Assembly: GCF_003574085.1 (NCBI RefSeq) | Contig: NZ_QWKZ01000007.1 | Location: 1 to 45,260 of the forward strand | From: Meiothermus luteus | GTDB lineage: Bacteria; Deinococcota; Deinococci; Deinococcales; Thermaceae | DNA length: 45,260 bases | Direction of reading: 5' to 3' | Part shown: positions 1 to 45,260 of the stretch, in pieces | Layout of the letters: the number at the start of each line of letters is the position of its first letter | Numbering within the stretch: the first letter of the stretch is position 1 | Made by a program: the position numbers and the translations under genes | The notes under the pieces: model-generated | Told to the model about the DNA's origin: nothing | Database searches by the model: none | Seen by the model: only the letters and a program-made list of their open reading frames with translations

Positions 1-135
1 GCGCACATCCACCCCCGCCACCGCCCCCCCTTGGGGATAGACCACCGTAACCCCAGTAAGGTGCTCCAGGTCGGTGTGGTGGCCTACTTGGATCCTGGGA
101 ACATCGGTGATGGCGTTGTGGGGGCCAGGGCGCAT
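1..135 (-). CDS. P1 family peptidase (DmpA/S58-like), N-terminal part only
   Basis: The first 45 residues read MRPGPHNAITDVPRIQVGHH and continue with LTGVTVVYP and AGVDVR. This is the characteristic start of P1-family (S58, DmpA-type) peptidases, which self-process and act as aminopeptidases or amidases. The catalytic serine region lies beyond the window edge and cannot be checked. The ATG at 135 is the only in-frame start, with a G-rich stretch about 10 bases upstream. The next gene on the same strand upstream is a small membrane protein ending 34 bases away. The family call rests on the N-terminal motif alone. Confidence 0.75.
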   Translation of the reverse strand, partial: MRPGPHNAITDVPRIQVGHHTDLEHLTGVTVVYPQGGAVAGVDVR

Positions 136-168
136 GAACGAGGCTTGGCATCCCCCCAGGGGCAGCTT

Positions 169-405
169 CTAGGCCGTTTTGGGCCTTTGGATAAGGCGCA
201 CCACAAAGTAGACCGCCGCGGCCACGACTAGAACCGGAACCAGCACGCGCAAGAGGGCCCAGACCAGGCCGGCCAGGCCTTTGAGAAGGGAGCCCAAAAA
301 GGTGAAGAGCCAGCCCCCCACCCACAGCACCACCAGCACCGCCACCGCAATGAGCAGGCCCAGCACTATCCACTCGAGGATATCTTGCAGCGTGCGCTCG
401 TTCAT
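169..405 (-). CDS. small hydrophobic membrane protein
   Basis: Encodes 78 residues starting MNERTLQDILEW, with two long hydrophobic stretches (about residues 12-38 and 45-72) and a basic C-terminus (RLIQRPKTA), so probably a two-pass inner-membrane protein. No functional family is recognised. An in-frame ATG lies 18 bases further upstream (MCYPEA), but I chose 405 because a good extended -10 box (TGTGC then TATCCT) ends exactly six bases before it, the leaderless geometry used elsewhere in this window. The gene is divergent from recO, sharing a very short promoter region of about 35 bases. Confidence 0.6.
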   Translation of the reverse strand: MNERTLQDILEWIVLGLLIAVAVLVVLWVGGWLFTFLGSLLKGLAGLVWALLRVLVPVLVVAAAVYFVVRLIQRPKTA

Positions 406-411
406 GGCTTC

Positions 412-433
412 AGGATAGCACAAGGTTTAGCAT
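412..433. promoter_or_regulatory. overlapping divergent promoters of the small membrane protein and recO
   Basis: On the minus strand TATCCT (412-417, preceded by TGTGC) ends six bases before the ATG at 405. On the plus strand TAGCAT (428-433) ends seven bases before the GTG at 441. Both would give transcripts starting at or next to the start codon. The two -10 boxes are only 10 bases apart, so the two genes probably compete for polymerase. No clear -35 boxes are seen. Confidence 0.5.
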
Positions 434-440
434 GTAAGCC

Positions 441-1139
441 GTGGAGCGCTACCGCATGGCCGAGGGCCTGGTGGTGGGGCGGAAACCCCTACCTGGGGGC
501 GACGTCATCCTCCTCTTCGTGGGGCCTCAGGGGGCCGCCCAGGCCATCGCCCGCAAGGCCCAGCGGCCCACTGGCCGCAGCGGGCGGCTCTCGCTTTTTC
601 ATCACCTGCGCTACCAGGTCTACCAGAAGCCCGGCAACGAGCTGCCCACCCTGACCCAGGTGGAGCTGGTGGGGCGGCTTATGGGCCTGGAGGCCCCGGA
701 GCGGTTCCCGCTGGCCTGTTTTCTGGCCGAGCTGGCCTACCAGACCGCCTCCCCCGAGGCCGCCCCGCGGGTCTGGCCCCTCCTTATTGCCGGGCTGAGG
801 GGCATCGCCAAGCACCCCAGGCCCCAGGTGCCCTTCCTTTGGTCGGCTTGGCGGGTGCTCAAAGCGGTGGGGCTGGCCCCCAACCTGGGGGGAAAGGGGC
901 TTTACCTTTGGGAAGGTGAGCGCTGTGAGGGAAAAGGGGTATACCTGGGTGCTGAAGGGATGGAAGTGCTTACCGCGGTCCTTAGGAGGCCCGGCGCCAA
1001 GGCGGTCCAGGTGCTGGAGGCGGGGCCTTTGGAGCGGCTGCAGCGGGCCTTGCTGGCCCATGTGCGCTACGCGGTGGGTGACCTGAGGACCACGACCCTC
1101 CTAGCACCGCAAGAGGGCCTTCGAGGGGGGCAAGAATAA
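441..1139 (+). CDS. recO: DNA repair protein RecO
   Basis: The 232-residue product has the RecO N-terminal OB-fold start (RYRMAEGLVVGRKPL) and the Thermus-type motif RKAQRPTGRSGRLSLFHH. The rest is the helical C-terminal domain. RecO binds single-stranded DNA and helps RecR load RecA in the RecFOR recombination pathway. The Deinococcota form lacks the four-cysteine zinc finger found in some other RecO proteins, and none is seen here. GTG at 441 is chosen because a -10 box lies seven bases upstream. The SpoIID gene starts two bases after the stop, so the two are probably co-transcribed. Confidence 0.85.
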   Translation: MERYRMAEGLVVGRKPLPGGDVILLFVGPQGAAQAIARKAQRPTGRSGRLSLFHHLRYQVYQKPGNELPTLTQVELVGRLMGLEAPERFPLACFLAELAYQTASPEAAPRVWPLLIAGLRGIAKHPRPQVPFLWSAWRVLKAVGLAPNLGGKGLYLWEGERCEGKGVYLGAEGMEVLTAVLRRPGAKAVQVLEAGPLERLQRALLAHVRYAVGDLRTTTLLAPQEGLRGGQE

Positions 1140-1141
1140 GA

Positions 1142-2605
1142 ATGTACACCTGGATTCTCGTGGGTGGGGTGCTGCTGACGCTGTGGGCTGCCCTAGGTCC
1201 ACCGCGGCCCCAGCCTCCTCCCCCCGAACCGGAGGTGCGGGTGCTCCTCTCCTACCAGGAGGAGGAGAGGTTCAGCCGGCATATCTTTCCCGAGCTGGGC
1301 GTGGCCGTCGTGGGGGGACCCCTGGAGGTCCTAAGCGGCTCCAGCCCCAACCAGCTACAGCCGGTGGTCACCCTCTACTCGGAGCGACCCCTTTTCATCC
1401 GCAAGCACCAAGGGGTGGTGGTGGCCTACTTTGAGGGGCTGCGTTTGGAGCTAAAGCCCTTTGTGCGGCTGCGCCCGGCCGACCCGGCCCGACCAGTGGG
1501 CTTTCGCCTACTCCTCCCCGGCCCTTCCCGCCCGGCCTACCCGGGGGAACTCTGGCTCGAGGCTCGAGCCGAGGGGTTCTTGCTGGTCAACCGGGTGGGC
1601 CTTGAAGACTACCTGAAGCGGGTCCTGCCCAGCGAGATGCCCCCCGTCTTCCCCCCAGAGGCCCTCAAAGCGCAGGCCGTCGCAGCCCGCACCTACGCCT
1701 ATAGCCGGCAGAAGAGCGAAGGCTTCTGGAGGCGGTTTGGGGCCGACCTGAGCGACTCGGTCAGCGAGCAGGCCTACAACCTGACCCCTCCCAGGCCCGC
1801 CAGCGATAGGGCGGTGGAGGAGACTCGAGGCCAGGTGCTGACCTTTTCTGGAGCCCCTATCCAGGCCTTCTACTTCTCCACCAGCCCAGGGTTCACCGCC
1901 GGGATTGAGGAGGTCTGGCCCGAACGCCCTTCCCTGCCCTACCTAAGGCCCCGCCCCCAAGGGATTCTATCCGCCGGGCCGCTCAAGCGTGAAGAAGAGG
2001 CCCAGGTCTTTTTTAAGAACTGGAACCCAGCGGGCTTCTTCGACGCCGAATCGCCCTTTTGGCGTTGGCGGGTGCGTTTTTCACGCCCGGAGCTGGAGCG
2101 GCTTCTAAGCCAGACCCTGCCCGAGCGGGCCCGGACGGCCCCTGAGTACGTGGAAACCCTAGAGGGTGCGCTCCCGCCCGAGGCTCCTGGGTTCAGCCTG
2201 GGCCGCTTGCGGGAGGTGGCGGTGCTGAAGCGGGGCCGAGGGGGCTACGTGAGCGCGCTTCAGATCACCACCAGCACCGGGCGCTACGTGGTGCGGCGGG
2301 AGTCCCACATCCGCGCCCTGCTCCGCCCCAGCAAAGCCTTAAGCGGCGGTGAAGACGTTCTGCTCGAGCTTTGGCAGGGCCCGCCCCGCCCCAACTTCCC
2401 CCTTCTGCCCAGCGCCGCCTTCGCCATAGCGGAGGAGCGCGACCCTCAAGGAAACCTGCTCTACCTTACCCTCTGGGGTGGAGGCCTGGGCCACGGGGTG
2501 GGGATGAGCCAGTACGGCGCTTTGGGCCTGGCCCGCCAGGGCTACGGCTACCGGCAAATTCTGGCGCACTTCTACCCAGGAAGCCGGCTCGAGACCCCCC
2601 GCTAA
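1142..2605 (+). CDS. SpoIID/LytB domain-containing secreted protein
   Basis: A 487-residue protein with an N-terminal signal or anchor segment (MYTWILVGGVLLTLWAALG). The SpoIID/LytB core follows: GLEDYLKRVLPSEMPP, then ALKAQAVAARTYAYS (about residues 160-190), and a C-terminal GGGLGHGVGMSQYGALG. In sporulating bacteria SpoIID is a lytic transglycosylase acting on glycan strands. This organism group does not sporulate, so the likely role is peptidoglycan remodelling outside the membrane. The catalytic glutamate in the SEMP motif is present. The gene starts two bases after recO and converges on lysZ with a six-base gap. Confidence 0.8.
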   Translation: MYTWILVGGVLLTLWAALGPPRPQPPPPEPEVRVLLSYQEEERFSRHIFPELGVAVVGGPLEVLSGSSPNQLQPVVTLYSERPLFIRKHQGVVVAYFEGLRLELKPFVRLRPADPARPVGFRLLLPGPSRPAYPGELWLEARAEGFLLVNRVGLEDYLKRVLPSEMPPVFPPEALKAQAVAARTYAYSRQKSEGFWRRFGADLSDSVSEQAYNLTPPRPASDRAVEETRGQVLTFSGAPIQAFYFSTSPGFTAGIEEVWPERPSLPYLRPRPQGILSAGPLKREEEAQVFFKNWNPAGFFDAESPFWRWRVRFSRPELERLLSQTLPERARTAPEYVETLEGALPPEAPGFSLGRLREVAVLKRGRGGYVSALQITTSTGRYVVRRESHIRALLRPSKALSGGEDVLLELWQGPPRPNFPLLPSAAFAIAEERDPQGNLLYLTLWGGGLGHGVGMSQYGALGLARQGYGYRQILAHFYPGSRLETPR

Positions 2606-2611
2606 AGCCCT

Positions 2612-3421
2612 TCAGCGCACCACAGTCCCCCTACCCGCCAGCGCCGCCGAAATGGGGTTCTCTATCCGGGCGTCGCCAAAGACCACCCGGCCCACCCCTC
2701 CCTGAACCGCCTCCACCGCGCCCAGCACCTTTTTCTTCATGCGCCCCTGGGCCACGCTCATGTACTGCGGGTCGTTCACCCGGGCTGCCGGAATTTCTTG
2801 GATCAGGCTAGACTCGTCAGGGAAGTTGGCCAGCAGGCCCGGCACGTTGGACAAAAGCAGCAAGGCCTCGGCTTTGAAGGCCGTGGCCAGCATGGCCGCG
2901 GCGGTGTCGCCGTCGGTGTTGATGGCCTCGCCTTGGTAGGAGACCGCCGGCGGCGTGAGTACCGGCAGGTAACCCGCCTCCAAGAGGAGGGTTAGCAAGG
3001 CGGTGTTCACCCTTTCCACCGAACCCGTGTAGTCCCCCCGGTGAATCTTGATTTTGCCGTTCTCGAGGTACTTGACCGCCTCCTTGCGCTTGCCCTCAAA
3101 GATGCGCCCATCCAGCCCGCTGAGGCCCACCGCGTTCACGCCCTCCCGCTGCAACAGCTCTACGATGCGCTTGTTCACCAGGCCGCAGTAGACCATCTCA
3201 AAGATTTCCAGGGTTTTGCGGTCGGTGAGGCGGCTGGTCAGGCCGCCCGGGTGGGTGAGGAACTGCGGGGGGTGGCCCAGGGCCTCGGCGATTTTGTTGG
3301 TCTCGCTGCTGCCGCCGTGGACAAGAATCAGCCTCTGGCCCGATTTCCAGAGCTCTGCTGCATCCTTAGCCACGGCCTCGTAGTTGATGCCTTCCGAACC
3401 CCCTACCTTTACCACAATCAT
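2612..3421 (-). CDS. lysZ: [LysW]-aminoadipate kinase LysZ
   Basis: A 269-residue amino-acid kinase-fold protein of the ArgB/LysZ family. It has the N-terminal phosphate-binding MIVVKVGGS, the substrate-binding LVHGGSSETNKIAE, and NTDGDTAAAMLA for nucleotide binding. LysZ phosphorylates the side-chain carboxylate of aminoadipate carried on LysW. Some Thermus-type enzymes also act on LysW-glutamate for arginine synthesis. The SD-like GAGG lies seven bases before the ATG. It follows yjjX and lysY on the same strand, so the three form an operon, and the next steps (LysY reduction) are encoded just upstream. Confidence 0.9.
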   Translation of the reverse strand: MIVVKVGGSEGINYEAVAKDAAELWKSGQRLILVHGGSSETNKIAEALGHPPQFLTHPGGLTSRLTDRKTLEIFEMVYCGLVNKRIVELLQREGVNAVGLSGLDGRIFEGKRKEAVKYLENGKIKIHRGDYTGSVERVNTALLTLLLEAGYLPVLTPPAVSYQGEAINTDGDTAAAMLATAFKAEALLLLSNVPGLLANFPDESSLIQEIPAARVNDPQYMSVAQGRMKKKVLGAVEAVQGGVGRVVFGDARIENPISAALAGRGTVVR

Positions 3422-3431
3422 CGGCCAACCT

Positions 3432-3968
3432 CTAAAGCCCCATCATACCTTGGGGATACAGCTCCGGGCGCAAAAAGGGGGGCAGGGCCAGCTCTAGGGT
3501 GTGCCGCCAAAACTCCACCCGCTCGAGGCGGGAGAGGGTCAGGATGCCCACCGCCCCCACGCCCCGTTTGGTGCCCTTCTGGCCCACCAGGTCGTCCATC
3601 ACCTGCCCGAGCTCTTCTCCTGCGCGCACCCGCTCGGCCACCGCCGGCGGCAGCAGCACCGAGCCACCCCGGGCCACCCCCCACCGCCCGTCGGCCCGCA
3701 GGATCACGGCCACGTTGAAAAGCCAGGCCCCCAGTGCGTTGAACTCCACCCCGGCCTCGAGGCCCAGCCCCCAGGTCGCCCCCGGCTGGGCCAGGGCCGC
3801 TTTGGCCCGGTTTTGTGCCCCCAGCAGGGTCTCCTCGTAGCCGATGGGCTGCTCCGGCACTCCGCTCGGCACCTCCACCCCGTGCACCTCCAGCCCGGGG
3901 AACACCTCGGCGAAGACCAAGCGCACAGGCGCCAGCTTGGCTGGATTGGTGCTTCCCACGACGACCAT
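3432..3968 (-). CDS. yjjX: non-canonical purine NTP phosphatase, YjjX/DUF84 family
   Basis: The 178-residue product begins MVVVGSTNPAKLAPVR, the substrate-phosphate loop of the DUF84 (inosine/xanthosine triphosphatase) family. It continues with EVPSGVPEQPIGYEETLLGA and GLGLEAGVE, the usual family signatures. These enzymes hydrolyse ITP and XTP so that deaminated purines are not built into nucleic acids. The gene sits between lysY (two-base gap) and lysZ (ten-base gap) as an apparent passenger in the lysine operon. The family is clear, the substrate is inferred. Confidence 0.82.
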   Translation of the reverse strand: MVVVGSTNPAKLAPVRLVFAEVFPGLEVHGVEVPSGVPEQPIGYEETLLGAQNRAKAALAQPGATWGLGLEAGVEFNALGAWLFNVAVILRADGRWGVARGGSVLLPPAVAERVRAGEELGQVMDDLVGQKGTKRGVGAVGILTLSRLERVEFWRHTLELALPPFLRPELYPQGMMGL

Positions 3969-3970
3969 GG

Positions 3971-5023
<1,053 letters not shown>

Positions 5024-5047
5024 CTAGAATACCTGATAAACACCCTT

Positions 5048-5605
5048 ATGCAAACCTTTTCCTACGCCATCGGTTTTGACGATGCCCCCTTCCAGCGCCA
5101 TCAGGGCAACGTGCGGGTGGTGGGGGTGGTGTACAACGGGCTGCGGCTGGAAGGCGTGCTGAGCGGCCAGGTTCGGCAGGACGGGCGCAACAGCACCCCG
5201 GTTCTGACCGAGCTGGTGCGGCGCTCCAAGTTCTACCCCAGCTTGCGGCTGGTGCTGCTGCAGGGCATCGCCCTGGCTGGGTTCAACGTGGTGGACATCC
5301 GAGCGCTCTCGGATAACCTGGGCCTGCCGGTGCTGGTGGTTCTACGGCGCAAGCCCAATCTTCCCTCTATAGAGGCCGCCCTGCGTAAGGTGCGCGGTGG
5401 CCAGCGGAAATGGGCCCTGATTCAAAAAGCCGGGCCTGTTGAGGCGGTGGCCGGGGTCTATGTGCAGCGGGCCGGGCTCACCCTGGAGCAGGCCGAGCGG
5501 GTCATTCGGCGCCTCGCCGTTCACTCCCGCCTCCCCGAGCCTCTGCGGGCGGCCCACCTGATTGCGGGTGGCCTGGCCACCGGGCAGAGCCGGGCCCGGC
5601 CCTAG
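5048..5605 (+). CDS. DUF99 (UPF0215) family protein
   Basis: The 185-residue product MQTFSYAIGFDDAPFQRHQ matches the DUF99/UPF0215 family. It has the conserved IGFDDAPF at the start, then NVRVVGVVYNG, VLLQGIALAGFNVVDI, and LPVLVVLRRKP. A member from Pyrococcus has been described as an endonuclease acting on deoxyuridine-containing DNA, and by the family fold a RNase H-like nuclease is plausible. The ATG at 5048 was chosen over longer in-frame options because homology begins there and the upstream codons overlap lysY antisense. Its 3' end overlaps the convergent dual-OB gene by four bases. Confidence 0.75.
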   Translation: MQTFSYAIGFDDAPFQRHQGNVRVVGVVYNGLRLEGVLSGQVRQDGRNSTPVLTELVRRSKFYPSLRLVLLQGIALAGFNVVDIRALSDNLGLPVLVVLRRKPNLPSIEAALRKVRGGQRKWALIQKAGPVEAVAGVYVQRAGLTLEQAERVIRRLAVHSRLPEPLRAAHLIAGGLATGQSRARP

Positions 5606-6312
5606 CCCGGCCAAAGAGGGTCGGATTCTAGATGTATGCCGTTGACCTGGAGCCAGTGCAAGGGCTCTCGTCCCCCTAAAGCCTTGGGCCGGCTCAGCCC
5701 CACGCTCAGGATCACCCGCGATTTGCGCAAGGCGTGGTTGACCCAGTTGACCTTCCCTATATCCAAGCGGTACACGCCGCTATCCCCGTAGGCCTTGTAA
5801 AAACGCAGGTCGGTCACGGCAACGCTAAGCTCCTCCAGAAAGTCTGGAACCCTAAACCTCGCCCGCAGCCTGGGCTGGTTCTCGCGCATCTCCAGCCTAA
5901 GGCGAAGGCCCTCTACCGCCAGGTCGCCCAATGAGGCCTTTCCAGCACCTACGGGGAGGGCCAGGGTGGTTCGGTGCGGGCGAAGCCCATCCCCGAACAC
6001 CTCAACGAGGCTTTCCCGGGCAGAGGCCTTCAGAATGGACCAGAACTCCTTAGGGGTCAGCTGCTCCACGGCTCGAGCCTTCCCTAGACTAAAATGGCAG
6101 TCCTCCACCTCCGGGGGCCTCCCCCCCACCCTGTAAGCCCCCAGCTCAACCACCTGCCCTAAGCGAAACAGGCCTGAATCCACCGCCTCGAGGGTCAGCG
6201 GTTCCTCCTTCCTCGTCACCAGCCGGACATACCGGCCAGACGCCAGCTCAATGCCTGCCACGCACACCCTCGGATAGCCCATACGGGTTAGGTGGGTAAC
6301 GACCAGCTTCAA
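5602..6312 (-). CDS. dual OB-domain-like protein linked to DUF488
   Basis: A 236-residue protein starting MKLVVTHLTRMGYPRVCVAGIE, followed by GRYVRLVT and a second beta-rich half ending HWLQVNGIHLE. It resembles the dual-OB proteins found next to DUF488 genes. The function is unknown, and nucleic-acid or nucleotide binding is only inferred from the OB fold. The start is TTG at 6312, which overlaps the preceding DUF488 stop as TTGA and has GGAGG ten bases upstream, so translation is coupled. A longer frame exists upstream but lies within the DUF488 gene. Confidence 0.6.
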   Translation of the reverse strand: MKLVVTHLTRMGYPRVCVAGIELASGRYVRLVTRKEEPLTLEAVDSGLFRLGQVVELGAYRVGGRPPEVEDCHFSLGKARAVEQLTPKEFWSILKASARESLVEVFGDGLRPHRTTLALPVGAGKASLGDLAVEGLRLRLEMRENQPRLRARFRVPDFLEELSVAVTDLRFYKAYGDSGVYRLDIGKVNWVNHALRKSRVILSVGLSRPKALGGREPLHWLQVNGIHLESDPLWPG

Positions 6313-6755
6313 AGATGAACCACCTCCAAATCGCCCCATCTTTGGGCCAGGTACTCCGCCACCAGTCGGCGGTGGCAGCGCTCCGGGGTGGGTTCGCTGC
6401 ATAAGAGGACGGTGGGGCGCGAGAACCAACCTCTGTCAACGCGCTGCTCTACCCGCCGCTCCCGCATCAGGGAGAGAAAACCGGCCTCATACTCCGCCCA
6501 GCTTATCTTCCCCTTTTGGTAGGCCTTGAGGAGGCCTTCGGTGGGGGCCAACAGCGGCTCGTGCAGGTAGTCAGCCCCCAGAATCTGCTTCAGAAAGTAG
6601 GCCAAGTCCGCCTTTTTGCTGAACCCTGCGAGCTGCGAGGTATTGTTTAGGCGCACGTCCAGAAGCCGCCGGACGCCATGCCGCCTTAGAAGCTCGAAGA
6701 ACTGCTCGGCGGTCTTGTGGGTGAAGCCAACCGTATAGATTTTGGTGAGCGCCAA
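6309..6755 (-). CDS. DUF488 family protein, second copy
   Basis: The 148-residue protein begins ALTKIYTVGFTHKTAEQFF and carries the DUF488 hallmarks: a strand followed by LLDVRLNN, and the C-terminal LLCSEPTPERCHRRLVAEYL with conserved Cys and His residues. The reaction is unknown. The start is TTG at 6755, preceded by GGAGG with seven bases of spacing. The gene overlaps the 3' end of the first DUF488 gene by about 70 bases in another frame and overlaps the dual-OB start by four bases, so all three genes are tightly coupled. Confidence 0.72.
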   Translation of the reverse strand: MALTKIYTVGFTHKTAEQFFELLRRHGVRRLLDVRLNNTSQLAGFSKKADLAYFLKQILGADYLHEPLLAPTEGLLKAYQKGKISWAEYEAGFLSLMRERRVEQRVDRGWFSRPTVLLCSEPTPERCHRRLVAEYLAQRWGDLEVVHL

Positions 6756-7270
6756 GGCCGCACCTCCCCAAACAGGGGCTGCTCCAACGCCTCCTCTTGG
6801 CGAAGCTCCTGCTCGCTTTGCAGCTCGCCATTGCCCCGTATGTGGAGCACCTGCGCGCATAGCCCAGGGTCCTCGTCACACAAAACCCGCACCACCAGCA
6901 GGCGGCGGTGGCACTCGCTGGGGTTCTCCTCGCTGCACATGAGGGCAACCCGGTACCGCTCCATTCCCTGCCGGAGCCTCCCCAGCCCCCTGCGAAAGGC
7001 CTCCGTCTTGGACATCTTGGCGTAGTCGGCGTGCCCTTCGGCATCGTAGAGGTCGGGGCTTTGGGGCCGCCCTCCCAGCTCCTGGCCCATGGGCACATAG
7101 AGGATGCCAGCCCCCTTCAGCAAGGCCCTTAGCTCAGGGGCGTTGAAGTGCGGAAAGTGCCGGGAAAAAGGGCTCGAGCGCACATCGGCCAGCACCTCTA
7201 CTCCGTGGGTCCGTAAAAGCTGCAAAAACCGCTCTGGGCTGTGGCTGGAGTGGCCGATGGTGTAGAGCAT
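6686..7270 (-). CDS. DUF488 family protein, first copy
   Basis: A 194-residue protein starting MLYTIGHSSHSPERFLQLL, with VEVLADVRSSPFSRHFPHFN and the signature ALMCSEENPSECHRRLL. The DUF488 core ends near residue 150. The last 45 residues are low complexity (ending SSSSSF) and overlap the next gene out of frame. That tail may be genuine read-on or the result of a frameshift that removed an earlier stop. The ATG lies nine bases after the lysX stop, and the SD-like GAGG is inside the end of lysX, which places this module in the lysine operon. Confidence 0.75.
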   Translation of the reverse strand: MLYTIGHSSHSPERFLQLLRTHGVEVLADVRSSPFSRHFPHFNAPELRALLKGAGILYVPMGQELGGRPQSPDLYDAEGHADYAKMSKTEAFRRGLGRLRQGMERYRVALMCSEENPSECHRRLLVVRVLCDEDPGLCAQVLHIRGNGELQSEQELRQEEALEQPLFGEVRPWRSPKSIRLASPTRPPSSSSSF

Positions 7271-7279
7271 AGCCCCAAT

Positions 7280-8119
7280 CTACCTCAGACCCCAGGCGTA
7301 CTCCAGGATTTTCCTTGGAATGTCCACCCCGGTGGTGCTCACCGAGTTCTTGAACTCCATGGTGTGGTTGACCTCGTTGACCAAAAGCCCGCGCTCGCTC
7401 TCAAAGAGGTCTATCGCCACCACCCCACCCCCCACGGCCTTGGCCGCCCGCACGGCCAGCTCGGCCAGCTCGGGCGTGACAGGGCAGTTGGAGGCCTTGC
7501 CGCCTCGGGCGGTGTTGGTAATCCAGTGCTCGCTAGTGCGGTAGATGGCCGCGATGCAGGTGTCCCCTACCACAAAGGCCCGGATGTCGCGGCCGGGCTT
7601 CCTGACCATCTCCTGGATGTAGTAGAGCTGATGCTGGTAGCCCCCCAGCACCTCCTTGTGCTCCAGCAGGGCCTCGGCTGCGTCCCGGTCGTTCACCTTG
7701 GCCAGAAGGCGGCCCCAGCTCCCCACCACCGGCTTCATCACCACCGGGTAGCCCAGCTCCTCGATGAGCCTCAGGGCCTCCTCGACCTCGGTGGCCAGGG
7801 CGGTCTTGGGCTGGGGCACCCCGTGGGCCTCCAGCGCACAGCTCGTGGCCCACTTGTCACCGCAGACCTCAATCACCTCCGGCGCGTTCACCACTGGAAT
7901 CCCCAGGCTTTTCAGGTAGCGCGAAACCGCTAGGCCCTTGCTCTGCGAGACCAGGCGCTCCACCGCGCAGGTGATGCCATGTAGCTCCGGGGGCCGCTCC
8001 CCTAGCCTCATGGGCAGCTGCTTGGCGTAGATTTTCCTGAAGGGAATGCCCAGCCCCTCGGCGGCCTTAAAGAGCATCTCCTCGTCGGGGCGGATGCGGT
8101 CGTAGAGAATGGCCAGCAT
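7280..8119 (-). CDS. lysX: alpha-aminoadipate:LysW ligase LysX
   Basis: The 279-residue product is an ATP-grasp ligase of the LysX/RimK family: [47 protein letters not shown], and the C-terminal metal site VVAIDLFE...[14 protein letters not shown]. LysX joins the alpha-amino group of aminoadipate to the C-terminal glutamate of LysW, protecting it for later steps. lysW is immediately upstream (46-base gap), which fits their joint function. The ribosome site is weak. Length and motifs match Thermus LysX closely. Confidence 0.93.
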
Positions 8120-8165
8120 AGCAAAGAACAGGGGGAATCAGCTCCCAAACCAGCTAGAAACCCCG

Positions 8166-8330
8166 CTACTCCCCCCAGTCCTCCGCCTCCTCGGGGGCCG
8201 CTTGGAGCCTGAGGGGTTCCAGGCCCACCACCTCGAGCTCCGCCCCACAGGTCTCGCAGACCACCAGTTCTCCTAGCTCAGGGTTGCTCAGCTCCACTTC
8301 GCTTCCACACTCCACACACTCGGCCGTCAT
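8166..8330 (-). CDS. lysW: lysine biosynthesis carrier protein LysW
   Basis: A 54-residue acidic carrier protein too short for many gene finders. It has one zinc ribbon with Cys5, Cys8, Cys25 and Cys28 (ECVECGS and VCETCGAELEVV) and ends in EDWGE, the C-terminal glutamate tail on which LysX attaches aminoadipate. The attached substrate is then phosphorylated by LysZ, reduced by LysY, aminated by LysJ and released by LysK; the last two are not in this window. A GGAGG lies about nine bases before the ATG. It is followed by lysX. Confidence 0.95.
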   Translation of the reverse strand: MTAECVECGSEVELSNPELGELVVCETCGAELEVVGLEPLRLQAAPEEAEDWGE

Positions 8331-8470
8331 CTCCCATCTCCTCCGATTCGCTCTTTGGGCGCTGGCCTGACCCCAAGGAATGGCAGCCAGGTGCCCCTCA
8401 GATTCTCCCTCACCCAGGGTCCCTTTGCGAAGGGCTTGCCCGACCTACGACCAGGCAGACCGGGTTAGGT

Positions 8471-8779
8471 TCAGTAATCCTCCTCCTCTTCCTCCAGCTC
8501 CGACCAGTCGGGCGTGAACCGGTGGCCGCACTCTGGGCAGACCGCCTCCTCCCGGCCCTCTAGCTCAAAGGTCAAGCCACACTCCGGGCAGTCCACGAAA
8601 AGCCCCTCCTCGCCATCCTCAATCACCACCACCTCTAAAGGGTCAGTGGAGAGAATCTGCAGGTAGGCCCCGCAGGACTCACACTCAAAGTAGTCCTCCG
8701 GGGTAAGCTCCTCCAGGTCCTCGGGAGGGATAAAGTTGGGCTCGCGGCACACCGGGCAGATTACCTCTAGGTCTTCCAT
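8471..8779 (-). CDS. LysW-like double zinc-ribbon acidic protein
   Basis: A 102-residue protein with two four-cysteine sites: Cys8/Cys11/Cys33/Cys36 and Cys64/Cys67/Cys81/Cys84. The first half (ICPVCREPNF... to ...CGAYLQILSTDPLEVV) follows the LysW pattern, including a strand after the second CxxC that matches LysW CGAELEVVGLEPL. The second half is another ribbon, and the protein ends in an acidic tail (ELEEEEEDY) rather than EDWGE. It sits between lysU and lysW in the same direction. It could be a LysW paralogue, a partner that presents LysW to the enzymes, or an unrelated zinc-ribbon regulator. The relation to LysW is my reading of the sequence. Confidence 0.7.
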   Translation of the reverse strand: MEDLEVICPVCREPNFIPPEDLEELTPEDYFECESCGAYLQILSTDPLEVVVIEDGEEGLFVDCPECGLTFELEGREEAVCPECGHRFTPDWSELEEEEEDY

Positions 8780-8800
8780 ATAGACCTCAACCCCCTCAGT

Positions 8801-9304
8801 CTACCCTCCTCCGCCCTCCCCGGGAAACCGGCCGTACTTGCGGTAGTAGTCCAGGATGCTCCCCTCTTTCAGGGCCTCCAGCAGAAAATCGGGCGGGGGG
8901 GTGAGTTGATAGGTCCTCTCCCCATGCCGCAAAAGCCCCCTTCCCAAATCCAGCTCCACCTCGTCGCCGTCCTGAAGCGCGTCCACCACCTCCGGCGCCT
9001 CAAAGGGCAGGATGCCCAGGTTGACCAGGTTGCGGTAGAAGATGCGGGCGTAGCTCTTGGCAATGATGGCCCTAAGGCCCAGCTTGCGCAGGGCTTCCGG
9101 GGCGTACTCGCGGGAGGAGCCCAGCCCGGTGTTCCGGCCACAGACCAGGATATCCCCCGGGCGGAACCCCGAGGCGAACTCGGGGCGCAGGTGGGCAAAG
9201 GCGTAGGTGTGGAACTTGTCCTCCCCCACCATGAAGGGGGCGTACTTGCCGGGGAGGATGTCGTCGGTGTTGATGGCGTCGCCAAACTTCCAGACCCTAG
9301 GCAC
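8801..9304 (-). CDS. lysU: homoaconitase small subunit LysU
   Basis: The 167-residue swivel subunit of homoaconitase starts MPRVWKFGDAINTDDILPGKY, then FVGRN-like VCGRNTGLGSSREYAPEAL and AIIAKSYARIFYRNLVNLGI, all diagnostic of LeuD/LysU. With LysT it isomerises homocitrate to homoisocitrate through homoaconitate. The start is GTG at 9304, overlapping the end of lysT by eight bases, so the subunits are translationally coupled. The swivel-loop residues after SSREYAPEAL distinguish homoaconitase from isopropylmalate isomerase in the literature, but I rely on operon context. Confidence 0.9.
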   Translation of the reverse strand: MPRVWKFGDAINTDDILPGKYAPFMVGEDKFHTYAFAHLRPEFASGFRPGDILVCGRNTGLGSSREYAPEALRKLGLRAIIAKSYARIFYRNLVNLGILPFEAPEVVDALQDGDEVELDLGRGLLRHGERTYQLTPPPDFLLEALKEGSILDYYRKYGRFPGEGGGG

Positions 9305-10547
9305 GGGCCACCTCCAGCTCCTCCGGGGTGGTGATGTACCCCGCTACCGCCGTGGCCGCCGCCACCCTGGGGCTGGCCAGGTAAATCTCGGCGTCCGCCG
9401 CCCCCATCCGCCCCCGGAAGTTGCGGTTGGAGGTGCTCACGCAGACCTCCCCAGGGGCCAGCACCCCCTGGTGCCGCCCCATGCAGGGCCCGCAGCCGGG
9501 GGTACCGATGGTGGCCCCGGCCTGCAGCAAGGTGAGCAGGGTACCGTCGGCAGCGGCGGCCTCGAGCACCTCTGAAGAGGCCGGTATCACCAGCATCCGC
9601 ACCCCTGGCGCCACCTTGCGGCCCTTGAGGATGGCGGCGACTTCGTGCAGGTCGTCCAGGCGCCCGTTGGTGCAGGTGCCCACGAACACCTGGTCCACCT
9701 TCTTGCCCCGGACCGCGGCCACCTCCTCCACGTTGTCCACGTAGAAGGGCACCGAAACCCGGGGGGTAAGGGTGGAGAGGTCAATCTCCACCTCCTTGGC
9801 ATAGACCGCATCCGGGTCGGGGTAGAGCCAGGTGGGCACGTCGTAGAGTTCCAGAATCTCGCCGCTGGGCACCACCAGCCCGCACTTGGCTCCGGCCTCC
9901 ACCGTGAGGTTGGCCAGGGTCAGGCGCTGGCTGCGGGTGAGGGATTCGGCCCCGTCCAAGAGGTGTATCTCAATGCTCATGTAGGTGGCCCCGTCGGCGG
10001 TGAGGACACGCACCATCTCCAGGGCTGCGTCCTTGGCTGTGGCTCCGGGGGCCAGCCGCCCCCGGAAGGTCACCTTGACCGTCTCGGGTACCCTAAGCCA
10101 GGTGCGTCCCGAGGCCGCCGCCAGGGCGATGTCGGTGGCCCCCATCCCGCTGCCAAAACAGGCAATCCCACCGTAGGTGGTGGAGTGCGAGTCCGAGCCC
10201 AGCACGATGCCCCCCGGCTGGGCTAGGCCCTCTTCTACTAAGACCTGGTGGCAGATGCCCCGGCCCACATCAAACACCCGGCAGCCATACCGGTTGCCCC
10301 ACTCGCGGATTTCTTTTTGGGCTTTGGCCACCTCCACATTGGCCGCCGGGGCCACGTGGTCAATCACGATGGCCACCTTCTCGGGGAAGCGCGGAGCGGC
10401 CCCAAGCTGCTGAAGCCGCTTGAAGAAGCTCCCGGCAATGGAGTCCACCACCATCACCTGGTCTACCTCCACCACCACCAGCTCGCCGGCCCGAACCTCC
10501 CGGCCGGCCCTTTGGGAAAGGATTTTTTCGGCTAGCGTCAGGCCCAT
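9297..10547 (-). CDS. lysT: homoaconitase large subunit LysT
   Basis: The 416-residue product has the aconitase-family [4Fe-4S] ligands in FVGTCTNGR and GTPGCGPCMGRHQG. Its substrate loops include GSDSHSTTYGG and GRTWLRVPETV. It is the catalytic subunit of homoaconitase with LysU. The ATG at 10547 (MGLTLAEKIL) is preferred because AGAGGTGA lies at ribosome-site distance and homologues begin there. A GTG 30 bases upstream would add ten residues. It follows lysS by 37 bases and overlaps lysU by eight, supporting one lys mRNA. Confidence 0.9.
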   Translation of the reverse strand: MGLTLAEKILSQRAGREVRAGELVVVEVDQVMVVDSIAGSFFKRLQQLGAAPRFPEKVAIVIDHVAPAANVEVAKAQKEIREWGNRYGCRVFDVGRGICHQVLVEEGLAQPGGIVLGSDSHSTTYGGIACFGSGMGATDIALAAASGRTWLRVPETVKVTFRGRLAPGATAKDAALEMVRVLTADGATYMSIEIHLLDGAESLTRSQRLTLANLTVEAGAKCGLVVPSGEILELYDVPTWLYPDPDAVYAKEVEIDLSTLTPRVSVPFYVDNVEEVAAVRGKKVDQVFVGTCTNGRLDDLHEVAAILKGRKVAPGVRMLVIPASSEVLEAAAADGTLLTLLQAGATIGTPGCGPCMGRHQGVLAPGEVCVSTSNRNFRGRMGAADAEIYLASPRVAAATAVAGYITTPEELEVARA

Positions 10548-10584
10548 CTTCTCACCTCTCAACAAAGGCTCGCTCACCTAGCCC

Positions 10585-11814
10585 TCAGTCCAGGTTCTCC
10601 AACCGCGCGGTGGGCACCTCCTCCGGAATGGGGTGCCGGGAGAGGCCGTGGGCCAGGGCGATTTCCCGCAAGAGCTCCTCGGGCTTCTTCCGCCGACCAA
10701 TCTCACCCGTGCGGCTCTTGAACTCCTGGGCGATGCGCTTGGCCTGTTCCTTGGTAATCTCAAAGGCCTCCACCTCTTTTAGATAGTAGTAAATCAGGTT
10801 CCAGCCCGATAGGGGCCCCAGGAGGAGCTGGTTCTTGTCTACCCCGAAGTCGTGCAGGTTGTGCGCTTCGTACACCTTTTTCTCGTTTAGAACAGCTTTC
10901 TGGTGCACCCCGGCGGTATGGGTGCGGTTGGTGAGGGAGACTGGCTCGGTGTAGGGCACCAGGGTGCCCAGGATGGAAGCCATCAGTACGTTCAGGGGGT
11001 AGCACTGGCTCAGGTTGTACTCCTCCTTGATCTCCGGATAGCGCTTGGACAGGTTGAACAGCACCCCCGTGACCGAGGGAATCCCCGAGCGCTCGGCCAA
11101 ACCCCAGATGGAGGCGTCTATGTAGCGCACCCCGGCCCGCACCGCGGCCAACACGTTGGCCAGGGCCAGACCCCGGTCGTTGTGGAAGTGGCCCTCGAGC
11201 GCGGCCCTGGGGTAGCGCTCGCGCAGGGCAGAGACCACCTGGGCCACGTCCTCCGGCTCAGCGATGCCCACCGTGTCGGGCAGACCCAGCGTGTTCACGT
11301 AGGGATAGACCACATCGTACAGCTGGAAGAGGTCCGCCAGAGGCGTGCGGAAGGCGTCCTCGGCGCTAAAACGCAGGTACATCTGGGGGTAGGCCGCCCG
11401 CACCTCCCGCAGCACCCCCTCGGCCAGGGCCACCGCCTCGTCCAAGGACTTCTGCGCGTTGTGCCGCTGGGCCAAGGGCGAGACCCCCAGGTACAGGTTC
11501 AGGCCGTTGCAGCCCACCTCGAGGGCCTTCTCCACATCAAGCAGGTTGGTGCGGCAGTGCCCCAAGAAGTGAAGCGGCTTGGGGGTAAGCTCCTTGGCGT
11601 AGGCGATCAGCTCCCGCACGTCCTCGGCCTCGGCCTCGCCCACCACCGGGGAGAAAAACTCAAAATGGGTCACCCCCAGCTCGATTAGGCCTGCGAGCAG
11701 CTGCTTTTTCTCCTCCAGAGAAAAGCGGTACTTCTCCGTGTCAAACAGGAGCGGCGACTGCTGGCCGTCGCGGAAGGTGGTATCTACGATTACGATGCGC
11801 TGGTCTGTCTGCAT
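10585..11814 (-). CDS. lysS: probable homocitrate synthase, divergent from Thermus LysS
   Basis: A 409-residue HMGL-like TIM-barrel acyltransferase. The N-terminus is IVIVDTTFRDGQQSPLLF, the metal-binding HxH is EGHFHNDRGLALAN, and TAGVHQKAVLNEKKVYEA lies in the C-terminal part. As the first gene before lysT-lysU it should condense acetyl-CoA with 2-oxoglutarate to homocitrate. However, its sequence does not follow the T. thermophilus enzyme as I know it, which begins near IIDSTLREGEQ and is about 376 residues long. It belongs to a separate subgroup, so function is inferred from position. The ATG lies seven bases after the leader terminator U-run. Confidence 0.72.
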   Translation of the reverse strand: MQTDQRIVIVDTTFRDGQQSPLLFDTEKYRFSLEEKKQLLAGLIELGVTHFEFFSPVVGEAEAEDVRELIAYAKELTPKPLHFLGHCRTNLLDVEKALEVGCNGLNLYLGVSPLAQRHNAQKSLDEAVALAEGVLREVRAAYPQMYLRFSAEDAFRTPLADLFQLYDVVYPYVNTLGLPDTVGIAEPEDVAQVVSALRERYPRAALEGHFHNDRGLALANVLAAVRAGVRYIDASIWGLAERSGIPSVTGVLFNLSKRYPEIKEEYNLSQCYPLNVLMASILGTLVPYTEPVSLTNRTHTAGVHQKAVLNEKKVYEAHNLHDFGVDKNQLLLGPLSGWNLIYYYLKEVEAFEITKEQAKRIAQEFKSRTGEIGRRKKPEELLREIALAHGLSRHPIPEEVPTARLENLD

Positions 11815-11820
11815 AGGCCT

Positions 11821-11850
11821 AAAAAAAACCGCCCGCTTCCTCTGCGGGCC
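11821..11850 (-). terminator. intrinsic terminator of the lys leader (attenuator)
   Basis: On the minus strand GCCCGC (11849-11844) pairs with GCGGGC (11836-11831) around a seven-base loop, followed by GG and an uninterrupted run of eight or more T residues ending at 11821. It stands directly between the leader peptide and lysS, so termination here would prevent expression of the lys genes. Upstream, GGGGCTA and TAGCCC segments can form a longer alternative hairpin that overlaps its 5' arm. Confidence 0.8.
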
Positions 11851-11881
11851 GGGCTACGCAAGCGCGCGAACTAGCGGTGCG

Positions 11882-11920
11882 CTAGCCCCCGGCGCTGGAT
11901 TTTTTAGCCCGTATAAGCAT
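11882..11920 (-). CDS. lys operon leader peptide with tandem Lys codons
   Basis: A 12-codon ORF encodes MLIRAKKSSAGG and then TAG. The two central Lys codons are AAA AAA. The ATG lies six bases after the -10 box, so the leader mRNA probably starts at or beside the ATG. Ribosome stalling at the Lys codons when charged tRNA-Lys is scarce would change folding of the downstream RNA and prevent the terminator at 11821-11850. Leader-peptide attenuation of the lys cluster has been reported in Thermus thermophilus, which supports this reading. The peptide itself presumably has no other function. Confidence 0.82.
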   Translation of the reverse strand: MLIRAKKSSAGG

Positions 11921-11926
11921 ACCGCA

Positions 11927-11956
11927 AGTGTAAAATCGGTATACCGAGGCTGTCAA
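11927..11956 (-). promoter_or_regulatory. lys operon promoter with 12-bp palindrome in the spacer
   Basis: On the minus strand TTGACA (11956-11951) is a perfect -35 box, followed after 18 bases by TACACT (11932-11927) as -10. Between them lies the perfect palindrome TCGGTATACCGA (11936-11947). A site there would be occluded by a bound repressor, or used by an activator that bends the spacer. The nearby CGGTAT of the -10 downstream region repeats half of it. Confidence 0.75.
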
Positions 11957-11975
11957 CCTGCCCAGGCCCCTGGAA

Positions 11976-11981
11976 TAAAAT
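11976..11981 (+). promoter_or_regulatory. -10 box of the membrane protein gene, leaderless
   Basis: TAAAAT ends six bases before the ATG at 11988. No good -35 is seen; the region where it would lie overlaps the -35 of the divergent lys promoter, so the two promoters are interlocked. Confidence 0.55.
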
Positions 11982-11987
11982 GGCCCC

Positions 11988-13973
11988 ATGCGTTGGACAG
12001 CCGGAGTTCTCCTGGGGGGGCTGGCGCTGGCCCAAAGCCTCACGGTGGCCCCAGAAGCCCGGGTAGGGGTGCCTTTGGAGATTCAGGGCGCCGACTTCCC
12101 CCCGGGCCGCCATACCCTCACCATAGAGTCGGATACGGGCCGCAGCCAGGCGGTGCTGGAAGCCCCGGGTGGGCAGTTCACCTTCACCTGGACCCCCCCA
12201 AGGGCCGGGGTCTTTAGAATCAGCGTGGAGCTTCAGGGGCGGAGGGTGGAGGCCCAGACCCGCGTAACCCTCCAGACTCCCCTACCTACCCCCCAGTTAG
12301 AAGCGGATGGGCTGGTGGTGGGAGGTTGGAAGCTGCCCCTCTCAGGTCCCTGGATCGGCCCCAAGGTTTTGGGTTCCCGGGCCTTCATCGCCCAAGGGCC
12401 ATTGGTACTGGAAATTGACCTGCAGACCCCCCGGGTGGTGGCCGAACACTTTCCCCCGGCCGAGGTACGGGCCCTGGAGACGGACCCCGAACCTGCGGTG
12501 CTCCTGGAGGACGGGCGCCGGCTGAGCCTAGCAGCCTTAGCCGGAAAACCCTACGAGGGCCGCTGGGAAAGCCTCTCGATCCTCCAGGACTACTTCAAGG
12601 ACCATGCGCCCACCTCGGCCCAGCGGCCGTACTGGTACTACTTCACCCGGGAGGCCAGCAGCCTAAGCCCGGACGACCTCGAGGCCGTCGGGCGCGACCT
12701 ACTGCAAAGGGGCCATCGGCCCGAGTTGGCCTGGGGAACCGGCGCATTGCGCTGGCTGGAGCCTTGGCTGATGCGGGTCCGGGCTGCGCGACAGGAGGGG
12801 CTGGAGAAAAGCCTGGTCTGGTCGGAGTTCTTCTTAAAGTACCTGCCCCAGCTCCCTGGGGCTCGAGCCGTGCTCCTGGAGCAGGCCGACTGGCTCGAGG
12901 CCCAAGGGCGGCCCGACCTGGCCGAGCGCTACCGCGACGCCTTGCGGGCAGTGGCCGGCTGGCAGCCACCCTTGACCTCGGCCCACCTGGCCCAGCTCAC
13001 CGGGGTTCTGGGTGGGCTTTACCTCCTGATGGTCCTCTACCTGAGCCTGCTCTACCTCCCCGCCCAGCTCCGGGGGGTGCGCCCCAGCGGGGGGTGGCTT
13101 TTGGGTTGGCTGCGGCACCCCCTCCTGCGCCTTCGCCACAGCGTGCTGGCCTACACCACCTTAGGAGAGCGGGCCTTGCTGCTCCTGCTGTTCGGGCTGA
13201 CCATCCTGGCCTTTTTGGCCTGGGGCTTCCTAGGCCGCGCTGAGGCCCTCGCCGCCCAGGAGGAGCTCAACCGGGGCACGCTGCGCTCGAGCGCCGCCCA
13301 GGAAACCCTGCGCAACCTGGCCAATACCGGCCCCGCGCGGGGGCTGTTGGCCTACGCGCTGGCCCAGGAAAACCCTGCCGAGGCCCGCCGCCTCTACGAA
13401 ACCGCCCCGGCCTGGACCCATGTTCTGCTGGGGCGTGGAACCCCAGCCGCCCTGGCTCAGGCCTACCGGCAGGCCCCCCACGCCCCCCCCGTGCGGGAGG
13501 CCTTGGGCCTTGGGGGGGACTTTTGGACTGGGGTCTACCACGAGGCCGGGGTGGCCCGCGAAGCCGTCCCTACCCCGCGGGTTATCATCGCAGCCATCGG
13601 TCTGAGCCACCTGCACAACTTTGTCGCCAACTTCCTCGAGGTCTGGCACGACCTCCCCTTGTGGCCCTCCCCCCTTTGGGCCTGGGGGGCGGCCGGGTTG
13701 GCCGCGCTCCTAGCCCTATACCACCTATTGTGCTTCTTCCTACCACGGCCCCAAAACACCCAGGATGGGGTTGTCTGGCGCCGCACCGTCCAGCTCCTCT
13801 TCCCGGGAAGCCCCACCTACAGCCAGGGCTGGGGGGTGCTGGTGCTGCTGGTCTTTGGCGCAGGGGTGTGGCTTTGGCGCTTTGAACCAGGCCCCGGCCT
13901 GGCCCTGGCCCTGCTGGCCTTGGGCGCCCACCTGGTTCTCTGGCTGACCCTGGTCTACCGACGGCGCAGCTAA
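11988..13973 (+). CDS. multi-pass membrane protein with extracytoplasmic N-terminal domain
   Basis: A 661-residue protein. It begins with a signal peptide (MRWTAGVLLGGLALAQS) and a beta-rich Ig-like region to about residue 100 (ADFPPGRHTLTIESD, FTWTPPRAGVFRISVEL). A soluble region follows to about residue 335. After that come about five membrane segments, including LTGVLGGLYLLMVLYLSLLYLP, LLLLLFGLTILAFLAWGFLG and LALALLALGAHLVLWLTLVY, with a helical-repeat-like insert (ARGLLAYALAQENPAEARRLYE) between membrane segments two and three. I recognise no family. Divergent from the lys operon with overlapping promoters. It may sense or move an envelope component, but nothing in the sequence shows which. 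Confidence 0.6.
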   Translation: MRWTAGVLLGGLALAQSLTVAPEARVGVPLEIQGADFPPGRHTLTIESDTGRSQAVLEAPGGQFTFTWTPPRAGVFRISVELQGRRVEAQTRVTLQTPLPTPQLEADGLVVGGWKLPLSGPWIGPKVLGSRAFIAQGPLVLEIDLQTPRVVAEHFPPAEVRALETDPEPAVLLEDGRRLSLAALAGKPYEGRWESLSILQDYFKDHAPTSAQRPYWYYFTREASSLSPDDLEAVGRDLLQRGHRPELAWGTGALRWLEPWLMRVRAARQEGLEKSLVWSEFFLKYLPQLPGARAVLLEQADWLEAQGRPDLAERYRDALRAVAGWQPPLTSAHLAQLTGVLGGLYLLMVLYLSLLYLPAQLRGVRPSGGWLLGWLRHPLLRLRHSVLAYTTLGERALLLLLFGLTILAFLAWGFLGRAEALAAQEELNRGTLRSSAAQETLRNLANTGPARGLLAYALAQENPAEARRLYETAPAWTHVLLGRGTPAALAQAYRQAPHAPPVREALGLGGDFWTGVYHEAGVAREAVPTPRVIIAAIGLSHLHNFVANFLEVWHDLPLWPSPLWAWGAAGLAALLALYHLLCFFLPRPQNTQDGVVWRRTVQLLFPGSPTYSQGWGVLVLLVFGAGVWLWRFEPGPGLALALLALGAHLVLWLTLVYRRRS

Positions 13974-13980
13974 CCTCAGC

Positions 13981-14002
13981 CAAGGCCCTTAGAATGGCCT
14001 TG
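13981..14002. promoter_or_regulatory. inverted repeat bracketing the -10 of the aldolase gene
   Basis: CAAGGCC (13981-13987) and GGCCTTG (13996-14002) are perfect 7-bp inverted repeats around an 8-base loop that holds the TAGAAT -10 (13990-13995). The ATG is at 14005. It could be an operator, a 5' hairpin or a weak terminator for the upstream gene. No T-run follows. Confidence 0.4.
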
Positions 14003-14004
14003 AC

Positions 14005-14865
14005 ATGATCATCCCTCCCCTACCCACCCCCTTTGACCCCCAGGGTCGGTTTGACCTCCAGGCCTTCCGCGAGCTGGCCCAGGCCATTGAGCCCCATGTG
14101 GACGGCCTGCTCTTCTACGGTTCTAACGGCGAAGGAGTGCACCTAAGCCGCGAGGAGCGGACCCAAGGGCTGGCGGCCCAAAGCCCAAAGAAGCCCGTCC
14201 TGGTGGGCCTTATGGAGGAAACCCTGGCCCAGGCGACCGCCGCTTTGGCAGAGGCCGAAGGCCTAGGGGCACGGGTGCTGGCCACACCCCCCCGCTACTA
14301 CGAGGCCAGCCTGGGGCCGGATGGGCTGCTGCGCTACTTTTGCGGGCTGGCCGAGGCGGGCCAAAGCGAGGTCTGGCTCTACCACGTGCCGGCCAACACC
14401 AAGGCCCAACTTCCGCTGTCGGTGGTGGCTGAGTTGGCCCAGCATCCCAGGATCACCGGGATCAAGGATTCCAGCGGTGAACTCTCTCGGCTGGCCTTCT
14501 ACGCCTCGCAAAAGCTGGCCTTGGAAGTTTACACAGGGCACGCCCCTACCTTCTTGGGCGCGCTGGCCCTGGGGGCGAAGGGGGGCATTTTGGCGGCCGC
14601 AAACCTGGCCCCTAAGCCCTACAAGCGGCTGCTCGAGCTGTGGCAGGCCGGCAAGGTGGGGGAGGCCCAAGCCCTGCAGGCCGAGCTCGAGCCCTTCGGC
14701 CGGGTGCTGGCCCAGGGAGGCTTTGTGTTGCTCAAACAAGCCCTGCGCTACCTGGGCTTGCCTGGGGGCTACCCCCGGCCCCCCTACCCCAGCGAAAGCC
14801 CGGCCTGGCCCGCCTTTAAGCCCCTCCTGGAGGCTTTCCGGGAGAGGAGTTGGACGGTGGAATAA
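14005..14865 (+). CDS. DapA-superfamily aldolase, 4-hydroxy-2-oxoglutarate aldolase-like
   Basis: A 286-residue (beta/alpha)8 aldolase. The Schiff-base lysine is in ITGIKDSSGELSRL (about residue 155), and tyrosines are in RYYEAS and LYHVPAN. True dihydrodipicolinate synthase has GTTGE and YNVPSRT, with the arginine binding its aldehyde substrate. Here these are GSNGE and YHVPANT, which match 4-hydroxy-2-oxoglutarate aldolase (SVPANTG, GSNGE) as I know it. Because this organism makes lysine by the aminoadipate route, a DapA role is not expected. The substrate remains an inference from motifs. It starts 31 bases after the membrane protein stop. Confidence 0.65.
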   Translation: MIIPPLPTPFDPQGRFDLQAFRELAQAIEPHVDGLLFYGSNGEGVHLSREERTQGLAAQSPKKPVLVGLMEETLAQATAALAEAEGLGARVLATPPRYYEASLGPDGLLRYFCGLAEAGQSEVWLYHVPANTKAQLPLSVVAELAQHPRITGIKDSSGELSRLAFYASQKLALEVYTGHAPTFLGALALGAKGGILAAANLAPKPYKRLLELWQAGKVGEAQALQAELEPFGRVLAQGGFVLLKQALRYLGLPGGYPRPPYPSESPAWPAFKPLLEAFRERSWTVE

Positions 14866-14901
14866 CCCAGCTCCCTCCGCCTCATCCGGTAAGCTCAAAG
14901 C

Positions 14902-15681
14902 ATGAGCCGAAGAACCTGGTGGTTGCTATGCCTCGCCCTGCTCGGTGCCTGCGCCCCCCGGATTACTCAGCCGCAGCCCCCTCAGGTGGAGCTCCTGCAA
15001 TTCAGCCTGGTCTCGTTAGACCCCTTCAGCGGGCGCGCCGAGTTTGACCTGCGGCTCCGCCTGACCAACCCCAACCCCTTCGCGCTGCCTCTGATGGAAA
15101 GCGCGCTGACCGCAGAGCTAGGCAGCCTTCAGCTCCGCCTGGCCCTCCCCGCCCTAGAAATCCCCCCAGGGGCCAGCCGCGAAGCCCAGACCCGCCTGAG
15201 CGCCCCGGTGGTGGAGGGCGCCCGGGTGCTGGCCGGCCTGCTGGGGGGGCAGAATACCCGGTTGCGCCTGCTAGGAGAACTGCGGGCCCGGCTGGGCCCG
15301 GCGGTGGTGCCCATCGGCCCCCTAACCCTGGTGGACCGCGATGTGCGCCTCCAGTTCACCTTCCAGCCGCCCACCCTCCGCCTCGTTGAGGCTCGCTTGG
15401 AAGGCCTATCCATCCGGCTGGTGCTGGAGGCGGAAAACCCCAACCCCATAGGCTTCACGCTGGAGGGCCCCCTCCGCCTCCTGGTGGGCGGGCGCAGCGT
15501 GGCCGAGGGTGGGCTCAGCTTTGGCCTGGGCCCAGGCGGGCGCAGCCGAGGAGAGGTCCGGCTGGGCTTCTCGGGGGTGCCAGGCACGGGGGGGGTGAGC
15601 GTGGAGCTGGGCCTCAGCGCGCGCATCCCCGGCGTTCTAGAGCGCCCGGTGCCCCAGGTTCTGCAAGGTGTCCTGCGGTAA
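14902..15681 (+). CDS. lipoprotein with two LEA14/WHy-type domains
   Basis: A 259-residue protein with a lipobox (LLGAC, Cys about 17) after MSRRTWWLLCLA. It has two repeats of the LEA-2/WHy fold, each carrying the hallmark NPNP: LRLTNPNPFALPL (about residue 56) and LEAENPNPIGFTL (about residue 178). WHy domains are found in stress and desiccation proteins and in bacterial envelope proteins. The role here is unknown, and it is likely anchored at the membrane. A TAAGCT -10 ends six bases before the ATG. The alpha/beta hydrolase gene starts four bases after its stop. Confidence 0.75.
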   Translation: MSRRTWWLLCLALLGACAPRITQPQPPQVELLQFSLVSLDPFSGRAEFDLRLRLTNPNPFALPLMESALTAELGSLQLRLALPALEIPPGASREAQTRLSAPVVEGARVLAGLLGGQNTRLRLLGELRARLGPAVVPIGPLTLVDRDVRLQFTFQPPTLRLVEARLEGLSIRLVLEAENPNPIGFTLEGPLRLLVGGRSVAEGGLSFGLGPGGRSRGEVRLGFSGVPGTGGVSVELGLSARIPGVLERPVPQVLQGVLR

Positions 15682-15685
15682 AGAG

Positions 15686-16474
15686 ATGCGGGGGCTTGCT
15701 GTAAGCGACCGCTGGGTAGAGGTGCCCGGCGGCCAGGTCTTCGCCCGGCGGTGGGCACTGGCAGAATCACACAAGGCCCCCATCGTCCTGCTGCACGACT
15801 CCCTGGGCTCGGTGGAGCTCTGGCGCGGGTTTCCCGCGGCGCTGGCCCAGGCCACCGGACGGGAGGTCTGGGCCTACGACCGGCTGGGTTTTGGACGGTC
15901 TTCGCCCAGAACCAAGCCCCCTTCGTTGGGCTTTATTCTCGAGGAAGCCTGGCTATACTTTCCGGCTATTGCCAAGGGGCTCGAGCTCAGGGAATACATC
16001 CTCTTTGGCCACAGCGTGGGGGGCGCCATGGCCCTGTGCATCGCCGCCTATCAGCCGGGTCGCTGCCGTGCCGTGATTACCGAGGCGGCCCAGGCCTTTG
16101 TGGAAGAGCGCACCCTACAGGGCATCCGGGCCGCCCAGCAGGGCTTCCAAGACCCCACCCAGTTCGCCCGGCTGGAGCGCTGGCACGGCGAAAAAGCCCG
16201 CTGGGTGCTGGAGGCCTGGACGGGGGTCTGGCTCGCGCCGGGGTTTCGGGGCTGGACGCTGGAACCCTGCTTGAAAGGGGTACGCTGCCCCGTGCTGGCC
16301 CTACACGGCGACCGCGACGAGTACGGCTCCCTGGCCTTCCCAAAGCGCATTGTAGAGGGGGTGCAGGGCCCCGCGCGCATGGAGCTGCTGCCCGACTGCG
16401 GCCACGTGCCCCACCGGGAAAAGGAGGCCCTGGTGCTGGGGCTGGTGGAAGATTTCCTGCGAAACATAAGGTAA
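15686..16474 (+). CDS. alpha/beta hydrolase
   Basis: A 262-residue hydrolase with the oxyanion segment IVLLHDSLGS, nucleophile elbow FGHSVGGAMA (Ser about 114), acid residue in ALHGDRDEYGS and histidine in DCGHVPHREKEA. These form a complete Ser-Asp-His triad of the hydrolase/lipase superfamily. The substrate cannot be deduced. The ATG at 15686 lies four bases after the LEA protein gene with a GAGA-type ribosome site. A GTG at 15668 would overlap that gene. Confidence 0.78.
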   Translation: MRGLAVSDRWVEVPGGQVFARRWALAESHKAPIVLLHDSLGSVELWRGFPAALAQATGREVWAYDRLGFGRSSPRTKPPSLGFILEEAWLYFPAIAKGLELREYILFGHSVGGAMALCIAAYQPGRCRAVITEAAQAFVEERTLQGIRAAQQGFQDPTQFARLERWHGEKARWVLEAWTGVWLAPGFRGWTLEPCLKGVRCPVLALHGDRDEYGSLAFPKRIVEGVQGPARMELLPDCGHVPHREKEALVLGLVEDFLRNIR

Positions 16475-16488
16475 CGCTAGCGCTCATC

Positions 16489-16506
16489 GGCGGGTGTCAG
16501 CCCGCC
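16489..16506 (+). terminator. possible terminator hairpin after the hydrolase
   Basis: GGCGGG and CCCGCC pair around TGTCAG, 14 bases after the hydrolase stop. There is no T-run, so an intrinsic terminator is uncertain. Confidence 0.35.
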
Positions 16507-16572
16507 CGCTGCAGCGCTTTGTTGGGCAGTGTCGGTTCGTGCGATCGCCAGCAACTTTTCCTCGAACTGGAC

Positions 16573-16999
16573 TTACGCGGCCTCCACCTGCAGCGATAAC
16601 AGAGGGCTCAAATCCAGGCTCAGCTTACCTGCGATGAGTCTGCGTCGGCATTGGTAGAAACTCAACTTCAGCCGCTCTCGCTGACACTCGATGAGCCCAT
16701 AGGCCACCAGCCCCAAGGCCAGATGCCCCAAGACTTTAGCCCGGCGCCAGTGTCGGTGCCCCTTCCACCCCAGCTCCTGCTGCAATCCCCGGAAGACCTC
16801 CTCAATCCCCTGCCGCAACCGGTACACCTCCACCGTCCTCTTTCCCTCCGAGTCCACAGCGGAACTGGCATAAAACCCCCTCCCTCGACCCACCACCTGC
16901 ACCGCAAAAGAAAGTCCCTTCAGCTGGATACCCTCCAGCAATCGGTTAGCCCTGAGTCTCGTCACGAGAAACCAGCCCTGAGCATGGAGCCACTCCAGG
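16573..16999 (-). pseudogene. C-terminal remnant of an IS4-type DDE transposase
   Basis: The last roughly 140 residues of a transposase remain. They include VYRLRQGIEEVFRGLQQE, which fits the IS4-type Y-x2-R-x3-E motif containing the third catalytic residue, and LGHLALGLVAYGLIE. The open frame continues upstream only because it reads through the left end of the IS256-type element inserted at about 17000. The N-terminal two thirds with the two catalytic aspartates are missing. The exact IS family is not certain. Confidence 0.65.
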
Positions 17000-18080
17000 T
17001 ATGTGTAAGGGTTTGTGTAAAAAAGGGGGGGCACAGAAGCTAGAGAGGAGGTACCCCATGGACCCGTCTACCCTGCAAGCCCTGCTACGGGAAGCGACCA
17101 CCACCCCCGCAAGCTGGAGACCCCCTTCGGCCAGGTGGAACGGGCCATCCCCCGGGATCGGGAAGGGCAGTATTACCCCAGCTTCCTCCAGCCCTACGCC
17201 CGCCGCCAGGTGGACGTGGGGGAGGTGGCGGTGGCCCTGGACGCCGCCGGGGTCACCCAGCGCAAGGCGGCGGAGGGGATGAGCCTCCTCCTGGGCCACC
17301 GCTACACCCACGAGACCAAGGGCGCCATCACGGACGAGGTGCTGGAGAAGGCGGAGGCCTACTGTGGGAGACCCTTACCGGAGGAGATGGCCTTTGTGTA
17401 CTTGGATGGGTTTTCCCTGAAGGTGCTGAGGGAGGGACTTGGGGTGGAGCGGGAATCGGTGTACGTGGCCCTGGGGGTGACGCCGGATGGGGCGCGGCGG
17501 GTGCTGGGCTTCTGGCTTTTGCCCACGGAGAACGCCTCGGCCTGGGAGGGGGTTTTGCTGGAGCTATGGGGGAAGGGCCTGCGGCGGGTTTTGCTCTTCA
17601 TCACCGATGGCCTACCGGGGATAGAGGAGGCCATCCGGGGGTGTATCCCCTGGCGGGGTGGCAGCGGTGCGTGGTGCACCAGGTGCGGTCTCGGGACCGG
17701 GCTGCCCTGGCCCAGGACCTGCGGGGGGTTTACATGGCGGAGAGCCGGAGGGAGGCTTTAGGGGCGCTGGAGCGGTTGAGGGAGGTTTGGGGGGGCAAGT
17801 ACCCCGCTTTGGTGGCGGCCTGGTGGAAGGGTGCTTTGGCCGTACTTGCGGAGCACCAACCTCATGGAGCGGTTTATCCGAGAGGTGAGGCGGGGGACGA
17901 AGGTGCGGGACCACAAGTTTCCTCGGCCGGAGGCGGTGTTCAAGCTTTTGTACTTGGAGGGGGAGCATCTGGAGGGGAGGTGGGGGGAGCGAAGGCTGAA
18001 AGGGTTTGCCGAGGCGCGGGAGGTGTTGGAGCGGATGCTTTAGGAGCGGTATGCCCCCCGTACACAGACCTTGACACATA
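17000..18080 (+). mobile_element. degenerate IS256-family element
   Basis: Imperfect terminal inverted repeats of about 28-32 bases are visible. The left end has TATGTGTAAGG...TTTGTGTA and a G-run (17000-17031). The right end, read backwards, has TATGTGTCAAGG...CTGTGTACGGGG (18080-18053). The flanking sequences do not repeat each other, so no target-site duplication is seen and the flanks have changed since insertion. It interrupts an older transposase gene. Confidence 0.7.
17058..18043 (+). pseudogene. IS256/Mutator-type transposase, broken
   Basis: The reading frame starts at ATG 17058 (after GGAGG) with MDPSTLQALLREA. The following 70 or so residues of a normal IS256 N-terminus are missing. 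It then changes frame near 17108 (KLETPFGQVERAIPRDREGQ), again near 17640 (VYPLAGWQRCVVHQVRSRDR) and again before 17831 (LWPYLRSTNLMERFIREVRRG). Catalytic Asp residues are in AFVYLDGFSLKV and LLFITDGLPG, and Glu is in the NLMERFIRE motif. With three frame changes and a deletion it cannot give an active protein. Confidence 0.8.
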
Positions 18081-18132
18081 ACTCTTGACATGACCACCTG
18101 GAACAAGGGGAAAAGCCTGACCTCTAAGGGGG

Positions 18133-18138
18133 TAAAAT
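18133..18138 (+). promoter_or_regulatory. -10 box of the secreted protein gene, leaderless
   Basis: TAAAAT ends six bases before the GTG at 18145. A TTGACA at 18085-18090 is too far away (42 bases) to be its -35. Confidence 0.45.
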
Positions 18139-18144
18139 GACGTC

Positions 18145-18915
18145 GTGAAGTTCCCCCTTTCCCTTGTCCTGGTGTCCTTGGTCTTGAGCCTTTCAGGCCT
18201 TGCCCAGAAGCCTCTAAAAACCCTCCCCTGGGGTAGCTACACGGTGCGCATAGAAGGAAGCCCTGGAGGAGGCCAGGTGGCCCGAATTCTGGCGGGCGGG
18301 CGCACAGCGGTGGAAATCGAGGGCTGGTTGCTCAGCGCCTCCTTTGTGGAAGTCACAGGCAAGGCCCCGAGGGAACTCTTGGTCACGGATTTTTCGGGTG
18401 GAGCTCACTGCTGCCTTACCCTTTACCTTTTCAGCCAGGAGGGGGAGCTGCGAAACCTGCTTTACGAGGAATTGGGGGATGGGGTTTTTGAGCTTCGGGA
18501 CCTAGATGGGGACGGCCGCTCCGAGCCGGTCCTCACTCGCATCTACAGCTATTTTGGCGACCTCCCGTTTGCGCTCTCCCCGGGAGTGGTTCGGGTCTAC
18601 GCCTATGATGGAATGGTATTCTACGAGGCCACACGGCGTTTTCCCAGGCTGAGCCTGCGAGAGATGGAACGCTACCGGAAGGGGTTTCTGGAGGGGAAGA
18701 AACGAGGCGATCTGGAAGCGATGAAGGGCAACGCCCTGGGTTACTGGGCCAACGCTTTGGTCATTGGTCGCGGAGCCGCAGCCAAGGATTGGCTAATGCG
18801 GAACGCTCCTTTTGAGGTCAGGAAATGGCTCTTGGTAAACGAGGAAGCCCTTTTACGAAGCGTCTCGGCGTTTGACCTGAGCACCAACCGCAAGCTACCT
18901 CCAGAGAAGCCCTAG
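18145..18915 (+). CDS. secreted protein of unknown function with FG-GAP/VCBS-like motif
   Basis: A 256-residue protein with a clear signal peptide (MKFPLSLVLVSLVLSLSGLAQ). It has a beta-rich core including DFSGGAHCCLTLYLF (two adjacent cysteines, about residues 93-94) and a calcium-binding-like FELRDLDGDGRSEPV (about residues 116-130). Such DxDGD loops occur in secreted repeat proteins. The C-terminal part is helical (REMERYRKGFLEGKKRGDLEAM). I do not recognise a specific family. It lies just outside the IS256 element, so it may be an original chromosomal gene or part of the accessory region. Confidence 0.6.
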   Translation: MKFPLSLVLVSLVLSLSGLAQKPLKTLPWGSYTVRIEGSPGGGQVARILAGGRTAVEIEGWLLSASFVEVTGKAPRELLVTDFSGGAHCCLTLYLFSQEGELRNLLYEELGDGVFELRDLDGDGRSEPVLTRIYSYFGDLPFALSPGVVRVYAYDGMVFYEATRRFPRLSLREMERYRKGFLEGKKRGDLEAMKGNALGYWANALVIGRGAAAKDWLMRNAPFEVRKWLLVNEEALLRSVSAFDLSTNRKLPPEKP

Positions 18916-19001
18916 AGGCTCATTCTCCTTCTGAGGCGGTTGCTAGGCCCTTCTACCTCAAAGCCTGCACCACCCGAACACCCCGCAAAAACCCACACCC
19001 T

Positions 19002-19260
19002 GGTCAACCAAAGCGCCCATTAGCGCTTTGGGCCCTCCCCCAGGGTGAGGACCTAAGCCTCGCCTTTCCCCCCTCCCACGATCCCCCAAGGAGGATGGGC
19101 TTGAGGGGAGAGAGGTCCCTCGGCACCTCCCGCCCAAGGAGGGGAAGAAAGAGGCCTACCCTCAGAACCCTCCAGGGATTGGCGCCAGGGGGGTTCCTTC
19201 CCTCGGTTGACCCCCGCTGGCTCCCCGGCGAGCTCCGAAGGCTTGACAGAAGACCTAAAG
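19002..19260 (-). ncRNA. candidate TnpB guide-RNA scaffold (omegaRNA)
   Basis: Overlaps the 3' end of the TnpB gene, where these RNAs are normally encoded. In the minus-strand transcript GGTCAACC (19212-19205) can pair with GGTTGACC (19009-19002), bringing the 3' end back to the scaffold as in known pseudoknots. A perfect 9-bp hairpin CCAAAGCGC/GCGCTTTGG with loop TAATGG lies at 19031-19008. The protein text over this stretch (about residues 440-520) looks like translated non-coding sequence rather than a domain. If correct, the guide would begin just below 19002. Boundaries are estimates; expression is not shown. Confidence 0.45.
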
Positions 19261-20566
19261 CTTGTTTGGTCTTACCGATCTCTCTCGCGGGCTTTCGCTT
19301 CAGGTACGGGTTGTTCTCACCCTCCTTTCGCCCGTAAAGGTCATTGAGCAACCCCTCGTAGAAGCTCTGGGCGTCGGATTGGAAGGTGGGGTCCTCCAGC
19401 AGGCGTCCGTAGCTTTGGGGAAGCTCCTCCTTGAGGCCCAGGGCCCGCCTGCCGATCACGTGAGCGGCAGCGGTGTCCTTGGAGAGGGAAAGCAGGGGGG
19501 CGTACTTGAGCATGCCCAGGGTGGAGGTGTCCTGGGGGTTCACCTCCAGCACCTGGACACCCTTTTTCCTCGCCAGGGTGTGGACCTTCTGGAGGAGGGA
19601 GGCGTAGGCGAAGCGGTGCTGCTTCCTCCTGAACCACCTCCCAGAGCCATCCCCCCTCCTGGACTTCCGGAGGTGTTTGAGCCTCTCCGTGGCAATCGCT
19701 ACCCCCCGGGAGAGGGCGAGGTCCACCACCTGGTGGGCCGCCATCCAGAGGGCGATCTCCTTGGCCCCACGATTGGAGGCCCTGTCCACCTCATTCAGGG
19801 GGATGGTGGAGTGGTGCCTGAGTTCCCCATCGGGACTGACCAACACTAAGGCCAGGTGGTAGGGGTGGGCGTTGGCGTCTAGGGCCAAGACGCCCCGCTC
19901 CTTCGTGGCCACGATGGGAGGCAAGGCTTCTTGCCAGGTGAAGTGGGCGTGGATTTCTCCGTTCCGGAGATTGAGCTCCACGTTGTAGGGTTCTCCCAGC
20001 CGGGCCCGCTCCACCAGGGCGTTCCGTTGAGGGTGGGAGGTGAGGACCAAACCCCGGATGTGGGCGCGGTGCCCAAGGTTGATCCGGAGCCAGAGGGCCC
20101 CGTCCTCCACCTCCAGCCGCAGGTTGAGGTTGCCCCCCTTGCTCCGGTCTCCCCTGCTGTAGAGCAAACCTTGGCGCTTCTCCCGCCATTCCCGCTTCAG
20201 CTGGAGGAGCCGCTTCCCCGAGAGGTGCTTGCGCTTGAGTCCCTCAAAGAGGCCCCTTCGCCCGAAGACCACCGCGCGGGGGTCTACACCCCGTTCCCTG
20301 GCGGAGTCCAGGACCCCTTGCGCCTTGAGGATGGCCTCGTCGGCGTAGCGGGTGTTGAGGCGGAAGAGCTGGCAGAGGGGGCCGTCTTCCCGTTTGAGCT
20401 CCTCGCGGCTGTGCCCCTCCAAGAGTCTCTGGTAGGCGAAGCGCATGGCCGAGGAAAACCTCCGCATGAGGTCCAGGAGAGCTTTCCGGTCCTCCTGGGA
20501 GGGGAGGTGGAGCTTGGCCTGGACGCCTCGGAAGGCGCTAGCGTTCTTGTCCTTGCCCTTGGGCAT
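19004..20566 (-). CDS. tnpB: TnpB-family RNA-guided nuclease-like protein lacking the zinc finger
   Basis: The 520-residue protein has the TnpB wedge-like N-terminal half (FRGVQAKLHLPSQ, SGKRLLQLKREWREKRQGLLYSRGD). It also has all three RuvC acidic residues: Asp230 in GVLALDANAHPY, Glu294 in AIATERLKHLRK, and Asp364 in SLSKDTAAAHVIGRRA. The CxxC...CxxC zinc finger normally found between the second and third RuvC motifs is missing; that position reads VNPQDTSTLGMLKYAPLLS. The ATG has GGAGG seven bases upstream. The C-terminal 80 residues are Ser/Pro/Arg-rich and overlap the candidate guide RNA. No tnpA gene is present. Confidence 0.75.
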   Translation of the reverse strand: MPKGKDKNASAFRGVQAKLHLPSQEDRKALLDLMRRFSSAMRFAYQRLLEGHSREELKREDGPLCQLFRLNTRYADEAILKAQGVLDSARERGVDPRAVVFGRRGLFEGLKRKHLSGKRLLQLKREWREKRQGLLYSRGDRSKGGNLNLRLEVEDGALWLRINLGHRAHIRGLVLTSHPQRNALVERARLGEPYNVELNLRNGEIHAHFTWQEALPPIVATKERGVLALDANAHPYHLALVLVSPDGELRHHSTIPLNEVDRASNRGAKEIALWMAAHQVVDLALSRGVAIATERLKHLRKSRRGDGSGRWFRRKQHRFAYASLLQKVHTLARKKGVQVLEVNPQDTSTLGMLKYAPLLSLSKDTAAAHVIGRRALGLKEELPQSYGRLLEDPTFQSDAQSFYEGLLNDLYGRKEGENNPYLKRKPAREIGKTKQALGLLSSLRSSPGSQRGSTEGRNPPGANPWRVLRVGLFLPLLGREVPRDLSPLKPILLGGSWEGGKARLRSSPWGRAQSANGRFG

Positions 20567-20696
20567 CCCGCCGCCTCCTGACGCGCGTCCGCGCGGCGAA
20601 GCGGGAAACTTTATGCCGTTCCCAGGCGCGCGGGGTGTCGCGGTGAATGCCGTAGCGCTCCCTGAACTGATGGGCTGTAAGGAGAAGCAGGGGCAT
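20538..20696 (-). CDS. mini helix-turn-helix protein upstream of tnpB
   Basis: A 52-codon ORF MPLLLLTAHQFRERYGIHRD, then TPRAWERHKVSRF and an arginine-rich tail, overlapping the tnpB start by 29 bases in another frame. The segment LTAHQFRERYGIHRDTPRAWE resembles the N-terminal HTH of MerR-like and IS607-type TnpA proteins (recognition helix around RDTPRAWERH). It has its own promoter (TTGAGC, 16 bases, TACAAT) ending nine bases before the ATG. It may be a relic of a serine-transposase N-terminus or a small DNA-binding regulator. Confidence 0.5.
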   Translation of the reverse strand: MPLLLLTAHQFRERYGIHRDTPRAWERHKVSRFAARTRVRRRRDAQGQGQER

Positions 20697-20705
20697 CTGG
20701 GGGCT

Positions 20706-20733
20706 ATTGTAGCCCAAAGCTGTTATTGCTCAA
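20706..20733 (-). promoter_or_regulatory. promoter of the mini-HTH/tnpB unit
   Basis: On the minus strand TTGAGC (20733-20728), a 16-base spacer and TACAAT (20711-20706). The -10 lies inside the hairpin GGGCTA-TTG-TAGCCC (20701-20715), which could be an operator for an autoregulator. Confidence 0.6.
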
Positions 20734-20740
20734 CTGTTTG

Positions 20741-20998
20741 CACCTCCCCGTGGTGAAGGCCATCGGGGTGGATCCCCTGTGGTTTGGCGTCTACCTGGTG
20801 CTCATGGTGGAGCTGGCCCAGATCACCCCTCCCGTGGGCTTCAACCTCTTCGTCCTCCAGTCCCTCACCGGGGAGGACCTCTTCCAGATCGCCCGCTACG
20901 CCTTGCCCTTCATGGGGGTCCTCACTCCTCATGGTGGCCCTACTGGTGGCCTTCCCGGGGCTCGCCACCTGGCTTCCCCGCACCATGACGGGGGGTTA
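20741..20998 (+). pseudogene. C-terminal fragment of a TRAP transporter large permease (DctM-like)
   Basis: About 85 residues remain: PVVKAIGVDPLWFGVYLVLMVE and ITPPVGFNLFVLQSLTGEDL are typical of the last helices of DctM-type permeases. A frameshift near 20920 separates ALPFMGVL from LLMVALLVAFPGLATWLP, after which the protein ends at TAG. The N-terminal nine tenths are missing. The break coincides with the presumed left end of the TnpB element, so insertion or deletion there removed the rest. Confidence 0.7.
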
Positions 20999-21162
20999 GC
21001 CCAGAAGTGTCGCTTTTTGTGGAAGCCTGGCCCACAAGGTACTAGGATTTAGAACATGGCTGGACGGGCCAGAACGCCATCCCCCTCCTGGGTTGGCTGG
21101 CATGGGGCGCTTTACCGTGCCCCCAAGGTGCTTTCCCATCCCCTACCCAAAGGAGGGCCAAC

Positions 21163-23916
21163 GTGAACCCAGTGGACTCCTTCCAACCCGGGACCTTGTT
21201 TCGGGCTCGAGGCCGCGACTACCGCCTGGAACGCCGGCACGGGGACGTGCTCTTTGCCCGCGCCGTGGACACCGATGAGGAAGCCCTCTTCTACCTCCCG
21301 CTGGAAGGGGAAGCCCTCCAACTCACCTCCTTGGGGCTTCCCCCCACCACCCCTGGGGATCCCGCCCTGCACGACCTGCTCCTCCGGGCCCTAGAGCTTT
21401 CCACCCTCCACGCCGACGCCCCCTTCCTGGCCCTGCAGCGCTCGCGGGTGGTGCCCGCCAACTACCAGCTCGTGCCCTTGCTCATGGCGCTGAGGCTGCC
21501 GGAGGTGCGCCTCCTGATCGCCGACGACGTGGGCTTAGGCAAAACCGTGGAGGCGGGCCTCATCGTGAAGGAGCTCCTTCTGCGGAACAAGGCCCGACGG
21601 GTCTTGGTCCTGGCCCCAGCCCACCTCCTCGCCCAGTGGCAAGAGGCGCTCCGCCGCTTCTTCCACTTGGAGTTTGAAATCCTATCCGGGCCCAACCTGA
21701 AGCGCCTCACCCGCACCCTCCCCCCGGGAGCAAACCCCTGGGCCCACTTTGACCGGGTCATCGCCAGCGTGGACTACGCCAAACAGGACGAGGTCCGGAA
21801 CCTGGTCCTCTTGCAGGACTGGGACCTCCTTTTGGTGGACGAAGCCCACATGGCCGCCCGCCCCCCCACGGAAAAGGGCAAGCAGATGGAGCGCTACCGC
21901 CTGGTACGGGAGCTTTCCCGCCGGGTGCCCCACCTCCTCCTCCTCACCGCCACGCCCCACAACGGCTACACGGAAAGCTTCTATAGCCTCCTGGAACACC
22001 TGGACGCCCGGGAGTTGGGGCTTTTCAAAGGGGGAAGCCTGGACCGGGAAGCGGCCAAGAAGCACGTGGTGCAGCGCCGCCGAAAGGACGTGGAAGAGTG
22101 GTTCCGCAAGGAAGGCAAAAAAAGCCCCTTTCCGGAGCGGGACACCAAGGAGGTGGCGGTGGAGCCCAACCGCGCCGAGCTGGAACTCTTTGAGGCGGTG
22201 CGCCGCTACCAAGCGGAGGTTTACGACCCCGACCCGGCCAAGGTGCCCGTTCTCGGGCGCTGGCTCGCCATGCACCTGATGCGCCGCGCCACCAGTTCCC
22301 CCCGGGCGTTGCAAAGGAGTTTGGAACGGCGTAAGGCCCTCCTGGAAAGCGTCCTGGCCGGGGGAATGGACGCCACCGCCGACGAGGTGGCGGCCCTGTT
22401 TGACACCGCGCCGGAGCGCTTGCTGCCCGAGGAAGCGGAGGCCAGCCTGGAACTTAGCTTGGCGGACCAAGCCCGAGCCCAGGCGGAAAAGGGCTACCTC
22501 GAGGCCCTCCTCCGCCACTTGAAGACCTGGCGCAAAGACAGCAAACTGGAGGTTCTACGGGAAATGCTCCAGGACCCGCTACGGCTCGGGAAGGGCCGGA
22601 CCCTGATCTTCACCCGCTACCGGGACACCCTGGAATACTTGGTGGAAAAGCTTCGGGAGACCATTCCCCAACCCGTCTTCGCCGTGCACGGGGAGATGGA
22701 TGAGGAAGAACGCAACGAGGTGCTCCAGGCCTTCGCCAAGGAGCAGGTGGGGGTTTTGGTGGCCACGGATGTGTTCTCCGAAGGCCTCAACCTGCAGCAC
22801 TACGCGGCCCAGCTGGTCCACTACGACCTGCCGTGGAACCCCAACCGCCTGGAGCAGCGCAACGGGCGGATTGACCGCTTCGGTCAACCCGAGCCCGTGG
22901 TCCGCATCCGGACCCTCTACTATGAACGCTCTTTTGACGTGGCCGTCTTCCGCCTCCTCCTGGAAAAGGCGGAGCGCATCCGCAAGGAACTGGGGGTGGT
23001 ACCCGCCTTCTTCGGGGAAGAGGCTTACCTGCGGCGCCGCCTCGAGGCCCTGTGGTCCCAGGACTGGCGGGGCGAACGGCGGCTGCAAACCCCCCTTTTT
23101 GCCGAGGAAGAGGCCACAGAGCTGCAGGCGGCAAAGAAGGCCATCCAGGAAGGCTTCTACGGCCACAGCGAGTTTAGCCTCCCCGACGTGGAGCGCCACC
23201 TTCAAGAAGCCCTGGAACGGGCCGGGAGTCCCCAGGTCTTGCAAGCCTTCGTGCTGGACGGGCTCCGCTACCTGGGCTGGCGCGTGGAGGGGGAAGACCC
23301 CTACACCGCCACCCGGGGCACGGGGGAAGCGGTGCCCGGGTTGCCCAACGCCTTTGGCCCCTTCAGCTTCCATCCGGAAGCGCCCCTGGGGGTGGAGGTG
23401 CTGGACCTCTCCCATCCCCTGGTGGAGCACCTGATAGCCCACCTGCGCTACCGGGCCTACCGGGACCTGGACGGGGCCCGCACCGCCCTCATGGCCTTTC
23501 CCGGCCCCCTGGGTACCCCCCCTGTCGCCCTTTACCACTACCGGGCCCGCTTCGCCGGACCGGGCGGCGAGGTGCTGGAAACCCTGGTGCGCCGGGCGGT
23601 GCGCCTTTTGGATCTAAGCGAACTCCCCCCCGAGGAGGCGGAAGCCCTTTGGCGCGCCCGGCTCAAGGCACGCCCCCTCGCCCAGGACCAGGCCAAGGCT
23701 TTGGCCGAGCGGGCCCTCAAGGCTCCCCTGGAGGAGTTAGGGAAGCGGGGAGCCGAGGAAGCCTTGGCCCGGGTAAAGGCCGAACGAACGGCCCTAAAGC
23801 GGGACCTAGAACGGGCCTACGGCGTCCTGCCCCAGGCCTTCCAAGCCCTAGACCAGCTGGAGGTCTTGGGCTCCGAGCTGCTCGCCATCACCCTCTTGGC
23901 CCCTGTGCCGAGCTAA
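21163..23916 (+). CDS. SNF2-family helicase, DrmD-like (DISARM-type)
   Basis: A 917-residue helicase. It has Walker A in DDVGLGKTVEAGLI (about residues 121-133), Walker B in LLLVDEAHMA (about 223-232), motif III in LLTATPHNG, and motif VI in QRNGRIDRFGQ (about 565). The C-terminal third contains a long helical region. Large SNF2 ATPases of this organisation start class 1 DISARM loci as DrmD. GTG at 21163 is preceded by AAGGAGG. The methylase gene starts 12 bases after its stop. It appears intact. Members of this family also occur in other defence loci, so the DISARM name is provisional. Confidence 0.72.
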   Translation: MNPVDSFQPGTLFRARGRDYRLERRHGDVLFARAVDTDEEALFYLPLEGEALQLTSLGLPPTTPGDPALHDLLLRALELSTLHADAPFLALQRSRVVPANYQLVPLLMALRLPEVRLLIADDVGLGKTVEAGLIVKELLLRNKARRVLVLAPAHLLAQWQEALRRFFHLEFEILSGPNLKRLTRTLPPGANPWAHFDRVIASVDYAKQDEVRNLVLLQDWDLLLVDEAHMAARPPTEKGKQMERYRLVRELSRRVPHLLLLTATPHNGYTESFYSLLEHLDARELGLFKGGSLDREAAKKHVVQRRRKDVEEWFRKEGKKSPFPERDTKEVAVEPNRAELELFEAVRRYQAEVYDPDPAKVPVLGRWLAMHLMRRATSSPRALQRSLERRKALLESVLAGGMDATADEVAALFDTAPERLLPEEAEASLELSLADQARAQAEKGYLEALLRHLKTWRKDSKLEVLREMLQDPLRLGKGRTLIFTRYRDTLEYLVEKLRETIPQPVFAVHGEMDEEERNEVLQAFAKEQVGVLVATDVFSEGLNLQHYAAQLVHYDLPWNPNRLEQRNGRIDRFGQPEPVVRIRTLYYERSFDVAVFRLLLEKAERIRKELGVVPAFFGEEAYLRRRLEALWSQDWRGERRLQTPLFAEEEATELQAAKKAIQEGFYGHSEFSLPDVERHLQEALERAGSPQVLQAFVLDGLRYLGWRVEGEDPYTATRGTGEAVPGLPNAFGPFSFHPEAPLGVEVLDLSHPLVEHLIAHLRYRAYRDLDGARTALMAFPGPLGTPPVALYHYRARFAGPGGEVLETLVRRAVRLLDLSELPPEEAEALWRARLKARPLAQDQAKALAERALKAPLEELGKRGAEEALARVKAERTALKRDLERAYGVLPQAFQALDQLEVLGSELLAITLLAPVPS

Positions 23917-23928
23917 AGGAGGTTGTGG

Positions 23929-24891
23929 GTGTTCCACGCCATACGCGTTTCCGGCGGCCTCTTCACCGAGGAGTTCTTGCAAAGCCTGACCCGCCTCGAG
24001 GCCCTCAAGGAGCTCGCCCTGACCCCTGAGGAGGTGCGGCACCGCTTCTACGCCCTGCTGAGCCTCTACGAGCGCCAGCCGCCCTTATCCCAACTTAGGG
24101 ACACCTCCCGGGCCCGGGAGTCCTGGCTTCTGCCCTTCTTCCGCGCCCTGGGCTTCCAGCCCGTCTTCAACCGAAGCCACCTTGCGGCGGGGGACCAGTC
24201 CTTCCCCATCAGCCACCGGGGCTGGGACGGGGAGGATGCCCCACCCTTGCACCTGGTGGCCACCGAGCTAGACCTACGGCCAAGCCGCAGGGAAAAGAGC
24301 CCGCAGGCCCTTTTGCAGACCTACCTCAACCTGCACCCCACGCAAAGCTGGGGCATCCTGGCGGCCCCCTGGGAGGTGCGGCTTTTGCGGAAGTATTACC
24401 ACGTCTCCCTTCCGGGGTACGTGGCCTTCAACCTGGTGGAGCTCTTTGAGGCCCCTCGGGAACAAGCCCTCAAGGAGTTCCAAATCCTCCTCCTTCTCCT
24501 CTCCCCTAGCCGCTTCCAAAAAGGTAACGGCGAGAATACCCCCCTGGACCTTTACTACGAAGCGGCCCGCCAAAGCGGCATCAAGGCCCGCGACGCCTTG
24601 CGCAAGGGGGTGGTGGAGGCCCTCGAGGTCCTGGGCAACGCCTTTCTCACCGAGGCCCTCCGGGAAGAACTCCAGGACGAGGAGCGCCTGCGCGCCTACC
24701 ACGCCGAGCTCCTGCGCCTGGTCCACCGCCTCCTGTTCCTCCTCTACGCCGAAAGCCGCAACCTCATCCCCAGCGGCGGGGAGCTTTCCTGGGTTTACGA
24801 GCGGGAATATAGCGTTTCCGCCTTGCGGGAGCGGGCGGCAAGACTGCTCCCTTACGGGGAGGACCGCAACACAGACCTGTGGGAGAAGCTT
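23929..24891 (+). pseudogene. N-terminal part of a DrmMI-like adenine methyltransferase
   Basis: About 320 residues of a large class I methylase of the Eco57I type survive. They are the helical N-terminal region (DLYYEAARQSGIKARDALRKG, HRLLFLLYAESRNLIPSGG, YEREYSVSALRE). The catalytic NPPY motif would lie downstream and is lost, because at 24891/24892 the sequence changes to the end of an IS3-type element. GTG at 23929 follows AAAGGAGG with six bases spacing; a TTG at 23923 is too close to it. Without its catalytic part it cannot protect host DNA. Confidence 0.7.
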
Positions 24892-25064
24892 GGAGGCGCG
24901 GGCCTCGGTGGAGCGGTTTGTCTTCCAGGTGTACAACCGTAAGCGTCCTCACTCGGCCTTGGATTACATGACGCCCGAGGCCTTTTCGGAGAGCCTGTTG
25001 AAAGGGGATGGGAGCCCTGACTAAACTGACCGGTAAGGTGGTCCAAATTTAGGGCCGCAGTACA
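24892..25064 (+). mobile_element. 173-bp end fragment of an IS3-family element
   Basis: Reads as the reverse complement of 28864-29036 without a mismatch that I can see. It covers the end of OrfB (VYNRKRPHSALDYMT) and the terminal inverted repeat ending CAGTACA. It is therefore a truncated second copy of the complete element nearby, in inverted orientation. Its inner side joins the methylase fragment, its outer side begins the passenger segment at 25065. Confidence 0.85.
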
Positions 25065-25179
25065 ACCTGACGCCCTGCCCACCAACCTGTTCTTGGAGGT
25101 GAGTACGGTGAGGGAAAGGCAGCTTTTTCGGTGCCTTAGGAGCTTGTCGGGGACTACGTTCAGTGCCTCGGGCCCACCA

Positions 25180-25716
25180 ATGCCCGGGCGTCATGTACAG
25201 GTTTTGTTCCTTCTAGCTGTCCTCGTCCTTACCATAGGCCTTGCCCAGGCGAACCAGCCGACCCCGGGGCCCACGGCAGGGCCCTGCAGCCTCCTCAGCA
25301 AGCAGGAGGTCCTCGAGGCCATCAAGGCTTCGGAGGCGAAGAAGCCGGGGAAACCACCCGCCATAACATGGGAGGGGGCGGGTCAGGATGAGTTCCCGGA
25401 GGGCGTAAGGTGGTGCATCTACAGCTACAGCCTTGAGTGGGCCAAGGGTGACAAGTGGAGCTATGGAATCCGCGTTTCCTACCAGCGGGACCCGGGAGCC
25501 CCGCAACTACTACGGGAGGTTAAAAGCAACGTGCGCAAGACCTTTTATTCCGTGGAGCCCCTCCGTGGTCTGGGCGAGGAGGCCTATTGGGTGGACAACG
25601 TACGCCTCTACGTTTGGGTCAAGGGCGGGCTCCTGGTCATCGACCATGGGTTCAGGGCTAACCAGAAGGAGCTGTCCATCCAGCTGGCGAAGCTGGCAAC
25701 GGGGCGGATCCGCTAA
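25180..25716 (+). CDS. secreted protein, first of two paralogues
   Basis: A 178-residue protein from ATG 25180: a short basic start and hydrophobic segment (VQVLFLLAVLVLTIGLAQA) form a signal peptide. The mature part starts near PCSLLSKQEVLEAI and contains WCIYSYS, FYSVEPLRGLGEEAYW and KGGLLVIDHG. The motif CSLLSKQEV followed by a second cysteine and a final GLGE-A-W block recurs in the next gene, so they are paralogues, similar in outline to DUF3558-like exported proteins. The role is unknown. A longer frame starts at 25093 with no credible signal. Confidence 0.6.
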   Translation: MPGRHVQVLFLLAVLVLTIGLAQANQPTPGPTAGPCSLLSKQEVLEAIKASEAKKPGKPPAITWEGAGQDEFPEGVRWCIYSYSLEWAKGDKWSYGIRVSYQRDPGAPQLLREVKSNVRKTFYSVEPLRGLGEEAYWVDNVRLYVWVKGGLLVIDHGFRANQKELSIQLAKLATGRIR

Positions 25717-25823
25717 GGGGGTGGTGGATGGGAAGGTTTAAGGCATTGGCTTTCAGGCTTAGGGTCGCCGCTTTGGAGATTTTCGGAGCGTGCTCCGGTC
25801 TGGGATAACGGGAGGTGCGAAGC

Positions 25824-26273
25824 ATGAAAGGAAAGCTCGTGGTCGCTTTGGCTTTAGCCCTGTGCCCGGTGCTCTTGCCTTTCGGCAAAGCCGGTAGCGG
25901 GGGCAATGCCTGTGATCTTGTGACCAAGAAGGAGGTGGAGGAGGTTATCGGCCAAACGATCGATATTGTGGAGGTCCAGCCAGGGTACGGGAATTGCATC
26001 TACTATACCAAGGAGAAACTCCTTGACGAGATTCTGAAGATTCCGGTCGTTACAGTTGGTTACACGCGGAGCGATGTTCAGGAACGGTGGAACTCCTGGT
26101 CCTCCATGCCGAAGAGCGAAACCATCAAGGGACTTGGCGATGGGGCCCTTTGGTCCCCCACCTACGGATTTTTCGTCTGCAAATTCAAGGGAGGGCTCCT
26201 GATGATCTCGGTACAAAACAAGGATATGGCCATTAAGCTTGCGAAGAAGGCTCTAGGACGCATAAAACCGTGA
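25824..26273 (+). CDS. secreted protein, second of two paralogues
   Basis: A 149-residue protein from ATG 25824, with GGAGG eight bases upstream. The signal peptide is MKGKLVVALALALCPVLLPF. The mature region mirrors the previous gene: NACDLVTKKEVEEVIG, GNCIYYTKE, KGLGDGALWSP and FKGGLLMISVQNKDMAIKLAK. The two cysteines (in NACDL and GNCIY) probably form a disulfide. The pair lies within the IS-flanked passenger segment, suggesting acquired genes. No function is known. Confidence 0.65.
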   Translation: MKGKLVVALALALCPVLLPFGKAGSGGNACDLVTKKEVEEVIGQTIDIVEVQPGYGNCIYYTKEKLLDEILKIPVVTVGYTRSDVQERWNSWSSMPKSETIKGLGDGALWSPTYGFFVCKFKGGLLMISVQNKDMAIKLAKKALGRIKP

Positions 26274-26479
26274 CACGCGTGGGTTTGGAAACGTACGCAC
26301 TTGAGCTGTAGGCCAGCCCAGGCTTGTCGCCCTCACCTCTGGTGCTAAACGGGTTACCTCCTGGGTAATCCGTGGCTGGAGGGGCCCGCTCCATAGGCAT
26401 TCCTGGCGGAGTGGATCCGCAGGAACAAACCCCTTCAGCCATCATCCCACGGGGAGACTTCGGGGCTATTGCCCACCAG

Positions 26480-26719
26480 GAACGCGCTGCTGGGGCTGGC
26501 AAGTCCCCTCGAGGCACAGGAAGGGCGATTGAAGTCCCTGGTGGTGGTCCGGAACTGGAGGAGGTGGGAATCGGTAAGACCGCCCTGGCCCGCCACTTCC
26601 TGGAGGGTAAGCCCCACGCTCTCCTTACGGCCCACCCGGAAGATGCCAGCTTCGCCTGCACCTCCGTGGTCCGCTGGCTGGGCTTTAACCCTGGGCGGCC
26701 TGAAGAGGATTGGGCCTAG
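26480..26719 (+). pseudogene. fragment of a P-loop ATPase regulator
   Basis: Two frames together give a recognisable start of a STAND/LuxR-type ATPase. First ALLGLASPLEAQEGRLKSLVVV, then after a shift near 26555 VGIGKTALARHFLEGKPHAL, the P-loop. It continues to DASFACTSVVRWLGFNP and stops at 26719. Only about 75 residues remain, so it is a non-functional relic. No promoter or complete N-terminus is seen. Confidence 0.4.
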
Positions 26720-27198
26720 ACGCTGAGGCCGTGCTTCTGGAAGAGGGCTTCCATGAGGTCCATAAGCTCCTCCTCCCTTTCCTCCCGAAAGAGGCGGCGG
26801 ATCGTTTCCACCTCTTCCTGGGGCAGCACCTCCATGAGGAGGTAGGAGCTGGCTTCGGCGGTGCGGGTTACCGCGTAGGCGAGGAGGGCCTCGAGGGCCT
26901 CGGCCCGTGCCCCTTCAAAGGAGTTTTCTGTGTAAACCAGCGCCTCCACGGTACGGCCCCCTTGGGGTCCCCGGCCCAGATCCCTCAGCACCACCCCGAC
27001 CCCGGAAACGGGGCCGCCCAGAGGAATCTCCTCGATGAACTCACCGAAGGCAGCGGGCTCCTGGGGGTTGTGCGCCCGGTAGTTCTTGGTGTACCGGTCC
27101 AGATTCTCCATGGGAACCCGGAACCCGAGGCCCAGCACGGGGCCGGAGACCTCCAGCATCAGCCTCTTGCCCACGGTTTGGTCTGGCAACTTGTACAT
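26716..27198 (-). CDS. protein of unknown function
   Basis: A 160-residue cytoplasmic protein without recognised domains. It begins MYKLPDQTVGKRLMLEVSGPV, has a beta-rich middle (PLGGPVSGVGVVLRDLG, RTVEALVYTENSF) and a long charged helix near the C-terminus (EEVETIRRLFREEREEEL). It ends four bases inside the ATPase fragment on the other strand. AGGA lies just before the ATG. It could be an adaptor or an unannotated accessory protein of this island. Confidence 0.5.
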   Translation of the reverse strand: MYKLPDQTVGKRLMLEVSGPVLGLGFRVPMENLDRYTKNYRAHNPQEPAAFGEFIEEIPLGGPVSGVGVVLRDLGRGPQGGRTVEALVYTENSFEGARAEALEALLAYAVTRTAEASSYLLMEVLPQEEVETIRRLFREEREEELMDLMEALFQKHGLSV

Positions 27199-27440
27199 TT
27201 CCTACCCCGGTATGCAGTTATCTTAGCACACACTCCCTACTGCCCAGTCTTACACGGAAGCCTCGAGGAGCTTGACTTGGTCTCCGCTTCGAGTCCTCCT
27301 GAGCCTGTCATCCTCGAGTCATCTTGGGCTACCTAGGCTAGCTTTACCCGGCTGGGTTGACCGCTGGGTAGGGCACGGAGGGAAAAAAAGGCGGCACATT
27401 GCTGTAGTTGTCGGGCCAGTCTAGCTTAAGGAGGATACAC

Positions 27441-28005
27441 ATGGAAGAGAAAGTCGAGAAGATCACGGGCAAGAGCTTCGACACCCCAGATGAAACGCGG
27501 CGACCGTTTGAAAAAGGCAAGATTGACGTGATCACTGTCGGGGGGCTGCCATTCTACCGTGAAACCCTTGCGCCGGGCTGGCAGTGGTCCAGGCACGTCA
27601 AACCGGTCGTGGGTGGCAACAGCTGCCAGCGGTTCCATGTGAAGATCTTTCTCGCAGGACGGCAACGGGTCCGGATGGATGACGGTACTGAGATGGAATT
27701 CGGTCCGGGGGACGTGGCGGTCATGCATCCTGGGCATGACGCCTGGGTAGTAGGTGACGAAGCGAATGTGTTGATCGAGCTGGCAGATATCGTCAAGATG
27801 CCCGCCGGCGTGCCCGAAGAAACGCTGACCGAGATCACCCTCGAGGCGGTTCGGCGCTTCAACGACGCCATTAACAGGCACGATGTCGATGCGGTGATGG
27901 CAGCCATGACCGAGGACTGTGTGTTCGAAAACACCTATCCACCCCCGGATGGCGCACGCTATGAGGGCCAGGTGGCCGTCCGATCTGTGTGGGAGCGCTC
28001 AGTAC
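27441..28005 (+). pseudogene. cupin plus SnoaL-like protein, truncated by IS insertion
   Basis: ATG 27441 follows AAGGAGG. The first half is a cupin barrel (FHVKIFLAGRQRVRMDDGTE, EFGPGDVAVMHPGHDAWVVG). The second half begins a SnoaL/NTF2-like domain (ITLEAVRRFNDAINRHDVDAVM, DCVFENTYPPPDG). The frame then runs into the left end of an IS4-type element near 28000 and the last third of the SnoaL domain is lost. Codon and base usage are visibly less GC-rich than in neighbouring genes, suggesting a different source. It might have been an enzyme for a small polyketide or aromatic substrate, but this is speculation. Confidence 0.6.
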
Positions 28006-28863
28006 ACGTCAAAACGTGGGACCACCCCTTTAGGATGGACCTGCGCCCACGTGGATGGGCAGGTACCCATAGGAGGTGGTCCCCATGGAACAGCTTACCC
28101 CACTCATCAACGCCTTGAAGCGATACTGGAAGGCCGACCTCAGGCGCCTCACCTTCCTGGCCGCCCTGGTGATGGCTCTGGTCACCGCCCGCACCACAAG
28201 CGGCCCCAGACTCGCTCTTTCCCTCGGCTCCATAGCCAGCCCTGACCCCCGCTCCGCCTACCGAAGGTTCCAGCGGTTCTTGGCCTGGCCGGGGCTGGAC
28301 GGGGAGGGCTATGCCCGCTTCATCTTCGCCCTCCTCCGACCCCAAGGGCTCCTCCTGGTCATGGACCGGACCGAGTGGGAGCTGGGGAAGAGCAAGGTCA
28401 ACCTCCTGATGCTGGCCTTCCTGTACCAAGGCCTGGCCGTCCCCCTGTTCTGGAGCTTCCTTCCCCACGACGGCAACTCCTCCACCCCCGAACGCATCGC
28501 CCTGATGGAGAGGGCCTTGGCTTTCCTGAGGGCCCACTTCCCCCACCTCCGGGTGGAGGGGTTCCTGGCGGATCGGGAGTTCATAGGGGAGGCGTGGTTC
28601 CGGTACCTGGAGGAGAAGGGCATCCCCCGGTGCATCCGAATCAAGGCCAACACCCGGATGTGGCGGTTGGGCTCGGGCCCTCGGGCCTGGGAGCTCTTTG
28701 CCTCCCTGAAGGTGGGAGAGAGCCGGGTGCCCAGGCGGCGGTACTGGGTCTACGGGCGGCGCATGTGGGTGGTGGGGTTGCGCCTTGGGGTCCGGGAGTG
28801 GCTGATTGTGGCTACGGACCTGGACCCTCACCGGGTGCTGGAGGTGTACGGGCTCAGGTGGGG
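28005..28863 (+). mobile_element. IS4-type insertion sequence, 3' part lost
   Basis: The left end lies close to 28000 (sequence CAGTACACGTCAAAACGTG is a candidate terminal repeat). The right end is missing because the IS3-type element starts at 28864. It inserted into the cupin/SnoaL gene and was then cut itself, giving a three-layer nest. The left boundary is approximate. Confidence 0.55.
28085..28863 (+). pseudogene. IS4-type DDE transposase, C-terminus missing
   Basis: About 260 residues from ATG 28085, with GGAGG upstream. The first catalytic Asp is in LLVMDRTEWELGKSK and the second in EGFLADREFIGEAWF. The protein ends at YGLRWG, the position where the IS4-type Y-x2-R-W-x-IE segment with the catalytic Glu should follow. 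The IS3 element begins exactly there. It is therefore inactive. Confidence 0.72.
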
Positions 28864-28903
28864 TGTACTGCGGCCCTAAATTTGGACCACCTTACCGGTC
28901 AGT

Positions 28904-29788
28904 TTAGTCAGGGCTCCCATCCCCTTTCAACAGGCTCTCCGAAAAGGCCTCGGGCGTCATGTAATCCAAGGCCGAGTGAGGACGCTTACGGTTGTACACC
29001 TGGAAGACAAACCGCTCCACCGAGGCCCGCGCCTCCGCCAGGGTCCTGTACTCCCGCAAGGCCACCCACTCCTCTTTGATCGTCCGGATCAACCGCTCCG
29101 CGTGCCCGTTCTCCCAAGGCCTCCCCGTCCCCGCGTAACTGAGCCGCACCCCTAGCCCCAAAAGCCGCTCCACATACGCCCTGGAGGTGTACTGCACCCC
29201 CCGGTCCGAATGGTGCACCTCGGGACACCCCTCCCTCAGGGCCATCTCCAGGGCCGCAAGAGCAAGCCCCTGGGACAGCCTCGGCCCCAGGGCCACCCCC
29301 AGGATCTTGCGGGTGTGGAGGTCCATCACCACCGCCAGATAGGCCACCCCCTCCCCCAGGACCACGTAGCTCAGGTCCGCCACCCACACCTGGTGCGGGC
29401 GGGTCACCGCGAGTCCCGGCAGGAGGTTCTTCACCCCTTCCGGGAGAAGGCCCCCTGGGGAGGTGGTCCTGGGGGAGGGCCCCTTGCGGGGAAGGAGCAA
29501 GCCCTCCTCGCGCATCAGGGAGCGCACCCGCTTCTCCCCCACCTGGACACCTTCCCCCCGCAAGAGGGCGGTGAGGCGCCGGTAGCCGTACCGGGGCCAG
29601 GCCGCCGCCAGGGCCCGCAAGCGTTCCCGGAGGGCCCTCTCCTCGGGAGGGGGGTCCTGGGGCCGGTAGTAGAGGGTGCTCCGGGGCACCCTGAGGACCC
29701 GGGAAAGCAGGCGGAGGGGGTAGGCTCCCTTGAGGGCCTTCACCAGCTCCCGCCTTTCCTTTGCCGGTAGAGCCCCGAGGCTTTTTTT
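28904..29788 (-). CDS. IS3-family transposase OrfB (rve integrase)
   Basis: About 290 residues with HTH_21-type region (LRALAAAWPRYGYRRLTALL) and the DDE integrase core: Asp in VWVADLSYVVL, Asp in EVHHSDRGVQYTS, and Glu in GRPWENGHAERL. The C-terminus is the typical VYNRKRPHSALDYMTPEAF. It is probably made as an OrfAB fusion by slippage on the A-rich stretch at 29782-29788, since no good start with a ribosome site is seen in its own frame. Confidence 0.85.
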   Translation of the reverse strand, partial: KKSLGALPAKERRELVKALKGAYPLRLLSRVLRVPRSTLYYRPQDPPPEERALRERLRALAAAWPRYGYRRLTALLRGEGVQVGEKRVRSLMREEGLLLPRKGPSPRTTSPGGLLPEGVKNLLPGLAVTRPHQVWVADLSYVVLGEGVAYLAVVMDLHTRKILGVALGPRLSQGLALAALEMALREGCPEVHHSDRGVQYTSRAYVERLLGLGVRLSYAGTGRPWENGHAERLIRTIKEEWVALREYRTLAEARASVERFVFQVYNRKRPHSALDYMTPEAFSESLLKGDGSPD

Positions 29789-30027
29789 AGGACCTCCAGC
29801 TCCAGGGCCATCTGGCCGACCAAGCGTTCCAGCTCGCGGATGCGGGCCTCCTGCTCCGCGCAGCCGGAGGTGAAGGCGGCGTGGGCGTTCTCCAGGAACT
29901 CCCGCTGCCAGCGGTAAAGGAGGGACTCCGCCACCCCATAAGCCCGGCAGGCTTCGGCCACGGTCCTTTGACCCGACAAGACCTCCAACACAATTTTTGC
30001 CTTTTCCTTCGCTGACCACCTGCGCAT
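29740..30027 (-). CDS. IS3-family transposase OrfA
   Basis: A 95-residue protein with an HTH ([39 protein letters not shown]) and a leucine-zipper-like helix ([21 protein letters not shown]). It binds the element ends. It overlaps OrfB, which is reached by -1 slippage. Confidence 0.85.
29782..29788 (-). other. slippery sequence for OrfA-OrfB frameshift
   Basis: Seven consecutive A residues on the minus strand followed by G (A-AAA-AAG context) at the point where the OrfA frame reads LKKAS and the OrfB frame continues PKKSLG. This is the usual IS3-family -1 signal. Confidence 0.7.
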
Positions 30028-30097
30028 CTCGCTACCCCTTCAGACTACACCCCTTGGCCTCTCTCTTGGGGTGGTCCAAATTTGGGGCAGCAGTACA

Positions 30098-32736
30098 CAA
30101 GCCGCTTTGAGGCTTGGACCATGCGGGCCCTAGGCCTTCCCCGGGAAGAGGCCACGGCCCTGCTCAGGCGGGTGGTGGGGGCCCTTAAGGCAAAGCGGGT
30201 CCTGATACCCTGGGAACTTCCCGCCTGGGGCCGAAGCAGGGTAGCGGGCCTGGCCCTAAACCCGAGCGCCATCCTCCTGGAAAGGACGGAAGGGCGGTAC
30301 CTCTTCTGCCCCCGGAGCGGCTACACCGGGCCCCTTTACACCCTCCGCATCTCGCCCGAACACCCCACCCAGGCGCTTGAGGAGCGGGGGGTTCACCCGT
30401 TCTACGAAACCCTGTACCAAAGGCGGCGGTTTCCCCTGCCCCTCGAGGCCCGCGCCCACTCCGCCCAGGTTCCCGGGGAGGAAAGGCGCAAGCTGGAGGA
30501 ACGCTTCCGCGACCCCAACGATCCTTTAGGCGTTTTGGTGGCCACGCCCACCCTGGAGATGGGCATAGACATCGGGGCGCTCTCCTCGGTCTTTCTGCGC
30601 AACATCCCCCCTTCCCCCGCCAACTACGCCCAGCGCTCGGGCCGGGCCGGGCGGAAGGGGCAGCCGGCCCTCATCCAGGCCTTCGCCGGGGCCTTGGGCC
30701 ACGACCAGTACTTCTACCGCTTCCCGGAACGCATGGTGCGGGGAAGCATCCAAGCCCCCCGCTTCCTCCTGGACAACCCCCGCTTGGTGAAGGCCCACCT
30801 CCGGGCCTTGGTCCTGGAAACCCTGGCCCAGTGGGGGTTTTCCCTTCCCGGAAAGCTCTTAGACGCGGTGGACGCCGCCGACGAAGCCCACTTCTACCCC
30901 CTCAAGGCGGCTTTCGCCGAGGCCCTCGAGGCGGGCATCGCCCGGCACAAGGAGGCCATCCTTCAGGCGGTGCGGGAAGCGTTCGCCCGGGAAATGGCGG
31001 CCTTTCCCTGGTTCACGGAGGAACTGGCCCGGTCCACGGTGGAAGGCTTCGTGGCCGAGCTGGACGCTGAGCTTAGGCCCTGGCGGGAAGAGTACCACGA
31101 CGCCCAAGCCCGCTACACCGAGTACATGACCCGCCTCACCCACATGGGGCCCAGACACCCGAACCGCGAGGAGGTGGAAACCGAGGCCAAGCGCGCTGAC
31201 CAACAGCGCCGCCACCTGGTGGACCTGGAGCTACGGGACTACCTGGGAGCCCGGGGCTTTCTGCCCAACTACGCCTTCGGACGGGTGAACGCCTGGGCCG
31301 AGCTCCTCAGCCCGCGAGGAGAGACGCACCGCCTGGAACGGCCCACCTTCATCGCCCTCACCGAGCTCGCCCCCGGTAATAGCGTCTACTTTGGCGCCCG
31401 GCGGTACCACCTGGACCGGCTGGCTTACTTGCCCAAGGAGGAGGCCTTCCGGCCCGCCAAGCGTTGCACCTGCGGGCACGTGGAGGCTCTAGGTGGCCGC
31501 TGCCGGGCCTGTGGGAAGGACTTGAGCACGGAGCCCCCGAGCGTCCGCCTTATGCCCCCACCTCCCCTCCTGGGCCTCCCCAAAAGGCGCATCAGTAGCG
31601 AGGAGGAGGACCGCTCCCGCCTGGGTTACGAGGTGGAGTGGGACTGGCGCCCCAAAGCGCCCAAGGCCTTGCGCCACGGGAATGTCCGGCTCCTCTACGA
31701 GCACAACGCCGAAGTGGTGGCCATGAACAAAGGCCTTCGGGCCTGGTTTTTGGACGAGGAGGAGGCGAACCCCCTGCAAGAGGGCTTTGTCTATTGCCGG
31801 CGGTGCCGCCGCTTTCTCCTCACGGAAAAGGAACTGGAAGAGCACCCCTGGAAGGAGGGGAAGGAAGGGCGGTGCCCCGCCGGGGGTGGGCCGGAGGATC
31901 TTCGGGGCGGGATTGTCCTGGAGGCACGGGCGGAAAGCGATGTTTTAGCGCTGGAAGTCCCCGTTCCACCCGGGCTCGAGGGTCCGGAGAAGGTGGCCTT
32001 CTACAAGAGCTTGCTCGCCGCCTTCCGCAAGGCGGCCCTGGTGGTTTTGGAGCTGGCGGAAGACGAGCTTTTCGGCTTTCTCCAGCCTTCCCCTACCCTA
32101 GAGGTGCCCTACCGGGTCGTCCTGGTGGAGGGGCAGGAAGGGGGGCTCGGGGCCCTTGCCGCTTTGGCGGAATGGCCCTCGGAGGAAAAACCCCACCCCC
32201 TTCAGGAGCTGGCCGAGACCGCCCTCCGCCTCATGCACGAGGGCGAACCGGAGGCCTGCGAACGGGCTTGTTATGACTGCCTCATGGACTACAGCAACCA
32301 GCCGGACCACCCCGTCTTAGACCGCCGCCTCGTGCTACCCTTCTTCCAGGAGCTGGCGCAAGCCTCCTTCCAGGAAGAGAGCGGGCCGGACCTTTTGGCG
32401 CATTTGCTCGCGCAGTGCCAAAGCGACCTGGAGCGGCGATGGCTCCTGGAATGCCATAGGCGGGGCCTTCCCCTGCCCGAGCGAGCCCAGCACACCCTGA
32501 GCCTGGAGGACACCTTCACCCGGTTTGACTTTTACTACGAGCAGGGCTTGGGCATTTACGTGGACGGCCCCCCACACCTAAGCCCAGAGCGGAGCGAAAA
32601 GGACCGGCAAATACGGGAGCGCCTCACCCTTTTGGGCATCCCCTTCCTGGTCTTTGCCGAAGGGGAGGACTGGGATGCTCCCTTTGCGGAACTTGGGCGG
32701 CTCGTCCGTCCTGGATCGGCGCAGAAGCAGTCTTAG
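30098..32736 (+). pseudogene. C-terminal part of a helicase/DUF1998 protein with nuclease-like end
   Basis: About 878 residues survive. Helicase C-terminal motifs are [16 protein letters not shown] and [15 protein letters not shown] (motifs V and VI). A zinc ribbon follows ([19 protein letters not shown]) and a second ([12 protein letters not shown]). A DUF1998/MZB cysteine cluster is [16 protein letters not shown]. The extreme C-terminus ([20 protein letters not shown], then [11 protein letters not shown]) resembles Vsr/DUF559-type nucleases. In DISARM, the helicase (DrmA) and DUF1998 protein (DrmB) are usually separate. The helicase N-terminal lobe with Walker A/B is lost to the IS3 element. 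Confidence 0.7.
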
Positions 32737-32777
32737 CTAGGTTGCCCCTAGCGTTCCGGCCCCGTGAGCGTCCCCTC

Positions 32778-32793
32778 CCGGCAACCTTGCCGG
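32778..32793. terminator. possible bidirectional terminator hairpin
   Basis: CCGGCA and TGCCGG pair around ACCT between two converging genes. There is no T-run on either side, so it is a weak candidate. Confidence 0.3.
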
Positions 32794-32852
32794 ACCCCCT
32801 CGCCCAGGTGCGCTACACGGGCTGGGCCGCGCCTCAACCCCCGTTCTTACGT

Positions 32853-33872
32853 TCAGGGCTCCCCCTCGGGCGGCGAGACCAAGACCCAGATGCGTTTGAG
32901 GGGCAGCTCGGCTTGTAGGTCCTCGGGAAGCTTCTCGTAAAAGCGGAGGATCTCCCGTAAGAGATCGTCTGAGTCCCAAAGGCGGATCTCAAAGAAAAGT
33001 CGGGCCTTCTCCTTGTCCACCGACTGCTTGAACCCTCCCCACGAGACGAAAAGGCCGTGGTCGGCCTGGTAGTTCTTCATAGCCCCTTGGAGCTCCCGCA
33101 CCGTTTTGATGTCCACAGGGCTATCCGTGGACTTGACCTGTACCGCAATCCGGGGCCGGTCAAACCCCAGCTCCCCGGAGCCCGCCAGGATGTCCACCCC
33201 TCCATCCGGCCCCTCGGGCGAAATCCATACCTTGTACCCCTGGACGGAAAGCACCGCGGCCACCAGCTCCGTGAGGCGATGCCCTTTAAAACGCCTGGAG
33301 AGGAAGCTCCGGATTTGGTCCAGGGCCACCGCCTCGAGGTCCATTGCCTCTCCACCCCCCTCTGGGATCTCAAGGGGAGATGCGCTCGGCAGGGAAGGCT
33401 GTCCTTCCAGATAGGTCCGGAAACGCTCCTCGGCGTTGTTGCGTTGAATCCGGCAAACCGTCATGAAGGCACCCAAGGAATAGAGAAGGTCCTGGTCTAT
33501 GCGGGTGCGGGGGATTTCCTTGATCCACTCCACGGGCCGCGTGTGGCGGCAAGGCGGGGGAAGCTCCCGCCGATACTGGTACGGGCCCTTCACGCGGCCC
33601 AACACCACCAGGGGTCGTTGCTTAAGGGGCAACGCCACCAAGTCTCCCGGCTGCATCTCCCGCAAGAAAGGCCAGATCTGGCCCAGCCAGTTAAGGAGGG
33701 TGTTCTTCCCCTTATCGGGGTAAGCCTCTTCCAGCTCGGCCAAAAGGGCTTCGCGGCTCGGGACGCCCGAAAGATCTCCCAACCTTTCCCAGCCTACGAC
33801 CGCCACGCCCTCTTTCAGAACTAGATCCTCATATTCTCCTCTTTTCCCAGCGCGCACCAGCCAAAGGGCCAT
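32853..33872 (-). CDS. Mrr-type restriction endonuclease
   Basis: A 339-residue protein. The C-terminal half is a Mrr/PD-(D/E)xK nuclease: TELVAAVLSVQGYKVWISPE, GPDGGVDILAG (catalytic Asp) and RIAVQVKSTDSPVDI (QxK), followed by KNYQADHGLFVSWGGF. The N-terminal part (MALWLVRAGKRGEYED, QPGDLVALPLKQRPLVVLGRV) looks like a PUA/EVE-like reader that could recognise modified bases. Such enzymes cut methylated or foreign DNA. It converges on the DUF1998 protein and is probably part of the same defence island. ATG at 33872 is preferred over the GTG three bases earlier. Confidence 0.78.
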   Translation of the reverse strand: MALWLVRAGKRGEYEDLVLKEGVAVVGWERLGDLSGVPSREALLAELEEAYPDKGKNTLLNWLGQIWPFLREMQPGDLVALPLKQRPLVVLGRVKGPYQYRRELPPPCRHTRPVEWIKEIPRTRIDQDLLYSLGAFMTVCRIQRNNAEERFRTYLEGQPSLPSASPLEIPEGGGEAMDLEAVALDQIRSFLSRRFKGHRLTELVAAVLSVQGYKVWISPEGPDGGVDILAGSGELGFDRPRIAVQVKSTDSPVDIKTVRELQGAMKNYQADHGLFVSWGGFKQSVDKEKARLFFEIRLWDSDDLLREILRFYEKLPEDLQAELPLKRIWVLVSPPEGEP

Positions 33873-34016
33873 CACGCACCCCTTTCCCCGTCTCCAGAAC
33901 GGCGCGGGCGGCGGGGCCCAGTCAGGACAGGCATGGGGAGCCGCGTCCCCTCTGAGCCGTTGGGTACGGGTCCCATCCGCCCACCCCAGCCTGGAAGGAA
34001 GCCCTTGCCCAGAGCC

Positions 34017-34895
34017 CTATTCGCCCAAGAGCGCCCAGAGTTCCCTTAGCTTCTCCTCCACCTGGCGGCGCTTATGGCGGGGGAGGGCCTCGAGGTCCAG
34101 ACGCTTTAGCCTCTCCGCCACCTCGTGATGCCAGGGCTTGGGGACCGCTTCCCGCTTGAGAAGCTCCCGCACCCTGGCCTTGAGCTCCCTCAGGGAAAGC
34201 CCCGCCTTGGCCTCCTCCAAGAGGGCCTTCCGGGCGACCTCCTCCTTCACCTTCTTGAGCTCCAGGGCGGCGGTGTAGGGGATGGCGCCCCCTTCCAGGG
34301 CCTCCTTCAGGTCCTCGGGGAGGGTGAGGAGGGGGAGGCGAGCCTGCACGAAGGACTCCCAGGACATGCGCCCGAGGAGGCGGAAGACCTCCTCCACCTT
34401 CTGGGCCTCGGGGCTACCCAAAACGTTTTGGGTAGCCTTACCCCCCTTCTCGTTCCGCATCCGGTGGAGGAGGCTCGCCACCTCTTCCCTGCCCCTCCCG
34501 AGCTCCAGGGCGAGGAGGTCCAGGACCCCCACGGTTTCCTCGTAGGGGTTCAGGTCCTCCCGCTGCAGGTTCTCCATGAGGGCGATGGCCTGGGCCGCCC
34601 GCTCGTCCACCTCCAGGACCACCACCGGGACCTCCGCGAGGCCCGCCATCTGGGCCGCCCGGTAGCGCCTTTCCCCGGCGACGATCTCGTACTTTCCCTC
34701 TCCCGTGGGGCGCACCAGGAGGGGCTCCAAGACCCCGTGGGCCCGGATGGACTCCGCCAGGGCCTTCAGGGAGGCCTCCTCAAAGCGGCGGCGGGGCTGG
34801 GGACGGGGGACGAGCTCGCCCAAAAGCGCCGTGGAGGAAGCCGGGCGCTTCGCCTCCTCCACCAGTCCCTTTAGGTAAGCGCGGATGGCGCTCAC
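34017..34895 (-). CDS. parB: ParB-family partition protein
   Basis: A 292-residue ParB: an N-terminal CTP-binding ParB/Srx domain with PQPRRRFEEASLKALAESI, VRPTGEGKYEIVAGERRYRA and ENLQREDLNPYEE. A central HTH region and C-terminal dimerisation helices follow. ParB binds parS sites and spreads on DNA to segregate plasmids or chromosomes. GTG at 34895 overlaps the parA stop by four bases. The sequence resembles Thermus plasmid ParB rather than a chromosomal copy next to gidB. Confidence 0.85.
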   Translation of the reverse strand: MSAIRAYLKGLVEEAKRPASSTALLGELVPRPQPRRRFEEASLKALAESIRAHGVLEPLLVRPTGEGKYEIVAGERRYRAAQMAGLAEVPVVVLEVDERAAQAIALMENLQREDLNPYEETVGVLDLLALELGRGREEVASLLHRMRNEKGGKATQNVLGSPEAQKVEEVFRLLGRMSWESFVQARLPLLTLPEDLKEALEGGAIPYTAALELKKVKEEVARKALLEEAKAGLSLRELKARVRELLKREAVPKPWHHEVAERLKRLDLEALPRHKRRQVEEKLRELWALLGE

Positions 34896-35854
34896 GCCAC
34901 CACCTCCTCGTAGCGGAAGACCTCTTTGAGCAGGAAGTCGGCCAGTTTGGCGATCTCCTCCGCCGCCTCCTTGTCCCCCGTGAGCTGGATGGGCACCTGC
35001 TCCTCCGTGGCCCGGCGGTGCGGCCCCGGGCGGTAGGCGATGCGGGGGGCCACGGGGGCGATCTCCTCAAGCTCCTTGATGGTGTCCAACACCCGGTTGT
35101 CCCCGGCGGTGCGGGCGTCGTACTTGGTGGGGACGAAGGCCCGGATGATGTGCGGCCTCCCGGCCACCCGCTCGGGGTCCACCTTGCGCAAGGCCTCCCG
35201 GTACTCCTTGGCCACCCCGATCACCGCCTTCAGGGCCTGCACCCCCTTGGCGCCCGTTTCCACGGGCACAATGAGCCCGTCCCCGGCCAAGGCGGCCATC
35301 ACCGCCAAGGAGCCCAGGGAGGACAGGGAGTCCACGAAGACCAGGTCGTAGCCCGTGAGCTTCTCCAAGGCGGTGCGCAGGGCCAAGGCCCCCAAGGGCT
35401 TGCGTTCCAGCTCCAGCTCCCCCACCGCCAGGTCCACGGAGGCGGGCACCAGGTGGAGGTTCCGCCCCACCTCCCGGGGCCGGGGCAGAACGTCTTGCCG
35501 GATGACCCGCAGGAGGGTTTCCCCGTCCTCCACGGTGCTCGGGTCCACGCCGAGCCAGGCGGTGAGGTTGGCCTGGGGGTCGGCGTCCACCAAGAGGACC
35601 CGCTAGCCCCTCGAGGCCAGCTCAAACCCCAAATCCCGGGCCAAGGAGGTCTTCCCCGCCCCCCCGGCGTGGGTGAAGAGGGTGTAGACCTGCCTGCCCC
35701 GCTCGGGGCCGTCAATCTCCTCGGGGATGTACCAGTAGTGGCCGAGGCGCACCGCCTCCACCCGGCCCTCCCGGATCCACTTCCGGGCCAAGCTTTCCGA
35801 GATCCCCTGCATGCGGGCCCACTCCGTGAGGGGCACCAGCCGCTCCCTTTTCAT
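34892..35854 (-). pseudogene. parA: ParA-type ATPase with N-terminal HTH, interrupted by an amber stop
   Basis: The reading frame holds a MerR/excisionase-like HTH ([20 protein letters not shown], then [15 protein letters not shown]), a deviant Walker A ([20 protein letters not shown]), then TAG at 35605-35603, and continues in the same frame with RVLLVDADPQANLTAWLG and YDLVFVDSLSSLGS (Walker A' and B). Normally the stop position holds a codon such as Tyr (RGYRVLLVD), so a single base change explains it. A downstream TTG at 35593 could start a fragment without the P-loop. The ParA with fused HTH is typical of plasmids, where it also represses its operon. Confidence 0.82.
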
Positions 35855-35913
35855 GGCGGAAGCCTACCAAGGAAGTGCGCCCCGGCGCAAGAGCTCCGTG
35901 CCAGCTCCCGTAC

Positions 35914-36203
35914 CTACCGGACGGCGAAGCGGGCCGCCCAGACTATGGCGCAGGCTCCCGCCGCCGCGACCAACACCCGCCCCCAGCCCAAGGCGAAGCC
36001 CCAAGGGGCGATGGCGGCCCCCCGGTCGTAGGGGTAGCGGCCCTTGCTGAGGAAACGGGCCAGGGGCCCAAGCCGGTAGGGGCCCTTTACGAGGGCCCGG
36101 GGATCCTCCGGCCCCAAGGCCCCCTGCACCGGGGGCGGGGCTTGGGCCGCACCCAAGACCAGGCCAGCCCCAGGAGGGCCGGGGCCAGAAGGAGCCTACC
36201 CAT
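35914..36203 (-). pseudogene. degenerate small membrane protein, plasmid-operon relic
   Basis: Starting at ATG 36203 (MGRLLLAPALLGLA) a signal-like segment runs out of frame. In another frame it continues as GLVLGAAQAPPPVQGALG and ends in a hydrophobic helix (VLVAAAGACAIVWAARFAVR). One frameshift near 36165 would unite them into a roughly 95-residue exported membrane protein. The preceding gene tail (AKTALGYGRAKVFALREGDG) overlaps its ATG. The size would fit a pilin-like or conjugation protein, but no family is recognised. Confidence 0.3.
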
Positions 36204-36248
36204 CCCCCTCCCGCAGGGCGAACACCTTGGCCCGCCCGTAGCCCAAGG

Positions 36249-36448
36249 CGGTCTTGGCCCTGAAGGAGGATGAAGAGGGCGAGGGTGAGGAGTTCGGCCA
36301 GGGTGGCCTTTTGATGCTTCTGCCTCTTGGGGAGTTTGATGCCTTGGGCTTGGAGGGCCTTTAGGGCGTCGTCTACCCAGCAGTAGGTGGCGACCAGGAG
36401 GGTTTCTGCGTCAAGATAGTAAAGGGGGTGCTCGCGGTGAGCTTCCAT
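36249..36448 (-). pseudogene. N-terminal fragment of an IS982-like transposase
   Basis: About 66 residues: MEAHREHPLYYLDAETLLVA, then VDDALKALQAQG and LAELLTLALFILLQG, resembling the N-terminus of IS982-type transposases. After 36249 the frame enters unrelated sequence. It marks the boundary between the plasmid-like segment and the chromosomal genes on the right. Confidence 0.5.
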
Positions 36449-36665
36449 AGCACCCCCCTTCTTTTCACACCCCAGGGCTTCAGATCAAGTAGCACACGAA
36501 GGTATTTTATTTATGACCTTAATTGTCACCGCGTAAAATCAGACAGTTTGAGCCGCACCATGAGGCTCCTGCGCGAGCTGCAGCCTGAGCGATAAACGCT
36601 CCTCTTCCAAGGAACACTCGGCTCTCATCCGAAGCTGTTAAACTGCCCTTTAGGTGAGCGAAACC

Positions 36666-37979
36666 ATGAAGCGTAGAGCCTGGATTTTTGTGGTGGGCGG
36701 CATCCTGGCAGCCCTGGTCTATGCGCAGCTTTCCAGCGGGGGAACGGACCTGGCCCGCAACCCCAGCGGACAAGCCCTCCTGCAAACCTACCAGCTCCTC
36801 CAAACCCAGTACCTGACCCGGCTCGAGCCCGACCAGCTCAACCGGGTGCTGGAGGGGGGTATACGGGGCATGCTGGGGGCCCTCGACGACCCCTTCACCA
36901 GCTATACCCCACCGCGCCGGGCCAACCTGCGCAACCAGGACTTGCAGGGGGAGTTCTTCGGCATTGGGGCCACCCTGGCCCCCAACGAGAACGGGGGCGG
37001 GGCCCGGGTGCAGGGGGTCATCCGGGGGCTGCCGGCCTTTAATGCGGGCATCAAGGCCGGGGACATCATCGTTGAGGTCAACGGCCAGGACGTGACCAAG
37101 CTCGAGTTGGATGAAATCGTGGCCCAGATCCGGGGGCCTCAGAACACCAAGGTCACCGTGGGGGTGCGGCGCGAGGGCACCAACGCCATCCTGCGCTTTG
37201 AGATGATTCGCCAGCGGGTGGAGATTATCTCCGTCTCCCGTACCGTCCTACCCGGAAACGTGGGCTACATCGCCCTAGAAACCTTCGGCAATGTGCGGGT
37301 CTTTGAGCAGCTCAACGCCGCGCTGAACGAGATGCGCCAGCGGGGGGTGCAGAAGCTGGTCTTCGACCTGCGGGACAACGGCGGAGGACTCCTGGACCAA
37401 GGTTGCCAGGTGGCCCGGGCCTTTATCCGCGAGGGCCCCATCGTCTATGTGCGTACCCGGAACGAGACCCAGCTCTACTGCGAGGCGACCGGGCAGGTGA
37501 GCTGGACGGGGCCGATGGTGGTCCTTATCAACGGCAACTCCGCCTCGGCCTCGGAGATTGTGGCCGGAGCCATGCAGGACACCGGGCGGGCCAAAGTCAT
37601 CGGCGAAACCTCCTTCGGCAAGGGGGTGGGGCAGAACGTGATTGACCTGGCCAACGGGGGCGACCTGACCTTGGTCACCTTTGAGTGGCTCACCCCCAAG
37701 CGGCGGGCCATCAACAAACAGGGCATCAAGCCGGACATTGAGGTCAAAGACACCCGCTTTGAGGTTCCGGTGGCCTTTGAGGGGGCCGGGGCCAAGCCCG
37801 GCGAGACCGTTACCCTGACCATCGGCAATCAAACCTTCACCACCAAGGCCGACGCTCAGGGCAAGTTCAGCTTCAGCCAGCCCCGCCCCGCCATCACCCT
37901 GCCCGCCGAGCGGGGCCAGGCCGAGGTTGACCTAGCCAAAGATGCCATCCTGCGCCGGGCCTTGGAAGAACTTCGCTAG
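36666..37979 (+). CDS. S41 family carboxy-terminal processing protease
   Basis: A 437-residue CtpA/Prc-type protease. It has an N-terminal anchor (RAWIFVVGGILAALVYAQL) and a substrate region with GMLGALDDPFTSYTPP. The PDZ domain spans about residues 90-180 (GVIRGLPAFNAGIKAGDIIV). The protease core has the catalytic Ser in NGNSASASEIVAGAMQD and Lys in GETSFGKGVGQN. A C-terminal copper-amine-oxidase-N-like region (GETVTLTIGNQTFTTKADAQ) is unusual. It cleaves proteins from their C-terminus in the envelope. AGGTGAG lies nine bases before the ATG. A GTG at 36654 overlaps that site. Confidence 0.85.
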   Translation: MKRRAWIFVVGGILAALVYAQLSSGGTDLARNPSGQALLQTYQLLQTQYLTRLEPDQLNRVLEGGIRGMLGALDDPFTSYTPPRRANLRNQDLQGEFFGIGATLAPNENGGGARVQGVIRGLPAFNAGIKAGDIIVEVNGQDVTKLELDEIVAQIRGPQNTKVTVGVRREGTNAILRFEMIRQRVEIISVSRTVLPGNVGYIALETFGNVRVFEQLNAALNEMRQRGVQKLVFDLRDNGGGLLDQGCQVARAFIREGPIVYVRTRNETQLYCEATGQVSWTGPMVVLINGNSASASEIVAGAMQDTGRAKVIGETSFGKGVGQNVIDLANGGDLTLVTFEWLTPKRRAINKQGIKPDIEVKDTRFEVPVAFEGAGAKPGETVTLTIGNQTFTTKADAQGKFSFSQPRPAITLPAERGQAEVDLAKDAILRRALEELR

Positions 37980-37992
37980 CCTGGCTTCGGCT

Positions 37993-38733
37993 GTGGAAAG
38001 CGTCATCCGGCTCGAGGACCTGAGCAAGCGCTACGGGCGGTTCGTGGCGCTGGAAGGCCTTAACCTGGAGGTGCGCCCCGGAGAGACCCTGGCCCTTTTG
38101 GGCCCCAACGGCGCGGGAAAGAGCACCGCCCTGAAGGCCCTCGTGGGGCTGCTCCGGCCCAGCCGAGGGCGGGCCTTGGTGGATGGGGTGGATGTTTGGA
38201 AGGAGCCGGTCCGGGCCAAGGCCCTCTTCGGCTACGTCCCCGATAGGCCCTACCTCTACGGGAAGCTCTCCGGTCTCGAGCTGCTCCGCTTTGCGGCCGG
38301 GGTCTACCGGCTGCCCCGCCGCGAGGCCGAGGCCCGCATCGAGGCTCTGCTGCTCGAGTTCCGGCTGGAACGCTTCGCTTCCTCCCTCATTGAGACCTAC
38401 TCCCACGGGATGCGCCAGAAGCTCTCCTTGGCCCTGGCCCTGCTGCACAACCCCAGGGCCCTGATCCTGGACGAGCCCATGGTGGGCCTGGACCCCCACG
38501 CCACCCGGCTGGTGCGGGAGCTGCTGCGAAGCTACCCCCAAGGGGACCGGGCGGTGCTCTACGCCACCCACCAGCTCCACCTGGCCGAGCAGGTGGCCCA
38601 CCGGGTGGCCCTGGTGCACAAAGGACGGCTCCTCGCCCTGGGCCCCCCCAAGGCCCTTCTCCACCAGCACCAAAGCGCCGACCTGGAGGAGTTTTTTCTT
38701 CGGCTCACCGAGGACGCTGCCCCCGCCGGGTGA
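37993..38733 (+). CDS. ABC transporter ATP-binding protein
   Basis: A 246-residue ABC ATPase. Walker A is GPNGAGKST (about residues 37-45), the signature is SHGMRQKLSLALAL and Walker B is ALILDEPMVGLDP. The final H-switch is in ATHQLHLAEQ. The sequence and length fit exporters of the ABC-2 group (CcmA-like). No permease gene is adjacent, so the partner is elsewhere. It starts 13 bases after the S41 protease gene, and GTG at 37993 is the homology-consistent start. Confidence 0.85.
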   Translation: MESVIRLEDLSKRYGRFVALEGLNLEVRPGETLALLGPNGAGKSTALKALVGLLRPSRGRALVDGVDVWKEPVRAKALFGYVPDRPYLYGKLSGLELLRFAAGVYRLPRREAEARIEALLLEFRLERFASSLIETYSHGMRQKLSLALALLHNPRALILDEPMVGLDPHATRLVRELLRSYPQGDRAVLYATHQLHLAEQVAHRVALVHKGRLLALGPPKALLHQHQSADLEEFFLRLTEDAAPAG

Positions 38734-38754
38734 AAGCGACCCCAGAAAAAGGAA

Positions 38755-38760
38755 TATAAT
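38755..38760 (+). promoter_or_regulatory. -10 box TATAAT of the coiled-coil protein gene
   Basis: A perfect TATAAT ends nine bases before the ATG at 38770. A TGAAAG at 38731-38736 gives an 18-base spacer as a weak -35. Confidence 0.6.
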
Positions 38761-38769
38761 CCCCTAGGA

Positions 38770-39273
38770 ATGCGGGGGCGGAATCTGTTCTTACTGCTGC
38801 TCATCGCCGGGATGGGCCTCTTCGCCTGGCGCAACTGGGCAGTCTTCAGCGAGAGAAAAACCCTCTCGCTCTTCTTCACAGAGTTCACCGCGCCCTTTGG
38901 CCTCCTCATGCTCAGCATCATGGCGGCCTTGGTGGTGGTCTACTTCCTCTATACGGTGGGGTTGGAGACCGCCGCGCTTCTGGAGATCAAAAGGTACGCG
39001 CGCGAACTCCTACAGGCCCGCAAGCTAGCCGATGAGGCCGAGGCCAGCCGGTTTTCTGAGCTTAGAAAGTGGCTCGAGGGGGAGCTCGCTGCCTTGAAGG
39101 CGCAGAACCCCGCCGGGCTCGAGGCTAAGCTGCAGGAGGTGATGGCCCGCATAGACCGGGCGGAGCAAGAGCTGCGGGAGGACATAGAGAAAGCCGGCAA
39201 CACCCTGGCGGCCTACATCGGGGAGCTGGAGGACCAGCTCACCGGCCAGGACCGGCACCCCCCCCCGCGTTGA
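38770..39273 (+). CDS. membrane-anchored coiled-coil protein
   Basis: A 167-residue protein. Two membrane segments (LFLLLLIAGMGLFAWRNWAV about 6-25; FGLLMLSIMAALVVVYFLYTV about 43-63) are followed by a charged helix that forms a long coiled coil (RYARELLQARKLADEAEASR to about residue 155). The arrangement resembles LapA/DUF1049-like proteins that assemble envelope complexes. No specific family is claimed. The tRNA-Ile2 gene lies 36 bases downstream. Confidence 0.6.
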   Translation: MRGRNLFLLLLIAGMGLFAWRNWAVFSERKTLSLFFTEFTAPFGLLMLSIMAALVVVYFLYTVGLETAALLEIKRYARELLQARKLADEAEASRFSELRKWLEGELAALKAQNPAGLEAKLQEVMARIDRAEQELREDIEKAGNTLAAYIGELEDQLTGQDRHPPPR

Positions 39274-39298
39274 GCAAAAAGCCCAAACCCGCTAGACT
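39270..39298 (+). promoter_or_regulatory. promoter of the tRNA gene
   Basis: TTGAGC (39270-39275), a 17-base spacer and TAGACT (39293-39298). The tRNA begins 11 bases later. It overlaps the stop of the upstream gene. Confidence 0.7.
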
Positions 39299-39309
39299 AG
39301 TCCCTGCCT

Positions 39310-39386
39310 GGGCCGTTAGCTCAGCCGGTTAGAGCAAGCGACTCATAATCGCCAGGTCGCGGGTTCGAGTCCTGCACGGCCCACCA
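39310..39386 (+). tRNA. tRNA-Ile2 (CAU anticodon, lysidine-modified)
   Basis: Folds as a full cloverleaf: acceptor GGGCCGT/ACGGCCC, D arm GCTC/GAGC, anticodon arm GCGA/TCGC with loop CTCATAA, T arm GCGGG/CCTGC around TTCGAGT, and encoded CCA. The CAT anticodon could mean Met or Ile2. The C4-G69 and C5-G68 acceptor pairs, which TilS uses to recognise tRNA-Ile2, and the GCGACTCATAATCGC anticodon arm like E. coli ileX favour Ile2, which reads AUA codons after lysidine modification. Confidence 0.8.
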
Positions 39387-39394
39387 CCTAGGAA

Positions 39395-39425
39395 GGCCCG
39401 CCCCCCGAGGTGGGCCTCCGTCTTT
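39395..39425 (+). terminator. terminator after the tRNA
   Basis: GGCCCGCC and GGTGGGCC pair around CCCCGA, followed by TCCGTCTTT. It lies nine bases after the CCA end and reaches the last codon of the convergent LytM gene. Confidence 0.6.
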
Positions 39426-40134
39426 AGGGCAGGCCGAACTCGAGCCGAGCCCTGGCCCGCAGCGCCTGAGGGCTTAGACCTTGGCCAAAGTACCGGTCCT
39501 TGTCGGGCTCCCCATCCCAAAGCTCAAACAGGAGCCGGGCCCCCTCCTGGCCTCTTAGGGCGGCCTCGGTGCCGCTGTTGCCCACCCGGCCAATCCACTG
39601 GCCCTTGTGGACCCTCGCCCCCACCCGCACCCCGGGGGCAATCTCCGAGAGGTGGGCGTAGACCGTGGTGAAGCCCTGGGTGTGGCGAATCCAGACCTCC
39701 CGCCCCCGCAGGCGGTCCATCTGGGCCGGGGTGGCCCCATTGGCCACCGCTCTAAACAGGGCCTCGAGCTCGGCGCGGGTTGGCTCCTTGTAGTCCAGCT
39801 CAGCCTTGATCACCTCGCCCCCCGCCGCGGCCACCACCCCCATGCCGTAGCGCACCGGTACGCAGGCATCCCCATCCACGAAGACAAACCCTGGGTTGAC
39901 CCCCTTTCGGTAAGGGCGGGGGGCCCCCGGCAGGTTGGCCTCGCTCCTAGGCAGACAGGCCCCCGGCAGGGGCAGGGTAAACCCCTCAGGGCCCAGCTCG
40001 AGCTGCTTTTTCAACCGGTCCACCTCGGCCTGAAGGCTGGCCACCTGGCGGCGCGCCCCGGATAGATGCAGGCCCTGCCAAAGGGCCAGAAGGGCAACCA
40101 GGACCAGCAAAATCCAGCCGGGCTTGATCGGCAT
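39424..40134 (-). CDS. LytM/M23-like protein with degenerate zinc site
   Basis: A 236-residue protein: N-terminal membrane segment (GWILLVLVALLALWQGLHLS), short coiled coil (ARRQVASLQAEVDRLKKQLE) and C-terminal LytM fold. The fold is clear from WIRHTQGFTTVYAHLSEI and GARVHKGQWIGRVGNSG, but zinc ligands look lost. The usual HxGxD is RKGVNPG, and HLHFE is RLLFEL. It is probably a non-catalytic scaffold or activator, like EnvC or NlpD, rather than a peptidase. It converges on the tRNA terminator and is downstream of rpmB on the same strand, after that gene's terminator. Confidence 0.7.
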   Translation of the reverse strand: MPIKPGWILLVLVALLALWQGLHLSGARRQVASLQAEVDRLKKQLELGPEGFTLPLPGACLPRSEANLPGAPRPYRKGVNPGFVFVDGDACVPVRYGMGVVAAAGGEVIKAELDYKEPTRAELEALFRAVANGATPAQMDRLRGREVWIRHTQGFTTVYAHLSEIAPGVRVGARVHKGQWIGRVGNSGTEAALRGQEGARLLFELWDGEPDKDRYFGQGLSPQALRARARLEFGLP

Positions 40135-40150
40135 GGGGTTATTCTAGGGC

Positions 40151-40176
40151 AAAAAAGGGGCCGGCAGCCCGGCCCC
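40151..40176 (-). terminator. intrinsic terminator of rpmB
   Basis: On the minus strand GGGGCCGG (40176-40169) pairs with CCGGCCCC (40164-40157) around GCTG, followed by six T residues. Confidence 0.85.
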
Positions 40177-40193
40177 CGGAGCCCCGTCGGGGC

Positions 40194-40490
40194 TCAGAGC
40201 AGGCTGAGCAGGCGGGCTTTAATCTGCTTGGCGGTGAGGCCCTCCAGGTTCATCCCCCGGGCGCGCTCCACCAGCTCGTAGACCTTCTGCACGTGGCTCA
40301 CCGCCACCCGGAAGGTGACGGGCTGGCCCGCCACCACCACGGTCACCTTGCGGATGTTGGGCTCCTGCCAGCGCTTGCTGTAACCGGTAACCTTCTTGCC
40401 CACCCCACCTTCCCGCTTGGCCTTGCCCCGGGTGATGATGCTGCGGGCCACAATGGGGCGCTTTCCGCTGATCTCGCAAACCTTTGACAT
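40194..40490 (-). CDS. rpmB: 50S ribosomal protein L28
   Basis: The 98-residue product MSKVCEISGKRPIVARSIIT closely follows Thermus L28, with RGKAKREGGVGKKVTGYSKR and RVAVSHVQKVYELVERARG. It is a component of the large ribosomal subunit. The ATG is preceded by GAGGAG. Its length equals the T. thermophilus protein. It is divergent from lspA, and a strong intrinsic terminator follows it. Confidence 0.95.
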   Translation of the reverse strand: MSKVCEISGKRPIVARSIITRGKAKREGGVGKKVTGYSKRWQEPNIRKVTVVVAGQPVTFRVAVSHVQKVYELVERARGMNLEGLTAKQIKARLLSLL

Positions 40491-40545
40491 GACAAGCTCC
40501 TCTTCCGGCCTGGGGGAGGCCCCCGGCGCAAGGGCAACGCCGCCA

Positions 40546-40579
40546 AGTATAGCACACCTCCACCCCCCCGTGCTAGACT
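40546..40579. promoter_or_regulatory. divergent promoters of rpmB and lspA
   Basis: Minus strand: TATACT (40551-40546), preceded by TGTGC (extended -10), gives rpmB a leader of about 50 bases with its own GAGGAG ribosome site. Plus strand: TAGACT (40574-40579) ends seven bases before the lspA ATG, leaderless. Clear -35 boxes are not seen. Confidence 0.6.
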
Positions 40580-40586
40580 TCCGGCG

Positions 40587-41075
40587 ATGAACATCGCCAC
40601 CTGGCTGGTGCCTGCCCTTCTCGTGGCCGACCAGGCCATCAAGCTGGCCGTACTCTGGGCGGTGGGGCCCAAGGTCTTTGAGCCTGGGGTGGGGGCTGTC
40701 TTCATCGCCCACCTCTTCTGGGTGGTAGACCTCACCTTCATCCCCAACAGCGGCGCGGCCTTTGGCATCTTCCAAGGGGGAGCCCGGGTCCTGGTCTGGG
40801 TCAGCCTGGCGGTGGGGTTCGGGCTTCTCCTCTACCTGAGCCTCCCCTCCCGTCGGATCGGCCTGCTCCCCCAGGTGGCCCTCTCCTTGGTCGCTGCAGG
40901 GGCCTTGGGCAACGCCATAGACCGGCTGGGCCACGGCTGGGTGGTGGACTACGTGGACATCAACCGCACCGGCATAGCCTTCTTGGACAACTACCCCATC
41001 TGGAACCTGGCCGACGCCTGTGTGGTGGTGGGGGTCATCCTGCTCCTCCTGCCCCAGCGCAGACGGCGCTACTGA
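40587..41075 (+). CDS. lspA: lipoprotein signal peptidase (signal peptidase II)
   Basis: A 162-residue membrane aspartic protease with four membrane segments. It has the conserved motifs FIPNSGAAFGI, ALGNAIDRLGHGWVVDYVDI (first catalytic Asp) and YPIWNLADACVVVGVI (second catalytic Asp). It cleaves prolipoprotein signal peptides before the lipid-modified Cys, as for the LEA-type lipoprotein in this window. The next gene begins about 23 bases downstream. Confidence 0.93.
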   Translation: MNIATWLVPALLVADQAIKLAVLWAVGPKVFEPGVGAVFIAHLFWVVDLTFIPNSGAAFGIFQGGARVLVWVSLAVGFGLLLYLSLPSRRIGLLPQVALSLVAAGALGNAIDRLGHGWVVDYVDINRTGIAFLDNYPIWNLADACVVVGVILLLLPQRRRRY

Positions 41076-41098
41076 AAACACTCCTTTCGGAGATGCCC

Positions 41099-41836
41099 AT
41101 GCCGCCTAAAGCCCAACTCTTTCTCCCTGGTGAGGCCATCCCCAAGGAAGCCCGGCCCCTTCCCGAGCTGCCCCTACTGATTCTGGTAGGGCTGACCGGG
41201 GTGGGCAAAACCAGCCTGCTAAGGCAGCTGGGCTACCCCACCCTACCCGACCGGCGCGAAATTGTGGACCGCTACGTGCTTCCCCGCTACGGCCATAGCC
41301 CAACGGCCCAGCTAGACCGGGGCCAGCGCTTCGCCCTCACCCGCCGCTTCCGGGAGGAGCACCCAGGGGGGGTTGCGGAGATTCTGGCGAAAAGCTGGGC
41401 CCAGCCTACCTGGCCCCTCCTCCTAGACGGGCTGCGGGGGGCTGAGGAGGTGGCCTTCGCCCTAAAGAACCTACCAAAGAGCCACTTCATCGTCCTGGAG
41501 GCCCGCGACCTAACCCGGCTGGCCCGGCTCCTGCAAAGGGAGGACCGCTTTGATCGGGTGGCCCTGAGCGAGGCCGAGCGGGCCCAGGTGCAAGAGCTGG
41601 CCCAAGGGGTGCTCAGCCCGAGCGAGCTGGAGGAGGCCTTGGGATGGCCGGTGCCTCGGGAGGAGCTGATCGCCAAGCTCAAAATTGTGGCCGAGGAGCG
41701 AAAGAACTACGACCCCAGCGGGGCCCGAAGCGTCTTAGAAGGCTCCCCTAGAGCCCTCTTCCTGGACACCGAGGCGCTGTCCCTCGAGGAGGAGGCCCAG
41801 CGCATCCGGGCCTTCGTAGCCCAGCTTGAACCATAG
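41099..41836 (+). CDS. P-loop NTPase of unknown role
   Basis: A 245-residue protein with a Walker A motif ILVGLTGVGKTSLLRQLGYP (about residues 30-49), a possible Walker B in WPLLLDGLRGAEE (about 104-116) and a charged C-terminal helix. Its size and layout suggest a nucleotide kinase or small AAA-like ATPase, but no family is certain. The start at 41099 (MPPKAQLFLPGE) has GGAG at normal distance. The ATG at 41093 would be too close to it. It follows lspA by 23 bases and may share its transcript. Confidence 0.6.
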   Translation: MPPKAQLFLPGEAIPKEARPLPELPLLILVGLTGVGKTSLLRQLGYPTLPDRREIVDRYVLPRYGHSPTAQLDRGQRFALTRRFREEHPGGVAEILAKSWAQPTWPLLLDGLRGAEEVAFALKNLPKSHFIVLEARDLTRLARLLQREDRFDRVALSEAERAQVQELAQGVLSPSELEEALGWPVPREELIAKLKIVAEERKNYDPSGARSVLEGSPRALFLDTEALSLEEEAQRIRAFVAQLEP

Positions 41837-41853
41837 GGGTGTGGGGCGGCAGT

Positions 41854-41884
41854 CCCCGGCCAAAGCGCTCCACCTTGGCCGGGG
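41854..41884. terminator. perfect 10-bp hairpin after the P-loop gene
   Basis: CCCCGGCCAA and TTGGCCGGGG pair perfectly around AGCGCTCCACC, 17 bases after the stop. A smaller hairpin CAGGGC-AAA-GCCCTG follows at about 41899-41913. Neither has a T-run, so termination is only probable. Confidence 0.5.
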
Positions 41885-41913
41885 AAGGATAGCCCCACCA
41901 GGGCAAAGCCCTG

Positions 41914-42049
41914 TATAATACTTTCGTGGGTCATCCCTGGAACGGGGATGCGCGTAAAGGGAGCCGCAAGCGAGTGCCCCACACACGTCAAAGCTTGTGA
42001 GGATGGTCGCGCGAAACTCCAACCAAACGCAGTTGGTTGCGAGTAGTTC
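41914..42049 (+). promoter_or_regulatory. promoter and structured leader before the enolase-superfamily gene
   Basis: A perfect TATAAT at 41914-41919 starts a leader of about 125 bases. It contains CATCCC/GGGATG (41932-41950), which includes the small ORF start, and a 7-bp hairpin CAACCAA/TTGGTTG (42020-42039). No known riboswitch signature is recognised. It could work by coupling translation of the 32-codon ORF to the gene. Confidence 0.45.
41948..42046 (+). CDS. 32-codon leader ORF
   Basis: ATG 41948, with GGGG just before it, encodes MRVKGAASECPTHVKACEDG and 12 more residues ending GCE, with three cysteines. It ends three bases before the in-frame ATG 42050 of the next gene. It may be a regulatory leader peptide. 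An alternative is a decayed 3' end of an IS605-type element, because such tails often read VKACGEDxxP. Neither is proved. Confidence 0.3.
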   Translation: MRVKGAASECPTHVKACEDGRAKLQPNAVGCE

Positions 42050-42064
42050 ATGGGAGGGTTTAGG

Positions 42065-43141
42065 GTGCCCACCCTGCGCCGCATCACCCTCCGCCCCTTC
42101 CGTCTGCCCCTGCGGGGGGCCCTGCGCTGGGGCCGGGCCTCAGAACTGGAAGCCCTGGAGCACCTCTTGCTGGAGGTAGAGCTCTCCGATGGCTCGGTGG
42201 GCCGGGCCGAGATTCCCCCTCGCCCCACCATCTACGGGGAGACCCCGGCCACGGTGCGGGCAGCCCTGGAGTACCTGACCCCCAGGCTGCTGGGCCTCGA
42301 GGTGGACGATACCGAGGCCATCCAGGGGGTACTGCAGGGATTTCCCAACCACCTCACGCTCAAAGGTGGGCTGGACATCGCCTTGTGGGAGGCCTGGGCC
42401 AGGAGCGAGGGCCAGGAGCTTTGGCAGGTTCTAGAGCCACACCACCCCCGGGTACGGGTCAGCTACATCCTGGGCATCGCAGAGGAGGCCGAGATGCTGG
42501 CCGACGCCCAGGCCGCCTACCAGGCGGGGGTGCGGGTGTTCAAGGTAAAGGTAGGGCGCGATCTGGAAGGCGACCTAGCCCGCATCGCAGCCCTCCAGGA
42601 GCACCTGCCCGACGCGGCCCTCTACGCTGACGCCAACGAAACCCTCTCCCCCCAGAACGCCGAGGCCTACCTGCGGCGGTGGGCCGAGGCGGGGCTGATG
42701 TACGTGGAGGAGCCCCTCCCGGTGGCCGAGGTGCTGGCCCGGCGGCGGCTGCGGCAGCTCGGCCTGCTGCCCCTCATCGCCGACGACTCGGCCTTCACCT
42801 TGCGGGATCTGTGGCGGGAAGTCCAGCTCGAGACCTTTGACATCCTGAACATCAAACCAGCCCGGAGCGGCTACACCCAGAGCCTGGAGATGCTGGCCCT
42901 GGCCAGAAGCGAAGGCAAGCGGGTCATGGTGGGCTCCCAGGCCCTATCCAGCTTCGGCGCCTACCAGACCGCCCTGTTGGCCTTCCAAGAAGGGGTGAGC
43001 GAGCCCTGCGAGCTGGCCTTCCACCTCAAGGCCCAAGGGGGGTTCTGCCCCTTCCCCCCCTTCAAGGAGGGCTGGCTGTACTGGGAGGATCTAAAGGGGT
43101 GTGGCTTTGACCCGGAGGCCTTTGAGTGCTACGCCCTCTGA
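42065..43141 (+). CDS. enolase-superfamily enzyme, muconate-lactonising/dipeptide epimerase type
   Basis: A 358-residue protein with the MLE-subgroup catalytic pattern: KxK in VFKVKVGRDL (about residue 163), metal ligands in YADANETLS, VEEPLP and ADDSAF, and the second lysine in LNIKPARSGY. Members racemise or epimerise dipeptides and N-acyl amino acids, or make o-succinylbenzoate. The substrate cannot be fixed from sequence. GTG at 42065 has GGGAGGG six bases upstream. An ATG at 42050 (MGGFRV) would be coupled to the upstream leader ORF and remains possible. Confidence 0.8.
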   Translation: MPTLRRITLRPFRLPLRGALRWGRASELEALEHLLLEVELSDGSVGRAEIPPRPTIYGETPATVRAALEYLTPRLLGLEVDDTEAIQGVLQGFPNHLTLKGGLDIALWEAWARSEGQELWQVLEPHHPRVRVSYILGIAEEAEMLADAQAAYQAGVRVFKVKVGRDLEGDLARIAALQEHLPDAALYADANETLSPQNAEAYLRRWAEAGLMYVEEPLPVAEVLARRRLRQLGLLPLIADDSAFTLRDLWREVQLETFDILNIKPARSGYTQSLEMLALARSEGKRVMVGSQALSSFGAYQTALLAFQEGVSEPCELAFHLKAQGGFCPFPPFKEGWLYWEDLKGCGFDPEAFECYAL

Positions 43142-43414
43142 GGGGCAATTGTGTGTAGTTCTCCAACTTGGCCCAAAGCCCATCTGCTACACTCAGACCT
43201 GCCCCATCTGGGGAATCCAGACCCAAAAGGGAGGTGAGCGTTCGGTAGAGACCGCCTTACATCCAAGGCATCTCGGCCTATAGGCAACTCGACGAAACCC
43301 CACTCCGCGGTATGCCGCCGCGGTGGTGGTGCGGCCAAGTCGGCAGGGTGATGCCCGAGCATCCACAACAATTCTCGGGGGAAAGGTAAAAAAGTGTAAA
43401 AAGAGGTTTCTCTC
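43142..43414. other. gene-free stretch before the amine oxidase
   Basis: No convincing gene is seen in these 273 bases. They hold an extended -10-like TGCTACACT near 43190, a short hairpin TCTGG/CCAGA, a GC-rich hairpin CCGCGG/CCGCGG near 43306-43324 and an A-rich stretch before AGAGG, the ribosome site of the next gene. A 45-codon open stretch exists but has no start or homology. It may be a long 5' leader. Confidence 0.4.
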
Positions 43415-44737
43415 ATGAAAACCCTGGTTATAGGCGCCGGCATCGCCGGCTTATCGGCAGCCCAAGAGCTTAGGAAAGCCAACCATCAGGTTATCCTACT
43501 GGAGGCGCGAAGCCGGGTCGGAGGGCGCATCCACACCGACCGGAGCTTCGCCGAGGTCCCCATTGAGCTGGGGGCTGAGTTTATCCACAGCAGCCAGGTT
43601 CCCACCTATTCGCTAGCCCAGAAGCTTGGCCTCCGCACCTTCCACTACAACCAGCACAACGATACCCTGGTGCGTCTGCCCGACGGCGCTTTGCGCACCA
43701 TCGCCGAGGTGGGCACCCAAAAGCAGGGCTACGACAACGTCCGGCTGGTGGACTGGCCAGAGGTGAACGGCGAGGAGTCGCTGGAAGCCTACCTGGAGCG
43801 TTTAGGCGAAAGACCGATTCCCTTCAAGCTACAGGAATACATCTCCGACTTTGACCACCCCAGGTACCTGAGCGCCAAAGCTGCGCGGGAGTACCTGTGT
43901 GACCCCTCAGCAGAGGAGGGTGACTACCGCCTTCTTGATGGCTACGATTAACTAGCGATAAAACTTGCAGCCGGCCTTGACATAAGGCTGGGGGCAGCGG
44001 TGGAGCGGCTCGAGTGGGGCCCGTGGGGGGTTCGGGCCTTCACGGCCGACGGGCGGGTGTACCCAGCCGACCGGGCGGTGGTGGCCCTGCCCCTAGGGGT
44101 GCTCAAAGCCGAAGGGGTGCGCTTTGTTCCCGAACTACCCGAAGAGAAACGGCAGGCCATAGAGCGGTTGGGGCTGACCGACGCGGTCAAGCTTTTCTTC
44201 CGCTTTGACCGGCCGGTCTTCCCACCTGGCATTGTGGAGCTATACGCCCCTGGGGCGGCCCTGGAGGAATGTTGGAGCAACCCTCTAGGCCACAGCAAGG
44301 GGATAGAGGTTCTGACCGCCCTGGCCACCGGCGAAAAGGCCCGCGCGCTCATGGCCCTGCCGGAGGAAAGGGCCCTGCGGGAAGCCCTGCAGGCCCTACA
44401 GCAGGCCCTGGGCCAGCCTAGCCTTACCCCAAGCAAGGCACGCCTGGTCCACTGGCGGGACGACCCCTACACCCTAGGCGCCTACAGCATGGCCCGGGTA
44501 GGGGCTTCCGAAGCCCGGCAGGTGCTGGCCAAACCCGTGGGAAACCGGCTCTTCTTCGCCGGGGAGCACACCGCACCCAACGCCTGGGCGTCCACGGTCC
44601 ACGGGGCCTACGCCAGCGGCAAACGGGCCGCACACGAAGCTATCCGCAGCGCTTACCGAGAGGCCCCCCTTGGGCCCCGCAGGGGGCTTAGGCCATCCCT
44701 CCCACCCCCTCTTCCCGACGGCCGACCCGCGGCGTAG
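43415..44737 (+). pseudogene. flavin amine oxidase, interrupted by one in-frame ochre stop
   Basis: N-terminal FAD-binding Rossmann motif LVIGAGIAGLSAAQELRKA, then EARSRVGGRIHTDRSF and ELGAEFIHS. At 43949-43951 the frame reads TAA and continues in the same frame with LAIKLAAGLDIRLGAAVERL. Related proteins read GYDQLAxxLA here, so a CAA to TAA change explains it. The C-terminal FAD motif FFAGEHTAPNAWASTVHGAY is complete. About 439 residues would be made without the stop. The product is probably a polyamine- or monoamine-oxidase-like flavoprotein. It could be a recent mutation or a sequencing error. Confidence 0.8.
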
Positions 44738-44796
44738 GCCCCTAGCCTGTAAGCCATCCCCAACTTCCCCCAGGCCGCCTGGGGCATCATGGCCTC

Positions 44797-45260
44797 GTGA
44801 ACCTGGTCTGGCACCGCGCCGACCTGCGCCTACACGACAATCCGGCCCTCCAGCAGGCCCTCCAGGGGGGGCCCACCCTAGGGGTGGTGGTCCTTGATCC
44901 CCAGATCCTAAAGGCCACCACCCCCCGGCGGCGGGCCTGGTTCTACCGGAACGCTCGAGCCCTACAGGAGGGCTACCAAAAGCGGGGCGGGGTGCTCTTG
45001 GTGCGCACCGGAGCGCCCTGGGAGGTGCTGCCACGGCTGGTGGAGGAGCTAGGGGTTCGCGCGGTCTACGCCGTCCGCAACACCACCCCCTATGCCCGCT
45101 TCCGCGACGAGAAGGTGGCCTTGGCCCTCGGCCGGCCCCTGCACCTACTGCCAGGCCAGTACATCCACGAGCCCGGAACCCTGCGAAAGCCCGATGGGGG
45201 CCCCTACACCGTGTTTACCCCCTACGCCAAGCGCTGGTGGGCAACCCCCCTCCCCAACCC
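44797..45260 (+). CDS. phr: deoxyribodipyrimidine photolyase, partial
   Basis: The first 154 residues of a photolyase/cryptochrome alpha/beta domain: VWHRADLRLHDNPALQQAL, GVVVLDPQILKATTPRRRAW and FYRNARALQEGYQKRGGVLL, with TPYARFRDEKV. It closely follows the T. thermophilus enzyme. Photolyase repairs cyclobutane pyrimidine dimers using light. The FAD-binding helical domain lies beyond the window. The start is GTG 44797 because homology begins with the first codons. It follows the amine oxidase gene by about 60 bases. Confidence 0.9.
   Translation, partial: MNLVWHRADLRLHDNPALQQALQGGPTLGVVVLDPQILKATTPRRRAWFYRNARALQEGYQKRGGVLLVRTGAPWEVLPRLVEELGVRAVYAVRNTTPYARFRDEKVALALGRPLHLLPGQYIHEPGTLRKPDGGPYTVFTPYAKRWWATPLPN

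Follow-up and report, generated by a model that had tools for sequence, protein, structure and literature searches.

On the minus strand of the Meiothermus luteus DNA analysed here (a stretch of 45,260 nucleotides, hereafter the window), a 12-codon open reading frame (ORF) with two adjacent lysine codons lies between a promoter and a terminator, and its start codon almost adjoins the -10 element. The locus raises the question of whether translation of so short a frame could govern transcription of the gene behind it. The promoter consists of a -35 element TTGACA (11951-11956) and a -10 element TACACT (11927-11932) with an 18-nt spacer; in the pattern scan it scored 10/12 and was the only one found, against 0.1 expected. 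The leader ORF (MLIRAKKSSAGG and a stop codon, 11882-11920), which has homologs in about 60 genomes, carries its Lys-Lys codons AAA AAA at 11900-11905. It is followed by a terminator found by the same kind of scan (11849-11821), composed of the hairpin GCCCGC-AGAGGAA-GCGGGC (11831-11849), two G residues and a U8 tract (11821-11828). All of these elements lie on the minus strand, and their coordinates agree with those of an earlier, sequence-only reading of this DNA. A combined expression for a promoter, 4-11 nt, a start codon, a short Lys-Lys ORF and a T-run had a single match in the whole 45 kb window; 100 shuffled windows gave none.

The sequence-only reading had also called the leader leaderless. 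Its basis stands, as only 6 nt separate the ATG from the -10 element and a Shine-Dalgarno sequence would not fit between them. The safer wording is leaderless or nearly so, with a 5' untranslated stretch of 0-5 nt, because the transcript start is itself a prediction and most relatives have 8-11 nt between the -10 element and the ATG. In Meiothermus, Calidithermus and a sister genus (g9) the distance from the -10 element to the start codon is 6-11 nt, which predicts an untranslated stretch of ~0-5 nt without room for a Shine-Dalgarno sequence. ORFs adjoining a -10 element have been described as common in this phylum (PMC12340547), and the spacing of 6 nt here and 6-11 nt in relatives fits that pattern, the 5' end being a predicted one.

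The gene following the terminator had been taken for lysS, encoding lysyl-tRNA synthetase, but its Pfam domains (HMGL-like and HCS_D2) and solved relatives identify it instead as homocitrate synthase (hcs, 409 aa, 10585-11814, minus strand). The closest solved structures are the homocitrate synthases 2ztj and 3a9i, and the product scores below the TIGR02146 cut-off. Behind hcs, on the same strand, NCBIfam and Pfam matches place hacA, hacB, a gene for a LysW-like 102-aa protein and lysX (7280-10577), and the order hcs-hacA-hacB-lysW-like-lysX is that of the alpha-aminoadipate pathway of lysine synthesis. The protein in the LysW position (8471-8779) has two zinc ribbons and about twice the usual LysW length; its position and a sub-threshold match weakly suggest that it is LysW.

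In other phyla a lysine riboswitch occupies the same position ahead of the same pathway, and a riboswitch or T-box that senses lysine or uncharged tRNA directly would therefore be a natural explanation of the locus. The Rfam covariance models gave no match at gathering threshold in the window or at the leader locus. In addition, the ~100 nt available are short for either class, and a direct RNA sensor would need no ORF with lysine codons. This identity was rejected, and we give it almost no chance.

Each of the 22 genomes of Meiothermus, Calidithermus and g9 that carry this type of hcs has a homologous leader immediately in front of that gene (genus labels of the relatives' genomes, such as Thermus, are ones that we infer). 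A covariance model built from these leaders was run on 111 genomes of the class and returned exactly one site per genome in 55 of them, comprising all Meiothermus and relatives, 22 of the 27 Thermus (genus g11) and 11 genomes of family f4. Every site whose sequence was read adjoins hcs, those of Thermus and f4 included. The Thermus E-values were weak (0.001-0.07); position, peptide and promoter nonetheless agree, and hcs is again followed by hacA. A search from the hcs side, with no lysine requirement, recovered the leader in the five Thermus genomes and one genome of a close genus (g12) missed by the model, and it stands before hcs in 27/27 Thermus, in g12, in most of f4 and in two f5 genomes, where it is diverged and retains AAA AAA. 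The peptides in these other groups are of the MLAxxKKLGRRGVG type (Thermus) and of the MxRFAKKxGAGGA type or related. Common descent of the Meiothermus and Thermus hcs leaders is thereby indicated. In families f2 and f3 the leaders before hcs contained no comparable KK element. In two f5 genomes that carry hcs of the Meiothermus type, a leaderless-looking ORF and a terminator stand ahead of the gene, with no Lys-Lys in the peptides (MQNYGKHWHGGSS and MYKLVTRAIQNTDKRKAGGSS); hacA was not found in their examined flank.

The conservation of the lysine codons, which the sequence-only reading had proposed as a check and whose absence it would have taken as refutation, was observed. In-frame AAA AAA is kept in all Meiothermus, Calidithermus, Thermus and f4 leaders read save one frameshifted draft, and is invariant in the 22-sequence alignment. 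One collection of leaders had been preselected for AAAAAA, and its 53/53 is so by construction; the independent evidence comes from the 22-sequence Meiothermus-group set and its alignment and from the hcs-anchored Thermus, g12 and f5 set. The leaders spell Lys-Lys in this way although AAA is the minority lysine codon (17 AAA vs 63 AAG in nine genes of the window, and 0 AAA vs 18 AAG in one Thermus hcs), and the adjacent codons vary. The exception is a fragmentary Thermus draft (G050) with seven A's instead of six at this place, which shifts the reading frame; it is probably a sequence error, the alternative being a slippage site.

The -35 element TTGACA is identical in 22/22 genomes of Meiothermus, Calidithermus and g9, and the relatives' -10 elements read TACACT, TACCCT or similar. 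A promoter and an intrinsic terminator are each real by themselves, and since translation of the leader ORF is a prediction, the locus could be read as an ordinary terminator, or as a promoter regulated by a protein, accompanied by a short ORF of no significance. However, in-frame Lys-Lys, its AAA spelling, the start codon adjoining the -10 element and the pairing of the ORF tail with a downstream arm (see below) are kept across families that otherwise differ, and we regard this explanation as very improbable.

The attenuator appears to have been more durable than the gene that it precedes. The hcs of Thermus and f4 shares only ~31% identity with the Meiothermus type; for the product of hacA, the gene behind it, identity between Meiothermus and one Thermus reaches 83% across the first 106 residues. 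The next-best matches within Meiothermus genomes reach the level of 2-isopropylmalate synthase. In the simplest history, the Meiothermus lineage exchanged its hcs and retained the promoter and attenuator; this direction takes f4 as the outgroup. The locus would then exemplify a regulatory cassette that survived the replacement of its controlled gene.

How the RNA could switch was examined from its pairing arms. The tail of the leader ORF forms arm 1 of the putative antiterminator (GCCGGGGGCTAG, 11882-11893), in which GCCGGG is invariant or nearly so, and arm 3 (TAGCCCGGC, 11848-11856) lies downstream and extends into the 5' arm of the terminator. Between them, the minimum-energy fold places a hairpin (GGGCTAGCG CAC CGCTAGTTC, 11868-11888), the equivalent of which in relatives is paired in 92% of cells of the Meiothermus-group alignment. 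Across Meiothermus and Calidithermus, GCCGGG and its partner CCCGGC are retained; a single genome has one mismatch. The alternative fold of GGGCTA with TAGCCC, which the sequence-only reading had pointed out, is present here but is confined to a few species; as a conserved core it was rejected, most relatives having TATCCC or similar, and the kept arm is GCCGGG/CCCGGC. In this species a second GGGCTA just before the lysine codons (within CGGGCTA, 11911-11905) offers the same TAGCCCG another partner in the minimum-energy fold.

In every family the ORF tail can pair with arm 3, and arm 3 extends into the terminator 5' arm. The letters differ by family while the pairing stays: most Thermus have GCCGGGGGGTA:TATCCCCCGGC, two genomes CGGGGAGG:CCTCCCCG, part of f4 GCCGGAGGGGC:GCCCCTCCGGC and f5 GGAGG:CCTCC. 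A cross-family MAFFT alignment put arm 1 out of register, and covariation was assessed by a duplex-energy permutation of arm 3 among eleven representatives in place of pair counts. The test gave p = 3e-5 for covariation between families, a value driven by Thermus and f4, with the window's own duplex no better than mismatched ones. In the Meiothermus alignment by itself, two pairs had changed on both sides, both in the terminator; two such pairs are too few to prove the fold, and pair counts on this alignment were rejected as proof. Antiterminator and terminator overlap by up to about 10 nt in Thermus and f4 and by 2-3 nt in Meiothermus, where the antiterminator is a junction of two small hairpins closed by a stem of 4-6 bp. 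An antiterminator that involves the ORF region and competes with the terminator is clear in the modelled folds of Thermus and f4.

Ribosome positions were modelled with the leading edge assumed to lie at a distance of 12 nt (+/-2 nt) from the A-site codon's first base. With this edge, a ribosome at the first lysine codon ends at nt 27, one position ahead of GCCGGG, which begins at nt 28, and the modelled footprint of a ribosome at the stop codon covers arm 1. On nascent RNA folded before the terminator 3' arm exists, at 37 and 60 C, arm 3 was paired with values of 0.83-1.00 for a ribosome at the first lysine codon vs 0.03-0.56 for one at the stop codon across nine leaders. Stalled and finished ribosomes are predicted by these models to leave different arms free, and the alternative folds, whose computation had been suggested earlier, go in the expected direction. 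The full-length equilibrium fold behaves otherwise. The terminator is kept in most stalled states of Meiothermus and relatives (0.56-1.00), and with a ribosome at the first lysine codon it is excluded in one f4 leader and stays at 0.68-0.94 in two Thermus leaders. Equilibrium folding was rejected as proof of the Meiothermus switch, the terminator being kept in nearly every state; the states are told apart only by folding of the nascent RNA. Because the arms there share only 2-3 nt and both could form at equilibrium, a Meiothermus switch would have to be kinetic and act during transcription. For RNA without a ribosome in Thermus and f4, the antiterminator is favoured and the terminator is at 0.00; an untranslated leader is thereby predicted to be read through.

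Taken together, the leader upstream of the lysine operon is very probably a transcription attenuator of the leader-peptide kind, responsive to charged Lys-tRNA. Transcription would begin at the leader AUG or no more than about 5 nt from it, and the first ribosome would load at the RNA 5' end without a Shine-Dalgarno sequence. When Lys-tRNA is scarce, this ribosome would pause once the first AAA occupies its A site and leave the ORF tail (GCCGGG...) free to pair with arm 3 (CCCGGC) once the latter is synthesized, capturing the base of the terminator 5' arm; with the antiterminator formed, the folds suggest that polymerase would continue into hcs-hacA-hacB-lysW-lysX. When lysine is ample, the ribosome would reach the stop codon and mask arm 1, the terminator would fold, and transcription would end ahead of hcs. 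In classical attenuation the first ribosome must load fast, in step with polymerase, and a peptide without a 5' leader makes this loading a test of 5'-terminal AUG initiation in a thermophile.

The locus had been described in the sequence-only reading as a translational attenuator. In control of that kind, the leader would hide or expose the hcs ribosome-binding site and would not stop transcription. The hcs AUG lies only 6 nt downstream of the U-run in this species, so that the terminator hairpin could also hamper initiation. However, a GC hairpin with a U-run is kept in the relatives, most of which have a separate Shine-Dalgarno sequence (e.g. AAGGAGG) beyond the hairpin, after the U-run and ahead of hcs. 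Transcription attenuation is the better reading of these features, and control at the level of hcs translation is, in our estimate, quite unlikely.

The arrangement may extend beyond lysine. A TTGAC, a -10 element and an adjacent ATG occur together at 23 places in the M. luteus genome, vs 2 for the reversed pattern; about half of the 23 start short ORFs, and many precede amino-acid or tRNA-synthetase genes. Candidate leaders were collected from this genome (L133, L137, L134, L144, L146, L147, L149 and L132) and from relatives (L162, L163, L169, L166, L157 and L170 in G025; L181, L182, L183 and L195 in G037; L230, L233, L219, L231, L234 and L213 in G021). The versions compared came from another Meiothermus, a sister genus and, in part, Thermus, and their telling residues are kept. 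The leader peptide before asd reads MVWYTTTS in M. luteus and MVWYTTTTS or MVWYTTTT in relatives; before trpB, MRPRTPRSYKWHHQRWWRG and ...KWHHQRWW...; before the DAHP synthase gene, ...PFGYFYW... and YGYFYW or RYFGFYY; and before ilvB, MLFAYLSLAVVGLVIIRPAGDMV and ILTVVGLVI or LVLSLGLVLIV. The leader of the aspartate--tRNA(Asn) ligase gene is MLRTSDNC in M. luteus, where other leaders precede leuC, thrS and argG. In relatives, DDN, NDN or ND occurs before aspS, TT before thrS and RRR before argG, and an Arg/Lys-rich leader precedes lysJ. None of nine such loci matched an Rfam leader. In a prfB-like gene (L130 in M. luteus, L161 in G025) the start also adjoins a -10 element; its first frame is short (MELETLRHRLDALRGYL), and the gene has a frameshift site, CTTTGAC. 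On this evidence we lean slightly towards the view that the hcs (KK) leader belongs to a whole series of leaderless attenuators by which Thermaceae normally control their amino-acid genes, together with those of asd (TTTT), trpB (WW), DAHP synthase (FGYFYW), ilvB (L/V/I-rich), leuC, thrS (TT), argG (RRR), lysJ and aspartate--tRNA(Asn) ligase (DN/NDN), and that at least part of the set reads through by default unless translated. If so, the Thermaceae would offer many natural leaderless attenuators in which the behaviour of uninitiated RNA could be tested directly.

A lysine leader-peptide attenuator has reportedly been described for the hcs cluster of Thermus thermophilus, and it is said to be alike in gene position, Lys-Lys leader and order of arms and terminator. 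The Meiothermus attenuator differs from that of Thermus in controlling a different hcs homolog (31%), in its shorter stems around extra hairpins and in an arm 3 that shares 2-3 nt. As in the enterobacterial trp and his attenuators, the position of the ribosome on the cognate codons would select terminator or antiterminator; those systems have a 5' leader with a Shine-Dalgarno sequence and four arms, whereas no 5' leader is present here and untranslated Thermus and f4 RNA is predicted to favour the antiterminator, the reverse of trp. The ilvBNC attenuator of Corynebacterium glutamicum lacks a ribosome-binding site, and its transcript begins 1 nt away from the start codon of the leader (PMC11857589). 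It is likewise a leader-peptide transcription attenuator with a 5'-end start, but it belongs to another phylum, responds to other amino acids and has three hairpins with an antiantiterminator. Mycobacterial polycysteine ORFs (Canestrari et al. 2020, cited in PMC9031893 and PMC13236596) are, in the accounts given by the citing papers, leaderless short ORFs with a run of the sensed residue before an operon; as described there, they differ in sensing cysteine and in acting on downstream translation, not on an intrinsic terminator. The mechanism is known in kind; what is new here is its range, the gene swap behind it and the signs of a wider set of attenuators.
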